NCBI RefSeq assembly: GCF_029210485.1
Contig: NZ_JARGET010000029.1
Location: 248,001 to 312,000 of the forward strand
Length of the DNA: 64,000 nt
Origin: Hoeflea sp. YIM 152468
GTDB lineage: Bacteria; Pseudomonadota; Alphaproteobacteria; Rhizobiales; Rhizobiaceae
Direction: 5' to 3'
In this document: one piece after another, positions 1-64,000 of the stretch
Layout of the letters: every line of letters begins with the position of its first letter
How positions within the stretch are numbered: position 1 is the stretch's first letter
The notes under the pieces: model-generated
Database searches by the model: none
What the model saw: only the letters and a program-made list of their open reading frames with translations
What the model was told of the DNA's origin: nothing
Translations under genes and position numbers: made by a program

Positions 1-1111
1 CCGCATATCCTGCAAGACCGCGCTCCTGCGCGCGCTTGATTTCCGTATCCCAATAGGCGCCCTTGACCAGCCGCACCATCATCCGGCGATCATGTTTGCG
101 GCACAGGCCGGCAATGTGCTCGATCACCTGCGGTGCCCGCTTCTGATAGGCCTGAATGGCCAGTCCGAAACCATCCCATCCGGCAAGGGACGGATCGGCG
201 AATGTCTGGTCGATCACATCGAGTGACAGTTCCAGCCGATCCACCTCTTCGGCATCGATGGTGAAATTGAGATCATGAGACTTCGCCATCTGCGCCAGCT
301 TGATCACGTCAGGAACCAGCTCTTCAAGCACTTGCGCGCGGTGCGTGGCGAGGTAGCGCGGATGAAGCGCCGAGAGTTTCACCGAGATTCCCGGACGGTC
401 GGGCAGCTTGCGGCCGGCCGACACCTTGTTGGCGGACTTGCCGATGGCGGCAATGGCGTCGGCATAGGATTTGAAGTAGCGTTTGGCGTCGGCCCGGGTG
501 CGTGCGCCCTCCCCCAGCATGTCGTAGGAATGGCGGAAGCCCCGCGCTTCATTCTTGGCCGCCCGCCCCAGCGCATCCTCGATGGTTTCGCCGAGCACGA
601 AATGATGCCCGAGAAACCGCATCGCCTGGCGTGTTGCGGTCCGCACTGTCGGCATGCCCATGCGCTTGACCAGCCCGCGCATCACGCCTTCAGGCGTTTC
701 GCCGGGCTTGATCACCCGCGCCGACATCGCCAGCGCCCAGGCCGAGGCCGACACGAACCAGGTGTCGCCCTGTGCCTCATGGTCGCTCCAGCCGCCTTCC
801 TTGAGCTTGTCCTCGATCAACCGGTCCTGGGTCAGCGCATCGGGAACCCGCAGCAATGCCTCCGCCAGAACCATCAACGCCAACCCCTCACGGGTCGACA
901 GGCCATATTCGCGCAAGAAATCCTCGACCCCGCCCATCTGGCCCGAGTCGGAACGGATCGCCTTGATCAATTTCGTCGCACGTGCATCAATCGCCCTGTT
1001 CTGGGTCGGGCTGAAATCGAGCTTTGCGCTGAACTCCCCAATCAGGCGGTCGTCGTCTGGCGCGTGTGCGGCGTGAAAGGCGGTGAACACTTGCTTGGTT
1101 GCAGTTGACAT
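1..1111 (-). CDS. putA: Bifunctional proline dehydrogenase / P5C dehydrogenase PutA, N-terminal part (runs off the window)
   Basis: PutA oxidises proline to glutamate through an FAD-dependent proline dehydrogenase and an NAD-dependent P5C dehydrogenase. About 370 N-terminal residues are visible, reading leftward from an ATG at 1109-1111. Hallmarks of the proline dehydrogenase barrel are visible: ISVKLSALHPRY, FTIDAEEVDRLELSL and the FAD-site segment LVKGAYWDTEIKRAQ at the window edge. The preceding helical region (about residues 60-200) is the usual arm domain of long PutA proteins. The gene is divergent from an Lrp-type regulator at 1225, the classical alphaproteobacterial putA/putR arrangement, which implies induction by proline. 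Whether the C-terminal dehydrogenase is present cannot be seen. Confidence 0.95.
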   Translation of the reverse strand, partial: MSTATKQVFTAFHAAHAPDDDRLIGEFSAKLDFSPTQNRAIDARATKLIKAIRSDSGQMGGVEDFLREYGLSTREGLALMVLAEALLRVPDALTQDRLIEDKLKEGGWSDHEAQGDTWFVSASAWALAMSARVIKPGETPEGVMRGLVKRMGMPTVRTATRQAMRFLGHHFVLGETIEDALGRAAKNEARGFRHSYDMLGEGARTRADAKRYFKSYADAIAAIGKSANKVSAGRKLPDRPGISVKLSALHPRYLATHRAQVLEELVPDVIKLAQMAKSHDLNFTIDAEEVDRLELSLDVIDQTFADPSLAGWDGFGLAIQAYQKRAPQVIEHIAGLCRKHDRRMMVRLVKGAYWDTEIKRAQERGLAGYA

Positions 1112-1158
1112 TAACATCTCCCGTGAATGCCACATTCATATCTTGTATTTTTTGGAAA

Positions 1159-1179
1159 ATCTCACCATATATTGGAGAT
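1159..1179. promoter_or_regulatory. Candidate PutR (Lrp-type) operator in the putA-putR intergenic region
   Basis: The short AT-rich divergent region (1112-1224) holds an inverted repeat ATCTC-N11-GAGAT. Lrp/AsnC proteins usually bind loosely palindromic AT-rich sites between divergent genes, so this is the most likely operator. The assignment comes from position and symmetry only. Confidence 0.3.
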
Positions 1180-1224
1180 CAGATAGCGTAAAAAACTGGA
1201 TTATGTGCAAATTTAGGGGAATTG

Positions 1225-1686
1225 ATGAAGGAAATCGACCGCATAGACCGCAAGATCTTGCGCGCCATACAGGACAATGGGCGGCTGACCAATCTTGAGC
1301 TGGCCGACACAATCAGCCTGTCGCCGACCGCGACGGCCGAACGCCTCAAGCGCCTGGGCCGGGACGGCTACATACAGGGCTATATGGCCAAGCTCTCTCC
1401 CGAGAAGCTTCATCGCGGCATGCTGGTTTTCGTCGAGGTAAAACTCGACCGCACGACACCGGATGTATTTGAAGCATTTTCAGAAGCCGTTCGCAGGTCC
1501 GATGATGTGATGGAGTGCCACATGGTGGCCGGCGGCTTTGATTATCTCGTCAAGGCGCGGGTCGAAGGCATGGAATCCTACCGGGCGTTTCTCTCGGATG
1601 TCATCCTGTCTCTTCCGGGCGTTCGCGAGACACATACCTATCCTGTCATGGAAGAAGTCAAGAACACGGATAAATTGCCGGTCTAG
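1225..1686 (+). CDS. putR: Lrp/AsnC family regulator, probable proline-responsive activator PutR
   Basis: This is a 153-residue Lrp/AsnC protein. The N-terminal winged helix-turn-helix is IDRKILRAIQDNGRLTN followed by LADTISLSPTATAERLKRL. The C-terminal RAM/AsnC ligand-binding fold ends in the typical pattern around VMECHMVAGGFDYLVK. I chose the ATG at 1225 over the TTG at 1222 because AGGGGA at 1215-1220 lies four bases before it. Divergence from putA identifies it as the probable PutR; in related bacteria this protein activates putA with proline and represses itself. Confidence 0.9.
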   Translation: MKEIDRIDRKILRAIQDNGRLTNLELADTISLSPTATAERLKRLGRDGYIQGYMAKLSPEKLHRGMLVFVEVKLDRTTPDVFEAFSEAVRRSDDVMECHMVAGGFDYLVKARVEGMESYRAFLSDVILSLPGVRETHTYPVMEEVKNTDKLPV

Positions 1687-1816
1687 ATCAGCGCCGCCGG
1701 ACTTTTTTCAGACGGTTGCATTTTCCGCGATTGATTTCTGCTATGGTTCCCGGATCCTGATACCGTTTGGCCTGACAGTATAAATTTTCAGGTTCAAATT
1801 GAACGGTGGTTAGCAA

Positions 1817-2536
1817 TTGATCAAACGTCACGAAGCCCTTCTTGCCAGTCTAGGCACGATCGACAGTGAAATCGCGCTGGCCGGGTTTCTGCGCGATCTT
1901 GCGGGTTTCTTCGACTTCAAAGCCTTCCTGGTTGTCGATATTCCCGCGGTTGCCGACACCCAATTGCAGCCACGCATCGTGCTGTCAGACCTGCCGGCCG
2001 GTTTCATGGAAACCTATGACGCCATTGGCCTGGTGAAGAGTTCACCGGCATTCGACTCGCTTCGCCGCTCCACCATTCCGGTGTCCTGGACACCTGACAC
2101 CATCAACATCGGAAGGCCGTCGCCTGAAGCCGACCTTGCCCTTGAGCTCTTCGCCCGCCATTCCTTGACCATCGGCGTTTACTTTCCCGTCCACAGCGCA
2201 GCCGGTGAACGCGCGGCAGTGGGGTTCCTTGGCGACCGCCCCAACCTTGACCATACGGAGATGGGAGAGCTCGGAATATATGTCATGCACGTCTACGACA
2301 AATACTCCGGCCTCAAGGGCAACACCACCCAAACCAGCGGGAACAGCCTCACCCCCCGCGAACTCGAGGTCTTGCACTGGGTAGCCAACGGCAAGACCTC
2401 GGCCGAAATCGGGGCCATAGTCTCGCTGTCTGACCACACTGTTAACGCCTATTTGAACAGCGCCATGCGCAAGCTTGATTGCGTGAACCGAACCCAGCTG
2501 GTCGCCAAGGCGTTCCGGTTGCATATCATCTGCTGA
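1817..2536 (+). CDS. LuxR-type regulator with autoinducer-binding-like domain (LuxR solo)
   Basis: The 239-residue protein has an N-terminal autoinducer-binding-like domain (about 1-160) and a C-terminal GerE/LuxR helix-turn-helix (LTPRELEVLHWVANGKTSAE, then SDHTVNAYLNSAMRKLD). No luxI-type synthase lies in the window, so it is a solo regulator. The start is a TTG at 1817 with a weak upstream GGTGG. The next in-frame ATG is about 63 codons in and would delete much of the ligand domain. The gene stands alone between putR and the convergent five-gene operon; its ligand and targets are unknown. Confidence 0.85.
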   Translation: MIKRHEALLASLGTIDSEIALAGFLRDLAGFFDFKAFLVVDIPAVADTQLQPRIVLSDLPAGFMETYDAIGLVKSSPAFDSLRRSTIPVSWTPDTINIGRPSPEADLALELFARHSLTIGVYFPVHSAAGERAAVGFLGDRPNLDHTEMGELGIYVMHVYDKYSGLKGNTTQTSGNSLTPRELEVLHWVANGKTSAEIGAIVSLSDHTVNAYLNSAMRKLDCVNRTQLVAKAFRLHIIC

Positions 2537-2647
2537 AATCGCGCGCCGCGCGAGCGCCGAAAACACCGGCTTTCCCGACAGCGCGCGCCGGCCACACCCG
2601 CCTGATTGGCGCAGCCGGCACAGACAATCCTTTCCGGCGCGACGACG

Positions 2648-3769
2648 TCACCGATCCAGGATAGCGCGGATCTCCACCAGATTTGAGCGGAACCTGAGCA
2701 CGTAGAAGCCCATGGTGGCCAAATGCGTCGGCATGATCCAGCCGCTCTCATTGCCGTTGGAAATCACCATCGGCTGTATCTTCAGCGCCGCCGACAATTG
2801 CATGTCCATATCGTCCCAAAGCTGGCTCAGATTGCGTTGTGCAACCACGTCGCGGAAATCCTCCCGTGTGGCCTTGAGAATTCCGTAATAGCCGTAGAGC
2901 TGACCATAGGAAAACCAGAACCTGTCGTCAGCCCGGGTGTCAAACCAGCCGGAATTGTAGTGCTCCGAGCGATCCCGAAGAATGGCGGACGTCGATCCGA
3001 CATCCGATGCGATGCGGTCGATAAACTGGACAAGATTGTCCGTGCGCGCATCATAGACGGCGTCGCACCCGGCCAGACGCGTGTTGAACGCCTGCAGATC
3101 GTCGATGGCCGAGCGATAAAACGATGGCGTCGGTGTTTTCGGCCCGAACGGGCTTACGCCAAGATACCAGGTGTATTCGTCAAACTGCATGGCGCCGCGC
3201 GCATCCTGCAGGTCGCCATCGACCTGACTGGTGCCGCGCACCCGGCCAAGCGTATCGACAAACTCGACCGTGGTCCGGCGGATCGCCTGGTTCACACCGC
3301 GTTGAAACGCCGCCTTGTTGTCAAAAAACGGCGTATGATCCCAATCAACGCCGAACAACCCGACCTTGTAGAGGATCATCGAGGAAATCCAGGCATTCTG
3401 GTTGACGTTGAAATCGATCAGATCCGAGGTCACCGACACCATCGCCGATGGCGCGCAGGTGTCATCGGCGAGCTTGGCTCCCGGAGTCGCTGCAAACATT
3501 TCGCGCTTGCCCGGATATTCCGGATCGAACCCTGACCAGGCCTGGGTCTGCCAGAAAAAATAGCCGTAGAGCCCGAGAAAAATCAGAACGATGCCGCCGA
3601 CGATGGCCTTGAGGATGAAGCCGCGGCGCCGATACCAGCCCGCGACGGTGACGAACGGCCAAAGCACGACCGCCATCACCATGCCGACGCCCCTGCCGAT
3701 GGCATTGAAGATGCGCTCGAAAAAAGCAATCACCGGGTCAAGCATCGTCTTGGTATCCTTCCAGTCCAT
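2648..3769 (-). CDS. DUF2333 family membrane-anchored protein, last gene of the five-gene operon
   Basis: The 373-residue protein resembles the DUF2333 family, whose function is not established. The N-terminus has a hydrophobic stretch at about 26-45 and a clear membrane segment at about 53-73 (ILKAIVGGIVLIFLGLYGYF) preceded by basic YRRR. The remaining 300 residues are therefore predicted to be periplasmic. It starts inside the previous gene (32-base overlap), so the two are translationally coupled. An alternative ATG at 3745 would reduce the overlap to 8 bases. It is the only clear membrane protein of the operon and so its likely membrane anchor. Confidence 0.85.
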   Translation of the reverse strand: MDWKDTKTMLDPVIAFFERIFNAIGRGVGMVMAVVLWPFVTVAGWYRRRGFILKAIVGGIVLIFLGLYGYFFWQTQAWSGFDPEYPGKREMFAATPGAKLADDTCAPSAMVSVTSDLIDFNVNQNAWISSMILYKVGLFGVDWDHTPFFDNKAAFQRGVNQAIRRTTVEFVDTLGRVRGTSQVDGDLQDARGAMQFDEYTWYLGVSPFGPKTPTPSFYRSAIDDLQAFNTRLAGCDAVYDARTDNLVQFIDRIASDVGSTSAILRDRSEHYNSGWFDTRADDRFWFSYGQLYGYYGILKATREDFRDVVAQRNLSQLWDDMDMQLSAALKIQPMVISNGNESGWIMPTHLATMGFYVLRFRSNLVEIRAILDR

Positions 3770-5039
3770 ACAATCGCGACCTCAGCGCCGCCTTGTTATT
3801 GAGATAGGTGGTCCCGAGTACATCCACAACATGAGCCCGGTAGCTTTCGGAATAGTCTTCATAGGCTGTATAGAAGCCCTGCTTGTCAAAGACAAAGCGG
3901 CTCAGAAAATCGAATGGCGCCAGCCGCGCCAGCAGCCGGTTGATGAGCCATTGGTCCGGATGGTCGGGAACCGCCCGGCACAGCAGCAACCGCCGGTCGG
4001 CCCGGATCTCGCTCATCTTGATTTGACCGGTGGAGGCCACTTCCCGCATGGCTTCCTGCAGGAACGGATACACACCTTCCTCGGCAATCAGCGCCGCATT
4101 GCGGTGCATCCAGGTTTGCAGCCACACCCTGTCGGTCCCGGCAAGGTCGACGGCAGGATCAACCCGGCGAATGAGATCGTCCACCGCCATTTCGGCGCGA
4201 TGGGCGAAGAACCCGGACGGCTCCACCCACGACGCCCGCGGCAATTGCAGCCGTCCCGATTTCGACAGATAGTCAAAAATCCGGGTTCTGTCAGCGATGT
4301 CGATATAGCTGACTTCCCACGGACGCGACCGTTTGAACCCCGGCGCATGACTGTCACAGATCACCGTGGTGGTGCGCTCGTCGCGGAAAATGAACACCCC
4401 GCCGAAATGATTGGCCCAATAGGACTTTTGCGAAAACACCAGCTTGTCCGGCACCAGAGCATTTTGTCTGATGTCGCCGGTCTCGCGCGACAGCTCGACC
4501 ATGCGGTTGAGCAGATCATCGTCACGCCAGCCGTTTTTCGAGGTCTGGAGCCGATCAATCAGGGCGCGCAGTTCGGCCGCTTTTCCGAGCATGTTTTCCG
4601 CCGACATCACCCGGAAACGGACCTCGTCGATCGACAGCAGATCCTCGACGCCGGTGACCACCTCGATCGGGTCTTCGATCTCGCCAAACAGCGCGTCCTT
4701 GATCGTCACTGCATGCACCGCGCGGCGATTTCCGTCGAAGAATTCGTGCATCAGTCCGGCGGTGTTGGAAAACTGGGTGTGGACCACCGGCAGGTTTTCC
4801 TGTTCCGGCGTCAGGATGACAAAGCGGCGATTGACGCCATTGGGGTCGAGATACTGGATATCACCAAGATCTTCGGCAATTTCAGGCGAGAACCCGGTCA
4901 TGTCGATACGAAATGCGGCGCGCGCGGTTTGCGGCAGCCCGAAAGCCTTCAGCGCCTTGTTGTAGCGCGCGATGAGGTGCGGCTGATCAATCGCAAGCAG
5001 CCGGCCGAAAATCAGCTCATTGTCGACAAGTCGCTTCAT
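3738..5039 (-). CDS. DUF6638-like protein of unknown function, fourth gene of the five-gene operon
   Basis: The 433-residue protein has no signal peptide, membrane segment or recognisable catalytic motif. It resembles the alphaproteobacterial family labelled DUF6638, by overall sequence character rather than a diagnostic motif. Its ATG overlaps the stop codon of the AAA+ ATPase gene by four bases (ATGA), and its own end overlaps the DUF2333 gene by 32 bases. Such coupling usually goes with subunits of one complex, which is the main clue to its role. Confidence 0.75.
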   Translation of the reverse strand: MKRLVDNELIFGRLLAIDQPHLIARYNKALKAFGLPQTARAAFRIDMTGFSPEIAEDLGDIQYLDPNGVNRRFVILTPEQENLPVVHTQFSNTAGLMHEFFDGNRRAVHAVTIKDALFGEIEDPIEVVTGVEDLLSIDEVRFRVMSAENMLGKAAELRALIDRLQTSKNGWRDDDLLNRMVELSRETGDIRQNALVPDKLVFSQKSYWANHFGGVFIFRDERTTTVICDSHAPGFKRSRPWEVSYIDIADRTRIFDYLSKSGRLQLPRASWVEPSGFFAHRAEMAVDDLIRRVDPAVDLAGTDRVWLQTWMHRNAALIAEEGVYPFLQEAMREVASTGQIKMSEIRADRRLLLCRAVPDHPDQWLINRLLARLAPFDFLSRFVFDKQGFYTAYEDYSESYRAHVVDVLGTTYLNNKAALRSRLYGLEGYQDDA

Positions 5040-6952
5040 GGCTGCCAGCGCCCGTCCCGCTTCAGGGTCTCGATGTCGCGGATGGCCCGCTCGCGTTGCC
5101 GTTCACGCCGGATGATGTCGTCCACAGCGGATGCATCCGAGCGGTCGGTGTAGCGGAATTCGGAATCGGCGTAACGGTTGATTTCCTGCAGCACCATTTC
5201 AATCGTGAACGGTTTGCGCAGCTCCGAGATCATCGCGATCTTGTCGTCATAGGGCTTGTGCATGAACGCTTCGGGGGTCTCGAACCACGCGTCGGGAAGG
5301 TCGATATCCATGGCCCGCATCTTGATGGCGTCGGTGATGTTCTTGATCGCCCGGCCGGTAAAGCGCGGCTCGGCCAGCTTGATCCGGTGCAGATAGGCGC
5401 CGATGTCCGCAATGGTTTTAACCTTGCCGTGCTCTTTCTCGAACCGCTCCCAGACCGAAAGCAACCCCTCTTCCTGCGGCCGGTCATGCCCGTCATAGGA
5501 TCGCGCCACCGCCTGCTTGATTTCCTGGCTGGCAAACAGATCATGCTGCCCCAGCGGGATCGAATGGTTCTTGCCCGCCAGCAACGCAAAGATATCGATG
5601 TAATCATCCAGCGATTGCGGCCCATCGACCAGCCAGCGGGCACCGGCGCGTTGCCTCAGCGCATCGTCGACATTTTCGGGATAGTTGGAAAACATGCCGA
5701 AGCTGCAATTGCCGCGCACCACCGTGGAGGCGCCGGCGAAACTCTCCATCAGCACGGCGGTAACTTCCTGCTGTCCGGCCGATGCCCGGTCATCCGAGCG
5801 CTTGGCGGCAACCTGATCGATGTCGTCAATGGTGCCGAAACCGATGGCCCGCGGGTTGAGCACATTGTCGACGAAGGCTTTGCAGTTCTGGCCCGATTTG
5901 CCCTGATAGGACGAAATCTGGTCGACGCCGAAATTCTCGTAGTGGAACGGGTAGCCCGCAATCTCGCAATACTCATTGATCAGGCCCGCCAGCATCTGGA
6001 TCAGGATGGTCTTGCCGGTTCCCGGCGCACCGTCGCCGATGAAGGTGAACAGGAAGCCGCCGAGTTCGACAAACGGATTGAGCTGCCGGTCGAAATCATA
6101 GGCCATCACCATGCGCGACAACCGCATCGCCTGGTGCTTGGCCAGATGGTTGCCGATGATCTCGCCCGGCTTCTTGAAGCTCATCACCAGCGGCTTGCGG
6201 CGCTGCCCCGGCGCCACATCGAAACCATCGAGGGTGAAATTGTCGCTCTCGAGCCGCAGATGTGACTGGGCAAAGGCGCTCAGCGCGTCAAACCGGCCGC
6301 GCCGGCTGATCAGCCCTTCGATCGCCTCGCGCGCCAGGGCCCGCGCCCGGGAAATCATCGCGATCTCGTCCGGCGCTCCGGCAATCGCCTGATCAAGCGC
6401 TGCGATGATCGACTTGAGCGCATCCTGCGGCGTATCAAACTGAAAATCCGGCTCCTTGGTGTCGTTGGCCGGTTCACTTTCGCCATCAACCGTCTGCAGG
6501 ATATAGGCCGCAAGCGTGAACGCCGCCACATAGGCCGAAGCCGAAAGCAGGCGCTTGAACCGTTCGGCCTCCACGCCCTGCAACGGAGCGCCGGCATTGC
6601 GGGATTGCAGGCTTTCCAGATCTGTCTGCCGGGCAAACATTTCCGCCACCGCGAGCGCCACCGAAATTCCGCGGCGGGTGCGAAACAACAGCGTGTGCTG
6701 CGGGATCGACAGCATCGGGTCATTGGCGCGGACAGCCTGGATGGTCTGGCCCAGCTCAACCTCACGCGTCTGGCGCATGCCCCGGGTTGAGACCGTGGAA
6801 ACAAACCGCCGGTTGGTGCCGGCCAGCGGCGTCGTGGAACCGCCTTCCTGCGCCACCATCACCACAACGCGGCTCACCATCGACTGCGCCACCGCCTGAT
6901 GCCGGGCGATGTCTTCCTCGGAAATCGTCGTCAATCCCGTCGACTGGCTCAT
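5036..6952 (-). CDS. AAA+ ATPase, motor candidate of the five-gene operon
   Basis: This is a 638-residue soluble protein with one C-terminal AAA+ module. The Walker A motif GDGAPGTGKT is at 306-315 and a Walker B-like GFGTIDDID at 371-379. A sensor-1 / arginine-finger-like stretch around SNYPENVDDALRQR lies at 422-435. The N-terminal 250 residues match nothing I recognise. The open frame extends upstream to 7141, but I chose the ATG at 6952: it lies four bases after the upstream stop and starts a credible N-terminus (MSQSTGLTTISEED). The module probably remodels or moves a partner encoded alongside. Confidence 0.9.
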   Translation of the reverse strand: MSQSTGLTTISEEDIARHQAVAQSMVSRVVVMVAQEGGSTTPLAGTNRRFVSTVSTRGMRQTREVELGQTIQAVRANDPMLSIPQHTLLFRTRRGISVALAVAEMFARQTDLESLQSRNAGAPLQGVEAERFKRLLSASAYVAAFTLAAYILQTVDGESEPANDTKEPDFQFDTPQDALKSIIAALDQAIAGAPDEIAMISRARALAREAIEGLISRRGRFDALSAFAQSHLRLESDNFTLDGFDVAPGQRRKPLVMSFKKPGEIIGNHLAKHQAMRLSRMVMAYDFDRQLNPFVELGGFLFTFIGDGAPGTGKTILIQMLAGLINEYCEIAGYPFHYENFGVDQISSYQGKSGQNCKAFVDNVLNPRAIGFGTIDDIDQVAAKRSDDRASAGQQEVTAVLMESFAGASTVVRGNCSFGMFSNYPENVDDALRQRAGARWLVDGPQSLDDYIDIFALLAGKNHSIPLGQHDLFASQEIKQAVARSYDGHDRPQEEGLLSVWERFEKEHGKVKTIADIGAYLHRIKLAEPRFTGRAIKNITDAIKMRAMDIDLPDAWFETPEAFMHKPYDDKIAMISELRKPFTIEMVLQEINRYADSEFRYTDRSDASAVDDIIRRERQRERAIRDIETLKRDGRWQP

Positions 6953-6956
6953 GCGC

Positions 6957-8102
6957 TTAGACCTCGCTGATGACTTGATTGCCCGACACCACATGCACCG
7001 TAAAGCCCGAGAAGATGCTCTCGGCCTCGCCGGATGCATAAAGCGCCTGATAGGCGTCGTGCGGCACCAGCGCGTGCTTCTGATAGGCGCTGACGCCCTG
7101 TCGTGCCGCTTCCAGATCGTCGGTTTCGATATGATACACATCCCGCGCCGGCACCGAATTCCACAGCCCCCGCCTGGCCGGGCTTTCCGCCTTGGAAAAG
7201 ACTTCCTGCAGGGTCCAGGTCAGAAGCCAGGCGTTCTCGTCCTTGCGGACCTTCGACAGGATGGTCGAGATCCGGTCACTGTTGTCGGTCACGCCGGACG
7301 AGTAGAACGGGCCGAGCACGAAACGCCGCAATTGCTTGGGGTGCAGATGTTCGAAATCAGCATCCATGTTCTGGGCAATTGTGGCGGGCGACAGCGAATA
7401 GGCGCCGTTCTTTTCCGCGAACACATCAAAGCCGCGGGCGAATTCGGGGTTGAGCAGGCCGCCGACCGGCAGCGGGATTTCCAGATCCGGCTTGAGCTTG
7501 CGATCTGGTCCCACCAGCATCTTGGCAATGGCTTCGCTCGAATCCTCGATCGTTGCCATATAGACCATGGGCAGCGTCTGGCTGCCGTCAAAAACACCCC
7601 AGTGAACCACATAGAATGGCCGGCCGTTCTTCGGATTGACGGAAACGCGGATCGTTTCGGGCAGAATGAAGGGGGCAAACACCGCGTCCTTGCCAATGTC
7701 TTCCAGATAGAGCCGCTCGGCAATTTGCGCCTGCAACGCGCTGGGAAACTGCTTGTGGCGCAGGATGAAGTCGGCCATCTCCGCCTTCAGCGTCTCGACA
7801 TCGGCGATCGCCGCCAACCGCTCGTCCGCACTCGCCCGGTCATTTTCCAGCGTCAGCACATTCTGAAACATCGGAAAGCCGCTGTCCGCCCGGCTGATCC
7901 TGAACCGGTCGAGAAAGCCGACGCGGTTTTCCCAGGCCGAAAACGTTGCTTCCAGCCGGTCGACATAGGGAATGATCACCTGTCCGATCAGGCCATGGGC
8001 GTAGAGCGGTGAATTGGCGTCGGCCAGGTAGACACGCAAGCCTTTCAAGGCCGCATGCATCGACCTGAAATAGGCTCCGGCCGCGCCGGTGTCAGCGCGC
8101 AT
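6957..8102 (-). CDS. Conserved hypothetical protein, second gene of the five-gene operon
   Basis: The 381-residue protein has no recognisable domain, signal peptide or membrane helix. The first 150 residues look mostly helical and charged; the middle contains beta-like segments (RPFYVVHWGVFDG, LPMVYMATIED). The ATG at 8102 is preceded by a strong GGGGGGA ribosome-binding site. Its stop lies four bases before the AAA+ start, so the two proteins are likely made together. I do not assign a function. Confidence 0.8.
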   Translation of the reverse strand: MRADTGAAGAYFRSMHAALKGLRVYLADANSPLYAHGLIGQVIIPYVDRLEATFSAWENRVGFLDRFRISRADSGFPMFQNVLTLENDRASADERLAAIADVETLKAEMADFILRHKQFPSALQAQIAERLYLEDIGKDAVFAPFILPETIRVSVNPKNGRPFYVVHWGVFDGSQTLPMVYMATIEDSSEAIAKMLVGPDRKLKPDLEIPLPVGGLLNPEFARGFDVFAEKNGAYSLSPATIAQNMDADFEHLHPKQLRRFVLGPFYSSGVTDNSDRISTILSKVRKDENAWLLTWTLQEVFSKAESPARRGLWNSVPARDVYHIETDDLEAARQGVSAYQKHALVPHDAYQALYASGEAESIFSGFTVHVVSGNQVISEV

Positions 8103-8131
8103 GACAATCCCCCCGCGTCACCATGCCGGGC

Positions 8132-9220
8132 TCAGGGTTGCACGTAGTTGGCGGAATTGTGCTTCTCCAGCACCTCGGAGAAGCGCCGGGCGAAGGCATC
8201 GTCGGCCAGTTGCTTGCGGCGCTGGATGTCCTTGGTCGACAACATGTTCTTCTCGTGCATTTCCAGAAGGTCGCCGATATGGGTCTGCGCTGCGGCGCCA
8301 ATGCCGGCCATGGTTTCTTCTGCCGCGGTATCGACGCGGCTGCCAAGCGTGTTGATCTTGTGGGCGACATCCTGCTGCGCCGCGGTTTTCAGCGAGTCTT
8401 CAAGCGCCTTGTAAAGAACGATGCGCTGTTCGGTATCGATGGTCAGCTTGTTGATCAGCGTGTTCTGTGCCGCGATCTGATTGTTGAGCGAATCCACAAA
8501 TGTCTGGAACATCGAGGTGTAGCGCTCGAGCGTCTGGCTCTCGGCCAGCAGCTCCTGTTCTTTGGCCTGCCGTTCATTGTATTCGGTGGCAAGCTTGGAG
8601 CGGTCGCTCTCAAGGTCGGTGCGGGTTTTCTGGTCGGTGGACGCCGCAATTTGATTTTCGATGTCCATCAGCTGCGGATTGAGCTCGACGATCCGCTGTT
8701 GCGTGGCCTCGAGATTGGCCATCGTCACCTTGCGGCGCTCGATGACCTTGATCAGGCTGGCCTCGGAAGTCTTGTAGCGGCTGTCGAGAATGTCCTTCTG
8801 GTCTTTCAGGATGCTGGTGATGGTGTCGGATTTCTTCAGCAGTTCCTGAAGGTTGCCCGACAACGACATGTTGCGGACGCGATCGCTGCGCATGCGCTGC
8901 GCCCGCCCCTTGGAAAAAATCGCCACGAAGCTTTCCATACCGGAAAACCCCTTCATGCTTTCGAATTCGGCTCCGAAAACATTGGTCGCATCTTCCAGCC
9001 CGATGATCAGATCGGCGATGTTGGTTTCCATCATCCGCTGCTGGCGCAGCACATCCTGGATCCGGGCATTTTCGATGTCGAATTGCGGATCGCCAAGTTC
9101 CGCGTCGGCTTCTGACAGCTTCTCGAGCACACTCCCGGAAGCCTCGATCTTGGTTCGCATTTCCTCGACAACGGATCGGGTTTTTTCGATTTCCGCGTCC
9201 AAACTCTTGATATTCGCCAT
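8132..9220 (-). CDS. Long coiled-coil protein, first gene of the five-gene operon
   Basis: The 362-residue protein is almost entirely charged helix with heptad-like spacing (for example AEIEKTRSVVEEMRTKIEAS and LESDRSKLATEYNERQAKEQ). Its C-terminal third (LTIDTEQRIVLYKALEDSLK) is faintly reminiscent of TelA-type proteins, but I do not claim homology. I chose the ATG at 9220 because GGGGAAG sits six bases before it; an upstream ATG at 9235 lacks a site. No signal peptide is seen. Rod or scaffold proteins of this kind often pair with AAA+ motors. Confidence 0.85.
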   Translation of the reverse strand: MANIKSLDAEIEKTRSVVEEMRTKIEASGSVLEKLSEADAELGDPQFDIENARIQDVLRQQRMMETNIADLIIGLEDATNVFGAEFESMKGFSGMESFVAIFSKGRAQRMRSDRVRNMSLSGNLQELLKKSDTITSILKDQKDILDSRYKTSEASLIKVIERRKVTMANLEATQQRIVELNPQLMDIENQIAASTDQKTRTDLESDRSKLATEYNERQAKEQELLAESQTLERYTSMFQTFVDSLNNQIAAQNTLINKLTIDTEQRIVLYKALEDSLKTAAQQDVAHKINTLGSRVDTAAEETMAGIGAAAQTHIGDLLEMHEKNMLSTKDIQRRKQLADDAFARRFSEVLEKHNSANYVQP

Positions 9221-9362
9221 GCCCGGCTTCCCCATTGTGCTGCGCCAAAAAACCAGCGCGACCCTTATTGATCGTAAGTAGAAATTCCTCAGATGCTTTT
9301 AGCACCGGATAGTCGTGCCGCAAACCTCAAGCCAGAAACAGGTAGGTACAATAACGGCGAAA

Positions 9363-9393
9363 AAAAAGGCTGCTCTCGAAGGAACAGCCTTTC
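9363..9393 (-). terminator. Rho-independent terminator after the cytochrome c gene
   Basis: On the minus strand AAAGGCTG pairs with CAGCCTTT across a 12-base loop and runs into a T tract (the A run at 9361-9367 on the plus strand). It lies 25 bases past the cytochrome c stop codon. Confidence 0.85.
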
Positions 9394-9417
9394 AATGCGA
9401 ATTATTGTTGACCGGCT

Positions 9418-9816
9418 TTACTCGGCCGCGGCCGGGTCTGTCATATACGCGATGACATTCTCGACTTCATCATCCTTCTTGAGCCCGGCGAAGGCCATCT
9501 TGGTGCCCTTGACCACGCCTCTCGGGCTGCGCAGGTAGGCTTCCAGCGCCTCGACGGTCCATGTTGGAACCTCGGTAGCATATTCGCTCATCGCCTTTGA
9601 ATATTTGTAGCCTTCGACCGAGGCGATCGGACGGTCGATGATATCCACCAGATGCGGGCCAACCTTGTTCTTGGCTTCCACTGCGGTATGGCAGGCGGCG
9701 CATTTCTTGAAAACCTTGGCGCCTTTGGCGGCATCGCCGTCAGCAAGGGCTGCGGTGGGAACAGAAACGGCCGCCGCAATAACGGCCCCAAACAGCATGG
9801 ATAGGGAAATACGCAT
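9418..9816 (-). CDS. Class I c-type cytochrome, periplasmic (c2/c550-like)
   Basis: The 132-residue protein has a signal peptide ending near TAALA, the haem-binding motif CAACH at 39-43, and a probable axial methionine at 107 in GTKMAF. The size and layout fit a soluble class I cytochrome c that carries electrons between membrane complexes in the periplasm. I chose the ATG at 9816, six bases after GGAG; an in-frame TTG at 9834 would only add residues before the signal peptide. It is monocistronic with its own terminator. Confidence 0.9.
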   Translation of the reverse strand: MRISLSMLFGAVIAAAVSVPTAALADGDAAKGAKVFKKCAACHTAVEAKNKVGPHLVDIIDRPIASVEGYKYSKAMSEYATEVPTWTVEALEAYLRSPRGVVKGTKMAFAGLKKDDEVENVIAYMTDPAAAE

Positions 9817-9954
9817 AAATGACTCCGTTCGCAATTGCAGATAAGCATGGTTATAACGCGCACTGCTGCGAGATCAATCTCGCTGCGACCGCTGCGCAAG
9901 TGTCAACTGGCCGCTCTTCGTCAAAACAAACCCGGCCAGGGCACATCGATCCCG

Positions 9955-10545
9955 CTATTCAGCCGCTCCCGGGCTCATCACGTCGTCCCAGTGACGGCGA
10001 CAATACGACACATATTTCTCGTTGCCTCCGACTTCGACCTGAGCGCCTTCGCGGATGACGTCGCCCTGATCATCCATGCGCACAACCATGGTCGCCTTGC
10101 GTCCGCAATGGCAGATGGTGCGAACTTCCCGCAATTCATCGGCAATGGCGAGCAGGGTCTGGGAACCAGGAAACAGCTGTCCGCGAAAATCGGTGCGCAA
10201 GCCATAGGTCATCACCGGAATTGACAGACGATCGGCGACGCGTGCCAATTGCCACACCTGAGCCTCGGTGAGAAACTGCGCCTCGTCGACGAAGGCGCAG
10301 GCGATTTCGCCTTCGGCTTGCAGCGTTTCGAAAATCGAGAACAAATCATCTTCGCGACGGAAGGTGTGGGCCTCGCAATCCAGTCCGATCCGCGAGGCAA
10401 CGCGTCCCGCCCCGCCACGATCATCGAAGGCGGCGATGAACAGCACCGTGCGCATGCCGCGTTCGCGGTAATTGTACGACGCCTGCAGCAAAAGCGTCGA
10501 CTTGCCCGCATTCATTGTCGAATAACTGAAATACAGCTTGGCCAA
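9955..10545 (-). CDS. tdk: Thymidine kinase
   Basis: The 196-residue enzyme phosphorylates thymidine to dTMP in the salvage pathway. Visible features are the P-loop STMNAGKS near the N-terminus, the Walker-B-like FVDEAQF motif, the lasso-type TYGLRTDF segment, and the zinc ligands C-H-C and C-R-R-H in the C-terminal half (TICHCGRKA, SYCRRHW). Length matches type II bacterial thymidine kinases. Other nucleobase genes lie elsewhere in the window, but this one is not in an operon with them. Confidence 0.95.
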   Translation of the reverse strand: MAKLYFSYSTMNAGKSTLLLQASYNYRERGMRTVLFIAAFDDRGGAGRVASRIGLDCEAHTFRREDDLFSIFETLQAEGEIACAFVDEAQFLTEAQVWQLARVADRLSIPVMTYGLRTDFRGQLFPGSQTLLAIADELREVRTICHCGRKATMVVRMDDQGDVIREGAQVEVGGNEKYVSYCRRHWDDVMSPGAAE

Positions 10546-10783
10546 GGTGACCCCCTTAATGCCCGGTGTTCCCGCGAGCCCGGATCAAGGCCGCAACCGC
10601 CAGCGTGGCGTTTCAGGCTGCCGGTATGATCCTTACTGCCAACTGCCGGTGCCAAACTCCACCCCTGCCCCGCTGCTTTCAACAGCCGTTTTGGCCTGCG
10701 CTCCGAATTTTGAACGCATGGCGGGTTGAGTTCATTGCCCAGAGGTGGTTGTTTCTTCGATCGGAACACGGGAGATACCGACT

Positions 10784-11713
10784 ATGATAAAAAAACTGAC
10801 TCTTACATTTGCCGCCATTCTGCTCGCAGGAACCGCAACAACCCACGCAGCAGACGCGGAAGCGTGCAAGACCATTCGCTTTGCCGATGTCGGCTGGACC
10901 GACATTCAGGCCACCACAGCCGTCACCGGTGTCGTGGTTGAAGCCCTGGGCTACACGCAGGAGGTGCAGGTGCTCAGCGTGCCGGTCACCTATCAGTCAC
11001 TCAAGAACAAGGACATGGATGTCTTCCTCGGCAACTGGATGCCGTCGATGGCCGCCGATGTGCAGCCTTTCCTTGATGACGGCTCGGTTGAGACCGTTGC
11101 CAAGAACCTTGATGGCGCCGGCTACGGCCTGGTCGTGCCGACCTATGCCGCGGAAGGCGGGGTCAAGAGCCTTGCTGATATCGGCAAGTTCAAGGACAAG
11201 TTCGACGGCAAGATCTACGGCATTGAACCGGGCAACGACGGCAACCGCATCGTGCTGGAAATGATCGAAGATCCGGCCAATGGCCTGGACGGCTTCGAGC
11301 TGGTTGAAAGCTCGGAAGCCGGCATGCTGTCGCAGGCGGAAAAGGCGATCCGGAACGAGGAATGGATCGCATTTCTCGGCTGGACCCCGCATCCGATCAT
11401 GGGCGAGATGTCGATCGCATACCTTGATGGCATGGGCGATTCCGGCTTTGGCGCAGCCACCGTGCACACCAATGTGCGCGCCGGCTTCACCGACGAGTGC
11501 CCCAATGCAGGAACCCTGATCAAGAACCTGTCCTTCACGCTGTCGATGGAAAACAAGATCATGGACGACATCCTCAAGGGTGAAGACGCCGACGCCGCAG
11601 GTCTGGCCTGGTTGAAGGCCAATCCGGATGCGGTCAAGCCCTGGCTTGAAGGCGTGACAACTTTCGACGGCGGCGATGCTGCCGCGGCTGTCGCTGCCAA
11701 GCTCGGCATGTAA
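10784..11713 (+). CDS. choX: Choline ABC transporter substrate-binding protein ChoX
   Basis: The 309-residue periplasmic protein binds choline for the ChoXWV importer. The signal peptide ends near THA-ADAEA. Family features include the DVGWTDI start of the mature chain, the FLGNWMPSM segment and FLGWTPHPIM, all typical of glycine-betaine/choline receptors with aromatic cages. The ATG at 10784 follows GGGAGA by eight bases; an upstream in-frame GTG at 10745 is less plausible. choW and choV follow. Confidence 0.93.
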   Translation: MIKKLTLTFAAILLAGTATTHAADAEACKTIRFADVGWTDIQATTAVTGVVVEALGYTQEVQVLSVPVTYQSLKNKDMDVFLGNWMPSMAADVQPFLDDGSVETVAKNLDGAGYGLVVPTYAAEGGVKSLADIGKFKDKFDGKIYGIEPGNDGNRIVLEMIEDPANGLDGFELVESSEAGMLSQAEKAIRNEEWIAFLGWTPHPIMGEMSIAYLDGMGDSGFGAATVHTNVRAGFTDECPNAGTLIKNLSFTLSMENKIMDDILKGEDADAAGLAWLKANPDAVKPWLEGVTTFDGGDAAAAVAAKLGM

Positions 11714-11724
11714 TAAAGACACAA

Positions 11725-11756
11725 CGGTCCGGGGCTGCCAAAGCCGCCCCGGACCG
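11725..11756 (+). other. Intercistronic stem-loop between choX and choW
   Basis: An 11-bp perfect stem (CGGTCCGGGGC with its complement) encloses a 10-base loop, 11 bases after the choX stop. No T run follows, so it is more likely a 3' mRNA stabiliser or partial attenuator that keeps the binding protein in excess than a full terminator. Confidence 0.7.
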
Positions 11757-11779
11757 AATTGTGCGTCGGGGGACAAGTC

Positions 11780-12634
11780 ATGGACGGCATCACGGACATC
11801 ATCACGGCCTGGAAAATTCCGGTCGGAAAGTGGGGCAAGAGCTTCTTCAACTTCCTCACCGACAATTTCGAGTTCGCTTTCGATTCCATCGCCGACTCGC
11901 TCAAGTTCCTGCTCGACAGCATGATTGACGGGCTTTTGTGGTTGCCGTCGCTGGCCCTGGTTCTGGTGGTTGCGCTGATCGGCTGGCGCATTCAGAAATC
12001 CTGGAAACTGGCGCTCGGCATTGTTCTCGGACTGGTGTTCATCATCAATCAGGGACTCTGGAAGGAAACCGTCGAAACCCTCGTGCTGGTGATTTCGGCA
12101 GCCTTCATGTCCATGCTCATCGGCGTGCCGATCGGCATCTGGCTGGCGCACCGGCCCAAGCTTTACACCTATGTGCAACCGGTGCTCGATCTGATGCAGA
12201 CGATGCCGACCTTCGTCTATCTGATCCCGGTGCTCATCCTTTTCGGTCTCGGCCTTGCTCCAGGCCTGCTGGTCACGATCATCTTCGCCTCCCCGGCCCC
12301 GATCCGGTTGACCTATCTGGGCATCACATCGGTCCCAAGACCAATGGTCGAGGCCGGAATGGCCTTTGGCGCCTCGCCGCAGCAATTGTTGCGAAAGGTC
12401 GAACTGCCCGCCGCCCTGCCAACCATCATGGCGGGTCTCACCCAATGCATCATGCTGTCACTGTCGATGGTCGTCATCGCCGCCCTGATCGGCGCAAACG
12501 GGCTTGGCAAGCCAGTGGTGCGCGCACTCAACACGGTCAACATTCCGCTCGGGCTTGAAGCCGGCATTGCCATTGTCATTCTCGCCATCATTCTGGACCG
12601 CATCTGCCGGGTACGCATCGGAGCCACATCATGA
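11780..12634 (+). CDS. choW: Choline ABC transporter permease ChoW
   Basis: The 284-residue inner-membrane permease belongs to the ProW family. An N-terminal cytoplasmic stretch precedes several transmembrane helices beginning around WLPSLALVLVVALIGW. The EAA loop is seen in EAGMAFGASPQQLLRKVELPAALPTIMAGL. The ATG at 11780 follows GGGGGA; an in-frame GTG at 11759 lies inside that upstream stretch. The stop overlaps the choV start by four bases. Confidence 0.93.
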   Translation: MDGITDIITAWKIPVGKWGKSFFNFLTDNFEFAFDSIADSLKFLLDSMIDGLLWLPSLALVLVVALIGWRIQKSWKLALGIVLGLVFIINQGLWKETVETLVLVISAAFMSMLIGVPIGIWLAHRPKLYTYVQPVLDLMQTMPTFVYLIPVLILFGLGLAPGLLVTIIFASPAPIRLTYLGITSVPRPMVEAGMAFGASPQQLLRKVELPAALPTIMAGLTQCIMLSLSMVVIAALIGANGLGKPVVRALNTVNIPLGLEAGIAIVILAIILDRICRVRIGATS

Positions 12635-13692
12635 GTCTGGATGCTGATCGCGGCTCGGTCCGCATTGACAATGTCTCCATCATCTTCGGCGACAACACCG
12701 CCGAGAGCCTGGCGCTTGCCGACGCCGGCAAGTCACGCACCGAGATCCAGGAGGAGACCGGCGACGTTCTCGGCGTGCACAATTGCACAGTCGATATCAA
12801 TGAAGGCGAAATCCTGGTGCTGATGGGACTGTCGGGGTCAGGCAAATCCACGCTTCTGCGCGCCGTCAACCGCCTCAACCCGATCAGCCGCGGCACACTC
12901 ATCGTCGAATGCGGTGACGAGACATTTGATGTCGGAGCCTGCGACGACAGACTGCTCAAGCAACTGCGCATGGACACCGTGTCGATGGTGTTTCAGCAGT
13001 TTGGCCTGCTGCCCTGGCGGTCCGTCGCCGACAATGTCGGCTTCGGCCTGGAAATTTCCGGCGTTCCCCGGAAGGAACGCGACCAGCGGGTGAAGGAACA
13101 ACTGGCGCTTGTCGGCCTGTCCGACTGGTCGGAGCGGATGGTTGCGGAACTGTCTGGCGGCATGCAACAGCGGGTCGGCCTGGCCCGCGCCTTCGCCACC
13201 GGCGCACCGATCCTGCTGATGGACGAGCCGTTCTCCGCGCTTGACCCCTTGATCCGAACCCGGCTGCAGGATGAGCTGCTTGAACTCCAGTCACGGCTTG
13301 GCAAAACCATTGTCTTCGTCAGCCATGACCTTGATGAGGCCATGAAACTCGGCAACCGGATTGCCATCATGGAAGGCGGCCGCATCATCCAGTGCGGCAC
13401 CCCGCGCGAAATCGTCAATTCGCCGACCAATGAATATGTCGCCGATTTCGTCGCCAACATGAACCCGATCGCCATGCTGACGGCGCGCGATGTCATGACC
13501 CCCGGCAAACCCGATGCATCGCGCGGCCAATCGCCGCTGTCGGCTTCGGTCACACCCGATACGCCGTTGTCCGACGTGATGGATGCGTTGACCAAGCGAA
13601 ACGGGACAATTGGCGTGATTGACAAGGGCGTGGTGACAGGTTCCATCACTGCCGACGATATTGTCCGGGGCCTGACGCGGCACCACCGCTGA
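12631..13692 (+). CDS. choV: Choline ABC transporter ATP-binding protein ChoV
   Basis: The 353-residue ATPase energises choline uptake. It has Walker A GLSGSGKST, the signature LSGGMQQRVGLARA, Walker B ILLMDEPFSALDP and the switch histidine in VSHDLDEA. A C-terminal CBS-type segment (RDVMTP onward to ADDIVRGL) is typical of the ProV/OpuAA/ChoV group. It overlaps choW by ATGA and ends the operon. Confidence 0.93.
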   Translation: MSLDADRGSVRIDNVSIIFGDNTAESLALADAGKSRTEIQEETGDVLGVHNCTVDINEGEILVLMGLSGSGKSTLLRAVNRLNPISRGTLIVECGDETFDVGACDDRLLKQLRMDTVSMVFQQFGLLPWRSVADNVGFGLEISGVPRKERDQRVKEQLALVGLSDWSERMVAELSGGMQQRVGLARAFATGAPILLMDEPFSALDPLIRTRLQDELLELQSRLGKTIVFVSHDLDEAMKLGNRIAIMEGGRIIQCGTPREIVNSPTNEYVADFVANMNPIAMLTARDVMTPGKPDASRGQSPLSASVTPDTPLSDVMDALTKRNGTIGVIDKGVVTGSITADDIVRGLTRHHR

Positions 13693-13738
13693 TTGAAACC
13701 GGTGCTTACAAACAGATTGCAGCCAAGGAGTGTGAAAT

Positions 13739-14500
13739 ATGGAAGTTAAGGGCAAAGCCGCCATCGTAACCGGCGGGGGTTCGGGCCTCGGCGCCGCAAC
13801 GGCACGGGCACTGGCAGCCGCCGGCGCAAAGGTCTCGCTGCTCGATATCAATATCGACCAGGCAGAAAAAATTGCCGCCGAAATCGGTGGCAAGGCCATT
13901 GCCTGCGACGTCTCCAACGCCGCAGCCGCCGAAGCCGCACTTGCTGAAGCTGCAAAGGCCCATGGCGAAGCCCGTATCCTGATCAACTGCGCCGGCATTG
14001 CGCCAGCCGGCCGCGTCGTTGGCCGTGAAGGTCCGCATGATCTCGACCTGTTCCGCAAGGTCATCGAGGTCAATCTGATCGGCAGCTTCAACATGCTGCG
14101 GCTTTTCTCCGACCGTGCAGCCAAGCTCGACCCGCTTGCCGACGGCGAACGCGGCATCGTGATTTCGACCGCCTCGGTCGCGGCCTTTGACGGCCAGATT
14201 GGCCAGGCGGCCTATGCCGCTTCCAAGGGCGGCGTTCACGCCATGGCGCTGCCGATTGCCCGCGAAGTCGCCCGCTTCGGCATCCGGGTGATGACCATCG
14301 CGCCGGGTATTTTTGCCACCCCGATGTTGCTCGGCATGCCCCAGGAAGTTCAGGACAGCCTTGGCGCCTCGGTGCCGTTCCCTTCACGGTTGGGACAGCC
14401 GGAAGAATACGCCAGCCTCGCCATGCACATCATCGACAATGTCATGCTCAATGGCGAAACCATCCGGCTTGACGGCGCGATCCGCATGGCGCCGAAATAG
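13739..14500 (+). CDS. SDR-family dehydrogenase, 3-hydroxyacyl-CoA dehydrogenase type-2-like
   Basis: The 253-residue classical SDR has the NAD-binding TGGGSGLG motif near residue 11, a NCAG motif, the catalytic serine in STASVAAFDG and the YAASK catalytic tyrosine-lysine pair. Overall sequence (PAGRVVGREGPHDLDLFRKV, then GIFATPML) is closest to bacterial homologues of human HSD17B10, which oxidise short-chain 3-hydroxyacyl-CoA. AAGGAG lies eight bases before the ATG. It follows choV by 46 bases and could be co-transcribed. Confidence 0.85.
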   Translation: MEVKGKAAIVTGGGSGLGAATARALAAAGAKVSLLDINIDQAEKIAAEIGGKAIACDVSNAAAAEAALAEAAKAHGEARILINCAGIAPAGRVVGREGPHDLDLFRKVIEVNLIGSFNMLRLFSDRAAKLDPLADGERGIVISTASVAAFDGQIGQAAYAASKGGVHAMALPIAREVARFGIRVMTIAPGIFATPMLLGMPQEVQDSLGASVPFPSRLGQPEEYASLAMHIIDNVMLNGETIRLDGAIRMAPK

Positions 14501-14514
14501 CGGGCGGCCGGGCG

Positions 14515-15282
14515 GTGAAAGAACAGGTCAAGACCATTCGCGACACCGATGAGGAGGCACGTCGTCTTGCACGGCGCCTCATCCGTGGCGCGCGGTTTGG
14601 TGCCATCGGTGTGCTCGAGCCCGAGACCGGTTTTCCGTTCGCCAGCCGGGTTCTGACCGGAACCGACGTTGACGGAACCCCGTTGATCCTGGTCTCGGGA
14701 CTTTCAACCCACACAACCGCACTGCTCGCCGACGCGCGAGCCTCGCTGCTTTTCGGTGAGCCCGGCAAGGGCGACCCGCTGGCCCATCCCCGCATTACAG
14801 TACGAACCAGAGCCGAGCGCGTTGCCCGCGATGATCCTGCCCATGCAAGGCTGCGGGCCCGCTTCATAGCGCGCCATCCCAAGGCTGCGCTGTATGCTGA
14901 CTTCCCCGACTTCGCATTTTTCCGGATGGCCCCGGTGTCCGGCAGCCTGAACGGCGGCTTCGGCAGGGCCTTTGTGCTGGACCGCTCGGATCTTCTTATC
15001 ACGTCGCCAGCCATCGCCGATGTTGCCGATATCGAGCCGGGCGCAATTGCACACATGAATGCTGACCATCCCGACGCCGTGGATGCCTATGCCCGGGGCT
15101 TGGGCAAATCGAAAAAGACAGGCTGGAAGGTTTGCGGGATTGATTGCGCGGGCCTGGACCTTGTCCATGGCGATGATCTCTTGCGCATCGAATTTGACGC
15201 GCCCCTCGAGCAGGCATCGAAGCTTCGTTCCACGCTTGCCGAACTCTCGCGTACGCTGTCAAATAATAGGGGTGTACATTGA
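14515..15282 (+). CDS. HugZ-family haem-related protein, PNPOx-like split-barrel fold plus DUF2470
   Basis: The 255-residue protein has an N-terminal pyridoxamine-phosphate-oxidase-like barrel (ARFGAIGVLEPETGFPFASR) and a C-terminal DUF2470 segment with the HMNADHPDAVDAYARG motif. That combination marks the HugZ haem-utilisation group. It starts with GTG 14 bases after the SDR stop. No haem importer genes are adjacent, so a role in haem use is family-level inference. Confidence 0.8.
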   Translation: MKEQVKTIRDTDEEARRLARRLIRGARFGAIGVLEPETGFPFASRVLTGTDVDGTPLILVSGLSTHTTALLADARASLLFGEPGKGDPLAHPRITVRTRAERVARDDPAHARLRARFIARHPKAALYADFPDFAFFRMAPVSGSLNGGFGRAFVLDRSDLLITSPAIADVADIEPGAIAHMNADHPDAVDAYARGLGKSKKTGWKVCGIDCAGLDLVHGDDLLRIEFDAPLEQASKLRSTLAELSRTLSNNRGVH

Positions 15283-15343
15283 CCGTTTTATGGTTGAAAT
15301 ATGTTGCATGAGTTTTTGAGTATTTGGATTATTTATTGAGGCC

Positions 15344-15673
15344 GTGGCAACGCGGGAAGACGATGGAATATTTGACATGATTAATGCGCAACATCTTGAA
15401 TCCCATTCAGAAGAAGCTGCCGATCTTTTGGCGGCAATGGGCAATCAGAAGCGGATGATGATCCTTTGCAACCTTGCCAAGGGCGAAATGCAGGTGGGGA
15501 CGCTTGCACAAAGAGTGGATCTGAGCCAGTCGGCACTGTCCCAGCATCTGGCCAAACTGAGAACACGCCAACTGGTCAAGACCCGCCGCGAAGCGCAGTC
15601 TGTCTACTACTCGATTAATTCCGAACCGGTTCTCGAAATGTTGCGAACCCTGGCCAATATTTACTGCCGCTGA
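15344..15673 (+). CDS. ArsR/SmtB-family regulator, NolR-like
   Basis: The protein is up to 109 residues, with a winged helix-turn-helix (RVDLSQSALSQHLAKLRTRQLVKTRREAQSVYYSI). The sequence from AAMGNQKRMMIL to the end closely resembles rhizobial NolR, a global regulator of symbiosis, quorum sensing and growth genes. No metal-binding cysteine pair of the ArsR type is present. The start is uncertain: GTG at 15344 has GAGG only two bases upstream, while ATG at 15377 would give a 98-residue protein. It stands alone, followed by the MCP terminator region. Confidence 0.85.
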   Translation: MATREDDGIFDMINAQHLESHSEEAADLLAAMGNQKRMMILCNLAKGEMQVGTLAQRVDLSQSALSQHLAKLRTRQLVKTRREAQSVYYSINSEPVLEMLRTLANIYCR

Positions 15674-15762
15674 AGCCTGCCGCTTATCCGGCAACTCCTA
15701 GTTTCAGGAACGTAATTGATGTCTGCTTCTCTCGGTGCGGCAGACACCGGATATGGAGGCCG

Positions 15763-15790
15763 AAAAAACCCGCTTCTTTCGAAGCGGGTT
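15763..15790 (-). terminator. Rho-independent terminator after the MCP gene
   Basis: A 10-bp perfect stem (AACCCGCTTC / GAAGCGGGTT) with a four-base loop is followed on the minus strand by a T run (A run at 15763-15768). It could also end transcription coming from the NolR-like gene. Confidence 0.85.
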
Positions 15791-15829
15791 CTCTCCATTG
15801 TCAGTGAAGCCCGGTCCGCTTGGCCGGAC

Positions 15830-17767
15830 TTAGAACTCTTCCCAGGATTCCTGTGCAACCGCGGCATTGCCCTGGCTCTGCATCTGCGGCCGGGCAGTCT
15901 TTGCAGCCGGGGCCGCCGGTTGAGCCGCCCGCGCCATGGTTCGGGCGGTTTCGTGCAGGGCGGCCGATTGGGCGGTTGCGGCACCATCGATCTTGAACTG
16001 CGAGATCAAGTCGCGCAGCTTGGCTGCTTCCTTCGCCAGTTCCGATGAGGCTGCACTGGATTGCTCCACCATCGCAGCATTCTGCTGGGTGGTCTGATCC
16101 ATCGAATTGACCGCCTGATTGACTTCCGACAGGCCAGTGGATTGTTCCTTCGCCGAAATCGCGATCGCATCCATGTGCAGGTTCATGTCGGTGATGAAGC
16201 CGCCGATTGTGCGCAGCGCTTCGCTGGCTTTGCGGACAAGGTCGACACCGCTGGAAACTTCGGTCGAGGAGTTCTCGATAAGCTCCTTGATTTCCTTTGC
16301 CGCATTGGCCGATCGCTGCGCCAGCTCGCGCACCTCCTGGGCAACAACGGCGAAGCCCCTGCCGGCTTCCCCAGCCCGCGCTGCCTCGACGCCCGCATTG
16401 AGCGCCAGCAGGTTGGTCTGGAATGCAATTTCATCAATCACGCCGATGATGTTGGAAATCTGCTTCGAGCTCTCTTCGATGCGGCGCATCGCATCTTCGG
16501 CCTGCCCGACGACTTCCGACGACTGAGTCGCGGAGGAATTGGCCTGGGAGGCAACGCCACGCGCCTCTTCGGTTCGTTTGGTGGAGCTGACCACGTTGGA
16601 GGTGATTTCCTCGACAGCCGCCGCTGTTTCTTCAAGTGCTGCAGCCTGGCGCTCTGTGCGTTTGGACAGGTCATCAGTGCCGTTGGCAATTTCGCGGGTT
16701 CCGGTTTCCATCATCGATACGCTGTCGGTGATGGACGCCATGGTTCCGCCCAACTGACGGATCGACTGATTGAAGTCATGACGCAGCGGTTCGAAGTCCG
16801 GCGCGAAGGTTTCGTCGAGCTGGAAGGAGAGATCGCCCGCAGCCAGTCGCTTGAGACCCGTCGCAAGCCCGGAGGTGGCGATTTTCATGCGCTCAGCCGC
16901 GTCGGCTTCGGCCCGCTCCTGATCGGCAATGCGGTTGGCTTCTGCCTGCTTGCGGTTCTGCTCGGCATCGGCCTGCAATTGCTGGTTGGCGATCGCCGCC
17001 TCGCGGAAAACCTGCATGGCTTCCGCCATCTGGCCAATCTCGTCCTTGCCGCCCTTGTCGATGGCCACATCGAGTTCGCCATTGGCGAGCCTTGCCGTCA
17101 CATCGGCCAGACGTCCAAGCGGACGGGACACCAACTGGAAGTTCAAAAAGCCCATCAAGGCGGCAACAAGCGCGACGATGACGGATGCCGCCAGACTGAT
17201 TGTCTCAACCGCCGACAAGGCCGACATCTGGTCTGCAGATGCGACCGCAGCCGCCTCCCGGACATTGGCTGTGACTGTTCCGATCTTGACATCAAAATCA
17301 CTCAGCAGCTTCGAGCCGCTGCCTGTCAGTTCCAGCACCCGGGCCAGTTCAACCGTCATGGGATCACGCATCAGCCCGATCTGACGCTCGACTACCGAAG
17401 TGCGCCATTCAGCGATCACCGAAGTGGCGTCGGTCAGCATCGCGACTTCATCGGCGGCATGCTCGGAATAGCGATCCTTCAGAGATGCTACCTGGGCATC
17501 GATACCGGCGCTGGTGCTGGTGTATTCGTTGACGAAATCCCGGTTACCGGTCAGCAGGAAATTCTTCAGGGCTAGGTTTGCCTGATTGACCTGGCCCGAC
17601 AATTCGGCTGTTTCGTCGAGCAATTCGCCCATGATCTGGCTATGCTCGACGAGATCGGTCGCAGTCACCGCCCGTGCATAGATAAAAGCGGAGGCGCCAA
17701 TTGCAATGAAAGCAAGGATCGCGAAGGCGGCGAACCCCTTGGTGCTGACAGATAGGTTCTTGAGCAT
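15830..17767 (-). CDS. Methyl-accepting chemotaxis protein with C-terminal WEEF tether
   Basis: The 645-residue receptor has membrane helices at about 11-31 and 190-212 flanking a periplasmic helical sensor of about 160 residues. HAMP regions follow (one after TM2, a second around [16 protein letters not shown]), then a long signalling coiled coil. Its tip, with [22 protein letters not shown], is the CheA/CheW-binding hairpin. The protein ends in ESWEEF, like the NWETF tether that recruits CheR/CheB in enterobacterial receptors. It is downstream of a secreted PDC-like protein in the same orientation. Confidence 0.93.
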
Positions 17768-17843
17768 GGTTTATGTCCTGTTGGGTCTTGACGATGACGC
17801 CTCGGTTTACCCGTGCGTTACCTGATGGAGTGGTGCTGGCGGA

Positions 17844-18449
17844 TCACGCGCCTGCGGCGACGCGGCGCTGCAATTCGGTCAGGTTGACTTCCATTGTCAC
17901 CGCCCCGATCGATGTTGCCTCATCGGTCACCGTGAAGCTGACCTGCCCGCGCCAAATCTTGAAATCGTCATCCCATTCCGGCTCATCGATGAAGAGGGCC
18001 TCGCCCGAGACGTCATAGGTCTTCTGGAACTTCGCTTCGTCGCCTTGCCAGAAATCGCTGGTGATCGAGCTCTGGCCGACATTCAGCCCATTCTGATCCA
18101 TCACGAATATCTCGGCATAAAGACCAAGTGACTTGCCTTGCAGCCGTGTCAGGTAGACCGACAATGGGTTGGACAATGTCGCAGCAATCAACGGCTTGTC
18201 GTCGCTTTCGCGTTCCGCCACCCATTGCTTGTCGAGGGCGTCAATCTGGTCCTGGGGCAACTTCTGCAGGCGCGCATTCTGGGCTTCGATCGAAATTCTG
18301 ACGATGTCGGTCTCGATCCAGCTCCGCATCTCTTCAATAATTGAAGGTGTAATGAGTTGATGCACATCAGGCTTCATCGGTTCGGCAAGCACCGGCGAGA
18401 TCATCATCAATGAAGTGCTGACGGCAAAAAATGTCTTGAGAGGGCCCAT
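17844..18449 (-). CDS. Secreted PDC/Cache-type sensor-domain protein paired with the MCP
   Basis: The 201-residue protein has a signal peptide (FFAVSTSLMMISPVLA) and then a single domain that looks like a PDC/Cache sensor: IFVMDQNGLNVGQSSITSDF, then AKFQKTY and GQVSFTVTDEATSIGAVTMEVNL. It has no membrane anchor after the signal peptide, so it should be free in the periplasm. I chose the ATG at 18449, which follows AAGGAG. It ends 76 bases before the MCP start and is probably co-transcribed with it, suggesting a ligand-binding partner for the receptor. Confidence 0.8.
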   Translation of the reverse strand: MGPLKTFFAVSTSLMMISPVLAEPMKPDVHQLITPSIIEEMRSWIETDIVRISIEAQNARLQKLPQDQIDALDKQWVAERESDDKPLIAATLSNPLSVYLTRLQGKSLGLYAEIFVMDQNGLNVGQSSITSDFWQGDEAKFQKTYDVSGEALFIDEPEWDDDFKIWRGQVSFTVTDEATSIGAVTMEVNLTELQRRVAAGA

Positions 18450-19006
18450 GTTTGTCTCCTTTTGGATGACAATTGGGGCATTCACTTTAAGATACGGTTA
18501 ACAATACTGCGAACTTTAGATAACATTAATATACAGGCGAAATTCAGGGGTTATTATTTTCCCATAGGCGAGGCTCGGGACGATCAGTCTTGCCACCCCA
18601 AATACCGCTGCAAAGGTCGAAGTCTCACCCGGATTCTGCATTGCGATTACCGGCCTGTACCAAGCTGCATTGATGGAAACCTATCTCACCGGCAATGTTT
18701 TACCTGCAGGCAAGGCGCGCAGTCGTGCCGGCAACTTCAAACCAGGTGGATGGCCGCATGCGGGCAAGTCACCCTGCCTCCCCTGTCATCAGACCGGCTC
18801 GTATCAAGGCAGTCTCCAGCGGCTGACGGACGTCACCCGGCAAGGTAACGTCCGTCCCACGACAGCGGGAAGCCTCCCGCTTTGCCGCCGGTCAACAGCA
18901 GAAATGAACGAACAAACTTGCACCTGGCTTACCTTGACGACTGATTGCCTTGCGGCGAACCGTTGCGCATGGCATTGCATGCCGCAGTCAGGTACGGGGA
19001 CCATCC
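18450..19006. other. 557-base noncoding region between the divergent sensor/MCP operon and the nucleoside hydrolase
   Basis: I find no credible gene here. Open frames on the plus strand at 18462-18848 and 18670-19137 lack recognisable content and suitable start signals. The left 100 bases are AT-rich (around 18481-18540) and probably hold the promoter of the minus-strand operon. The right half is GC-rich and structured, with two hairpins listed separately. It could be a leader of the nucleoside hydrolase mRNA. Confidence 0.6.
18825..18881 (+). promoter_or_regulatory. Tandem hairpins upstream of the nucleoside hydrolase gene (possible structured leader)
   Basis: GACGGACGT (18825-18833) pairs with ACGTCCGTC (18848-18856), and the stem can extend past one mismatch with ACC/GGT around a six-base loop. 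Eight bases later AGCGGGA pairs with TCCCGCT around AGCC (18864-18881). No T run follows. I recognise no known riboswitch class in this region. Confidence 0.5.
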
Positions 19007-19960
19007 ATGAAGCACAAAATCATTATCGACACCGATCCCGGGATCGACGACGCCATGGCCATTGCCTATGCCATCGCCCATCCCGACATCGAGGTGCTGG
19101 CGCTGACCACCATATTCGGCAACGTCCGCACGGATGAATCGACCCGCAATGCGCTTGCCTTGCTTGAGCATTGGGGATCGGATGCGGATGTCGCCGAAGG
19201 CGAGCCTGCGCCGCTTTTGATACCGGCCAATGAACCGGGTTATCTGGTGCACGGCGCCAACGGCTTTGGCGGCGTATCCATTCCCGCCACAAGCAGAGCC
19301 AAGCATGGGCTGGACGCCGTCGACTACATCATCGAGGCGTCAAAACGCTTTCCCGGTGAGGTCGTGCTCTGTGCGATCGGACCGCTGACAAATCTGGCCC
19401 GGCTGCTCGAACGGGACCCCGAAATCGTCACCCGTCTGAAGGCCGTTGTCGTCATGGGTGGCGCGGTGCATCGCAAGGGCAATGTCACACCTGTGGCCGA
19501 AGCCAATTTCTGGAACGATCCGCACGCTGCCGACCAGGTACTGGCCGCCGAGTGGCCGCTGGTTCTGGCACCGCTGGATTGCACCATGCCGGTGGTGTTT
19601 ACGCCCGATTACATGCAGGCACTGGCGAAGGAATCTCCGCTTCTGGGCGAACCGTTGGCTGAGATGGCCGAATTCTACGCCCGGTTCTACCGGTCCTATC
19701 TCGGGATCGGCGGCTGTGTACCCCATGATGTGATGGCGCTATCCTGGTTGACCGTTCCCGGTGCCTTCCGTCTGCAAAAGGGGGCGCTGGCAGTTGTCAC
19801 CGACGGTCCGGCCATTGGCCAGACCCTGTTCCAGCCCGGCGGCACGCAGAGCCGAGCCCGTTGCTTTGATGGCAGACCTGACCATCTGGTCATGGTCGAC
19901 ACCGATCCGGAGATGTTCATGGCCGATTACATGATGGTCATGGCCCGCCACACCAAATGA
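19007..19960 (+). CDS. Inosine-uridine-type nucleoside hydrolase
   Basis: The 317-residue enzyme cleaves ribonucleosides to base and ribose. The family signature IIIDTDPGIDDAMA at 5-18 holds the calcium-binding aspartates. The EANFWNDPHAA segment and the late D-M-A-L region (VPHDVMALSWL) are also typical. The ATG at 19007 follows GGGGA by six bases; upstream in-frame starts are not supported. Free bases from this reaction could feed the pyrimidine and adenine catabolic genes further right. Confidence 0.92.
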   Translation: MKHKIIIDTDPGIDDAMAIAYAIAHPDIEVLALTTIFGNVRTDESTRNALALLEHWGSDADVAEGEPAPLLIPANEPGYLVHGANGFGGVSIPATSRAKHGLDAVDYIIEASKRFPGEVVLCAIGPLTNLARLLERDPEIVTRLKAVVVMGGAVHRKGNVTPVAEANFWNDPHAADQVLAAEWPLVLAPLDCTMPVVFTPDYMQALAKESPLLGEPLAEMAEFYARFYRSYLGIGGCVPHDVMALSWLTVPGAFRLQKGALAVVTDGPAIGQTLFQPGGTQSRARCFDGRPDHLVMVDTDPEMFMADYMMVMARHTK

Positions 19961-19999
19961 ACAAGACAGTCTGACCGGGCGCGTGAACGGAGCAGTTTC

Positions 20000-20704
20000 A
20001 TGAACAGCATGATGAGCGGCGGGTTGGCAGTCGTTATTGGCGACACCGGCGGCATAGGCGCCGCGCTATCCCAAGCCCTGACCCAATCTGGCGTGTTTGC
20101 CAGGGTGATCGGCTACTCGCGCGCGTCAGATCCCGACATCGATCTGCTGGACGAACACACCATCATCCGCGCGGCAAAAGCTGCCGCTGCAGTGGACCTC
20201 GAGCTTCGGCTCGTCTTCAATGCCACCGGCTTCCTGCACGGCTCCGGCTTCAGACCGGAAAAAACCCTTGCCGCGATTACCCCCGAACATATGGCCCACG
20301 CCTTTGCGGTCAACGCCATGGGCCCCGCGCTTGTGATGAAACACTTCCTGCCGCTGCTGGCAAAAGACGGCAAAGCGGTCTTTGCCACCCTGTCGGCCAG
20401 AGTCGGGTCGATCGGCGACAATGCCCTGGGTGGCTGGTACAGCTATCGTGCCTCCAAGGCCGCGCTCAATCAGTTCGTCCACAGCGCCGCAATCGAACTG
20501 ACTCGGAAATCCCCCGATGCAATCTGCGTGGCGCTGCACCCGGGAACCGTCGAGACCAGCTTGTCATCAGGCTTTGCCAAAAAAGGCCTGACCGTGCGAA
20601 AGCCACAAGACACGGCAGCACTTCTGCTTGACGTGCTCGACCGGCTTACTCCGGCCGAAAGCGGTGGCTTCTTTGACTATCAAGGCGCCGCACTGCCCTG
20701 GTGA
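20000..20704 (+). CDS. SDR-family oxidoreductase, CsgA/C-factor-like
   Basis: The 234-residue short-chain dehydrogenase has a modified nucleotide-binding loop GDTGGIG, a FNATG motif, and YRASKAALNQF as the catalytic tyrosine-lysine region. The ending with PQDTAALLLDVLDRL and GGFFDYQG is typical of C-factor-like SDRs, whose substrates are mostly unknown. GGAG lies seven bases before the ATG. It follows the nucleoside hydrolase by 39 bases and may share its mRNA. Confidence 0.82.
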   Translation: MNSMMSGGLAVVIGDTGGIGAALSQALTQSGVFARVIGYSRASDPDIDLLDEHTIIRAAKAAAAVDLELRLVFNATGFLHGSGFRPEKTLAAITPEHMAHAFAVNAMGPALVMKHFLPLLAKDGKAVFATLSARVGSIGDNALGGWYSYRASKAALNQFVHSAAIELTRKSPDAICVALHPGTVETSLSSGFAKKGLTVRKPQDTAALLLDVLDRLTPAESGGFFDYQGAALPW

Positions 20705-20788
20705 GCCGGGTCAGGTGACGAATCACGGCTGCCGCCCCACAGTTTGATTTTTACCCCGCCTTCACCAGCCTGCGCCTATAAACCAGGC

Positions 20789-21856
20789 ATGACACAGCCG
20801 AAGATCATCCGTTGGGGCATAGCCGGAACCGGCGCCATCGCAAAGCAGTTCGCGTCCGACATGCCATTGGCCCGTGGCGCCTCGCTTGCCGCCGTCTGCT
20901 CGCGCGACCCATCGAGAGCGCAGAACTTCGCCGGCCGGCAGCCCGGTGTCGCGGCCTTTGCCTCCCTGAGCGAGATGATTGCCGCACAAGCTGTCGACGC
21001 GGTCTATATCGCCACGCCCAACATGGCGCATCACCGCCAGAGCCTCGATTGCATTGCTGCGGGCATCCCGGTGCTGGTGGAAAAACCCCTGACCGCCAGC
21101 CTGGCGCAGGCTGTGGAAATTCAGTCTGCTGCCCGTAGCGCCAACGTCTTCGTCATGGAGGCGATGTGGAGCCGCTATCTGCCGGCAATCAAAGCCGCGC
21201 GTGCCGCGCTGCGCGACGGTTCGATCGGCACCGTCCGTCGGCTTGAGGCCGATCTCGCCTGGAAGCGGGATTTCAACCCGCACAGCCGCTTGTTCGATAA
21301 ATCCCAAGGCGGCGGCGCACTCCACGATCTGGGCGTCTACCCCATCTCGCTTGCACGTTACTTTCTCGGCGAACCCGACTCGGTCTCGGCAAGCTGGCGC
21401 GCCGCGCCGTCAGGCGTCGACATGTCCGCGGAGGTGCGGATGGCGTTTGCCGGCGCGGATGCCCGGATCGGCTGCAGCCTTGACCGCAATGGTGCAAACC
21501 GCATGGTGATCGAAGGCGACAAGGGGGTGCTGGTGATCGGGCCTGTGTTCATCAAGGCGCAAGGCTTTGCGATTTACCCCAGCCGCCGTCTGGCGGATCT
21601 CGCCCAGCCAGGCGGCAACGCGCTGCCGGCCCGGATCCGCCGCAAACTGTTCCGGCACCTGCCATTGCCTGCCACCACCCGGCACGGGTTTGATTTTCCA
21701 GGCACCGGCCTGCAGTTTGAGATCGAAGCGGCATCCAACGCCATTCGCCAGGGAATGACCCGGCAACCAGACAACAGCCTTGACGACAGCGTGATCACTC
21801 TCCGCATCATCGAGACCATCCTCAGCCAGCCACCGTCGCAGGATGAAACGCGCTAA
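20789..21856 (+). CDS. Gfo/Idh/MocA-family NAD(P)-dependent sugar dehydrogenase
   Basis: The 355-residue protein has the Rossmann motif GIAGTGAIAKQFA, the substrate/cofactor motif VEKPLTASL, and the C-terminal domain beginning around RLEADLAW with GGGALHDLGVYPI. It resembles dihydrodiol/xylose-dehydrogenase-type members. I chose the ATG at 20789 as it directly precedes the Rossmann fold; the ribosome-binding site is weak. Its 3' end overlaps the convergent gene by four bases. Confidence 0.88.
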   Translation: MTQPKIIRWGIAGTGAIAKQFASDMPLARGASLAAVCSRDPSRAQNFAGRQPGVAAFASLSEMIAAQAVDAVYIATPNMAHHRQSLDCIAAGIPVLVEKPLTASLAQAVEIQSAARSANVFVMEAMWSRYLPAIKAARAALRDGSIGTVRRLEADLAWKRDFNPHSRLFDKSQGGGALHDLGVYPISLARYFLGEPDSVSASWRAAPSGVDMSAEVRMAFAGADARIGCSLDRNGANRMVIEGDKGVLVIGPVFIKAQGFAIYPSRRLADLAQPGGNALPARIRRKLFRHLPLPATTRHGFDFPGTGLQFEIEAASNAIRQGMTRQPDNSLDDSVITLRIIETILSQPPSQDETR

Positions 21857-22992
21857 AATACAGAGCGCGGTGTGAACCTCCCCACACCGGCATTGAGCGC
21901 CAATGCCAGTTCGGTCAGATGCAAGGCCCGCGTGCCGGAGAAGAACGGCGCCTCTCCGGCCGCGATGGCATCGGCCATGACCGCTATGCCGCGCGCAAAA
22001 TCGATCTGTGATGGAAACGAGGCAAGCTTGCCTGCCTTCGGCGGAGCCAGATAGGCAACGGCGCGGCCATGGGTCAGCCTGAGCGGCAACACCCGCCCGC
22101 GCCGGCGCTCGATCCTGCCGGCCAGACGTTGCAGCAACGGCCGGCGGCCCTCGAACCGGCTCAGATGCACCGGCGAGCGGTCATCCCACAGATCGCGCAC
22201 GACAAGCGTGCCTTCGTCGCCGACGATGGTCAGCGACCGGTCACGCGGTGCGGCAAGGCCGCAGGTCAGCCGCGCCGTCACGCCCGACCGGAACGACAGG
22301 CACCCGACCGAAAAATCCGGCGCCATCGCAAGCCCGCCGGTGCCGGGGCCCTTGTCGGGAAAGGTCAATGCGGAGAAGGCCTGCCCGCTCTCGACCGCGC
22401 CAAACAACGCCACCAGCCAGGACAGGCCGTAGCCGGCGTGCTCCAGCGTGCAGCCGATTTCGAACTCGTGCACTCCGGGCCATTTGGCGCCTGAACGCGA
22501 GCGCCATGTCGGCCAGTTGTCCTTGAACACCGGGCCGTCTTCCATCTCGGCATAGGCCAGCCGCGGCGCGCCGATCCGGCCACCGGCAATCAGCTCCGCT
22601 GTCAGCGCTTGCGCGTCGGAAAGCCCGTTGGCCGGTGCGCCACAGATGGTGAGGCCTTTTCGCTCGGCAAGCGCGACGACTTCACTGGCTTCATCGTAGC
22701 TCATGCCCAGCGGCTTTTCGCAGTAGACGTGCTTTCCGGCGTTCAAAGCCTTGCAGTTGAGCGCAAAATGGCTTTCCGGAGAGGTCAGATTGACGACGAT
22801 GGAAACCTCGGGATCATCAAGGCACTCTTCAAGTGAGCCGTAAGCCCGCGCATCATGAAAACGGCAGAACTGGCCAAGCCGCCCAGCGTCGCGATCCCAG
22901 ACTCCGGCCAGCCGCAGTTCGGGATAATTGGCCAGTGTGGTCATGTAGTAGTCGGCGACAAAACCTGTGCCGACAAGCGCGATCGTGGTCAT
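21853..22992 (-). CDS. Second Gfo/Idh/MocA-family oxidoreductase
   Basis: This 379-residue protein has the Rossmann motif ALVGTGFVADYYMTTL and CEKPLGMSYDEA, the lysine-proline pair of the family. The C-terminal domain has an unusual arginine-rich stretch (RIERRRGRVLPLRL). It is not a close duplicate of its convergent neighbour. The GH9 glycanase gene lies upstream on the same strand, so a role in carbohydrate metabolism is plausible but not shown. Confidence 0.88.
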   Translation of the reverse strand: MTTIALVGTGFVADYYMTTLANYPELRLAGVWDRDAGRLGQFCRFHDARAYGSLEECLDDPEVSIVVNLTSPESHFALNCKALNAGKHVYCEKPLGMSYDEASEVVALAERKGLTICGAPANGLSDAQALTAELIAGGRIGAPRLAYAEMEDGPVFKDNWPTWRSRSGAKWPGVHEFEIGCTLEHAGYGLSWLVALFGAVESGQAFSALTFPDKGPGTGGLAMAPDFSVGCLSFRSGVTARLTCGLAAPRDRSLTIVGDEGTLVVRDLWDDRSPVHLSRFEGRRPLLQRLAGRIERRRGRVLPLRLTHGRAVAYLAPPKAGKLASFPSQIDFARGIAVMADAIAAGEAPFFSGTRALHLTELALALNAGVGRFTPRSVF

Positions 22993-23079
22993 GAACGAAA
23001 TCCCGGACTGTCTGTTTGGATTATTGTCGCAGGCATGGCTTAAGATGCGGTTGCGCTGTCCATCGCCACCGGTCGGGCG

Positions 23080-25353
23080 CTAGTTTGCGTCGGCGAGAAA
23101 CGAGGCAATCCAGACAAGTGGCGCATTCCAGTTGATGGCGATCTCGTTGGTCGAATAGGACCGCGCGTCATCGACATAGCAGGCTTGCGGCGCGCAGCCG
23201 GTGAGCTTGCCGATGGCATAATCGTCGGCCAGCCCGCTGTTCGGACCACCGGCAAGCGCCCCGTCGGGTGGCGGCGGGTAGAACGGATCGGTGGAGGCGG
23301 CGAAGATGTTCGAATATTGCCGGTGCGCGTACGTCGTCCCGTAGCCGGTGACATAGGATATTCCCAACGCATTGCGCCCCAGAATATAGTCCATGCTCTC
23401 GCGCACCGCCTGCAGATAGCGCCGGTCGCCGGTGATGTCATAGGCGGTGGCGACGACGATCATGTTTTCGATCAGCGAGTGGTTCGACCCCCAGCCGAAG
23501 CCCTGTTCCGGCCGGTACATGAAGCCAAAAGCCTCCCTCGTTTGCGCCTTGAGATAGCTGTCGGCGGCCTGCGTGACCGATGACCGGATCGCCTTGAGAT
23601 CGCTCTGCGGCAAATCCGACGGCACCGAGGCCAGTTGAAGCCGGGCCAGCCCCGCCACCGAACGCCAGTTGAAGCCATCGGCGTGAAACACCTGCCCCGA
23701 CCAATGCGGCGACGCCTTGGCGCGCTCAAGCCAGGCACGATCGCCGGTGCTCAGATACAGCTCAGCCGCGGCCCAGTAGAACTCGTCGCTGACATCGTCG
23801 TCCTCATAATCGCCGCCGCCAAAACTGCCATTGGTGGACGGCGCGTAAAGCGCCGGGTTGGCTTCTGCGGCACGGAACGCGCGCTCAGCAACCGCCAGCA
23901 GCCGCTTGGCATAGGTCTTGTCGATCGCGGCAAAAAGCCGTGCACCCTGGGCTGCCGCTGCCGCCAGATTAAGGGTGGCCGCCGTCGATGGCCGGTGCAG
24001 CACCCGCTCCTCCCGGTCACGGTGCGGCAGGATCGGCCCCACCGTCCAGCGGTTGCCGTGCACCTTGTGGTGCGCCATTCCGGCCAGCGCCTCACCTTCG
24101 GGCACCATCATCGAGATCAGAAAATCGAGCTCCCAGCGGGCTTCGTCGAGAATGTCGGCAACACCGTTTCCAGCCTCGGGGATGCGCACCAGATTGTCCG
24201 TGAGCGCCGCAGAACCGCCGCCGCCATGGTTCAGCGCCCGCTCATAGCTCGCCAGCAGTTGCGCGGTGGCGATCCCGCCATTGACCACATATTTGCCGAA
24301 ATCACCGGCGTCATACCAGCCGCCGGCAACATTGAGCTTGTAGCCGCAGCTCCAGGCCTTGCCGTAAACCTTGCGCGCGGTGCGGGTGTCAACGCAGCCG
24401 ACCGCCGTATCGCCGCGGTTGGGCCTGATGCCCACATGCCCCGCCGGACGGCCATAGCCTTTGCCGGCCAGCTCTTCGCTAATTTCAATGCCGCTGCGCA
24501 GCTTGTAAAAATAGCTCAGTGCATCTTCGCGCAACAGGCCATAGGCGGTGGCGGAAATGGCGAAAACCGGGCTGGTCTCGCCGCCGGCAACAAGCCGGTA
24601 GCCCTCGCCGGGGGTGCGGTAAGTGCTGAAATCGAGCGTGTGCACATTCAGCCCGGAAGACGCGTCGTGGCCTAAGGGCTTGCTGCGCCCTGATGCTACC
24701 GTCGCGCCAGTGGCCGACAGCAGTGTCCACTCAACCGGCGTATTGTCGTTGCGCACCAGGGTGGCGCGCTTTGGACCATCGGGGAAATAGCCAAGCTGGT
24801 TGACCCGTATTGCCGGAACTGCCTCCGCAGCCTTGGCCGACGCCGGCTCCAGACCCGACTGCAACGATGCCGAATGCAGGCAGAACCGCCAGGGCGCATC
24901 TGCGCCGCCGAGCTGGAACACCAGTTGCGCCTCCGGGTGGGTCTGTCGGGCCAGGAAATTCTCACTCAGGCTCTGCTTGTCAACCGCAAGCCGGCGGTTG
25001 ATTTCACCTTCCGCGGTCCAGGGCTCTGCCGCCTTTTGCACCAGCGCCCGCATCGGCCCGCCCGGAGCAGCCGAAGCGACCAGCGTCAGCCGGTACCGCT
25101 CGCCGGCTTCAAGGCTGAGACCGTTGAACCCCAGAATGGCGTCCCAGGGCTGGCCCGAGCCGCCCGCCACAAGCCCACACAGCGCGCCGGGTTTGTAGTC
25201 CAGTTTGATGTTGGGCGTAGCCCACCACTCGCCCGCAAACGAGCTTTGCGCGAACGCGGGATCGGGCAGCATCTCGCCCGCTGTGGCATTCGACGATGTG
25301 GCATGACCCGCCAGCAAGACAAGGAGGCCCGTCATGGCCCTGGTGTGCATCAT
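23080..25353 (-). CDS. Glycoside hydrolase family 9 enzyme (endoglucanase-like), secreted
   Basis: The 757-residue enzyme has a short N-terminal signal sequence (MTGLLVLLAGHATSSNATA), then a beta-sandwich carbohydrate-binding-like region (about 40-160). A CelD-type Ig-like domain (about 180-268) and the GH9 (alpha/alpha)6 barrel follow. Catalytic features are visible: GGWYDAGDFGKYV with Asp348 and Asp351, and the general acid in SYSTNEIAINWNAP (Glu737). It should cleave beta-1,4-glucans or related glucans outside the cytoplasm. GH9 is uncommon in Rhizobiaceae-like genomes. Confidence 0.9.
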   Translation of the reverse strand: MMHTRAMTGLLVLLAGHATSSNATAGEMLPDPAFAQSSFAGEWWATPNIKLDYKPGALCGLVAGGSGQPWDAILGFNGLSLEAGERYRLTLVASAAPGGPMRALVQKAAEPWTAEGEINRRLAVDKQSLSENFLARQTHPEAQLVFQLGGADAPWRFCLHSASLQSGLEPASAKAAEAVPAIRVNQLGYFPDGPKRATLVRNDNTPVEWTLLSATGATVASGRSKPLGHDASSGLNVHTLDFSTYRTPGEGYRLVAGGETSPVFAISATAYGLLREDALSYFYKLRSGIEISEELAGKGYGRPAGHVGIRPNRGDTAVGCVDTRTARKVYGKAWSCGYKLNVAGGWYDAGDFGKYVVNGGIATAQLLASYERALNHGGGGSAALTDNLVRIPEAGNGVADILDEARWELDFLISMMVPEGEALAGMAHHKVHGNRWTVGPILPHRDREERVLHRPSTAATLNLAAAAAQGARLFAAIDKTYAKRLLAVAERAFRAAEANPALYAPSTNGSFGGGDYEDDDVSDEFYWAAAELYLSTGDRAWLERAKASPHWSGQVFHADGFNWRSVAGLARLQLASVPSDLPQSDLKAIRSSVTQAADSYLKAQTREAFGFMYRPEQGFGWGSNHSLIENMIVVATAYDITGDRRYLQAVRESMDYILGRNALGISYVTGYGTTYAHRQYSNIFAASTDPFYPPPPDGALAGGPNSGLADDYAIGKLTGCAPQACYVDDARSYSTNEIAINWNAPLVWIASFLADAN

Positions 25354-25519
25354 GGCAGATTCCGGGCTCCGTGATCGGCATGCGTCACGGTGCTGATGAC
25401 CGGGCCGCAGAAATACTCGCCGCGAAGTTAGACCTCTGCCGTGAAGAAACCTTTAATCCGCCAGCGCCATCGGCCGGACATAGCCGGTCATGGCCGCTCA
25501 TGGCCTGACCCGGCCCGGG

Positions 25520-26362
25520 TCACCCGGCGAGCCCGAGAAAGGCCCGGCACAACGGCGAATCCGGGTCGGAAAGTCCGTCAATCACATCGAAATGATGCCT
25601 GCCGGCATCCTCATGGAGATGCATCGGCGTGGCAAAGCCGCGCCACATCTCGTAGAGCGCCCGGTTCTGGCGAACAAATTCCGGCCGTTCCTCAGCCCCA
25701 ACCCAGGCCGTGACCGGCACCGGCGCAAGCGGCGCCAGCAGCACCGGGCTTTCGGCTTGCGCTTCCGCCGCATCGATCTGCAAGACGTCGTTCATCCCGG
25801 TCTGCATCAGCGGTCTCAGATCGTGTACCCCGGAAATCGAGGTGACGCCGCAGACACGGCTGAGGACATCGTCTGACAACAACGGCGCCCCGCTGATCAG
25901 CCGGGTGACCAGGTGGCCACCGGCCGAATGCCCGGTCAGACGCAGCGGCCCGGAAATCTGCTTGGCGGCAAAACTGACGGCCGCGGCGATCTCGCGCGCG
26001 ATGCCTGCAATCTGGTTGTCGGGACAAAGCGTGTAGCTTGGCATCGCCACGGCATAACCATGCGCCAGCGGACCGGCAGCCAGATGTGACCAGGAGGACT
26101 TGTCAAACGCCTTCCAGAAGCCGCCATGGACGAACACCGCAAGCCCTTGGGCAGGCCCCTCCGGCAGGAACAGGTCGAGACGGTTGCGCACCGCCGCGCC
26201 GTAACCGAGATCGAGCCGCGCCCTCCCCGCCTTGTCCAACTGACCGCGAAATTCCTCTGCCAATCCGGCCCAGCGAGGCGGAAAATCCGCGGCTCCGGCA
26301 ATGTGAGCGCCATTTGCGTAGGCATCGTCATAGTCCGCAATCGGGTAGTCAGTCACAGCCAA
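25520..26362 (-). CDS. Alpha/beta hydrolase, kynurenine-formamidase-like
   Basis: The 280-residue hydrolase has the oxyanion motif HGGFW at 79-83, the nucleophile elbow GHSAGG (Ser146) and a late HHFDVIDGL supplying the histidine. This pattern matches arylformamidase/KynB-like and carbamate-type esterases. It is divergent from preT, and the paired 17-bp operator candidates lie between them. A formamide or carbamoyl substrate linked to pyrimidine catabolism is therefore possible, but that is inference. Confidence 0.82.
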   Translation of the reverse strand: MAVTDYPIADYDDAYANGAHIAGAADFPPRWAGLAEEFRGQLDKAGRARLDLGYGAAVRNRLDLFLPEGPAQGLAVFVHGGFWKAFDKSSWSHLAAGPLAHGYAVAMPSYTLCPDNQIAGIAREIAAAVSFAAKQISGPLRLTGHSAGGHLVTRLISGAPLLSDDVLSRVCGVTSISGVHDLRPLMQTGMNDVLQIDAAEAQAESPVLLAPLAPVPVTAWVGAEERPEFVRQNRALYEMWRGFATPMHLHEDAGRHHFDVIDGLSDPDSPLCRAFLGLAG

Positions 26363-26429
26363 GCTCCTTGATTCGCATCATTTTTACCGGTCTTCTGCCA
26401 AAGCGCAATGTGGAGAGCCAGGGTCATTT

Positions 26430-26446
26430 TTTGATCATTCGATAAA
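26430..26446 (+). promoter_or_regulatory. Candidate RutR operator, copy 1 (upstream of preT)
   Basis: TTTGATCATTCGATAAA matches the copy at 26450 at 14 of 17 positions and starts exactly 20 bases before it, about two helical turns. It lies between preT and the divergent hydrolase. Assignment to RutR comes from its recurrence beside rutR. Confidence 0.55.
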
Positions 26447-26449
26447 AAA

Positions 26450-26466
26450 TTTGACCTTTTGATAAA
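26450..26466 (+). promoter_or_regulatory. Candidate RutR operator, copy 2 (upstream of preT)
   Basis: TTTGACCTTTTGATAAA is the second tandem copy before preT. Its inverted counterpart is at 33339-33355 between rutR and the aminotransferase gene. The left half TTGACC matches the half-site known for Escherichia coli RutR. Confidence 0.6.
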
Positions 26467-26563
26467 ACCGTTTCATTCTTTCTCCTAGGCGGCGTCGGAA
26501 GCACTGAGGAGTTGCTCCGAAAATACCGCGCCCAACGAGGTTCTCGCAATGAGGGGGGTCCTG

Positions 26564-27913
26564 ATGACTTTGTCCGAGACCAGCGATGTAAAGGCCAATC
26601 GTCTTTCCAGCGCCGACTATGCCGATAATTTTTCCGATATCCATCCACCGTTGACTCCGCACGAAGCGCTTGTCGAAGCGGATCGCTGTTATTTCTGCTA
26701 CGACGCGCCCTGCATGACCGCCTGTCCGACGTCGATCGACATTCCGATGTTCATTCGCAAGATCCAGGCCGCCAACCCGGTCGGGTCTGCCAAAACGATC
26801 TTCGAAGAGAATATCATGGGCGGCATGTGCGCCCGCGTCTGCCCGACGGAAACGCTGTGCGAGGAAGCCTGTGTGCGCGAAATCGCCGAAGGCAAGCCGG
26901 TCAAGATCGGGCTGCTGCAGCGCTATGCCACCGACACCTTCATGGAACGCGAGCAACCGCACCCGTTTGCCCGCGCCGCATCGACGGGCAAGAAAGTCGC
27001 CGTCATCGGCGCCGGCCCGGCTGGCCTGTCCTGCGCCCACCGGCTGGCCAGTCTCGGTCATGATGTCGTTGTCTACGAAGCCCGCGAGAAAGCCGGCGGA
27101 CTCAACGAATATGGAATCGCCTCCTACAAGACCACCAATGATTTTGCGCAGGATGAAGTTGATTTCATCCTCCAGATCGGCGGCATCAGCATCGAGAATG
27201 GCAAGGCGTTGGGCCGCGATGTCACGCTTGACCAGCTGACCGCGGATTTCGATGCGGTGTTTCTTGGGTTGGGTTTGCCGGGCGTCAATGCGTTGGGGCT
27301 TGAGGGCGAGGACGCCGCAGGCGTTGTCGACGCCGTCGATTTCATCGGCGTGCTGCGTCAGGCAGAAGACCTGTCTCAACTTGAAATCGGCCGCCGTGTC
27401 GTCGTCATTGGCGGCGGCATGACCGCAATTGATGCCGCCATGCAGTCGAAGCTGCTCGGCGCCGAGGACGTCACCGTCGTCTACCGGCGCGGCCAGGAAT
27501 ACATGAACGCCTCGCTCTATGAGCAGGAGCTGGCTCAGACCCATGGCGTTGTCATACGGCACTGGCTGATGCCGAGCAGTCTGAACGTTTCCGGTGGCGT
27601 TCTGACCGGGATCACACTGGAAAAGACCGAGCTGGACACCGGCGGCAAGCTTGTCGGCACCGGCGAACTGGTTACCCTTGACGCCGATCAGGTGTTCAAG
27701 GCCATCGGCCAGACACCGGATGCCGGCCCGTTGGCCGGTGGTTCGATCGAGCTGGAAAAAGGCCGCATACGCGTTGGCGATGGTCGCCGCACGTCGCATC
27801 CGAAAGTCTGGGCCGGCGGTGATTGCATTGCCGGTGGCGAAGATCTCACCGTGGTCTCCGTCGAGGACGGCAAGACCGCTGCAGAAAGCATTCACAAAGC
27901 CCTGATGGCTTGA
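26564..27913 (+). CDS. preT: NAD(P)-dependent dihydropyrimidine dehydrogenase subunit PreT
   Basis: The 449-residue flavoprotein subunit passes electrons from a nicotinamide cofactor to PreA for reduction of uracil and thymine. Two N-terminal cysteine clusters (Cys42, 45, 50, 54 and Cys89, 93, 99, 103) bind iron-sulfur centres as in GltD-type proteins. Dinucleotide folds follow at VAVIGAGPAGLSCA and VVVIGGGMTAIDAA. I chose the ATG at 26564 because an AGGGGGG site lies five bases upstream; the in-frame ATG at 26549 lies before that site. preA follows 16 bases later. Confidence 0.93.
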   Translation: MTLSETSDVKANRLSSADYADNFSDIHPPLTPHEALVEADRCYFCYDAPCMTACPTSIDIPMFIRKIQAANPVGSAKTIFEENIMGGMCARVCPTETLCEEACVREIAEGKPVKIGLLQRYATDTFMEREQPHPFARAASTGKKVAVIGAGPAGLSCAHRLASLGHDVVVYEAREKAGGLNEYGIASYKTTNDFAQDEVDFILQIGGISIENGKALGRDVTLDQLTADFDAVFLGLGLPGVNALGLEGEDAAGVVDAVDFIGVLRQAEDLSQLEIGRRVVVIGGGMTAIDAAMQSKLLGAEDVTVVYRRGQEYMNASLYEQELAQTHGVVIRHWLMPSSLNVSGGVLTGITLEKTELDTGGKLVGTGELVTLDADQVFKAIGQTPDAGPLAGGSIELEKGRIRVGDGRRTSHPKVWAGGDCIAGGEDLTVVSVEDGKTAAESIHKALMA

Positions 27914-27929
27914 GAGAGGAAGAGATATC

Positions 27930-29240
27930 ATGGCTGATCTGTCCACCAATTTTCTCGGCATCAAATCCCCCAACCCGTTCTGGCTCGCATCTGCGCCGCC
28001 CACGGACAAGGCTTACAATGTCGAACGCGCATTCGAGGCCGGCTGGGGCGGCGTCGTCTGGAAGACCCTCGGTGAGGCCGGGCCTCCGGTCGTCAACGTC
28101 AATGGGCCGCGCTACGGCGCCATCTGGGGTCCCGACCGGCGGTTGCTCGGTCTCAACAACATCGAACTGATCACCGACCGGGATCTCGAAATCAACCTGC
28201 GCGAGATTGCCGAGGTCAAGAAACGCTGGCCCGACCGGGCGATGATCGTCTCGATCATGGTGCCGTGTGAGGAAGCCAGCTGGAAGGCGATCCTGCCCCG
28301 CGTCGAGGACACCGGCGCCGACGGCATCGAGCTCAATTTCGGATGCCCGCACGGCATGAGCGAGCGCGGCATGGGGGCGGCTGTCGGTCAGGTTCCCGAA
28401 TACATTCAGATGGTCGCTGAATGGTGCAAGCAATATTGCCGCCTGCCGGTGATCGTCAAGCTCACACCCAACATCACCGATGTGCGTTATCCGGCGCGGG
28501 CCGCAAAGGCCGGTGGCGCCGACGCGGTGTCACTGATCAACACCATTTCGTCGATTGTTTCGGTCGATCTCGACAGTTTTGCACCGATGCCAACGATTGA
28601 TGGCAAGGGCTCGCATGGCGGCTATTGCGGCCCCGCTGTCAAGCCGATCGCACTCAACATGGTCGCCGAAATTGCCCGCGATCCGGAAACCCGCGGCCTG
28701 CCGATCTCCGGAATCGGCGGTGTGCAGACCTGGCGCGACGCCGCCGAATTCATTGCGCTGGGCTGCGGCACGGTGCAGGTCTGCACCGCGGCCATGACCT
28801 ACGGCTTCAAGATCGTTGAGGAAATGACGCAAGGCCTGTCCGACTGGATGGACGAGAAAGGCTATGCCACCATCGCCGACTTCCAGGGCCGTGCGGTCCC
28901 AAATGTCACTGACTGGCAGTATCTCAACCTCAACTACATCACCAAGGCCCGGATCGATCAGGACCTGTGCATCAAATGCGGTCGCTGCCACATCGCCTGC
29001 GAGGACACCTCGCACCAGGCCATCACATCGATGGTTGACGGTGTGCGGCATTTCGAGGTGATGGACGACGAGTGCGTCGGCTGCAATCTCTGCGTCAATG
29101 TCTGTCCGGTCGATGACTGCATCACCATGGTCGAGATGACCGAGGGATCGGATCCCCGCACCGGCCGACCGATCGACCCGGATTACGCCAACTGGACCAC
29201 GCATCCGAACAATCCGATGGCCAAGCAGGCTGCCGAGTAA
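27930..29240 (+). CDS. preA: NAD(P)-dependent dihydropyrimidine dehydrogenase subunit PreA
   Basis: The 436-residue catalytic subunit reduces uracil or thymine on FMN. The N-terminal TIM barrel is of the dihydroorotate-dehydrogenase type (NPFWLASAPPTDKAYNVERA; ELNFGCPHGMSERGMG with the catalytic cysteine loop). Two C-terminal [4Fe-4S] motifs, CIKCGRCHIAC and CVGCNLCVNVC, link it to PreT. This is the first step of the reductive pyrimidine pathway completed by genes at 33.4-40.6 kb. Confidence 0.95.
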   Translation: MADLSTNFLGIKSPNPFWLASAPPTDKAYNVERAFEAGWGGVVWKTLGEAGPPVVNVNGPRYGAIWGPDRRLLGLNNIELITDRDLEINLREIAEVKKRWPDRAMIVSIMVPCEEASWKAILPRVEDTGADGIELNFGCPHGMSERGMGAAVGQVPEYIQMVAEWCKQYCRLPVIVKLTPNITDVRYPARAAKAGGADAVSLINTISSIVSVDLDSFAPMPTIDGKGSHGGYCGPAVKPIALNMVAEIARDPETRGLPISGIGGVQTWRDAAEFIALGCGTVQVCTAAMTYGFKIVEEMTQGLSDWMDEKGYATIADFQGRAVPNVTDWQYLNLNYITKARIDQDLCIKCGRCHIACEDTSHQAITSMVDGVRHFEVMDDECVGCNLCVNVCPVDDCITMVEMTEGSDPRTGRPIDPDYANWTTHPNNPMAKQAAE

Positions 29241-29262
29241 GCCAGCCAGACGAAGCAATCTG

Positions 29263-29296
29263 CAAAGGCCCTGTTTTTCGCAAAACAGGGCCTTTG
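29263..29296 (+). terminator. Strong stem-loop terminator after preA
   Basis: A 15-bp perfect stem (CAAAGGCCCTGTTTT with its complement) and a four-base loop lie 22 bases after the preA stop. The symmetric T/A stretches next to the loop suggest a terminator, possibly bidirectional; no long T run follows. Confidence 0.75.
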
Positions 29297-29392
29297 TCAT
29301 GTCCCGGGCGCGCGCCATGCACCGGTCAGTTGCCTGGCTGTGTCGGGATTGCTATCGTTCCGGAGCTGCAGCTCAATTGGCCGGGGGGTCCG

Positions 29393-29992
29393 ATGAGAAT
29401 TCCAACCGCACTGATCCTGATTGCCTGTCTTGTCCTCGCATCTTGCCAGACGATGTCGAAGGAAGAGTGCGCCGTTGCCGACTGGCGGGTGATCGGCGAG
29501 CAGGATGGCGCCAATGGCTACGCCCCGCAGGATCGCTTCGCCAGTCACGTCAAGGCCTGCACCAAGGCCGGCGTCACCGCCGATCAGACCCTCTGGTATC
29601 AGGGTTATCAGCAGGGTCTGCCGCGCTATTGCACGCCGCTTAACGGCCTGAGTGTCGGCAGCCAGGGCAAGGCCTATGCCAATGTCTGCCCTCTCGAGCT
29701 GGAGCCGGGGTTTCGTGAAGGCTACGACCTTGGACGTCTGCAGCATCAGAAGAAAAGCCAACTCGGCAGTCTCCAATCGCGCATTCGCGGCATTGAACAG
29801 GACATTCGTGACGATGAAACCCTGATCAGCGCCGGCACCGATGACCGCCGCACCATCGAGCGCCGGATCGACGACAACCGCTGGAAAATTCGCGACCTGG
29901 AGCGGGATATGGGCCGGCTGCAATCAGATCTGCGTCGTATCGAACGCGACATGGATGATTTTCGCTACAGCTATGCGCCGGTGTCGCAATGA
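29393..29992 (+). CDS. DUF2799 domain lipoprotein
   Basis: The 199-residue protein has a lipoprotein signal peptide ending in LASC (Cys17). A DUF2799-type domain with DWRVIGEQDGANGY and Y-Q-G-Y-Q-Q-G-L-P-R-Y-C follows, then a charged coiled coil of about 70 residues (RIRGIEQDIRDDETL onward). The ATG at 29393 is preceded by GGGGGG. It is probably tethered to the inner face of the outer membrane. Its function is unknown, and the preA terminator separates it from the pyrimidine genes. Confidence 0.85.
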   Translation: MRIPTALILIACLVLASCQTMSKEECAVADWRVIGEQDGANGYAPQDRFASHVKACTKAGVTADQTLWYQGYQQGLPRYCTPLNGLSVGSQGKAYANVCPLELEPGFREGYDLGRLQHQKKSQLGSLQSRIRGIEQDIRDDETLISAGTDDRRTIERRIDDNRWKIRDLERDMGRLQSDLRRIERDMDDFRYSYAPVSQ

Positions 29993-30093
29993 TGACAGGT
30001 CAGCCGCCGATCCTGCTCGACACCGATGCTGATGCGATCGTGCAGCCGTGGACCAACAAAGTGATTCAGCAGCGCGGATTTACGTCCGGTTGA
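29989..30093 (+). CDS. Possible 34-residue peptide or gene remnant overlapping the lipoprotein stop
   Basis: An ATGATGA junction starts a 34-codon frame inside the lipoprotein stop codon. The peptide (PPILLDTDADAIVQPWTNKV in its middle) looks like the N-terminus of a longer globular protein that stops early. No domain is recognised. It may be a degraded gene start or chance. Confidence 0.25.
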   Translation: MMTGQPPILLDTDADAIVQPWTNKVIQQRGFTSG

Positions 30094-30140
30094 CCTGGTT
30101 TCGCCAGACCCGGCTGCCTGCAGCGAAATCATTCACCGCG

Positions 30141-30899
30141 TCATGCCGCACGCTCTTCACCCCGATCTCTTGAGCCGAGACTGCGCATCGCCAACGGATT
30201 GAGCCCGTAGCTGCGCTTGAACGCCCGGGCAAATCCCTCGGCGGAATCGTAACCATAGCGCCGTGCCACTGCGTCGACACGATCGCCCTTCTGCAGGTCC
30301 TGGCGAGCCAGAACGAGCCGCCATCTGCGCAGATAGGCCGCCGGCGTTTCGCCCACGATCGTCAGAAACGTTTCCGAGAACCGGCTCAGCGAGAGACCGG
30401 CGATCTCCGCCAGGTCATCATTGCGCCAGGGCCGGCCCGGACTTTCATGAATGGCAACGATGGCCCGGCTGAGCCGCGGCTCGGAGAGACCGGCAAGCAG
30501 GCCCGGCTCTGTCGAGCCAGCCTCGATCTGGGCTCTGAGCAGACGCACGATCAGCACTTCTCCCAGCCGGTTGACGACGGAAGCGGAGCCGCAACGGGCC
30601 GCCTCGAATTCCTGGCACATGATGTTGACCAGGCTCGCGGTTTCCGGATCCGCAGACAGCGGATACCCGAATCTGTCAGGCAATGCCGCCAGCAGCGGGT
30701 TGGATGCACCGCCCCAATCGACTTCAGCCGCAAACACCACCCGGCCCGCATCCAACCCGGCCCCAAGGCCGGGTCGTCCGAACCAGACCTGCGCGGCAAC
30801 ACCTTCGTGGTCTGCGATCACCACCAGTGTAGCGGCGGGCAACGCCGCCGGCTTCACCTGCAGTGCGAACCGTTCCATCAGCGTGGTCAGTCGATCCAT
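30141..30899 (-). CDS. AraC-family regulator with N-terminal cupin-type domain
   Basis: The 252-residue protein has an N-terminal AraC/cupin_6-like ligand domain (about 1-130) and a C-terminal double helix-turn-helix (DDLAEIAGLSLSRFSETFLT and VDAVARRYGYDSAEGFARAF). It is divergent from a peroxiredoxin-like gene 113 bases away, a common regulator-target arrangement, so it likely controls that gene. Confidence 0.88.
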   Translation of the reverse strand: MDRLTTLMERFALQVKPAALPAATLVVIADHEGVAAQVWFGRPGLGAGLDAGRVVFAAEVDWGGASNPLLAALPDRFGYPLSADPETASLVNIMCQEFEAARCGSASVVNRLGEVLIVRLLRAQIEAGSTEPGLLAGLSEPRLSRAIVAIHESPGRPWRNDDLAEIAGLSLSRFSETFLTIVGETPAAYLRRWRLVLARQDLQKGDRVDAVARRYGYDSAEGFARAFKRSYGLNPLAMRSLGSRDRGEERAA

Positions 30900-31011
30900 G
30901 ACGGCAACTCCGGTGTTATGGTCAGATTATTTGGCGTTTACGGATAATAACTCCGCTATTGTGGCGTCGCAATCCCTGCTCATGCAATTTCCGCTTTGAA
31001 AGGCCTCCCCG

Positions 31012-31548
31012 ATGCTCATGCCTCGCCAGAAAACCCCCGACCTGAAATTGCCAACGCTCGCTCACGGCGATTTCGACCTTTCCGCCGACGCGTCCGAGCG
31101 CGGCACCATCATCTGTTTTTACCGCGGCTTGCACTGCCCGATCTGCGCCACCTACCTGACCGAATTGCAAAAGCGCACAGCCGATTTCGCCGAGCGCGGC
31201 GTGGCCACCATCGCGATCAGCTCGGATGGCCAGGAGCGGACACGGCAGATGGCTGAAAAGATTGGCGCGGACACTTTGCGCTTCGGTTACGATTTGTCCT
31301 TGGCCAAGGCCCGCGAATGGGGGCTTTATATCTCCACCTCGCGTGGCAAGACCTCAATCGGCATCGAGGAACCGGCACTGTTTTCCGAACCCGGCCTGTT
31401 CATGGTGACCCCGCAGCAGACACTGTTTTATGCGTCCGTGCAGACCATGCCGTTTGTCCGTCCGCATTTCTCCGAACTGGTCGGCGCACTCGATTTCGCC
31501 ATCAAGAATGATTATCCGGCACGCGGCGAATACACCGGCGCCGTATAG
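31012..31548 (+). CDS. AhpC/TSA-family peroxiredoxin-like protein
   Basis: The 178-residue thioredoxin-fold protein has an FYRGLHCPICATYL motif. This gives a CxxC-type arrangement (C-P-I-C) in place of the usual VCP peroxidatic site, so it may be a thiol oxidoreductase or atypical peroxiredoxin. An AAAGG site precedes the ATG; a second in-frame ATG lies two codons on. The divergent AraC gene is its likely regulator. Confidence 0.85.
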   Translation: MLMPRQKTPDLKLPTLAHGDFDLSADASERGTIICFYRGLHCPICATYLTELQKRTADFAERGVATIAISSDGQERTRQMAEKIGADTLRFGYDLSLAKAREWGLYISTSRGKTSIGIEEPALFSEPGLFMVTPQQTLFYASVQTMPFVRPHFSELVGALDFAIKNDYPARGEYTGAV

Positions 31549-31779
31549 CGGGATGCCGGGCTGATCAGCCAAATCGCCTTGATCGACATGCCAGGAGAGC
31601 GCCCCGGCGCTCTCCACCGGCTCACCCGCCTACCCCCCGCGCTCTCGCAGCACCAGACACGCATCCGGGTTTCTTGCTTTATGAGCTTGCATCACTTCAG
31701 ATGACAGCGACCAAGCCCAATCGCCGCGTTGATTGCGCGCCATCAAGGACCGAGCGGCGCAGCCACGAAGGAGACACGC

Positions 31780-32538
31780 ATGAGCATCGATTTGACCGGC
31801 AAGACCGCCCTGATCACCGGCGCAAGCCGCGGCATTGGCGAAGCGGCAAGCCGCATCCTCGCCGGCTACGGCGCCAATGTGGTGCTGGCGGCCCGGTCAA
31901 CCGGCGACACCGCGCGGATTGCCGCCGAGATCGGCGGCCAGGCGCTGGCGGTCACCTGTGATGTCGCACGCTATGCCGATGTCGACACTGCCGTCAAAAA
32001 GGCAGTCGAGCAGTTTGGCAGTCTCGATATCCTGGTCAACAATGCCGGTGTGATCGATCCCATCGCCCGGCTCGCCGAGTCGGACCCCGAAGCCTGGGGG
32101 CAAATTGTCGATATCAATTTCAAGGGCGTCTATCACGGATTGCGGGCAGCCATTCCGGTGATGAAGAAAAACGGTAGCGGCGTGATCATCAACATGTCCT
32201 CAGGCGCTGCCACCGGCGCACTCGAGGGCTGGAGCCACTATTGCGCCACCAAGGCCGGCGTCCTGTCGCTGACCCGCTGCGCTCATGTGGAAAACGCCGC
32301 CGACAACATCCGGGTTGTTGGCCTCTCGCCCGGAACCGTTGCCACCAGCATGCAGCGCTCGATCCGGGATTCCGGCGTCAATCCGGTCAGCCAACTCGAC
32401 TGGGCCAGGCACATCACGCCCGAATGGGTGGGAGAGGCTATCGCCTGGCTGAGCACCGACGCAGCGCGCGGCCATGATGGCGGCGACTTCTCGCTCAGGA
32501 CCGAGGAAGCCCGCCGCGCCGTCGGCCTGATCGACTGA
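31780..32538 (+). CDS. SDR-family oxidoreductase
   Basis: The 252-residue classical SDR has TGASRGIG at about 14-21, NNAGVIDP, the catalytic serine in INMSSGAATG and YCATKAG. I chose the ATG at 31780, five bases after GAAGGAGA. The C-terminus (ARGHDGGDFSLRTEEARRAV) is of the FabG-like type without clear substrate clues. It converges on rutR. Confidence 0.88.
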   Translation: MSIDLTGKTALITGASRGIGEAASRILAGYGANVVLAARSTGDTARIAAEIGGQALAVTCDVARYADVDTAVKKAVEQFGSLDILVNNAGVIDPIARLAESDPEAWGQIVDINFKGVYHGLRAAIPVMKKNGSGVIINMSSGAATGALEGWSHYCATKAGVLSLTRCAHVENAADNIRVVGLSPGTVATSMQRSIRDSGVNPVSQLDWARHITPEWVGEAIAWLSTDAARGHDGGDFSLRTEEARRAVGLID

Positions 32539-32560
32539 CGGCAACCTGGCCATCAGGCGA

Positions 32561-33277
32561 TCAGAAGCTGCGCACGCGTGGCCCGGAATCGGGTTTGACT
32601 TGCGGCCGCAACCCATCGAGGAACAGGGTCTCGAGATATCTTGCCGCGTCCTCGAACCGGCCTTCTGCGCCACGATCAGGCCCGAGCACGACCTGCACCT
32701 GGGCATCGAAATCGGCGTAATGCTGGGTTGTTGACCAGATCGAGAAAATCAGATGCCGGGGGTCGACCGAATTGATCTGCCCGGCCTTCATCCAGCCTCG
32801 CAAGACCTCGGCCTTTTCATCGACCAGCGGCTTGAGGTCGCTTTCCAGCAAGCGTTTGATGCGCGGCGCGCCTTGCAGAATCTCGTTGGCAAACAAGCGG
32901 CTTTCGCGCGGGAAGTCACGCGCCATCTCGAGCTTGCGGCGGATGTAGGATCGCAGTTCCGGCAACGGATCGCCGGCAGGATTCAATTCCCGCAACGGCT
33001 CGAGCCAGGTATCGAGCAGCCTGGCAATCAGCGCCTCGTATATATCCTGCTTGCGCCGGAAATAATAAAGCAGGTTCGGTTTCGACATGCCCGCATGGTC
33101 GGCAATCTGATCGATCGTGGCGCCGCGAAAACCGTGCGCCGAAAATGATTCAAGAGCTGCATCGAGGATGCGCGCCTCGTTTTCCTTCTGGATGCGCGTC
33201 TTGCGCTGGGTCTCTGTGGCCCGTGCTTTCAAGTGCAGCGCTCCATGTTGCCCTTTCGATCGATCCTGAGCCGTCAC
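32561..33277 (-). CDS. rutR: TetR-family regulator RutR-like, pyrimidine catabolism
   Basis: The 238-residue protein has a TetR helix-turn-helix (ATIDQIADHAGMSKPNLLYYF) and the C-terminal YcdC/RutR-type domain (FPRESRLFANEILQGAPRIK; FSIWSTTQHYADFDAQV). Escherichia coli RutR binds uracil and represses pyrimidine-degradation genes. This gene is divergent from the beta-alanine-type aminotransferase of the same pathway. A 17-bp motif shared with the preT promoter lies in the 171-base gap. The first 30 residues are a basic extension. Confidence 0.9.
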   Translation of the reverse strand: MTAQDRSKGQHGALHLKARATETQRKTRIQKENEARILDAALESFSAHGFRGATIDQIADHAGMSKPNLLYYFRRKQDIYEALIARLLDTWLEPLRELNPAGDPLPELRSYIRRKLEMARDFPRESRLFANEILQGAPRIKRLLESDLKPLVDEKAEVLRGWMKAGQINSVDPRHLIFSIWSTTQHYADFDAQVQVVLGPDRGAEGRFEDAARYLETLFLDGLRPQVKPDSGPRVRSF

Positions 33278-33338
33278 TTCAGCTCGCTTTTGGACAACGC
33301 CGAATTGGCCTTGACCGGGTGATTGGCCCTGCTAGAGT

Positions 33339-33355
33339 TTTATCAAACAGTCAAG
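33339..33355 (-). promoter_or_regulatory. Candidate RutR operator, copy 3 (between rutR and the aminotransferase gene)
   Basis: Read on the minus strand, CTTGACTGTTTGATAAA matches the preT copy at 26450 at 14 of 17 positions. A weaker look-alike (TTGACC then TGAT) lies at 33310-33326 on the plus strand. The site could serve both divergent promoters. Confidence 0.55.
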
Positions 33356-33448
33356 AATTTCGTAACACAGCTTGCATGTGGAAATAAAGCCTTCGAATTG
33401 GCACTTGACCCACGATAGGGAACCCATGCGTCAGGAGGCGCGTCAACC

Positions 33449-34777
33449 ATGTCAAACCGGCTCAACACATCCCCCAATGACCTTCGGGCCTTCTGGATGC
33501 CGTTTACCGCCAACCGCCAGTTCAAACAGAACCCGCGCATGCTGGTCGGCGCCAGGGATATGCACTTCACAGCCTCCGATGGCCGCCAGATCCTGGACGG
33601 CACCGCCGGCCTGTGGTGCGTCAATGCCGGACACTGCCGCCCCAAGATCACCGAGGCCATTGCCCAGCAGGCTGGCGAGCTGGATTACGCACCCGCGTTC
33701 CAGATGGGTCACCCCAAGGCGTTTGAGCTGGCCAACCGTCTGGTCGACATTGCACCCGATGGCATGAACCATGTGCTGTTTACCAATTCCGGATCTGAAT
33801 CGGTCGAGACTGCGCTGAAGGTGGCGCTGGCCTATCACCGCACCAAAGGCAACGGCTCCCGCACCCGCCTGATCGGGCGTGAGCGCGGCTATCACGGCGT
33901 CAATTTCGGCGGCATCTCGGTCGGCGGCATCGTCTCCAACCGCAAGATGTTCGGCACGTTGCTGACCGGCGTCGACCATATGCCACACACCCACCTGCCG
34001 GCCCAGAACGCGTTTACCAGGGGTCAGCCCGAGCATGGTGGCGACATCGCTTCCGAACTCGAGCGCATCGTCACCTTGCACGACGCCTCGACCATCGCCG
34101 CTGTCATTGTCGAGCCGGTCGCAGGCTCCACCGGGGTCCTGATCCCGCCGAAGGGCTACCTCAAGAAACTGCGCGAGATCTGCACCAAGCATGGCATCCT
34201 GCTGATTTTCGACGAGGTCATCACTGGCTTCGGCCGCCTTGGCTCCCCCTTTGCCGCCCAGCATTACGATGTCATGCCGGACATGATCACCTCGGCCAAG
34301 GGCCTGACCAACGGCGTCATTCCGATGGGCGCGGTCTTTGTCACCTCCGAGATCCACGACGCCTTCATGCAAGGCCCCGAGCACATGATCGAGTTCTTCC
34401 ACGGCTACACCTATTCCGGCAATCCGATCGCCTCCGCAGCGGCGCTTGCCACGCTCGACACCTACAAGGAAGAAGGCCTGCTCACCCGCGCCGCCGACAT
34501 CGCGCCCTACTGGGAAGAGCAGTTGCATTCGCTGAAGGATTGCCCGCATGTCATCGACATTCGCAACACCGGCCTGATCGGCGCCATCGAGCTCGATCCG
34601 ATTGCCGGCGAACCGACCAAGCGCGCCTTCTCGGCCTTCCTCAAGGCCTATGATGACGGATTGCTGATCCGCACCACCGGCGACATCATTGCGCTCTCGC
34701 CGCCCCTGATCATCACCAGGGACCAGATCGACGAATTGTTCGAAAAACTGCGCAATGTTCTCGAAGGAGGTGCGTAA
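33449..34777 (+). CDS. Omega-amino acid:pyruvate (beta-alanine) aminotransferase
   Basis: This 442-residue class III PLP enzyme probably converts beta-alanine to malonate semialdehyde. The PLP lysine is Lys284 in TSAKGLTNGV, with the ring-contacting Asp255 in IFDEVITGFGR. The N-terminal FWMPFTANRQFK and GLWCVNAGHCRPKI segments are typical of omega-APT enzymes. AGGAGG precedes the ATG. It is first in the catabolic operon, and its end overlaps the ribosome-binding site of the next gene. Confidence 0.92.
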   Translation: MSNRLNTSPNDLRAFWMPFTANRQFKQNPRMLVGARDMHFTASDGRQILDGTAGLWCVNAGHCRPKITEAIAQQAGELDYAPAFQMGHPKAFELANRLVDIAPDGMNHVLFTNSGSESVETALKVALAYHRTKGNGSRTRLIGRERGYHGVNFGGISVGGIVSNRKMFGTLLTGVDHMPHTHLPAQNAFTRGQPEHGGDIASELERIVTLHDASTIAAVIVEPVAGSTGVLIPPKGYLKKLREICTKHGILLIFDEVITGFGRLGSPFAAQHYDVMPDMITSAKGLTNGVIPMGAVFVTSEIHDAFMQGPEHMIEFFHGYTYSGNPIASAAALATLDTYKEEGLLTRAADIAPYWEEQLHSLKDCPHVIDIRNTGLIGAIELDPIAGEPTKRAFSAFLKAYDDGLLIRTTGDIIALSPPLIITRDQIDELFEKLRNVLEGGA

Positions 34778-34779
34778 CC

Positions 34780-36270
34780 ATGCAGGTCATTGAAAATGCC
34801 ATTGACGGCAAACTGACGATATCCGGATCGGACCGCCGCTCACCGGTGTTCAACCCGGCCACCGGCGAACAGATCGCGGAATTGCCGTTATCGACGGTCG
34901 AGGAAATCAACGCAGCCGTGGCCTCCGCCAAGGCGGCACAGCCGGCGTGGGGCGATCTGCCGCCGCTCAAGCGCGCCCGCTTCATGTTCAGGCTCAAGGA
35001 ACTGCTTGACCGTCACGCCGGCGACATCGCCCGTGAAATCTCGCGCGAGCACGGCAAGACCCATGATGACGCGCTTGGTGAAGTCACCCGCGGCATCGAA
35101 GTGGTGGAATTCGCCTGCGGCATCCCCAATCTCTTGAAGGGCGATTTCTCCCGCAATGTCGGCCCCGGCATTGATTCCATCGCCGACCGTCAGCCGCTTG
35201 GCGTCGTGGCCGGCATCACCCCGTTCAACTTCCCGGCCATGGTACCGATGTGGATGTACCCGATCGCCATTGCCTGCGGCAACACCTTCGTGCTCAAGCC
35301 CTCCGAGCGTGATCCCTCCGCCCCGATGCTGGCCTGGAAGCTGTTCCAGGAAGCAGGCTTCCCCGATGGCGTCTTGAACATCGTGCATGGCGACAAGCTT
35401 GCCGTCGACACGCTGCTCGATCACCCCGACGTCAAGGCGATCAGCTTCGTCGGCTCGACGCCGATTGCCGAATATGTCTATTCGCGCGGCACCGCCAACG
35501 GCAAGCGGGTGCAGGCTCTGGGCGGCGCCAAGAACCACATGGTGATCATGCCCGACGCCGACATGGATCAGGCCGCCGATGCGCTGATGGGCGCGGGCTA
35601 CGGCTCAGCCGGCGAACGCTGCATGGCGATTTCGGTTGCGGTGCCGGTGGGCGACAAGACCGCCGATGCGCTGGTGGCCAAGCTCAAGCCGCGGGTCGAG
35701 GCGCTGAAGATCGGCCCGGCCACCGACGAGGCCGCCGAAATGGGCCCGGTGGTCACCAAGATGCACCAGGAAAAGGTGCTCGGCTACATCGACCAGGGCG
35801 TGTCCGAAGGCGCCGAACTGGTCGTCGACGGACGCGGATTCTCGCTGCAAGGCTACGAGAACGGCTATTTTGTCGGCGGCACGCTGTTTGACCGGGTCAC
35901 CACCGACATGACCATCTACAAGGAAGAGATTTTTGGTCCCGTCCTGTCCGTTGTCCGGGCCGGCACGTTCGATGACGCCGTCAAGATGATCAACGACCAT
36001 GAATATGGCAACGGCACCGCGATCTTCACCCGCGACGGCGACGCCGCCCGCGCCTTCTCCGACGCAATCGAAGTCGGCATGGTAGGTGTCAACGTGCCGA
36101 TCCCGGTGCCGGTGGCCTATCATTCCTTCGGCGGCTGGAAGCGCTCGCTGTTCGGTGACCATTCGATCTATGGCCCGGAAGGCATCCGGTTTTACACCCG
36201 TCTGAAAACCATCACCACGCGCTGGCCCAACGGCATCAAGTCCGGCGCCGTGTTTACCTTCCCGAGCTGA
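34780..36270 (+). CDS. mmsA: CoA-acylating (methyl)malonate-semialdehyde dehydrogenase
   Basis: The 496-residue aldehyde dehydrogenase has catalytic Cys281 in GSAGERCMAIS, the MMSDH signature, and a PFNFPAMVPMWM segment. The enzyme oxidises malonate semialdehyde (from beta-alanine) or methylmalonate semialdehyde (from thymine or valine) with CoA, giving acetyl- or propionyl-CoA. It starts two bases after the aminotransferase stop with its own AAGGAGG, so the two are tightly coupled. Confidence 0.93.
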   Translation: MQVIENAIDGKLTISGSDRRSPVFNPATGEQIAELPLSTVEEINAAVASAKAAQPAWGDLPPLKRARFMFRLKELLDRHAGDIAREISREHGKTHDDALGEVTRGIEVVEFACGIPNLLKGDFSRNVGPGIDSIADRQPLGVVAGITPFNFPAMVPMWMYPIAIACGNTFVLKPSERDPSAPMLAWKLFQEAGFPDGVLNIVHGDKLAVDTLLDHPDVKAISFVGSTPIAEYVYSRGTANGKRVQALGGAKNHMVIMPDADMDQAADALMGAGYGSAGERCMAISVAVPVGDKTADALVAKLKPRVEALKIGPATDEAAEMGPVVTKMHQEKVLGYIDQGVSEGAELVVDGRGFSLQGYENGYFVGGTLFDRVTTDMTIYKEEIFGPVLSVVRAGTFDDAVKMINDHEYGNGTAIFTRDGDAARAFSDAIEVGMVGVNVPIPVPVAYHSFGGWKRSLFGDHSIYGPEGIRFYTRLKTITTRWPNGIKSGAVFTFPS

Positions 36271-36273
36271 CCC

Positions 36274-36536
36274 ATGACCCGTGAGCTTGCCACCGCAACC
36301 ACCCTGGTCGATGATGACCGCGTCTGTGTGACGCGCTTCGATTTTGCTTCAGGGGCTGAAACCGGATGGCATGTTCGCGGCCATGACCATGTCGTCACCC
36401 CGGTCACCGCGCGCGTCATGGAGATCAATGAGCCGGGACTGCGGACGAAGCCTATCGCCGCCCGCTCGGAGTCGAGCACGATATCATCAATGCCGGGACA
36501 AAGATGATGAGCTTTGTCGAAGTCGAACTGAAATAG
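36274..36536 (+). pseudogene. Frame-broken small cupin protein
   Basis: The frame starting at 36274 encodes a cupin first half (VCVTRFDFASGAETGWHVRG HDHVVTPVTA, split here for length). After MEINEPG the coherent sequence jumps to another frame: AYRRPLGVEHDIINAGTKMM then SFVEVELK, ending at 36534-36536. Both halves are unmistakably one short cupin (about 95 residues intact), so a small deletion or frameshift lies near 36440-36450. The residual 77-codon frame ends in nonsense sequence. It sits four bases after mmsA and ten before the amidohydrolase, where an intact cupin would belong to the operon. Confidence 0.75.
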
Positions 36537-36545
36537 GAGACGACC

Positions 36546-37796
36546 ATGTCCGCACCCGCAGCCAATCTTCGCATCAACGCCGACAGGCTTTGGGAATCGC
36601 TCATGGACATGGCCAAGATCGGGCCCGGCATCGCCGGCGGCAACAACCGCCAGACCCTGACCGACGAGGACGGCGAAGGCCGGCATTTGTTCCGCAAATG
36701 GTGCGAACAGGCGGGGCTTTCCATGGGCGTCGACACCATGGGCAACATGTTCATGACAAGGCCGGGAACCGATCCCGATGCGTTGCCGGTCTATGTCGGC
36801 TCCCACCTCGACACCCAGCCAACGGGCGGCAAATATGACGGCGTGCTCGGTGTTCTGGCCGGGCTCGAGCTGGTCCGCACGCTCAATGATCTCGACATCA
36901 AGACCAGACATCCGATCGTCGTGGTCAACTGGACCAACGAGGAAGGCACCCGCTTTGCCCCCGCCATGCTGGCTTCCGGCGTTTTTGCCGGCGTGCACCA
37001 GCAGGACTGGGCCTATGACCGCGAGGACGCCAAGGGCAAGCGGTTCGGTGACGAGCTTGAGCGCATCGGCTGGAAGGGCGACGAGCAGGTCGGTAGCCGC
37101 AAGATGCATGCGCTGTTCGAGCTGCATATCGAGCAGGGCCCGATCCTCGAAGCCAACCACAAGGACATCGGCGTTGTCACCCATGGTCAGGGCCTGCGCT
37201 GGGTCCAGTGCACCGTCACCGGCAAGGAAAGCCACACCGGCTCGACGCCGATGCCGATGCGTCTCAATGCCGGCCGCGGGCTGGCCCAGATCACCGAACT
37301 GGTGCATCAGATCGCCATGGACAATGCACCCAACGCCGTCGGCGCCATCGGCCATATCGACATCTATCCCAATTCGCGCAACATCATCCCCGGCAAGGCG
37401 GTCTTCACAATCGATTTCCGCAGCCATGAAATTGATACGCTCAACGGCATGGTCGAGCGGCTGATGGCGGAAGCACCGAAACTCTGCGACGCGCTTGGTG
37501 TGGGTTTCGAGGCCGAGATCGTCGGCCAGTTCGACCCGCCGGAATTTGACCAGACCTGCGTCAAGGCCGTGCGCGACGCAGCCGAACGGCTGGGCTACTC
37601 GCACATGGACATCATTTCCGGCGCCGGCCACGACGCCTGCTGGATCAACCGCGTGGCGCCGACCGCCATGGTGATGTGCCCCTGTGTTGACGGTCTCTCG
37701 CACAACGAGGCCGAAGAGATCACCAGAGAGTGGGCCGGCGCCGGCTGCGATGTGCTGATGCATGCGGTGGTCGAAACCGCAGGGGTGGTGGAGTGA
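36546..37796 (+). CDS. N-carbamoyl-beta-alanine amidohydrolase (beta-ureidopropionase), M20/Zn hydrolase type
   Basis: The 416-residue metallohydrolase has metal ligands in GSHLDTQPTGGKYDGVLG (His87, Asp98) and TNEEGTRFAP (Glu132/133), with a lid-domain insertion near HSQ-type TGKESHTGSTPMPMR. It belongs to the HyuC/AmaB/Pyd3 group. In this operon it should release beta-alanine, CO2 and ammonia from N-carbamoyl-beta-alanine. TAGGAGA lies before the ATG. The DUF559 element follows immediately. Confidence 0.92.
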   Translation: MSAPAANLRINADRLWESLMDMAKIGPGIAGGNNRQTLTDEDGEGRHLFRKWCEQAGLSMGVDTMGNMFMTRPGTDPDALPVYVGSHLDTQPTGGKYDGVLGVLAGLELVRTLNDLDIKTRHPIVVVNWTNEEGTRFAPAMLASGVFAGVHQQDWAYDREDAKGKRFGDELERIGWKGDEQVGSRKMHALFELHIEQGPILEANHKDIGVVTHGQGLRWVQCTVTGKESHTGSTPMPMRLNAGRGLAQITELVHQIAMDNAPNAVGAIGHIDIYPNSRNIIPGKAVFTIDFRSHEIDTLNGMVERLMAEAPKLCDALGVGFEAEIVGQFDPPEFDQTCVKAVRDAAERLGYSHMDIISGAGHDACWINRVAPTAMVMCPCVDGLSHNEAEEITREWAGAGCDVLMHAVVETAGVVE

Positions 37797-37817
37797 TGGT
37801 GCCTATTGCACTGAGCA

Positions 37818-37867
37818 AACCTCCCTCCCCCTGGAGGGGAGGGATTGAGGGTGGGGGGCTCATTGTG
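37818..37867. repeat. Left GC-rich inverted repeat flanking the DUF559 gene
   Basis: About 45 bases with an internal palindrome (CCCCTGGAGGGGAGG) and then GGTGGGGGGC at 37850-37859. The same features occur inverted at 38236-38283. It begins just after the amidohydrolase stop. Confidence 0.8.
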
Positions 37868-38233
37868 TCACCAAGCTTGAATTCACCCAAAGCCCTGTCG
37901 CGGGCGCGGCAGCTTCGCCGCACCATGACCGATGGCGAAAAGCAGCTTTGGCAAGACTTGAAAGATTTCAAAAAACTTTACGGAATTCACGTCCGCCGGC
38001 AAACCCCGATAGGCCCATATGTAGCAGACTTCGCGATTCACTCGGCCAGGCTTGTGATTGAAGTGGATGGAGAGCATCATTTCACTCCATCTGGGATGAC
38101 AAAGGACAAAAATCGCGACGCCTGGCTGGCAGAGGCCGGGTATCGCGTGATCCGATTTAACACCGGAGAACTGGCGGATTCGTTTGACTCCTGTATCGAG
38201 AAGATTCTGCATGAATTGGGGTTGATGAAATGA
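37865..38233 (+). CDS. DUF559 endonuclease-like protein (Vsr/restriction-fold family)
   Basis: The protein has the compact DUF559 pattern: ARQLRRTMTDGEKQLWQDLK, YGIHVRRQTPIGPYVADFAI, then the probable nuclease core LVIEVDGEHH and GYRVIRFNTGEL. The PD-(D/E)XK-like acidic residues are D and E of these segments. I chose the GTG at 37865, giving 122 residues, the usual family size. An in-frame ATG at 37796 overlaps the upstream stop but would translate the repeat. The stop is three bases before the right inverted repeat. The gene and repeats interrupt the pyrimidine operon. Confidence 0.8.
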   Translation: MSPSLNSPKALSRARQLRRTMTDGEKQLWQDLKDFKKLYGIHVRRQTPIGPYVADFAIHSARLVIEVDGEHHFTPSGMTKDKNRDAWLAEAGYRVIRFNTGELADSFDSCIEKILHELGLMK

Positions 38234-38235
38234 CC

Positions 38236-38283
38236 AATGTGCCCCCCACCCCTAACCCCTCCCCTCCAAGGGGAGGGGGATGG
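38236..38283. repeat. Right GC-rich inverted repeat flanking the DUF559 gene
   Basis: This is the inverted counterpart of 37818-37867: GCCCCCCACC at 38241-38250, then an internal palindrome CCCCTCCAAGGGGAGGGG. The two copies align over about 45 bases with only a few differences. Confidence 0.8.
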
Positions 38284-38314
38284 CTCCATCTCAGCAACGG
38301 CCCGAGGTAACGAT

Positions 38315-39076
38315 ATGACTGCATCAGCCAACGTCCTGCCGCTTACGAGCAGCGACGAGAGCCAACTTCGCATAGACCTTGCAGCAGCCCTCAGACTGGC
38401 GGCCTATTACGACTGGCACGAAGGCGTCGCCAATCACTTCTCCGCCGCGGTGTCGCCCGACGGCAGGAAATTTCTCGTCAATCCGCGCTGGAAACACTTC
38501 TCCCGCGCCAAGGCCAGCGAGTTGCTGCTGGTCGATGCCGACGATCCCGAGACGATGAAGCGCGACAACGCGCCCGATCCGTCGGCCTGGGCAATCCACT
38601 CCGCCATTCACCGCCGCGTGCCGCACGCCCGCGTCGTGCTGCATCTGCATCCGCCCTACGCCACCACTCTGGCGACGCTGAAAGACCCGTCGATCAAGCC
38701 GGTCGATCAGGTGACAGCGCGGTTTTTCAACCGGCTGGCGATGGACATGGAGTTTGGCGGCATCGCATCGGAGGAAGCCGAGGGCGAGCGCATCGCATCC
38801 ACCATCGGCAATCATTCATCCGTCATGATGGCCAATCACGGCGTCACCACCGTTGCCCCGACCGTCGCCGAAGCCTTTGACGCCATGTACCATCTCGAAC
38901 GCGCCGCGCGCACCATGGTGCTGGCCTACTCCACCGGCCAGCCGTTAAACATCATGAATGACGAACTGGCCGAATCGGTGGCACAGGAATGGGACGTCTA
39001 CAAGGACGCCGAGTTTTCGCATTTTGAGGAAATGAAACAGGTGCTCGACCGGGAAAACCCCGGCTATGCGGACTAG
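38315..39076 (+). CDS. Class II aldolase/adducin-family protein
   Basis: The 253-residue protein has the N-terminal HEGVANHFSA motif, metal ligands in VLHLHPPYATTL and the later MANHGVTTV histidine, as in fuculose-aldolase-type enzymes. I chose the ATG at 38315, seven bases after GAGG and after the inverted repeat. Its position between the amidohydrolase and dihydropyrimidinase implies a catabolic role, but no standard pathway step calls for it. Confidence 0.87.
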   Translation: MTASANVLPLTSSDESQLRIDLAAALRLAAYYDWHEGVANHFSAAVSPDGRKFLVNPRWKHFSRAKASELLLVDADDPETMKRDNAPDPSAWAIHSAIHRRVPHARVVLHLHPPYATTLATLKDPSIKPVDQVTARFFNRLAMDMEFGGIASEEAEGERIASTIGNHSSVMMANHGVTTVAPTVAEAFDAMYHLERAARTMVLAYSTGQPLNIMNDELAESVAQEWDVYKDAEFSHFEEMKQVLDRENPGYAD

Positions 39077-39153
39077 AGCATCAGAATGACAGAGAAAGCC
39101 GCGCCAAGACGGCTGATCGAAACAAAATTTGGAACAGCAAGAGGACGTGCATC

Positions 39154-40611
39154 ATGAGCACCACCGTCATCAAGAACGGAACCATCGTCACCGCCGATCT
39201 GACCTACAAGGCAGACGTGCTGATCGAGGGCGGCGTCATCACCGCCATTGGCCCCAATCTGGTCGGCGAGACATCGCTCGACGCCACCGGCTGCTATGTC
39301 ATGCCCGGCGGCATTGACCCGCACACCCATCTCGAAATGCCGTTCATGGGCACCTATTCGACCGATGATTTCGAAAGCGGCACCCGCGCGGCGCTGTCGG
39401 GCGGCACCACCATGGTGATCGATTTCGCCCTGCCCGCACCCGGCCAGTCGCTTCTCGAGGCGATCCAGATGTGGGACAACAAGTCGACCCGCGCCCATTG
39501 CGACTACTCGTTCCACATGGCGATCACCTGGTGGGGCGAGCAGGTGTTCAACGAGATGGAGACCGTGGTCAAGGACAAGGGCATCACCACCTTCAAGCAC
39601 TTCATGGCCTACAAGGGTGCGCTGATGGTCGATGATGACGAAATGTACTCCTCGTTCTCGCGTGTCGGCGAACTCGGCGGCATCGCCATGGTCCACGCCG
39701 AAAACGGCGACGTGGTGGCGCAATTGCAGCAAAAGCTGCTGGCCGAAGGCAACAACGGCCCCGAGGCCCATGCCTATTCGCGCCCGGCGGAAGTCGAGGG
39801 CGAAGCCACCAACCGCGCCATCATGATCGCCGACATGGCCGGCACCCCGCTTTATGTGGTGCACACCTCCTGCGAGCAGAGTCACGAAGCCATCCGCCGC
39901 GCCCGCCAGAAGGGCATGCGGGTCTGGGGCGAACCGCTGATCCAGCATCTCACCCTTGACGAGAGCGAATATGCCAATCCCGACTGGGACCACGCCGCGC
40001 GCCGGGTGATGAGCCCGCCCTTCCGCAACAAGATGCACCAGGATTCGCTCTGGGCAGGCCTGTCGGCAGGCTCGCTGCAGGTGGTGGCCACCGACCATTG
40101 CGCCTTCTCGACCGAACAGAAACGCTTCGGCGTCGGCGATTTCACCAAGATCCCCAACGGCACCGGTGGTCTCGAAGACCGCATGCCGATGCTCTGGACC
40201 CATGGCGTCGCCACCGGCCGGCTGACCATGAACGAATTCGTCGCCGTCACCTCGACCAACATCGCCAAGATCCTCAACTGCTATCCGAAGAAGGGTGCGG
40301 TTCTGGTTGGCGCCGATGCCGATCTGGTGGTCTGGGATCCGGAGAAATCCAAGACGATTTCGGCCAAGACCCAGCAGTCGGCGATCGATTACAACGTCTT
40401 TGAAGGCAAGCAGGTCAAGGGTCTGCCGCGCTACACCCTGACCCGCGGCCGGGTTGCCGTCGACGATGGCGAGGTCAGGCCGCAGGAAGGCCACGGCGAG
40501 TTCGTCAAGCGCGAGCCGGTGACACCAACCAACAAGGCGCTGTCGACCTGGAAGGAGCTGTCCTCGCCGCGCAAGGTCGAACGCGCGGGCATTCCGGCAA
40601 GCGGGGTGTAA
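39154..40611 (+). CDS. hydA: Dihydropyrimidinase (D-hydantoinase)
   Basis: The 485-residue amidohydrolase opens dihydrouracil or dihydrothymine to N-carbamoyl-beta-amino acids. It has the metal motif GGIDPHTHLEMPF (His57, His59), the lysine that is normally carboxylated in TTFKHFMAYKG (Lys148), and the late VVATDHCAFS aspartate segment. GAGG precedes the ATG. It is the second pathway step, acting between PreTA and the amidohydrolase encoded upstream. Confidence 0.94.
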   Translation: MSTTVIKNGTIVTADLTYKADVLIEGGVITAIGPNLVGETSLDATGCYVMPGGIDPHTHLEMPFMGTYSTDDFESGTRAALSGGTTMVIDFALPAPGQSLLEAIQMWDNKSTRAHCDYSFHMAITWWGEQVFNEMETVVKDKGITTFKHFMAYKGALMVDDDEMYSSFSRVGELGGIAMVHAENGDVVAQLQQKLLAEGNNGPEAHAYSRPAEVEGEATNRAIMIADMAGTPLYVVHTSCEQSHEAIRRARQKGMRVWGEPLIQHLTLDESEYANPDWDHAARRVMSPPFRNKMHQDSLWAGLSAGSLQVVATDHCAFSTEQKRFGVGDFTKIPNGTGGLEDRMPMLWTHGVATGRLTMNEFVAVTSTNIAKILNCYPKKGAVLVGADADLVVWDPEKSKTISAKTQQSAIDYNVFEGKQVKGLPRYTLTRGRVAVDDGEVRPQEGHGEFVKREPVTPTNKALSTWKELSSPRKVERAGIPASGV

Positions 40612-40682
40612 GCAGAAGACTTGCCGGGGTCGGGCACACTGAAGGCCAGGTCTGAAAAAACTATCAAATATCGGGGAATACA

Positions 40683-40712
40683 ATGAAAACAAAAGCGGCA
40701 AAACATGCCTGA
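40683..40712 (+). CDS. Possible nine-codon leader peptide overlapping the ABC ATPase start
   Basis: GGGGA, then five bases, then ATG starts MKTKAAKHA and stops at 40710-40712, spanning the ATG of the ATPase gene at 40705. The ATPase start itself has no good ribosome-binding site, so translation may be handed over from this tiny frame. This is inferred from layout only. Confidence 0.35.
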   Translation: MKTKAAKHA

Positions 40713-41487
40713 GACAGTCATCTCTGCCCAAAATCTGGACCTCACCTTCGAGACCAATGACGGTCCGGTTCATGCGCTGAAAGACATCACGCTGGATATC
40801 GCCGAGGGCGAATTCGTTTCGCTGATCGGCCCGTCGGGCTGCGGCAAGACCACGCTGCTGCGGGTCATCGCCGATCTGGAAACGCCCACCGGCGGCACGG
40901 TGTCGGTCAACGGCATGACACCGGATGAGGCACGTCTTGCCCGGGCCTACGGCTATGTGTTTCAGCAATCGGCGCTGCTGCCCTGGCGCACCATCGAAGA
41001 GAACGTTGCTCTGCCGCTGGAAGTGATGGGGCTCGACAAGGCGACCCGCAATCAACGGATCGTCAGCAATCTGGAACTGGTCAATCTGACGGGTTTCGAG
41101 AAGAAGTTCCCCTGGCAGCTTTCGGGCGGCATGCAGCAGCGGGCTTCCATCGCCCGGGCGCTGGCGGTCGAGCCGGCGATGCTGCTGATGGACGAACCTT
41201 TTGGCGCGCTCGACGAGATTGTCCGCGACCACTTGAACGAGCAACTCCTGAAGCTGTGGGCCAAGACCAAGAAGACCGTGGTCTTTGTCACCCACTCGAT
41301 CCCGGAAGCCGTGTTCCTGTCGACCAAGATCGTGGTCATGAGCCCGCGTCCGGGCCGCATCCACGAGATCATCGATTGCAATCTGGGCACCGACCGGGCG
41401 CTCGACATTCGCGAGACGCCGGAGTTCCTCAGGATCGCCCACCAGGTCCGTGAGGGCCTGAAAGCCGGACACAGCTATGATGAATAG
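40705..41487 (+). CDS. ABC transporter ATP-binding protein (NMT1/THI5-type importer, probable pyrimidine uptake)
   Basis: The 260-residue ATPase of the SsuB/TauB/ThiZ type has Walker A GPSGCGKTT, signature LSGGMQQRASIARA, Walker B LLMDEPFGALDE and the switch histidine in VTHSIPEA. It is followed by a GNAT remnant, an SMR-like gene, two permease genes and a binding-protein gene, all on the plus strand. The location next to dihydropyrimidinase suggests import of pyrimidine bases or their reduced derivatives. Confidence 0.9.
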   Translation: MPETVISAQNLDLTFETNDGPVHALKDITLDIAEGEFVSLIGPSGCGKTTLLRVIADLETPTGGTVSVNGMTPDEARLARAYGYVFQQSALLPWRTIEENVALPLEVMGLDKATRNQRIVSNLELVNLTGFEKKFPWQLSGGMQQRASIARALAVEPAMLLMDEPFGALDEIVRDHLNEQLLKLWAKTKKTVVFVTHSIPEAVFLSTKIVVMSPRPGRIHEIIDCNLGTDRALDIRETPEFLRIAHQVREGLKAGHSYDE

Positions 41488-41749
41488 CGCGCTCCCCACC
41501 CATGACGGCATGGTTGCCGCGCTCTCTCTGCGGCCCGGCGGGCGTGGCGAGGGCATCGGCAAGGTGCGGCTCGATGCAGCCAGGACAGCACACCGCGACG
41601 CTCTCGATCTCAGCGTCTTCGAACGCAACGCTGCCGCCTTGCGTTTTTGCAAGCGCAAAGGCTTACGTGACGCTCCCACCCGTCGCGGCGACACCACTGA
41701 AAAGCGGATTGCGACCCGGGGGCCGTGCTGGCGGGGAGGTGTGCAATGA
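41477..41749 (+). pseudogene. GNAT acetyltransferase fragment inside the ABC operon
   Basis: The frame overlapping the ATPase stop encodes about 90 residues. Its middle matches GNAT motifs A and B: SLRPGGRGEGIGKVRLDAAR (the RGxGIG acetyl-CoA loop), then LSVFERNAAALRFCKRKG. The N-terminal half of the domain is missing and the end (RIATRGPCWRGG) is not GNAT-like, so this is a truncated remnant. Its end overlaps the start of the SMR-like gene by four bases, so it could still be translated. Confidence 0.5.
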
Positions 41750-42081
41750 GTGGCTCGCTGATGATCTGGCTGTCAGCCGTGATGGTGATTTTCATGATCG
41801 CGGCAAGCAGCCTCCGGCTCTATGTCGACCGGCCATCGGTCTGGTTGCTGGTGTTTGCCATCGCGCTGTACACCGCAGGAAATCTGATGATGGTGCGGGT
41901 GATGCGCGAAGGCGGTCTCGCCATCGCCATTTCACTCTCCGCCGTGCTGCAACTGGTCCTGATCAACCTGATCGGGCTGCTGATTTTTGGCGAACGTCCG
42001 ACCACGATGCAGATCGGCGGCATATCGCTCGGGATCATCGCGGTCGCGCTGATTGTCTGGCCGCAAGGGAGGCACGGATGA
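41746..42081 (+). CDS. Small four-helix SMR/EamA-like membrane protein
   Basis: The 111-residue protein has four hydrophobic helices (WLSAVMVIFMIAASSL; WLLVFAIALYTAGNLMMV; ISLSAVLQLVLINLIGLLIF; GISLGIIAVALIVW). The GER at the end of helix three is typical of small multidrug resistance and EamA halves. GGGAGG lies six bases before the ATG. The stop overlaps the next permease start. Its inclusion in an ABC importer operon is unusual; it may export a by-product or be cargo. Confidence 0.78.
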   Translation: MSGSLMIWLSAVMVIFMIAASSLRLYVDRPSVWLLVFAIALYTAGNLMMVRVMREGGLAIAISLSAVLQLVLINLIGLLIFGERPTTMQIGGISLGIIAVALIVWPQGRHG

Positions 42082-42965
42082 CCGCTACAGGCTTCATCAA
42101 GGACCGGCTGGTTCCGGTCGGCTCAATCCTGCTGGTGATCCTCATCGCCTGGTACTTCGCTGCCTATTCGATGAACGCGCCCTTCCAGCGTGATTTCGAC
42201 CGGCGGGCCGGCGAGACCCGCACCAGCGTCGAATTCCTCAAGAAAACCATGAGTCAGCCGAAACCAACCATGCCGGCGCCGCATCAGGTTGCAACCAATC
42301 TGTGGAAGAACACGCTGACCGTCAAACCCTGGTCCAAGCGCAGTCTGGTCTACCACTCCTGGGTGACCTTGTCGGCGACGCTGCTTGGTTTTGCCATGGG
42401 GACAGCGCTCGGCGTTGCGATCGCCATCGGCATTGTCCATATCCCGGCGCTCGACCGTTCGTTCCTTCCCTGGATCATCGCCTCGCAGACGATTCCGATA
42501 TTGGCGACCGCGCCGATGATTATCGTGCTGTTGGCCGCCATTGGCGTCACCGGACTGTTGCCCAAGGCGCTGATCTCGACCTATCTGTCGTTCTTCCCGG
42601 TTGCCGTCGGCATGGTCAAGGGCCTGCGTTCGCCCGACGTGTTGCATCTCGACCTGATGCGGACCTACTCCGCCAACAGGATGCAGACCTTGTGGAAGCT
42701 GCGCATTCCGGCTTCGGTGCCGTTTTTCTTCACCTCGATGAAAGTGGCGATTGCTGCCAGCCTGATTGGCGCCATTGTCGGCGAATTGCCCACCGGCGCG
42801 GTTGCCGGCATCGGCTCCAAACTGCTGGCCGGATCCTATTACAGCCAGACGGTCGACATCTTCGCGGCCCTGATCGCCGGTTCGATTGTTGCGATCCTTC
42901 TCGTCACCGCCGTTGATGTTGTCGGACGTTTCGTCAACACCCGCATGGGAGCCAAGAGCCAATGA
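42078..42965 (+). CDS. ABC transporter permease (first of two)
   Basis: The 295-residue permease has an N-terminal helix (VPVGSILLVILIAWYFAAY) and then an unusually long periplasmic loop of about 60 residues before the core permease domain. The EAA-type loop is MRTYSANRMQTLWKLRIPAS followed by VPFFF. It overlaps both the SMR-like gene and the second permease by four bases. It probably forms a heterodimeric channel with the next protein. Confidence 0.88.
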   Translation: MTATGFIKDRLVPVGSILLVILIAWYFAAYSMNAPFQRDFDRRAGETRTSVEFLKKTMSQPKPTMPAPHQVATNLWKNTLTVKPWSKRSLVYHSWVTLSATLLGFAMGTALGVAIAIGIVHIPALDRSFLPWIIASQTIPILATAPMIIVLLAAIGVTGLLPKALISTYLSFFPVAVGMVKGLRSPDVLHLDLMRTYSANRMQTLWKLRIPASVPFFFTSMKVAIAASLIGAIVGELPTGAVAGIGSKLLAGSYYSQTVDIFAALIAGSIVAILLVTAVDVVGRFVNTRMGAKSQ

Positions 42966-44071
42966 GCGTGTTTCGCCCCAACTGGCAGGCGCTGATGTCG
43001 CTGCTGGCAACTCTGTACAGCCTCACCGCTGTTCCCTTCACCGACAGCATGGGTTCGGGCACGCCGCTGATCGTGGTGGCGATTCTGCTCGCAGGCGCGC
43101 TTGCGTCGATGCTGCGGCTGAGCTTCGCTCTGGAAGCCGCGGTCCTGACGCTGGCAAGCTTCGGCGCCGCGGCGGTGTTGATTGGCGGCCTCGCCGATGC
43201 CTTCGGCACCGCGAGCCGGGGCTACTTTGCTGCCCTGGGCGCAGCCTGGCTTCTGGGCTGGCGTCTTGTCACCGTGCTCTCGGGCGACGGCAGCCGCGGC
43301 AGCGATGGCGGCGGCGGCACGGCCATCATTGTTCCAGCGCTGTTCGGCCTCTGGGTGGTGATCCTGTGGGAGTGCATTGTCAGGGGCGCCGGCGTGCCCT
43401 TTGTGCTGCTGCCACCACCTTCAGCCATCGGGCTCAAGATCACCAACTCGACCTCGATCCTTGCCGCCGATTTCAAACAGACCGTGCTCAAGGCGGTTCT
43501 GTTCGGCTATGTGGTTGGCTCTCTGACCGGCTTTCTGGTCGCCATCCTCGCCGACCGGTTTCGCTTCTTCGCCAATGGTCTGCTGCCCATCGGCAACATG
43601 GTTTCGGCCTTGCCGATGATCGGCATTGCGCCGGTGATGGTAATCTGGTTCGGGTTCGACTGGCAATCCAAGGCAGCGGTCGTGATCGTGATGACGTTCT
43701 TCCCGATGCTGGTCAACACGCTGGCAGGCCTCGCCGCCAGCAGTGACATGGAACGCGATCTGATGCGCACCTATGGCGCCACCCACTGGCAGGTGCTGCT
43801 CAAGCTGCGGTTACAGGCGGCAATGCCTTTCATCTTCAATGCTCTCAAGATCAACTCCACCCTGGCGCTGATCGGTGCCATCGTCGCCGAGTTTTTCGGG
43901 ACGCCGATCGTCGGCATGGGCTTTCGCATTTCGACCGAAGTGGGTCGGATGAACCTCGACATGGTCTGGGCGGAGATCGCCATGGCGGCCATTGTCGGGT
44001 CACTGTTTTACGGGGCGCTTGCACTTCTTGAGCGCTCTGTCACATTCTGGCATCCGAGCTATCGCAGATAG
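42962..44071 (+). CDS. ABC transporter permease (second of two)
   Basis: The 369-residue permease has three or four extra N-terminal helices in the first 120 residues before the core domain. Its EAA loop is LMRTYGATHWQVLLKLRLQA. The extra helices distinguish it from its neighbour. It is followed 35 bases later by the binding-protein gene. Confidence 0.88.
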   Translation: MSVFRPNWQALMSLLATLYSLTAVPFTDSMGSGTPLIVVAILLAGALASMLRLSFALEAAVLTLASFGAAAVLIGGLADAFGTASRGYFAALGAAWLLGWRLVTVLSGDGSRGSDGGGGTAIIVPALFGLWVVILWECIVRGAGVPFVLLPPPSAIGLKITNSTSILAADFKQTVLKAVLFGYVVGSLTGFLVAILADRFRFFANGLLPIGNMVSALPMIGIAPVMVIWFGFDWQSKAAVVIVMTFFPMLVNTLAGLAASSDMERDLMRTYGATHWQVLLKLRLQAAMPFIFNALKINSTLALIGAIVAEFFGTPIVGMGFRISTEVGRMNLDMVWAEIAMAAIVGSLFYGALALLERSVTFWHPSYRR

Positions 44072-44106
44072 ATAGCCCTGAAGCCGCAACCAGAGAGGAA
44101 CCAAAA

Positions 44107-45072
44107 ATGAAAAAAACATTAGGACTGACACTGGCACTCACCATGACACTGATGGCAGGCGCTGCCAGTGCTGCCGACAAGGTGACACTGCAACTCAAAT
44201 GGGTCGCACAGTCCCAGTTCGCTGGCTACTATGTTGCCAAGGACAAGGGCTTTTACGAAGAAGCCGGTCTCGACGTCGAAATCAAGCCCGGCGGTCCCGA
44301 CATCGCACCCGAACAGGTTATTGCCGGCGGTGGCGCTGACGTCATCGTCGACTGGATGGGTGGCGCGCTCGCGGCCCGCGAAAAGGGCGTTGGTCTGGTC
44401 AACATCGCCCAGCCTTACAAGAAGGCCGGCATGCAGCTGGTTTGCCCGGCCGACGGTCCGGTCCAGACCGAAGCTGACTTCAAGGGCCGCACCCTGGGTG
44501 TCTGGTTCTACGGCAACGAGTATCCGTTCTTTGCCTGGATGAACAAGCTTGGCCTGTCGACCGAAGGCGGCGCGGATGGCGTCACCGTGCTCAAGCAGAG
44601 CTTTGACGTGCAGCCGCTGATCCAGAAGCAGGCGGATTGCATCTCGGTCATGACCTACAATGAATACTGGCAGTTGATGGACGCCGGCTACAAGCCGGAA
44701 GACCTCGTTGTCTTCAACTATTCCGCCATGGGCAACGACCTGCTTGAAGACGGTCTTTATGCCATGGAAGAGGATCTCAAGGATCCGGCCTATGTCGAGA
44801 AAATGGTCAAGTTCGTCGAAGCCTCGATGAAGGGCTGGGCCTACGCCATTGCCAATCCCGAAGAAGCCGCCGGCATCGTCATGGACAATGGCGGCCAGGA
44901 CGAAAACCACCAGACCCGGATGATGGGCGAAGTGGCCAAGCTGATCGGCGAACCCGATGCCAAGCTGATCCCGGAAGCCTATGAGCGGACCGCAAAGGCG
45001 CTGCTCGATCAGGGGATCATCACCAAGGAGCCGCAAGGCGCGTGGACTTCGGAAGTCACAGACAAGATGTAA
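44107..45072 (+). CDS. NMT1/THI5-type ABC substrate-binding protein, probable pyrimidine receptor
   Basis: The 321-residue periplasmic protein has a signal peptide (LTMTLMAGAASA) and the NMT1/THI5 pattern VTLQLKWVAQSQFAGYYVAK DKGFY (split for length). This group includes receptors for pyrimidine-like thiamine precursors. Next to the uracil-degradation operon, a pyrimidine or dihydropyrimidine ligand is the best guess. GAGAGGAA precedes the ATG. A strong terminator follows. Confidence 0.9.
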   Translation: MKKTLGLTLALTMTLMAGAASAADKVTLQLKWVAQSQFAGYYVAKDKGFYEEAGLDVEIKPGGPDIAPEQVIAGGGADVIVDWMGGALAAREKGVGLVNIAQPYKKAGMQLVCPADGPVQTEADFKGRTLGVWFYGNEYPFFAWMNKLGLSTEGGADGVTVLKQSFDVQPLIQKQADCISVMTYNEYWQLMDAGYKPEDLVVFNYSAMGNDLLEDGLYAMEEDLKDPAYVEKMVKFVEASMKGWAYAIANPEEAAGIVMDNGGQDENHQTRMMGEVAKLIGEPDAKLIPEAYERTAKALLDQGIITKEPQGAWTSEVTDKM

Positions 45073-45094
45073 GCCCGGTTTTCGGGTAACCTCC

Positions 45095-45125
45095 ACCGGC
45101 CGGCTGACAAGCCGGCCGGTTTTTG
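45095..45125 (+). terminator. Rho-independent terminator after the ABC importer operon
   Basis: A 10-bp GC-rich stem (ACCGGCCGGC / GCCGGCCGGT) with a six-base loop is followed by TTTTTG, 23 bases after the binding-protein stop. Confidence 0.9.
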
Positions 45126-45257
45126 ATTTGATCCACAGAGCGGCGCAGCCGACTGGATGCGCAAAGAACGCCATATCTCTTCGAACCAAGGCCGATCCGT
45201 TATCGATCACAGGAAGAGATTTGATCGCACCATGCATTCACGGCACGGGGACCAGCC

Positions 45258-46958
45258 ATGACAGACAGACTTGGCGACATGATTGACCAGGGTGCGGGCA
45301 AAGCGCCTGCCGACATCGTCTTGAAGGGCGGCAGGCTGTTCGACCTCACCACCGGCGCGCTGCGCCAGGGCGACATCGCCATTTGCGACGACCGCATCGT
45401 CGGGACGCTGGAAAGCTACAGCGGCATTGAGGAGATCGACATCTCCGGCAGGATTGTCGTGCCCGGCTTCATCGACACCCATCTGCATATTGAGAGCTCG
45501 CTGGTCACGCCGCATGAGTTTGACCGCTGCGTGCTGCCGCGCGGCATCACCACGGCGATCTGCGATCCGCATGAGATCGCCAATGTCATCGGCGCCACCG
45601 GCATCCGCTACTTCCTCGATTGCGCCGAACAGGCCATCATGGACATCCGCGTGCAGCTGTCGAGCTGCGTGCCTGCCACCCATCTTGAAACCGCCGGCGC
45701 GCGGCTTGATATCGACGACCTGCTGCCCTTCCGCGATCATCCACAGGTGATCGGCCTCGCCGAATTCATGAATTTTCCCGGCGTGCTGGCCAGGGACCCC
45801 GCCTGCATGGCCAAGCTGGAAGCCTTTCAGGGCGGCCATATCGACGGCCACGCTCCGCTTTTGCGCGGGCTGGGGCTGAATGGCTACCTCGCCGCCGGCA
45901 TCCGCACCGAGCACGAATCCACCACCGCTGAAGAGGCGCTGGAGAAAATGTCCAAGGGCATGCATGTGCTGGTGCGCGAAGGCTCGGTGTCGCGCGACCT
46001 CGATGCGCTGATCCCGATCATCACCGAACGCAATTCGGCCTTCCTGGCGCTGTGCACCGACGACCGCAACCCGCTCGACATTGCCGAACACGGCCACCTT
46101 GATTACATGATCCGCCATGCCGTCGCCCAGGGCGTCGAACCGCTGGCAATCTACCGCGCCGCCTCGATCTCGGCTGCCCGTGCCTTTGGGCTCAGGGATC
46201 GCGGTCTGGTGGCGCCGGGCTGGCGCGCCGATCTGGTTGTGCTCGACAGCCTTGAGGGCTGCAATGCGCAGATGGTGTTTTCCGCCGGCCGTCAGGTCAC
46301 TGATGCGCTCTTTGCCACCCGCGCCGTGACCGATCTCGTCGGCACCGACAGCGTTCGCGCGCCACAGGTCGACACCGGCTCCTTCACCGTGCGCAAGAAC
46401 CACAGCCAGACCCCGGTGATCGGCATCGTTCCCGGCAAGATCATCACCGAGCGCCGCGATCTCGACCTGGCGATCGACAATGGCGAGAAGCAGATTGATC
46501 TGAGCCGTGACATTCTCAAGATCTCGGTGATCGAGCGGCACGGCCGGAACGGCAACATCGCCACCGGTTTTGTCCAGGGGTTTGGCCTCAAGCGCGGCGC
46601 CATCGCCTCCACCGTCGGCCATGACAGCCACAACATCTGCGTTGTCGGTGCGTCGGAAGCCGACATGGCCGTGGCCGCCAATCGCCTGAGCGAAATCCGT
46701 GGTGGTTTCGTCGTCGCCGCCGGCGGCAAGGTGGTGGCGGAAATCGCCCTGCCTGTGGCGGGACTGATGAGTGATCAGCCTTACGAGCATGTGCGCGAGA
46801 CCCTGATCCCGCTGCGCCAGGCGGCAAAGGCGCTTGGCGGCACGCTGGACGAACCTTTTCTGCAACTGGCCTTTCTGCCGCTGCCGGTGATCCCGCATCT
46901 CAAGATCTCGGACCGTGGCATGATCGATGTCGATGCCTTCGAGATCATCGATCCCTAG
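45258..46958 (+). CDS. ade: Adenine deaminase
   Basis: The 566-residue amidohydrolase deaminates adenine to hypoxanthine. The metal-binding [18 protein letters not shown] motif and [14 protein letters not shown] are diagnostic of the bacterial Ade family, as is the C-terminal domain with [24 protein letters not shown] precedes the ATG. The terminator before it suggests its own promoter, but it extends the nucleobase-use cluster to purines. Confidence 0.93.
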
Positions 46959-46987
46959 GCGGGCCTCGCAATCTGGACTGGCCGGGT

Positions 46988-48640
46988 TCAGCTCAGCCGG
47001 GCACAGAAGACATCCAGTGCTGCCAGGGTGACCGTGTCTCCGTCATGGACCGGCGCAAACCCCGGCAACCGGGTCACTTCGGCAATCGCAAGATCCGATG
47101 GCGGGGTCCATTGGACAGGCCGCCGGCCGAGATTGAACACGAACAGCAGCCGTTCGCTCCCCTCACCCCGAATGAAGGCGAGAAGATCGCCATTGGTCTT
47201 AAGGAATGCCATCGGCCCGTCGACAAGACTGGCGTGCGACTTGCGGAATGTCAGCGTGTTTCGGTAGTGATTGAGCAAAGATCCGCTCCGATGGTGCTGC
47301 TGGTCCACCGCCTGCCGCAGATGGGCTTCAGGAATGGGAAGCCAGGTTCGGGCCGCATCCGAGAACCCGGCATGAACTGCGTTTTTCTCCCAGACCATCG
47401 GTGTGCGGCAGCCGTCCCGCCCCTTGTAGGCCGGCCAGAAGCGGATGCCGTAGGGATCGGTGAGGTCTTCAAAAGCAATATCGGCTTCGTTGAGCCCCAG
47501 CTCCTCGCCCTGGTACAGGCAGATCGATCCGCGAAAGGATGACAAGAGGGTAATGGCGAGGCGGGCAAGATGCTCGGGATCATCGCCGTCCTGCGTCCAG
47601 CGGGAGACGTGCCGTTCGACATCATGGTTGGAGAAGGCCCAGCAGACCCAGCCGTCTTTCACCACCGATTGGAAATTGGCGATGCTGCGGCGGAAGTGTT
47701 CGGCCGAAAACTCTCCGCCAAGCATATCGAAGGTGTAGCACATATGCAGCTTGTCGCCGCCATTGGTGTAGGCCGCAACGGTCTTGAGCGAGCGGCGGCC
47801 GTCGCCGACTTCACCGACCGTTGTCCGGCCTTCATAGCTGTCCAGCAAGGCGCGGAGCCGCTGCAGGAAGACAATGTTCTCCGGCTGTGACTTGTCGTAA
47901 AGATGATCCTGAAACCCGTAGGGGTTGGTGTCGGGCGCATCGACACCCATGAAATTGCCGTCCTCCGCATCAAAGCTTAGCGGCGGATTGTCCCGCAGCT
48001 GCTTGTCGTGAACATAGAAATTGACCGTATCGAGACGAAAGCCGTCGACACCGCGGTCGAGCCAGAACCGCACCGTGTCGAGAATGGCGCTCTGGACATC
48101 GCCATTGTGGAAGTTGAGATCCGGTTGCGAGGCGAGGAAATTGTGCATGTAGTATTGCCGCCGCACCGTATCCCATTCCCACGACGGCCCACCGAAAACC
48201 GACAGCCAATTGTTGGGTGCGGTGCCATCGGGCTTGGCATCGGCCCAGACATACCAGTCGGCTTTCGGATTGTCCCGGCTCGTTCGGCTCTCCTGAAACC
48301 AGGCGTGCTGGTCGGACGAATGCGAGATCACCTGGTCGATGATGATCTTGAGCCCTCTGGCGTGGGCACACTCGATCAACTCGTCAAAATCCGAGAGAGT
48401 TCCGAACATCGGATCAACATCGCAATAATCCGACACGTCGTAACCGAAATCCGCCATCGGCGACTTGAAGAAGGGGGACAGCCAGATGGCATCGACCCCC
48501 AGGGAGGCGATGTGGTCGAGCCGATTGATGATGCCGCGAATATCGCCAATTCCATCGCCAGATGTGTCCTGAAAGGACCGTGGATAGACCTGGTAGATGA
48601 CGCAGCCGCGCCACCACTCCGGCGATTGTGTCTTGCCCAC
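46988..48640 (-). CDS. aglA: GH13 alpha-glucosidase, AglA-like
   Basis: The 550-residue GH13 enzyme hydrolyses alpha-1,4/1,6-linked oligosaccharides such as sucrose, maltose or trehalose. Catalytic features are the nucleophile Asp204 in GFRLDTVNF, the acid/base glutamate in TVGEVGDG and the FSNHDVERH region. Conserved domain-B and first-region sequences (YQVYPRSFQDTSGDGIGD) fit. The start is GTG at 48640 after GAGAGGGAG. In Sinorhizobium aglA belongs to the aglEFGAK operon; no transporter genes are adjacent here. Confidence 0.9.
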   Translation of the reverse strand: MGKTQSPEWWRGCVIYQVYPRSFQDTSGDGIGDIRGIINRLDHIASLGVDAIWLSPFFKSPMADFGYDVSDYCDVDPMFGTLSDFDELIECAHARGLKIIIDQVISHSSDQHAWFQESRTSRDNPKADWYVWADAKPDGTAPNNWLSVFGGPSWEWDTVRRQYYMHNFLASQPDLNFHNGDVQSAILDTVRFWLDRGVDGFRLDTVNFYVHDKQLRDNPPLSFDAEDGNFMGVDAPDTNPYGFQDHLYDKSQPENIVFLQRLRALLDSYEGRTTVGEVGDGRRSLKTVAAYTNGGDKLHMCYTFDMLGGEFSAEHFRRSIANFQSVVKDGWVCWAFSNHDVERHVSRWTQDGDDPEHLARLAITLLSSFRGSICLYQGEELGLNEADIAFEDLTDPYGIRFWPAYKGRDGCRTPMVWEKNAVHAGFSDAARTWLPIPEAHLRQAVDQQHHRSGSLLNHYRNTLTFRKSHASLVDGPMAFLKTNGDLLAFIRGEGSERLLFVFNLGRRPVQWTPPSDLAIAEVTRLPGFAPVHDGDTVTLAALDVFCARLS

Positions 48641-48861
48641 GGCTTGCTCCCTCTCAGGATTGTTGCGCCCATAGTCTGTTTTTACTGTTTCAATCGTTTA
48701 AATTAGCCGGCCGATGCTTACAACCCCACCGCGGCAACGGTCGGCGCTGGCGATGCGATCCTCGTGCCGCAAGCGCAATTAGAGCAGCCGGTTTCGCGGC
48801 CAGCACAATGGGGCAAGGCTCCCATGCTAATATGCCCGCCAGACCCTTGGGGAAGGCATCA

Positions 48862-50856
48862 ATGACCGCTCGCCATTTCAAGAGACTGTTTGCCCCGGTT
48901 GACTTGCGCGGTCACAGCTTGCGCAATCGCATCGTCTTTGGCGCCCACACCGCCAACATGGCCGTCGAGGGCCTGCCAACCGAACGCCACGCCGCCTATT
49001 ACGCCGAACGGGCCATGGGCGGTGCTGCCATGGTGGTGGTCGAACCGATGCCGGTTCATGCCGCCGCGGTGCTGACACGCGGCAATTTCCGCCACAGCGA
49101 CGATGCCGTGATCCCGCATTTCCGAAAGGTCACCGACGCGATCAAGGACAACGGCGCCGTCGCCATCCAGCAGCTTTATCATATCGGTAGCCACGGTGAT
49201 CAGGACAACGCCTTTCATCCGGCCTGGTCCCCCTCGGGCATGCCGAGCTACCACGACAGCGACGGCTCTCACACCATGAGCGAGAACGAAATCGAGGAAA
49301 CCATCACCGGCTTCGTCGACGCCGCGCGGCGGTGCCGGGAGGCCGGCTTTGATGGTGTTGAAGTCTGGGCCGCCTATCATGGCCTGGTCGACCAGTTCTG
49401 GACGCCGTGGTCGAACCGGCGCGACGACAAATGGGGCGGAAGCCTCGAAAACCGGACCCGCTTCTCCCGCGACATCATCAACCGCATCCGCAAGACCTGC
49501 GGTGATGATTTCGTCATCGGCCTGGCCGTCAATGACGAACCAGATGTCAAAGTGGCGCTGCAGCGCGAAGCCATCAGCGAGATCATCGAGCGCCATGATC
49601 GCGAGCAGATGATCGACTATGTCACCTGCGGAACCGGCAGTTACTTCGATTTCTACAAGCTGATCCCGAGCTTCATCTATCCTGAAAAACTCGGCGCTGA
49701 TCTGGCGGGCGCACTCAAGGGCGTGGTCAGACACGCGCTGGTGACCGCCGAGAGCCACATCCGGACACCTCACAACGCCGAAACCCTGCTTGGTGAGGGA
49801 CAGGCCGATCTGGTGTCCATTGTCCGGGGCCAGATCGCCGATCCGCATCTCGCCAACAAGGCGCGCGAGGGGCGGCCCGAGGACATTCGCGGCTGCCTGT
49901 CCTGCAACCAGATGTGCTGGGGCCGACGGTCGCGGGATTACTGGATATCCTGCGTGGTCAATCCTTCGGCGGGCCGCGAGGCAGAATGGGGCGGCGACAG
50001 GGTCTCGCCGGCTCAAGAACGCAAAACCGTGCTGGTGGTCGGCGGCGGCCCGGCAGGCCTCGAAGCGGCGCGCGTCAGCGCCGAACGCGGCCACCGCGTG
50101 GTGCTGGCGGAGGCGTCCCACCACCTTGGCGGTGCTTTCCGTCTCGCCGGATTACAACCGCGGCGCGGCCAGATCATCGACCTCATCGAGTGGTATGAGC
50201 GGCAATTGACGAAGCTCCAGGTCGAGGTGCGGCTCAATGCCTATCTGGATGCAGATGATGTTGTTGCCGAGCGGGCAGACGTGGTCATCCTGGCGACGGG
50301 GTCGACACCCGCCCACTCCGGATTTCAGAAAGCCATTCCGCATCTCGAAACTCTCGCCGGGATCGAGAATGGCCGGGTACATTCGGCTGAAGAAATCATG
50401 GCGCGGCAGGCAAGGCCGGGAAAGCGTGTCATCGTGCTGGATGAGGGCGGCAACTGGAAAGGCTGCGGCACCGCCTGGAAGCTAGCCGAGGAGACGCATG
50501 AGGTCACCATCGTCACCCCAGATCCGATGATTGGCATGGAGCTGCAGCGCACTGCCGCGGATTTTCCGTTGCGCCGGACATTGATCGGGCTGGGAGTGAG
50601 GTTCATCGTCGAAAGTGCCGTCACCCGCTGGACGGGGACGTTGGCAACAGTCCAGTCCTTCCTTGATGGCAGCGAGACCGAGATCGAGGCAGAGACGCTG
50701 GTGTTCGCCACCGCCAACCGGGCCGAAAACAGTCTGGCCCTGGCTCTGCGGCAGCAGGGTGTAGACTTCCGGGAAATCGGGGATGCTGCGGCCCCAAGGC
50801 AGGCGCCCTATGCGATTTACGAGGGCCGCAAGATCGGTCTGGAACTGGACGTATGA
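48862..50856 (+). CDS. FMN/4Fe-4S/FAD NADH:flavin oxidoreductase, N-methylproline demethylase-like
   Basis: The 664-residue enzyme has an Old-Yellow-Enzyme TIM barrel (HFKRLFAPVDLRGHSLRNRI, NRRDDKWGGSLENRTRF). A CLSCNQMCWG iron-sulfur cysteine set follows, then FAD/NAD folds (VLVVGGGPAGLEAARV). This is the trimethylamine-dehydrogenase/dienoyl-CoA-reductase architecture. Overall sequence resembles rhizobial N-methylproline demethylases of stachydrine breakdown, whose product is proline. I chose the ATG at 48862, five bases after GGAAGG. The substrate is inferred from similarity. Confidence 0.8.
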   Translation: MTARHFKRLFAPVDLRGHSLRNRIVFGAHTANMAVEGLPTERHAAYYAERAMGGAAMVVVEPMPVHAAAVLTRGNFRHSDDAVIPHFRKVTDAIKDNGAVAIQQLYHIGSHGDQDNAFHPAWSPSGMPSYHDSDGSHTMSENEIEETITGFVDAARRCREAGFDGVEVWAAYHGLVDQFWTPWSNRRDDKWGGSLENRTRFSRDIINRIRKTCGDDFVIGLAVNDEPDVKVALQREAISEIIERHDREQMIDYVTCGTGSYFDFYKLIPSFIYPEKLGADLAGALKGVVRHALVTAESHIRTPHNAETLLGEGQADLVSIVRGQIADPHLANKAREGRPEDIRGCLSCNQMCWGRRSRDYWISCVVNPSAGREAEWGGDRVSPAQERKTVLVVGGGPAGLEAARVSAERGHRVVLAEASHHLGGAFRLAGLQPRRGQIIDLIEWYERQLTKLQVEVRLNAYLDADDVVAERADVVILATGSTPAHSGFQKAIPHLETLAGIENGRVHSAEEIMARQARPGKRVIVLDEGGNWKGCGTAWKLAEETHEVTIVTPDPMIGMELQRTAADFPLRRTLIGLGVRFIVESAVTRWTGTLATVQSFLDGSETEIEAETLVFATANRAENSLALALRQQGVDFREIGDAAAPRQAPYAIYEGRKIGLELDV

Positions 50857-50858
50857 AT

Positions 50859-51317
50859 TTACGCGGCGGGCACGGTTGATTGTTCCTCAAGCCCGAGCAG
50901 GAAATTGATCGAAGGCCGGGCCTTGACCAGATCATCGATCGAATACTCTGCCAGCACGTCGAAAAACGCGCCCAGCGCCTTTCGCAACGCCGAGTTCAGC
51001 GCGCAGGAATCCACCAGCGGGCATTCGCTCGCATCGTTCTCGAAGCACTCTGCCATGGCGAAATTATCTTCCGTCACCTTGACCACGTCCAGCAGCGATA
51101 TCTTGTCAGCCTCGCGGCCAAGCCGGATGCCGCCATTGCGCCCGCGCACCGAATGGATCAGCCCGGATTTGGTCAACGGCTGCAGGATCTTGAACAGGAA
51201 CAGTTCCGACACCGAGTAGGCCTTGGCGATCTCGCCGATGCGGCTCAGGGGCGCCTCGTTCGCTGCGCAATACATCAATATCCGCATGGCATAATTGGTT
51301 TGTCGTGTTAACCGCAT
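50859..51317 (-). CDS. rirA: Rrf2-family iron-responsive regulator RirA
   Basis: The 152-residue Rrf2 protein has a winged helix (SRIGEIAKAYSVSELFLFKI) and three cysteines at 91, 99 and 105 (CFENDASECPLVDSC), matching the iron-sulfur ligands of RirA. The text around KARPSINFLLGLEE is also RirA-specific. RirA represses iron-uptake genes when its cluster is intact. The ATG at 51317 follows GGAG by seven bases. It converges with the demethylase-like gene, leaving only two bases between the stops. Confidence 0.92.
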   Translation of the reverse strand: MRLTRQTNYAMRILMYCAANEAPLSRIGEIAKAYSVSELFLFKILQPLTKSGLIHSVRGRNGGIRLGREADKISLLDVVKVTEDNFAMAECFENDASECPLVDSCALNSALRKALGAFFDVLAEYSIDDLVKARPSINFLLGLEEQSTVPAA

Positions 51318-51439
51318 TATCTGGCTCCGGACTTCAGGCTGCACTTCCAATCGGAAGAGTACCCAGTTTAGAATGCTTCCAGAAAAAGGAAACCCTTACA
51401 TTCAAGTTTTTTTACCGCACTGCGGCGAGAGGCGCCGAA

Positions 51440-52627
51440 ATGAGGAATGTCATGCCGAAATCCACAGAATTCGAGGCGGTGAATGGCTTCCCGCGCGAAG
51501 CAGTCACACTCGCCAATTGGCGCACCCGTCCCTACAGCTTCTGGAGCTTCCGGAATGTGGCGGAAATGGTGCGCTCCGCGCGCATAAAGACGGCTGACGC
51601 CACGTCGTTGCCCAAACTGGTGGACAATCCCGATCTGCTTGGCCGGCCGGCAGCGGCAGGCCTTCGCCATAGCATAGCGGATCTGCTCGGACACAGTCAG
51701 GTGGACAGCTTCCTGCTCTCCAGGCAGGGCAGGATTGTCTGCGAGTGGCACGCCAAGGGTATCGACCGCACCGACCCGCATCTGATCTTCTCGATCGCCA
51801 AATCCATCACAGCGCTGGTCGCCGGCATGCTTGAGGATCAGGGAATTCTTGACCCTTCCGCACCAATCGGCGAGCTGGTTCCCGAAACCCGCAACAGCGC
51901 CTTTGCCGACGCCACCGTGCAGCATTTGCTGGACATGCGGGTCAGTCTGGATTTCGACGAATCCTATTTGTCCGAGGAGGACTATGCTCGCTACCGTCGC
52001 GCCATGTCCTGGAATCCGCCATCCGGCAAGGACGAGGCCATGTTGTCCTTCTTGTGCAGCCTGCGCAAAGCCTCGGGTCCGCACGGCACCGACCATTGGT
52101 ATCTCTCGCCCAATTCCGACCTGCTCGGCATCGTGCTGGAGCGGGTCTCGGGTGAGCGTTTTACCGACCTGTGCTCCCGCCTTCTGTGGCAACCCCTTGG
52201 CGCCTCCGCCGACGCCTATGTCACGGTGGACCCGCAGGGCGCGCCGCGCACCGCCGGGGGCATTTCCTGCCGCCCGCATGATCTGCTGGCGCTTGGACAG
52301 ATGCTGATCAATGGCGGAACCGTCAATGGAAACCGGATCGTCTCGCAGCGCTGGATCGACGACATGCAGAAAAACGGTGATTCGGAGGCCTGGGCCCGCG
52401 GAACGCAAGCCGACTTTCTCAAAACCGGCCGGTACCGCAACAACTGGTATCAGGTCGGCGGCGGTTCAAACGCGTATCTGGCCGCCGGCATTCATGGGCA
52501 GTTTCTCTATTGCGATCCGGCCACAGACACCGTGATCGCCTGCACCTCATCGCAGAGCGAGCCGCAAAACGACGCGCTCGATCAGGGCTTGCTGGCAATG
52601 TTTACCCAGTTAAGTGCCGGCGACTGA
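51440..52627 (+). CDS. Serine beta-lactamase-fold hydrolase, NylB/esterase-like
   Basis: The 395-residue protein has the SxxK catalytic pair Ser118-Lys121 in IFSIAKSITALVAG, a Y-x-P-N segment in WYLSPNSDLLG, and a C-terminal GGGSNAYLAAGIHGQF region. These are typical of class C beta-lactamase relatives such as 6-aminohexanoate-dimer hydrolases. No signal peptide is evident, so it is probably a cytoplasmic esterase or amidase. I chose the ATG at 51440 after GAGAGG. It is divergent from rirA. Confidence 0.85.
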   Translation: MRNVMPKSTEFEAVNGFPREAVTLANWRTRPYSFWSFRNVAEMVRSARIKTADATSLPKLVDNPDLLGRPAAAGLRHSIADLLGHSQVDSFLLSRQGRIVCEWHAKGIDRTDPHLIFSIAKSITALVAGMLEDQGILDPSAPIGELVPETRNSAFADATVQHLLDMRVSLDFDESYLSEEDYARYRRAMSWNPPSGKDEAMLSFLCSLRKASGPHGTDHWYLSPNSDLLGIVLERVSGERFTDLCSRLLWQPLGASADAYVTVDPQGAPRTAGGISCRPHDLLALGQMLINGGTVNGNRIVSQRWIDDMQKNGDSEAWARGTQADFLKTGRYRNNWYQVGGGSNAYLAAGIHGQFLYCDPATDTVIACTSSQSEPQNDALDQGLLAMFTQLSAGD

Positions 52628-52635
52628 CCGGCGCT

Positions 52636-53793
52636 CTACTCGAACACGATCTCCGGCATCTTGCGCGCACCGTCTCCCGACAGCTCCTCCAGCCGGGCGC
52701 GGACCTTGGCCGCAATCTCGAGGTAGGATTTCGCGTGCGGCCCGTCAGCGGCGGTAGCCACCACCGGCCGGCCCGCGTCCGAGGTTTCGCGAATGGGCAT
52801 CGCCAGGGGCACCTCGCCCAGGAACGGAACGCCGATGCGGGCGGCTTCATCGCGGGCGCCGCCATGGCCGAAAATATCGTGCCGGCCGCCGCAATCGGGG
52901 CAGATGAAGTAGCTCATGTTCTCGACGATGCCCAACACCGGCACGTTGACCTTGTTGAACATGTTGAGACCCTTGCGGGCATCAATCAGCGCCAGATCCT
53001 GCGGTGTGGAGACGATGACGGCCCCTGCCAGCGGTACATTCTGCGCCATCGTCAGCTGGGCGTCGCCGGTGCCGGGCGGCATGTCGACGACCAGAACGTC
53101 AAGCTCGCCCCAGGCGACTTCCCGCAGCATCTGGTTCAGCGCCGAAATCACCATCGGGCCACGCCAGATCATCGGCGTGTCCTCGTCGACCAGAAATCCC
53201 ATCGACATGACCTTCAGGCCATAATTCTCCATCGGCTTGAGTATCCGGCCTTCCAACTGCTCGGGACGGCCCGAAATACCCAGGAGGCGCGGCATGGACG
53301 GCCCGTAAATATCGGCATCAAGAATTCCGACACGCAGACCGGTCGCCTGCAATCCGAGCGCCAGATTGACGGCGGTGGTGGACTTGCCGACACCGCCCTT
53401 GCCCGATGAGACGGCGATGATCGTGGCGATTCCCGGCACATCTGTCTTGGGTTTGCCTTGCGGCTGGGCGGGTTTCGCCGGCGCATGCGCAGGAGCGGCG
53501 CGCTGCGGCGCCGGGCGCGGGGCTGTGGGCGCCGTCGAGCCGGGTTCGCGGCTGGCCGTCAACGCCACCATGGCGCCCTTGACGCCCGGAATTGTTTTGG
53601 TGGCCCGCTCGGCGGCTTCGCGCAACGGCTCAAGCTCCTGCGCACGCGCGGCGGGAACAGTCAGCGAAAAATACACTTTCGCATCGGCGATGAAAACCTC
53701 AGAGACCAGTCCAAGATCAACGATATTGCCTTCCAGATCCGGTCCCTTGACCGATTTCAGCTTGGCCAGAACCTGTTCTTTGGTAACGCTCAC
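52636..53793 (-). CDS. apbC: Mrp/NBP35-type iron-sulfur carrier ATPase ApbC
   Basis: The 385-residue protein carries [4Fe-4S] clusters to target proteins. It has an N-terminal MIP18/DUF59 domain (EQVLAKLKSVKGPDLEG...), a proline/alanine linker, the deviant Walker A SSGKGGVGKSTTAVN, and the CPDCGG cysteine pair that bridges the cluster. I chose the GTG at 53793, six bases after GGAG; another GTG at 53805 lacks a site. It is close to rirA, another iron-sulfur-linked gene, but on a separate transcript. Confidence 0.93.
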   Translation of the reverse strand: MSVTKEQVLAKLKSVKGPDLEGNIVDLGLVSEVFIADAKVYFSLTVPAARAQELEPLREAAERATKTIPGVKGAMVALTASREPGSTAPTAPRPAPQRAAPAHAPAKPAQPQGKPKTDVPGIATIIAVSSGKGGVGKSTTAVNLALGLQATGLRVGILDADIYGPSMPRLLGISGRPEQLEGRILKPMENYGLKVMSMGFLVDEDTPMIWRGPMVISALNQMLREVAWGELDVLVVDMPPGTGDAQLTMAQNVPLAGAVIVSTPQDLALIDARKGLNMFNKVNVPVLGIVENMSYFICPDCGGRHDIFGHGGARDEAARIGVPFLGEVPLAMPIRETSDAGRPVVATAADGPHAKSYLEIAAKVRARLEELSGDGARKMPEIVFE

Positions 53794-53888
53794 AATGCAC
53801 TCCACGGTTTATCGTTTCTGACCCCTCCCTCATAGTCCAGGTGGCGCCGCAATAAAATGCCGGAAACCGGGAAAAGCGGTGCAGCAGA

Positions 53889-54920
53889 CTATTCGTCGCG
53901 GCGGCGCAGGACGAAAAACGGCACGATCACGGTCAGCATCAGCAGGCGCGCCACATGATGGCTTGCCACAAAGGTCGGATCAATATCCAGAATGACCGAC
54001 ATCGCCGCCATGGTCTCGAGCCCGCCGGGGGCGAAGGCAATCAGTATGGCGATCAGGTCCATTCCGGTGATCCAGTGGGCCACAAGCCCGAACCCGCCAG
54101 CCAGGGCCACCCCGAGCAGCGTGACAAAGACACCGGCACTCAGGGCCCGGCGCATTTGCACCCAGCTCACGCCGGAAAACCGCGAACCGATCAAGCCACC
54201 CAGCGAAATGAAGGCAATCGCCGCAAGCCAGGCGGGCGTAACCCCCGTTACCAGCCCGCTCACATGCGCAATGATTGACACCAGCATGCCGCCAATCAGA
54301 TAGGCCGCGGGCAGCCGAAGCCGCTGCAGGACATACCCCGCAATTCCCGCGGCAACGACCATCGCCACCAACGGACCGAGCGCCGTTTCAGCGGCAGCCT
54401 CAATCGCCCCCTCGGGCACCTGTCCCGTCACCGTCACCGCCACGGGCACCAGCAGTGTAAGAGCAAGAACCCGAATCGATTGCACGATACTCACGGTCCG
54501 GAGATCGGCTTTTACCCCTTCCGTCAATCCAAGCACGTAGCTCAGATGTCCCGGGGAAGAGGAGAGGAAGGCAGTCGGCTTGTCCATCGACCAGAACCGC
54601 ACCAGCGCCGCACGGGTGAGAAATATGATCGCAAACAGACTGGCGGCGAGCGCCACCAGCGTCACCGGCCAGCTTCGCATCGCTTCGAACACTTCGGGCG
54701 TCACCCCCTGGCCGATGGTCAGTCCAAGAACAACGAACACTCCATCGCGCAAGCGCTGCGGCAGCGCCTCGGTCCTGATCCCGGCCAGCCCGGCAAGTGT
54801 CACCGCAACGGCCGGACCGGTGAGAAACGGTGCCGGGAAGGACAAGGCGTAAGTCAATCCGGCGCCAAGCAAGGAGATGCCAAATGTGATCAGTGGAAAC
54901 TTCCACGAACCCGTCTTCAT
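53889..54920 (-). CDS. AbrB-family inner-membrane protein
   Basis: The 343-residue protein has about nine or ten hydrophobic helices and the internal duplication typical of the AbrB family (early LTGPAVAVTLAGLAGI; late FAPGGLETMAAMSVIL). The family is often misnamed ammonia monooxygenase; its transport role is not settled. It lies downstream of tctA on the same strand with a 116-base gap, a common pairing with tripartite carboxylate transporters. Confidence 0.87.
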   Translation of the reverse strand: MKTGSWKFPLITFGISLLGAGLTYALSFPAPFLTGPAVAVTLAGLAGIRTEALPQRLRDGVFVVLGLTIGQGVTPEVFEAMRSWPVTLVALAASLFAIIFLTRAALVRFWSMDKPTAFLSSSPGHLSYVLGLTEGVKADLRTVSIVQSIRVLALTLLVPVAVTVTGQVPEGAIEAAAETALGPLVAMVVAAGIAGYVLQRLRLPAAYLIGGMLVSIIAHVSGLVTGVTPAWLAAIAFISLGGLIGSRFSGVSWVQMRRALSAGVFVTLLGVALAGGFGLVAHWITGMDLIAILIAFAPGGLETMAAMSVILDIDPTFVASHHVARLLMLTVIVPFFVLRRRDE

Positions 54921-55036
54921 TCTGTGTTTCTCCTGGGCGGGTGCGAGAGGCTGGCAGGTGCGGGAGGAATCAGCCGCAATCTGCGAAAACCTATTGGTTT
55001 ATCAACGCTCTGACCAGTGGTTTGCTCTGCCAATCC

Positions 55037-56572
55037 TCAATCCGGATCCAACTCACTGTCCGTGCGGGGATATTTGGTCCGGAAAAACCGGCCCGCGACA
55101 ATCGGCATGATGAAGCCGAAGAATGCGAACAGCCAAAGTCCGATGGACAGCGGCGAGGCAAACAGCGCGCTCCAGTCGCCATCGGAAATGGTCATGGCAC
55201 GGCGCATATTGGCCTCCATCTGATTGCCCAGAAGCACGCCGAGGATCACCGGCACCAGCGGCACTTCCAGTTTTCTCAACAGCCAGCCCAGCACGCCGAA
55301 GAACACCATCACCATCAGGTCGAAGGTCGAGCCGGAGATACCGTAAATGCCGACAAACGAGATCATCGCCACCGCAGGCATCAGATAGCGCGGCGGCACC
55401 AGCAGCACCCGCACGAACAGGCTGACCATCGGAATGTTCATGATCAGAAGCATGACGTTGCCGATGAACAGCGCCGCAATCAGTCCCCAGACGACATCCG
55501 GATTGTTTGTAAACAACAGCGGTCCGGGTGTGATATTGAGCGCCAGCAACATCGCAAGCAGCACCGCGGTGGTGCCCGACCCCGGCACGCCGAGCGCCAG
55601 CATCGGCACCAGAGCCCCGCCAGCGGCCGCGTTGTTGCCCGCCTCGGGCGCCGCCACGCCGCGCGGATCGCCGGTGCCGAAGGTCTTGTTCTTGTCGACC
55701 AGCCGCTTTTCCACCGAATAGGCAATGAAGGACCCGAGCGAGGCCCCCGCGCCTGGCAAGACACCGGCAATAAAGCCCAGAACTGTCGACCGCGCCATGG
55801 TGGGAGTGGTCTGCTTGAGCATCGACAACGGCGGCGTCAGACGGCCAAGTTTGACGCTGCTGGCGTCGCCGGTGGCCTTTGTTGTCCCGCGGTGTTCAAG
55901 GAAGATGAACACTTCCGACAGGGCGAACAGGCCGACAATCGCCACCAGGAAATCGATTCCATCATACAGATGAACTTCGCCGAACGAGAAGCGCGGCACT
56001 CCGGTCTGGCCGTCAACGCCGATCATGGCAATCCCGAGACCCAGCCCTGCGGCAAGCGCCGCCTTTGCCTGGTTCTTGCTGGCGATGCCGCCAAGCGTGG
56101 CAAAAGCCAGCGCGAACAGGGCAAAATACTCAGCCGGTCCGAACAGCAGCGCTACCTTGACCAACTGCGGCGCCAGGAACACCAGGCCCCAGGTGGCGAA
56201 GAAGGCACCAACAAAAGAAGCAATGCCTGACAAAGCCAGCGCTTCGCCGGCCATGCCTTTCTTGGCCATCGGGTAGCCGTCCAGCGTCGTCATCAGGGCT
56301 GGCTCGTCTCCGGGAATGTTGAGCAGGATCGAGGAGATCCGGCCGCCATACATGGCGCCGTAATAAACGCTGGTCAGCAGGATCAGAGCCGGCGCCGCCG
56401 GAAGGCCGAGCGTGAAGGCCAGCGGAATGAGAATTGCCACCCCGTTCGATGGTCCGAGCCCGGGCAGCGCGCCGATGATGGTCCCGAGAAAGCAGCCGAT
56501 CAGCGCCAGACCAAGATTCTGGAATGTCAGCGCAATGGAGAACCCGTGTGCAAGTGCGTAAAGTGTATCCAT
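55037..56572 (-). CDS. tctA: Tripartite tricarboxylate transporter large permease TctA
   Basis: The 511-residue protein has about 12 membrane helices and the TctA signature regions GCFLGTIIGALPGLGPSNG, then GVLPGAGASLGSFIAYSVEK and GVPGSGTTAVLLAML. It is the main channel for a tricarboxylate or related acid taken up with an ion gradient. It starts nine bases after the tctB stop. Confidence 0.94.
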   Translation of the reverse strand: MDTLYALAHGFSIALTFQNLGLALIGCFLGTIIGALPGLGPSNGVAILIPLAFTLGLPAAPALILLTSVYYGAMYGGRISSILLNIPGDEPALMTTLDGYPMAKKGMAGEALALSGIASFVGAFFATWGLVFLAPQLVKVALLFGPAEYFALFALAFATLGGIASKNQAKAALAAGLGLGIAMIGVDGQTGVPRFSFGEVHLYDGIDFLVAIVGLFALSEVFIFLEHRGTTKATGDASSVKLGRLTPPLSMLKQTTPTMARSTVLGFIAGVLPGAGASLGSFIAYSVEKRLVDKNKTFGTGDPRGVAAPEAGNNAAAGGALVPMLALGVPGSGTTAVLLAMLLALNITPGPLLFTNNPDVVWGLIAALFIGNVMLLIMNIPMVSLFVRVLLVPPRYLMPAVAMISFVGIYGISGSTFDLMVMVFFGVLGWLLRKLEVPLVPVILGVLLGNQMEANMRRAMTISDGDWSALFASPLSIGLWLFAFFGFIMPIVAGRFFRTKYPRTDSELDPD

Positions 56573-56581
56573 GACCCTGCC

Positions 56582-57013
56582 TCAAAAACCCCATGGGCCG
56601 CGCGCCAGCGACAGACCCAGGATGAGATGGAAAACGACATAGATGCCGACGGCGATAACCAGACCAGCAATGACGGCCTGGAGCGGCGGTGTGCCCAGCC
56701 GCCAGGACAGAAAACTGGCAGCAACAGCCGTGGACACGACAAAGCCGGCGCTCGGCAATGCATAGGCATAGGCCACCATCACCGCGACCGTCATGCCGAC
56801 TTCAAACAGCCGGCGGAAATCAGGCCATTCCGGCTCTTCATCCGGCTTCAGCAGAATCACCAGGCTGGAAATGCCGACCAGCAGACCGATGATGATCGGA
56901 AAGGTCTTGGGGCCGACCGGATCGGAAATGAAGCTTTCCTTGATCAGCGTCGCTTGCCAGATAAAAAATGCAGCTAACAGGAGGCCCATGCCCCCCAATA
57001 TCCGGTCGCTCAT
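56582..57013 (-). CDS. tctB: Tripartite tricarboxylate transporter small permease TctB
   Basis: The 143-residue protein has four membrane helices, the usual TctB size, with ILGGMGLLLAAFFIWQATL first. GGGGGAGGG precedes the ATG. It lies between tctC and tctA in the standard tctCBA order. Confidence 0.9.
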   Translation of the reverse strand: MSDRILGGMGLLLAAFFIWQATLIKESFISDPVGPKTFPIIIGLLVGISSLVILLKPDEEPEWPDFRRLFEVGMTVAVMVAYAYALPSAGFVVSTAVAASFLSWRLGTPPLQAVIAGLVIAVGIYVVFHLILGLSLARGPWGF

Positions 57014-57055
57014 GGCGCCCTCCCCCGTGATGCCCAGCCTGCCGCGCTGGAAGTC

Positions 57056-57086
57056 AAAAGTCTCCGCCCGCTTTCCGGGCGGAGAC
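57056..57086 (-). terminator. Stem-loop terminator/attenuator between tctC and tctB
   Basis: On the minus strand GTCTCCGCCCG pairs perfectly with CGGGCGGAGAC around a five-base loop and is followed by TTTTG, 15 bases after the tctC stop. As tctB and tctA lie downstream, it probably gives partial termination and excess binding protein. Confidence 0.85.
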
Positions 57087-57100
57087 GCATCGGCAGTTGC

Positions 57101-58084
57101 TTACTGGATCAGGCCGATTTCCTTGGAAATCGTGGTGATCGAATCGACCGATTCAGCCACAAAGGCCTGGAAGTCGGCGCCACGCATGTCGAGCGGAGCC
57201 AGGCCGTTCTGGGTCATCACGTCCTTCCATTCGGCACTGTCGTAAACGGTACCGATGGCGTTGACCCAATAGTCGTAGGCTTCGTCGGACATGCCGCCGG
57301 GGCCGTAGAAACCGCGCCAGTTGGCGCCGATCACATCAATGCCCTGCTCCTTGGCTGTCGGAAACGATGCGAAGTCACCTTCAAGCCGCTCCGGCGCGAG
57401 CACGGCCAGCACCTTGATGTCGCCTGAATCGACAAATCCCTTGGCTTCGGAGGCGTCGCCGGTGAAAGCCTGAACCGAACCGCCGAGCAACTGTGTGACA
57501 GCCTCGCCGCCGCCATCGAAGGCCACGTATTTGATGGTACGAACATCATCGATGCCGAACTTCTTGGCGGCGATCAGCACCTTGAGATGATCCCAACCGC
57601 CCACTGCAGAGCCACCGGCGATCGAAACCGATGTCGGATCTGTTTTGATCTTCTCCATCAGCTCGGGCAGTGTGGTGATCGGTGAATCCTTGGCAACGGC
57701 GATAATGCCGTAATCCGCACCCACGGCACCGATCCAGCGAACCTGATCCATTGTGTTGCCCGGAAAGGCGCCCTGCGCCAGACGGGTGGATGTCGCCGAG
57801 GAGGCCGCCACCACGAGATTGTTGGTGTCGTTGCGCTTGTTGACGACTTCGGCAAAGGCCACGCCGCCACCGCCGCCGGCCATGTTGGTCACCTGCATGG
57901 TGCCAGGAATGAGCTTGAGGTCCTGCAATGTCTTGCCGACCTGACGGCAAGTGAAATCCCAGCCGCCGCCAGGGTTGGCTGGTGCAATGCACTCGGTGGA
58001 ACCCGGATCAAAGGCGTGAGCGGCAGCCGTCAAGGAAACGACTGCAACAGCGGTCGCGGCAAGCCGCGTAACAAAGTTCTTCAT
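57101..58084 (-). CDS. tctC: Tripartite tricarboxylate transporter substrate-binding protein TctC
   Basis: The 327-residue periplasmic receptor has a signal peptide ending near LTAAAHA and the TctC/BUG fold (IAPANPGGGWDFTCRQVGKT; VTNMAGGGGGVAFAEV). I chose the ATG at 58084 after GGGAGA; the extra residues to 58105 are not signal-peptide-like. It is first in the operon and divergent from the tctD-tctE regulators. Confidence 0.94.
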   Translation of the reverse strand: MKNFVTRLAATAVAVVSLTAAAHAFDPGSTECIAPANPGGGWDFTCRQVGKTLQDLKLIPGTMQVTNMAGGGGGVAFAEVVNKRNDTNNLVVAASSATSTRLAQGAFPGNTMDQVRWIGAVGADYGIIAVAKDSPITTLPELMEKIKTDPTSVSIAGGSAVGGWDHLKVLIAAKKFGIDDVRTIKYVAFDGGGEAVTQLLGGSVQAFTGDASEAKGFVDSGDIKVLAVLAPERLEGDFASFPTAKEQGIDVIGANWRGFYGPGGMSDEAYDYWVNAIGTVYDSAEWKDVMTQNGLAPLDMRGADFQAFVAESVDSITTISKEIGLIQ

Positions 58085-58200
58085 GATTTTCTCCCGAATG
58101 AACACACCGCCTTTCCTCTAAGGCGGAATGGTGGCTATGCTAACGTAACAAGCTGTCAACAAGCTGTCAGCCGGGTGTTTGAGCGCAGGAGGAAATCGAG

Positions 58201-58887
58201 ATGCATTTTCTGGTCGTCGAAGACACTGACGACGTCTCAGAAGCCATCACCGAACGGTTAAGCCGTGGCGGGCATATCTGCGATCGCGCTGTGTCGCTGG
58301 AGGATGCCAAGCATTTTGCCTCTGCTTCAGCCTACGATCTTGTGGTCCTCGACATCAACCTTCCTGACGGGTCCGGCCTGGACTTTCTCAAATGGCTGCG
58401 GCAGCGCAAGGATGCCGTGCCAGTGCTGGTCCTGACCGCACGTCTGGCCGTCGACGACAAGATCGGCGCTCTCGATTTCGGCGCCGATGACTACATGGTC
58501 AAGCCGTTTGATCTGGGCGAGCTCGAAGCCAGGGTGCGCGCCATTGTACGCCGCCGCTCCGGCGAGGCTGGTGCGCGCCTTTCCGCTGGCAATCTGGAAT
58601 TCGACATGGCCACGCGTCTGGCGACAGTGAATGGGGAACCACTCCAGCTCACCCCACGTGAACAAGTGCTGCTGGAGATATTCCTCATCCACAAGGGCCG
58701 CGTTCTGGAGAAAGACGAGCTTGTCACCCGTTTGTTCGGCATGGAAGCGGACGCCGGACCAAATGCCATCGAACTCTATGTCGGCAGGTTGCGGCGCAAG
58801 CTTTGCGGTGCGGACCTCGAAATCCGCACCCTGCGGGGGCTGGGCTATCAGGCCCTATCACCGACATCAAAGATGGTCGCCCGGTGA
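58201..58887 (+). CDS. tctD: OmpR-family response regulator TctD-like
   Basis: The 228-residue protein has a receiver domain with phospho-acceptor Asp51 in VVLDINLPDGSG and a winged-helix output domain (LTPREQVLLEIFLIHKGRVL). AGGAGG precedes the ATG. It probably activates tctCBA across the 116-base divergent gap. Its TGA overlaps the kinase start. Confidence 0.92.
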   Translation: MHFLVVEDTDDVSEAITERLSRGGHICDRAVSLEDAKHFASASAYDLVVLDINLPDGSGLDFLKWLRQRKDAVPVLVLTARLAVDDKIGALDFGADDYMVKPFDLGELEARVRAIVRRRSGEAGARLSAGNLEFDMATRLATVNGEPLQLTPREQVLLEIFLIHKGRVLEKDELVTRLFGMEADAGPNAIELYVGRLRRKLCGADLEIRTLRGLGYQALSPTSKMVAR

Positions 58888-60311
58888 GCGACAGCATGCC
58901 ATCTCTGCCGGCCGGCCGGTTTCGTTCCATTGCATGGCGGCTGACGGTGCTGCTCACCCTGCTGCTCACACTTGCTGCAGCCGGCACGGTTGTGGCCGCC
59001 TTGAGTTACGGGCAAACCGCCGCCACACGCGCCTTCGACCGGCTGCTGACCGGAGCCGCCCTGCAAATCGCCGAGCGCATCAGTGTTGTGGAAGGCGAGA
59101 CCATGATCGATATCCCGCTGTCGGCCTTTGGCCTGCTGTCGCTGGCTGCCGAAGACCGGATATTTTACCGGATCATCGCACCGGACGGCGAGACATTGAC
59201 CGGGGACGAGAGCTTTCCGTTGCCCGAAGCCTCCGGCAGCGAGTCCGATCCGCTGCTTTATGACACCGTGTTTTCCGGCGAAGCGGTGCGCGCCATCAAG
59301 ATGCAGCGGTTTCTTGCGGAACGCGCGGTGCGCGGCCCGATTACGGTGATTGTGGCGCAAACCTTGCGTGCCCGCGCCGAACTGGCAAACGAAATTGTTG
59401 CGCGCGCCATCATCGGTGTCATCGTTGCTGGCGGGGTTACTCTGGCATTGGCGCTGCTGGCCATGCACCTGGCTTTGAGTCCGCTACGCCGGATCGAACG
59501 CGCACTGCTGGCCCGGGACCCCAAGGATCTTACACCATTTTCCACCACCACACCGCGCGAGGTCGAGGCTCTGGTCGCCGCCATCAACCGCTTCATGGCC
59601 CGGCTCGACAGGCGCGTCAGCGCCATGCAGGGTTTTGTTGCCGACGCCGCGCATCAGATGCGGACTCCGATCACGGCACTGAGGGCCAAAACCGAACTGG
59701 CCATGGAAGAAACGGACCCGCGCAAGCTCAAGGCGCTGCAACGGCGCATCCGTGACCGGGCGATCGGCGTAAGCCGCCTGACGGATCAACTGCTGTCTCA
59801 TGCGCTGGTCACTCACAGGGCTGATTCAGCCACGCTGGAACAGATCGATCTGAGGCGTGTGGCCGTGGAGGCTGAACGCGAAGCCCGTAGAACCGGCGGC
59901 GCCGAAGGCATCGAACTTGACCTGCCCGCCGATCCGGTGATGGTGGCAGGCGACGCCTTCAGCTTGCGCGAAGCGGCGCGCAATCTGATCACCAACGCGC
60001 TCGCCCACGGCAGGCCGCCGGTCTGCTTGCGGGTCAGTGTTACCAGTCAAGGCAGAGCTTTGATTGCAGCCCACGATCAGGGTCCGGGGATGAGCCCCGA
60101 TCAGCTTCAGCGAATCGGGCAGCGTTTCGCGCGGGACCCCTCCAACGCCCAAAGCGCCGGTCTCGGCCTGGCAATTGTTGCTGAAGTCGCCGAGTTCCAC
60201 CAGGGGACGTTGCGGACCGCAGGTGGAGCAGGTGACACTTTCGAGGTAGGCATCGAGCTGCCGCTCACTGCCCCGGCTGCACCGTTTTCCGAGGGGGAAA
60301 TTGCCCAATGA
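58884..60311 (+). CDS. tctE: Sensor histidine kinase TctE-like
   Basis: The 475-residue kinase has membrane helices at about 17-40 and 175-196 around a TctE-type (2CSK_N) periplasmic sensor. It has a HAMP-like linker, phospho-acceptor His257 in DAAHQMRTPITALRAK, and a C-terminal ATPase with N-box NLITNALAHG and GPGMSPDQL. The GTG start overlaps the tctD stop, and its own stop overlaps the next gene by ATGA, so three proteins are coupled. Confidence 0.92.
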   Translation: MSDSMPSLPAGRFRSIAWRLTVLLTLLLTLAAAGTVVAALSYGQTAATRAFDRLLTGAALQIAERISVVEGETMIDIPLSAFGLLSLAAEDRIFYRIIAPDGETLTGDESFPLPEASGSESDPLLYDTVFSGEAVRAIKMQRFLAERAVRGPITVIVAQTLRARAELANEIVARAIIGVIVAGGVTLALALLAMHLALSPLRRIERALLARDPKDLTPFSTTTPREVEALVAAINRFMARLDRRVSAMQGFVADAAHQMRTPITALRAKTELAMEETDPRKLKALQRRIRDRAIGVSRLTDQLLSHALVTHRADSATLEQIDLRRVAVEAEREARRTGGAEGIELDLPADPVMVAGDAFSLREAARNLITNALAHGRPPVCLRVSVTSQGRALIAAHDQGPGMSPDQLQRIGQRFARDPSNAQSAGLGLAIVAEVAEFHQGTLRTAGGAGDTFEVGIELPLTAPAAPFSEGEIAQ

Positions 60312-61390
60312 AACGGCTCACGGGATTCGTGCTGACAACCGCCATCAGCCTCGTTGCTGGCCTGGCGGGTCTGTCGCACGCTGCAGAAACCGTCACGCGC
60401 TTTGACGCCATCGGCAGCACCACCTCGGATCTTGTTATCGCCAGTGTCACCGACATCGATTTCATGCAGCCCTTGATATCGGCCTTTCAGGCGATCAATC
60501 CGGGCATGTCCGTCACCTATATCCAGGACACCTCAAACAGCCTCGACAAAAGTGTGTCGGAAGCTTGTGCCAGCGCCAACTTTTTCGCCGATCTGGTGAT
60601 CTCGTCCTCGATCGCCCAGCAGGTCCGGCTGGTCAATGGCGGCTGCGCGCGTGTTATCGGAACACCGGTGCTGACAAGCCTGCCGGACTGGGCGCAGTGG
60701 CGCGGCGAATTGATCGGCCTGACCTATGAGCCGGCAGTGATGGTCTACAACAAGGAAGCCTTCGCTGCCGAGGGCCCTCCACACAGCCGCTTCGACCTGA
60801 TCGATCTGATGCGGCAGTCGGACAAACTCAACGGACGCATCGCCACCTATGACATCGAGAACTCCGGCGTCGGATACCTGTTCGCGTTTCAGGATTCCAC
60901 CGAAGCGAGCACCTGGGGCCGGCTGATCGAAGGCTTCGGCCGCAACAGCGTCGCCACCTTCTGCTGCAGCTCGGAAGTCATCGACCGGGTTGCCGATGGC
61001 CGCGCCTTTGTCGGCTACAATGTGCTGGGCTCCTATGCCCTGTCTCGCGCCGAAAGCGATGAACGCATCGGCGTCATCTTGCCGAGCGACTATACGCTGG
61101 TGCTGTCCCGAGCCGGCTACATTCCGCGCGAAGCCCGCGACGCGCCTGCGGCGCGCGCCTTTCTGGAACTGGCGCTGTCGCCACAAGGCCGGGCGATCCT
61201 TGACGGCGAAACCCGGCTGCTCACACCGCTAAACGGTCCGGCGGCACTGGCACGATTGAGTGGTGACGATGAGTTGGCGCTCAGACCGATCCCGCTGACG
61301 CCGGCACTGCTGGTCTCACTTGACCGCGCCAAGCGGGCACGGTTTCTCTCGCAATGGCGCAAATCAGTAACCCTGCCGAGCCCGCGATGA
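60308..61390 (+). CDS. Periplasmic solute-binding protein co-encoded with TctDE (probable sensory receptor)
   Basis: The 360-residue extracellular solute-binding protein has a signal peptide ending near LSHA and resembles iron(III)/polyamine-type ABC receptors (YIQDTSNSLDKSVSEACASA; MVYNKEAFAAEGPP). No ABC permease or ATPase is encoded nearby. Its start overlaps the kinase stop, so its likely job is to present a ligand to TctE rather than to feed a transporter. A cysteine pair (ATFCCSSEV) is unusual. Confidence 0.87.
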   Translation: MKRLTGFVLTTAISLVAGLAGLSHAAETVTRFDAIGSTTSDLVIASVTDIDFMQPLISAFQAINPGMSVTYIQDTSNSLDKSVSEACASANFFADLVISSSIAQQVRLVNGGCARVIGTPVLTSLPDWAQWRGELIGLTYEPAVMVYNKEAFAAEGPPHSRFDLIDLMRQSDKLNGRIATYDIENSGVGYLFAFQDSTEASTWGRLIEGFGRNSVATFCCSSEVIDRVADGRAFVGYNVLGSYALSRAESDERIGVILPSDYTLVLSRAGYIPREARDAPAARAFLELALSPQGRAILDGETRLLTPLNGPAALARLSGDDELALRPIPLTPALLVSLDRAKRARFLSQWRKSVTLPSPR

Positions 61391-61587
61391 AGCTGACACA
61401 TCGACCTGCAGGAGACAAACGGCACAGATACCCGCCAGAGCCTCGTGCGATTCACGAGACAGCTTGAAGCGCCAGCCGCAGTCTTGCGCCAGACGCCCTC
61501 GAGCAACAGACCATCCGGCCGCCTTCCGGACCCCGGACGTCGCGACAGGCTTTACACAAGCGTGTATCGCGGCAGCGGTTTGCCGGG

Positions 61588-62721
61588 TCACGGCGCCGTG
61601 CCAAGCTCCCGCTCGAGCGCCAGATGCTGCATCAGGTCGGACAGGGAGATCACGCCCACCAGGTGCATTCCCTCCGCAACCATCAGCTTGCGCCGCGATG
61701 AGGCGGCCATCTGTTTGAACACCGCATTGAGCGGTATCGACGGCTGAACTGTATTGTCCGGGTCCGCTGGCACCAGGATCTCGGCAACACGCCGCACCGC
61801 CTGCTCCTGCTTGTCGACCGAACGCACTCCGGCGGCATCGACATAACCAAGCAATTTTTCGCCTGAAATGACCGGCACAAAGCTGACCCCGTGGCGCAAC
61901 ATCACATCGTCAACCAGACTGCTGATCAACGTGTCGGGATCAACCGTATGCACCCGTTCGCTCATCAGGCTTCGGGCCGTCTTGCCGCGCAGTGCCGCTT
62001 TGACCCGCAGATTCTGATAGCTGCCGGTCGACGCATTGAGAATGAAAAAGCCGATCAGGATTTGCCAGAAGCCGCCAATCCCACCTCCGGAAAAAACCGC
62101 AAGGGCGCCGGTGAGCATCAGGAACAGACCAAAGCCTGTTCCGATGCGGCTGGAAATGCGCGTGGCCCGCATCAGGTCTTGCGTCACATGCCAGATCGCG
62201 GCTCTGAGCACCCGTCCGCCATCAAGCGGAAACGCGGGAACCATGTTGAACACCGCCAGCACCAGATTGATCAGTCCGAGATAGCCGAACACGGCACCCA
62301 CCAGTCCGATCTCGGTCCCGGTGGCAGCCAGATGTGCCAGACCATAAAACAGGGCGGACAGAAACAGGCTCATCAGCGGCCCGGCAATGGCAATCTGGAA
62401 TTCCGACTTCGGATCGTGCGGCTCTTCCTCAAGCTCCGCCACGCCGCCGAATATGAACAGCGTGATCCCGCCTATTTTCAATCCGTAAGATCGCGCCACC
62501 AGCGAGTGCGACAATTCATGCAGGATCAATGATGTGAACATGCCAAGCATCGCAACAATGCCCAGAACGATGTAAAGCGTGCTGCTCCGGCCGGGGAAAA
62601 TACCCGGAAAATACGACGTCGACAGGCTCCAGACAATCAGCGCCGCAATCAGCAGCCAGCTGGGATCGACCTTGAGCTTGAAGCCGAATATCTCGAATAG
62701 TTGGACGGCATTTCTGAACAT
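61588..62721 (-). CDS. Site-2 (M50) membrane metalloprotease with CBS domain pair
   Basis: The 377-residue integral membrane protease has the zinc motif HELSH at 68-72 and the second ligand motif NMVPAFPLDGGR at 159-170, within about six helices. Two CBS repeats occupy about 240-370 (SERVHTVDPDTLISSLVDDV; EILVPADPDN). The C-terminal CBS pair suggests control by adenylate nucleotides. AGGAG precedes the ATG. Its substrate is unknown. Confidence 0.92.
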   Translation of the reverse strand: MFRNAVQLFEIFGFKLKVDPSWLLIAALIVWSLSTSYFPGIFPGRSSTLYIVLGIVAMLGMFTSLILHELSHSLVARSYGLKIGGITLFIFGGVAELEEEPHDPKSEFQIAIAGPLMSLFLSALFYGLAHLAATGTEIGLVGAVFGYLGLINLVLAVFNMVPAFPLDGGRVLRAAIWHVTQDLMRATRISSRIGTGFGLFLMLTGALAVFSGGGIGGFWQILIGFFILNASTGSYQNLRVKAALRGKTARSLMSERVHTVDPDTLISSLVDDVMLRHGVSFVPVISGEKLLGYVDAAGVRSVDKQEQAVRRVAEILVPADPDNTVQPSIPLNAVFKQMAASSRRKLMVAEGMHLVGVISLSDLMQHLALERELGTAP

Positions 62722-62845
62722 GACATCTCCTGTTCGCAGCTATTGCCAGGCAATCATGCATCACGAGGCGCACACGCGTATTGATCGACATCAGTCTCGC
62801 TCCTGACAGCGATGATGTCCCAGATATGTGCGGCGCAATGGCGCT

Positions 62846-63751
62846 CTATTCAAGTCTGGATGGAAAACCCGGCGCACGCAGATCGGTTTCGAGGGCGTCT
62901 TCCAGCAATTTCACGATCTGGGTCGATTGCGCCTGACCGCCATAGGCAGCCTTGCCACGCACGAAGGCCTGGTTGGTTAACCCCGCCAGATCCATCGGCA
63001 CGCCGAACTCACGCCCGAAATTCATTGCGAACCCGAGATCCTTGAGCGCCAGATCCATGGTGAAGGCCACATCATAGCTGCCATTGAGAATGAGCTGCCC
63101 CTCGGTCTCGTGCACGAAACTGGAGCCGGAACTGGCGGCGATCGCTTCCCAGGCGGTCCTCAGGTCGAGGCCGCCGCGCTTGGCCAGCATCAAGGCTTCG
63201 CCATCGGCCACCAGATGGATGAAGGCCAGCATGTTGGTGATCACCTTGATGAGCGAGGCCGAGCCGAGCGGCCCCATGTGAAAAATCTTGTCACCCATGG
63301 CCTCAAACGCAGGCTTGTGCTTGTCGAACAGATGCGCCTCGCCGCCGGCAAGCACGGTGATCTTGCCCTGCGCCGCCAGATGCACGCCGCCGGTTACCGG
63401 GGCTTCCATGGTTTCGACGCCGTTTGCCGACGCGACCGTGGCAAGCCTTAAAATGTCGTCGCGGCCCAGGGTCGACATCTCGATCCAGGTTGTTCCGGGC
63501 CGGGCCGTGGTCAGCATTTGGGTGAGCACTTTTTCAGACACCGCCGGCGACGGCAGACAGGTGATGATGGCATCGCAGCCGCGCGCCAGCTCCGCCGGCG
63601 TGTCGGCCCAGAGACACCCCTTGCCCATGCCGAGATGGCGCCGGCCCAGCTTCGGGTCGAGATCCGTGACCGTGACATCAAAATTTTCGCGCAACAGGCT
63701 CGCGGCCAGATGTCCACCAAGATTGCCCAGACCGATAAAACCGTAGCGCAT
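62846..63751 (-). CDS. NAD(P)-dependent 3-hydroxyisobutyrate-dehydrogenase-family protein
   Basis: The 301-residue beta-hydroxyacid dehydrogenase has the Rossmann motif GFIGLGNLGGHLA, the substrate-binding EAPVTGGVHLA and the catalytic lysine in GSASLIKVITNML. Substrates of this family include 3-hydroxyisobutyrate, tartronate semialdehyde and glyoxylate; I cannot choose. It follows the methyltransferase-like gene by 80 bases on the same strand. Confidence 0.87.
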   Translation of the reverse strand: MRYGFIGLGNLGGHLAASLLRENFDVTVTDLDPKLGRRHLGMGKGCLWADTPAELARGCDAIITCLPSPAVSEKVLTQMLTTARPGTTWIEMSTLGRDDILRLATVASANGVETMEAPVTGGVHLAAQGKITVLAGGEAHLFDKHKPAFEAMGDKIFHMGPLGSASLIKVITNMLAFIHLVADGEALMLAKRGGLDLRTAWEAIAASSGSSFVHETEGQLILNGSYDVAFTMDLALKDLGFAMNFGREFGVPMDLAGLTNQAFVRGKAAYGGQAQSTQIVKLLEDALETDLRAPGFPSRLE

Positions 63752-63831
63752 CGCAGTGCTCCCAAATGTTCTCGATCAGTAACGCAAACCTGTCGGTGGT
63801 CGATCAGCGCCTGAACGTCATCGAATTGACT

Positions 63832-64000
63832 TCACACATAGATATTGAACGCCGCCCGGATTGCCGCATCCACCGCCGGGTCAAGCTGGGGTGCCGACGA
63901 TTCCGCAAGAATCCGGTTCTTGCGTGCGATGGCCTTTTGCACCAGATCCGGTTTGCCGGTCTCCGCCCATTCCTTCGGGCTGGTCCGGTCAGCCACCGCC
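63832..64000 (-). CDS. C-terminal end of a probable MttB-family (trimethylamine methyltransferase-like) protein
   Basis: Only the last 55 residues are visible, ending at a stop at 63832-63834. The ending (RTSPKEWAETGKPDLVQKAI, then LDPAVDAAIRAAFNIYV) resembles MttB-family proteins, which end in a short helix of the type LDPAID...I...F. Non-pyrrolysine members demethylate glycine betaine and similar compounds. The call rests on a short fragment. Confidence 0.45.
   Translation of the reverse strand, partial: AVADRTSPKEWAETGKPDLVQKAIARKNRILAESSAPQLDPAVDAAIRAAFNIYV

Follow-up and report, generated by a model that had tools for sequence, protein, structure and literature searches.

What does an AAA+ ATPase do when each of its cassette partners is either a domain of unknown function (DUF) or an unnamed protein? 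The question is raised by five consecutive ORFs on the minus strand of the 64,000-nt stretch of DNA analyzed here (the window), which comes from a Hoeflea-like member of the Rhizobiaceae, in the order CC, G2, AAA+, DUF6638, DUF2333. CC (8132–9220), the first gene of the cassette, encodes a soluble, probably helical protein of 362 aa read from an ATG at 9220. G2 (6957–8102) encodes a soluble protein of 381 aa, and neither product is above the cut-off of any family in a Pfam scan of all five. The AAA+ ATPase (5036–6952; 638 aa) is of the classical AAA type and scores 42.7 bits against PF00004 (cut-off 21.2). It is followed by a DUF6638 protein of 433 aa (PF20343; 3738–5039; 258 bits, cut-off 27), which has no transmembrane candidate, and by a DUF2333 membrane protein (PF10095; 67.4 bits, cut-off 22).

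The longest ORF of the DUF2333 gene spans 2648–3769 (373 aa). At the place of residue 9 (window position 3745), Met is found in 96 of the 101 sequences aligned, and a start at this conserved Met gives a gene at 2648–3745 that overlaps DUF6638 by 8 bases. A sequence-only reading of the window had described five same-strand genes with gaps of 29 and 4 bases and overlaps of 4 and 32 bases. The ORF coordinates bear out the shared strand, both gaps and the shorter overlap; the 32-base figure probably stems from the upstream ATG of DUF2333.

A survey of whether the genes stay together elsewhere, the test set in advance to refute this reading, left it standing. The order CC-G2-AAA-DUF6638 is kept, as far as contigs extend, in all 123 loci (the window plus 122 others, many from close relatives), so the arrangement goes beyond chance. 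These four genes are one evolutionary unit. A membrane gene adjoins them in 116 loci (DUF2333 in 97, DUF1523 in 19, never both), as expected of the conserved membrane-linked AAA+ module that had been proposed, but what had been taken as five fixed genes is a four-gene core with an exchangeable membrane gene. Nor do the loci demonstrate a fixed stoichiometric complex, and close coupling of the genes is not general: more than 250 bases separate AAA+ from DUF6638 in 41 of the 77 named loci. Four loci have the core without a membrane gene, two in Vibrio and the others on contigs that measure 5.2 and 6.5 kb, and the remaining three are interrupted by contig ends. At the Vibrio loci no membrane gene adjoins the core on its strand and the nearest membrane-type ORFs lie at least 3 kb off on the opposite strand, so anchoring may not be general. 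A Rhizobium leguminosarum plasmid likewise has the four core genes but no DUF2333 or DUF1523 within 17.8 kb, which indicates that core and anchor are separable.

Among 397 same-order genomes, AAA+ is found in 46 (as a 39-residue piece only in G514 and as split pieces in G495 and G552) and DUF6638 in 47. All 46 AAA+ genomes also carry DUF6638; the sole extra copy extends past the end of its 3,170-base contig. In the class sample, 18 of 385 genomes match AAA+ at E 0.001, of which 7 (the window's own included) hold near-full-length relatives and 11 give weak matches to other proteins. The AAA+ tree (n = 51) divides by membrane partner: the partner changes once on the tree against 16.5 times in shuffles, and the 30 DUF2333 rows lie on one side of a branch whose support is modest (SH-aLRT 81, not starred). 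The tree also has a very long Vibrio root branch. In a genome of another class (G814), all five proteins share the same nearest row (L049), so the cassette has moved as one.

Such transfer, a patchy distribution (46/397 same-order genomes), copies on large plasmids and the DUF559, PIN-domain and antitoxin-like genes found inserted within the cassette are what an anti-phage or mobile-element defense cassette might display, and PADLOC gives the AAA+ protein a weak match to a TRIP13 model (E 2.6e-4). However, none of the five proteins has a convincing PADLOC match, and the HORMA and CD-NTase partners of a CBASS system with TRIP13/HORMA are absent from that scan of the five. No effector is present either: as the sequence-only reading had said, no nuclease or toxin is recognizable among the five products. 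Searches of phage records and viral contigs turned up no relative. The surroundings of the cassette are also those of housekeeping genes, with a choX-like neighbor in 70, an fhs-like neighbor in 69 and thymidine kinase in 64 of the 80 named loci. When 42 diverse loci were read by eye, the commonest flanking cluster was ABC transporter ATPase-like (11/42), and the next clusters (7–8/42) resemble the choline transporter, thymidine kinase and fhs of the Rhizobiaceae-type place. PADLOC models at E 1e-10 were also run on the flanks of 24 loci, covering 133 of the 143 selected ORFs (six from L112, three from L194 and one from L193 were left out); mad3 gave 5 matches and six other models 1 each, as raw counts and not a rate. 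We regard a defense role as quite unlikely.

The AAA+ protein itself points to a motor. Walker A (residues 308–315, GAPGTGKT; 6008–6031), pore loop 1 (residues 349–351, YQG; 5900–5908), the Walker B pair Asp376-Asp377 (5822–5827) and residues N423, R433, R435 and R439 are shared by all 123 aligned AAA+ sequences, Vibrio included, with PGTGKT as the invariant part of Walker A. From their roles in the family, we take N423 to be the sensor-1 Asn and the three Arg residues to be arginine fingers. The Walker B consensus hhhhDE is not matched, as Asp377 stands at the position of the usual catalytic Glu in every sequence. Because its score passes the threshold that Pfam sets for the family and its other elements are intact, we call the protein a divergent classical AAA ATPase with the sequence elements of an active motor. 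The Asp-for-Glu replacement suggests slow or regulated hydrolysis, and its presence in every sequence could mean a switch and not a pulling motor.

Among solved structures, those of the i-AAA protease, PAN and Rpt2 come closest by sequence, and their YVG/YIG/YLG pore loops align with YQG 349–351 in a phmmer alignment. This kinship would suit an unfoldase that feeds a protease, like FtsH, PAN or the 26S base, but the five products lack a peptidase domain and such a role is very unlikely.

Asp377 bears on another explanation, in which the AAA+ ring is a nucleotide-gated clamp or assembly scaffold and the working parts are G2, as a T-fold-like protein, and DUF6638, acting for example on a nucleotide- or pterin-like ligand. 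AlphaFold2 models were built from 67 G2 and 66 DUF6638 sequences out of the 78 and 79 collected (window included). The G2 model (pLDDT 86, pTM 0.86) has T-fold (tunnelling-fold) families as its top-ranked VIA neighbors: urate oxidase (Z 5.5), dihydroneopterin aldolase (4.8), GTP cyclohydrolase IB (4.7) and a QueF-like enzyme (4.0). The order of its elements in residues 145–307 (7182–7670) is compatible with the beta-beta-alpha-alpha-beta-beta of a T-fold, a weak lead in that every Z is below 6, which the tool itself rates as commonplace, and unrelated folds score up to 4.4 against the helical portion of G2. Foldseek and a search of BFVD return no match to G2 at E 0.001, and a profile search of the PDB returns none up to E 10. 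The DUF6638 model (pLDDT 73) reaches at best Z 6.2 over about 51 residues, its profile search of the PDB yields a single chance match at E 1, and no profile relation links it to G2. The aromatic pore loop, needless for a pure clamp, is nevertheless invariant. On balance the clamp or scaffold is unlikely.

CC shares 35–81% identity with 21 aligned relatives (38% in Vibrio). The coiled-coil rod read from the window has weak support: the protein is probably helical, but its heptad periodicity is z = 1.3 against shuffles and its only matches, to SMC-type proteins, are weak. Hydropathy predicts no membrane helix. CC is like TelA (PF05816) in size and helical character, and TelA and the AAA+ gene occur together in eight genomes (G451, G486, G516, G022, G154, G252, G331 and G814), as a toxic-anion (tellurite) stress system with CC as a TelA relative would have it. 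The kinship is not supported. CC was compared with TelA by profile in five settings; in four it scores no better than reversed controls, and in the fifth the result is non-significant (uncorrected, 48.4 versus 52.8 and 47.9; default, 15.5 versus 16.0 and 15.8; global mode, 4.8 versus 4.1 and 3.7, P 0.38), and Pfam scans give no PF05816 match from CC proteins. Of 61 same-order genomes, a good number of them with the cassette, none has TelA above its cut-off, and TelA has no match in the window's genome. The toxic-anion idea raised earlier is thus the least likely of all the explanations considered here.

More can be learned about CC from genomes that lack the motor. Seven of ten such genomes searched in the same family carry a degenerate CC (CC') and DUF2333 at the equivalent place, with choX and thymidine kinase alongside in all seven and fhs in five. 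Each CC' has lost residues within or adjacent to the best-conserved stretch of CC (256–291, contained in element 256–294 at 8339–8455). Residues 287–294 are missing from at least six of the seven by script, and the printed alignment shows them missing from every copy. The gap borders vary among genera (273–294, 274–298, 287–308), which may reflect alignment choice, and the Agrobacterium-like pair is additionally without about 172–230. For two of the CC' copies, those of G407 and G741, the start was placed at an internal Met and the lengths are unreliable. All seven may descend from a single loss event, in which case the lost element amounts to one or few observations. The CC'-DUF2333 remnant is also compatible with plain decay.

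The DUF2333 protein had been described as a single-pass membrane protein. Hydropathy gives one strong transmembrane candidate, at residues 50–68 (3566–3622), and a second, weaker one at residues 24–42. Its only two Cys residues, C105 and C235, are invariant in 101 of 101 sequences, a pattern that fits a periplasmic disulfide. DUF2333 occurs in 47 of 200 genomes of the phylum, and at least 8 of these 47 have the AAA+ gene according to the AAA+ samples. Among 14 DUF2333 loci from other genomes, 12 lack all six of the other families modelled in their vicinity and two have a diverged CC only.

We conclude, with a probability of roughly one half, that the cassette encodes a membrane-tethered AAA+ protein-remodelling machine, a cytosolic remodeller that threads its substrate and has an exchangeable inner-membrane anchor. 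From what is known of the family, the AAA+ protein would form a ring and pull polypeptide through its pore. CC would be the motor's substrate, or the scaffold it works on. The C-terminal element 256–294 of CC could be the motor's handle, because in motor-less lineages CC' and DUF2333 persist while residues in or beside this element are gone. G2 and DUF6638 would serve as adaptors. The membrane protein would hold the assembly of CC at the inner membrane and might work in the periplasm through a disulfide-stabilized domain. Our guess for the role of the cassette is envelope upkeep under some condition.

Much of the same evidence could be explained by a motor that disassembles a membrane-bound helical CC polymer at the inner membrane face, as in Vps4/ESCRT-III or PspA systems, with the anchor nucleating the polymer. 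A classical AAA motor with a pore loop, a helical partner encoded first, a membrane gene at 116 of the 123 loci and a CC element that is gone where the motor is gone would all be expected. Yet CC proteins match no PspA or ESCRT-III family in Pfam, the heptad signal of CC is weak and no membrane helix is predicted in it. We find this version doubtful.

The remodelling machine can be put more boldly, and only tentatively, as an envelope machine of a new class. Its core of four proteins around the AAA+ motor, transferable between bacterial classes, would combine with interchangeable modules of the inner membrane and remodel a CC scaffold through its C-terminal handle, and loss of the motor would leave a frozen CC'-DUF2333 scaffold. 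One such module would be DUF2333; the other would be DUF1523, alone or together with a small two-helix protein. The cassette is one unit in at least two proteobacterial classes and its tractable hosts include Sinorhizobium meliloti. The natural swap of anchors and the motor-less remnants are ready-made experiments on how an AAA+ motor acts at the inner membrane.

A comparison by eye of 31 upstream sequences revealed no motif common across lineages. The locus tag SMc02733 may belong to the cassette of S. meliloti, a guess from cho gene numbers that supports nothing here. Literature searches on DUF6638, on locus tags and by keyword found no account of the cassette in print. Two papers touch on single genes: an uncharacterized DUF2333 gene is found at the hcp3 locus of Pseudomonas fluorescens (PMC5256989), and SMc02733 appears as a fragment in a ChvI DNA-binding screen (PMC3687685).

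Several known systems resemble parts of the cassette. In Vps4/ESCRT-III and PspA-type systems an AAA motor works beside a helical partner and the membrane; the likeness to the cassette is by analogy, and no family relation was found. With the classical AAA unfoldases (FtsH/i-AAA, PAN and the 26S Rpt subunits) the window's AAA+ protein shares Walker A, the sensor-1 Asn, the arginine fingers and, in the equivalent position, an aromatic-X-Gly pore loop. It differs from them in having no detected protease domain, a Walker B that ends in Asp-Asp and a long N-terminal region of its own, and its similarity to a solved chain reaches at best 26 bits. DUF6638 and DUF2333 are Pfam families of unknown function whose cut-offs the window's proteins exceed by a wide margin, and DUF2333 members are also found without the core genes. 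In the DUF1523 (PF07509) cassettes the same core four stand in unchanged order at 19 loci. There an unrelated membrane protein, with no profile similarity to DUF2333, takes its place, and 11 of the 19 add a small two-helix protein.

The cassette runs from 9220 to 2648 on the minus strand of the window. Its five ORFs encode, in order, CC, a probably helical protein of 362 aa; G2, a soluble protein of 381 aa; an AAA+ ATPase of 638 aa; a DUF6638 protein of 433 aa; and a membrane protein of the DUF2333 family with 373 aa. The spacings given in the sequence-only reading, which had proposed a five-gene operon, stand except for the last overlap. This is 8 bases, because DUF2333 has its conserved start at Met9, a position where 96 of 101 aligned sequences have Met. 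Beyond the cassette lie genes resembling cytochrome c (9418-9834), thymidine kinase (9955-10545) and a choline/glycine-betaine ABC transporter (10745-13692); thymidine kinase and choX compare with their Sinorhizobium counterparts at 77% and 56%. The host, with a 4.27 Mb genome, is a Hoeflea-like member of the Rhizobiaceae: named relatives of the AAA+ gene include Hoeflea strains and assemblies (76-90% identity), and one alphaproteobacterial assembly reaches 93%.

CC, G2, AAA+, DUF6638 (the core four) and a membrane gene belong to one unit. When 123 loci were surveyed with profiles, the core occurred with DUF2333 at 97, with DUF1523 and a small two-helix protein at 11, with DUF1523 without that small protein at 8, and alone at 4 (two Vibrio loci, plus L068 on a 5.2 kb contig and L191 on one of 6.5 kb); contig ends interrupt the remaining 3. 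Among 397 genomes of the same order, 46 carry AAA+ and 47 carry DUF6638, including all 46; the 47th DUF6638 copy runs past the end of its contig, which is 3,170 bases long and carries DUF2333 as well. The first refuting condition set by the sequence-only reading, that the genes part company in other genomes, thus fails for these loci and genomes. Tight packing is not universal: AAA+ and DUF6638 are more than 250 bases apart in 41 of 77 named loci. This boundary resembles an insertion hotspot, as at L121, L054, L056, L087, L089, L093, L099, L118, L128, L130 and L132. DUF559-like genes occur there at 11 loci by sequence motif (one Pfam-confirmed); L069 has a PIN-domain gene at this point, L074 an HTH antitoxin-like gene and L148 an IS element.

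DUF2333 and DUF1523 occur together at none of the 123 loci, and profile comparison found no similarity between them. Residues 50-68 of DUF2333 stand out as a strong transmembrane candidate and residues 24-42 as a weaker one; each of two DUF1523 proteins examined has two such candidates. The only two cysteines of DUF2333 are invariant (101/101 aligned), which is consistent with a disulfide within a periplasmic domain. DUF2333 is found in 47 of 200 genomes of the phylum, and 12 of 14 DUF2333 loci fetched had no other modelled cassette family nearby. At L211-L214, DUF2333 relatives have no other cassette genes adjoining; at L211 and L212 a nearby ORF resembles, by eye, tryptophanyl-tRNA synthetase. 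Rhizobium leguminosarum plasmid pRlX5 carries the core four (about 5434-11194), with neither DUF2333 nor DUF1523 within the 17.8 kb read.

Seven of 10 same-family genomes that lack the motor carry CC', a diverged CC copy, directly followed in all seven by full-length DUF2333. Genes like choX and thymidine kinase adjoin this pair in 7/7 and fhs-like genes in 5/7. Most full cassettes have these flanks too: of 80 named ones, 70 have choX, 69 fhs and 64 thymidine kinase beside them. The site is therefore where the cassette itself sits, minus its middle genes. Alignment shows window CC residues 287-294 missing from every CC', within gaps spanning 273-294, 274-298 or 287-308 (residue numbers of the window's CC). 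The gaps lie within or next to the part of CC that is best conserved, residues 256-291 (mean conservation 82% vs 61% overall). It is possible that they are decay without meaning, and the seven copies may reflect a single loss event. Together, the remnants and their gaps suggest a partnership of CC with DUF2333 that does not need the motor, and a role for the lost CC element in serving the motor.

In a Vibrio-rooted tree of 51 AAA+ proteins, a single branch (SH-aLRT 81) sets the 30 DUF2333-type rows apart from 19 DUF1523-type rows; L191, whose contig does not include the membrane gene, groups with the DUF1523-type rows. The cassette appears to have been transferred as a unit. Better evidence for this than pairwise-distance correlations among its members (0.68-0.96, inflated by shared species history) comes from the genome G814, which belongs to a different class within the phylum and whose five proteins all have their closest row in L049, and from G398 and G444, which share a genus code and carry different AAA+ types. 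Vibrio relatives (38-39% identity, on replicons of about 0.9 Mb) keep the core-four order found elsewhere; at L149 and L150, on large secondary replicons, the core four stand directly upstream of mfd. A search of phage records and viral contigs found no relatives.

Profile comparison rejected TelA as the identity of CC. None of the five proteins matches defence families well, few of 133 flanking ORFs do in a comparison without a control set, and no peptidase turned up in the five products. The G2 model (pLDDT 86, pTM 0.86) had no significant Foldseek match. With a second aligner the top ranks went to urate oxidase (Z 5.5), dihydroneopterin aldolase, GTP cyclohydrolase and a QueF-like enzyme, all of them T-fold families. 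The order of elements in G2 is consistent with a T-fold, but values of Z below 6 are common with this aligner and unrelated rows reach 4.4, which makes the possible resemblance a lead. The DUF6638 model, poor between about residues 67 and 204, had no structural match over a long stretch.

The cassette is a real AAA+ module, uncharacterised and widely shared, whose inner-membrane partner is exchangeable. Most likely it uses ATP to remodel CC, or a client bound to CC, at the inner membrane; we infer that the AAA+ protein forms a ring and pulls. PGTGKT, YQG 349-351, Asp376-Asp377, Asn423 and Arg433/435/439 are kept in all 123 aligned AAA+ proteins (the window and 122 loci, Vibrio included). A YQG-type pore position is a mark of substrate-threading motors, and this YQG aligns with YVG of i-AAA protease, YIG of PAN and YLG of Rpt2. 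Asp377 occupies the position of Glu in the same three proteins, an exchange unusual among AAA motors.
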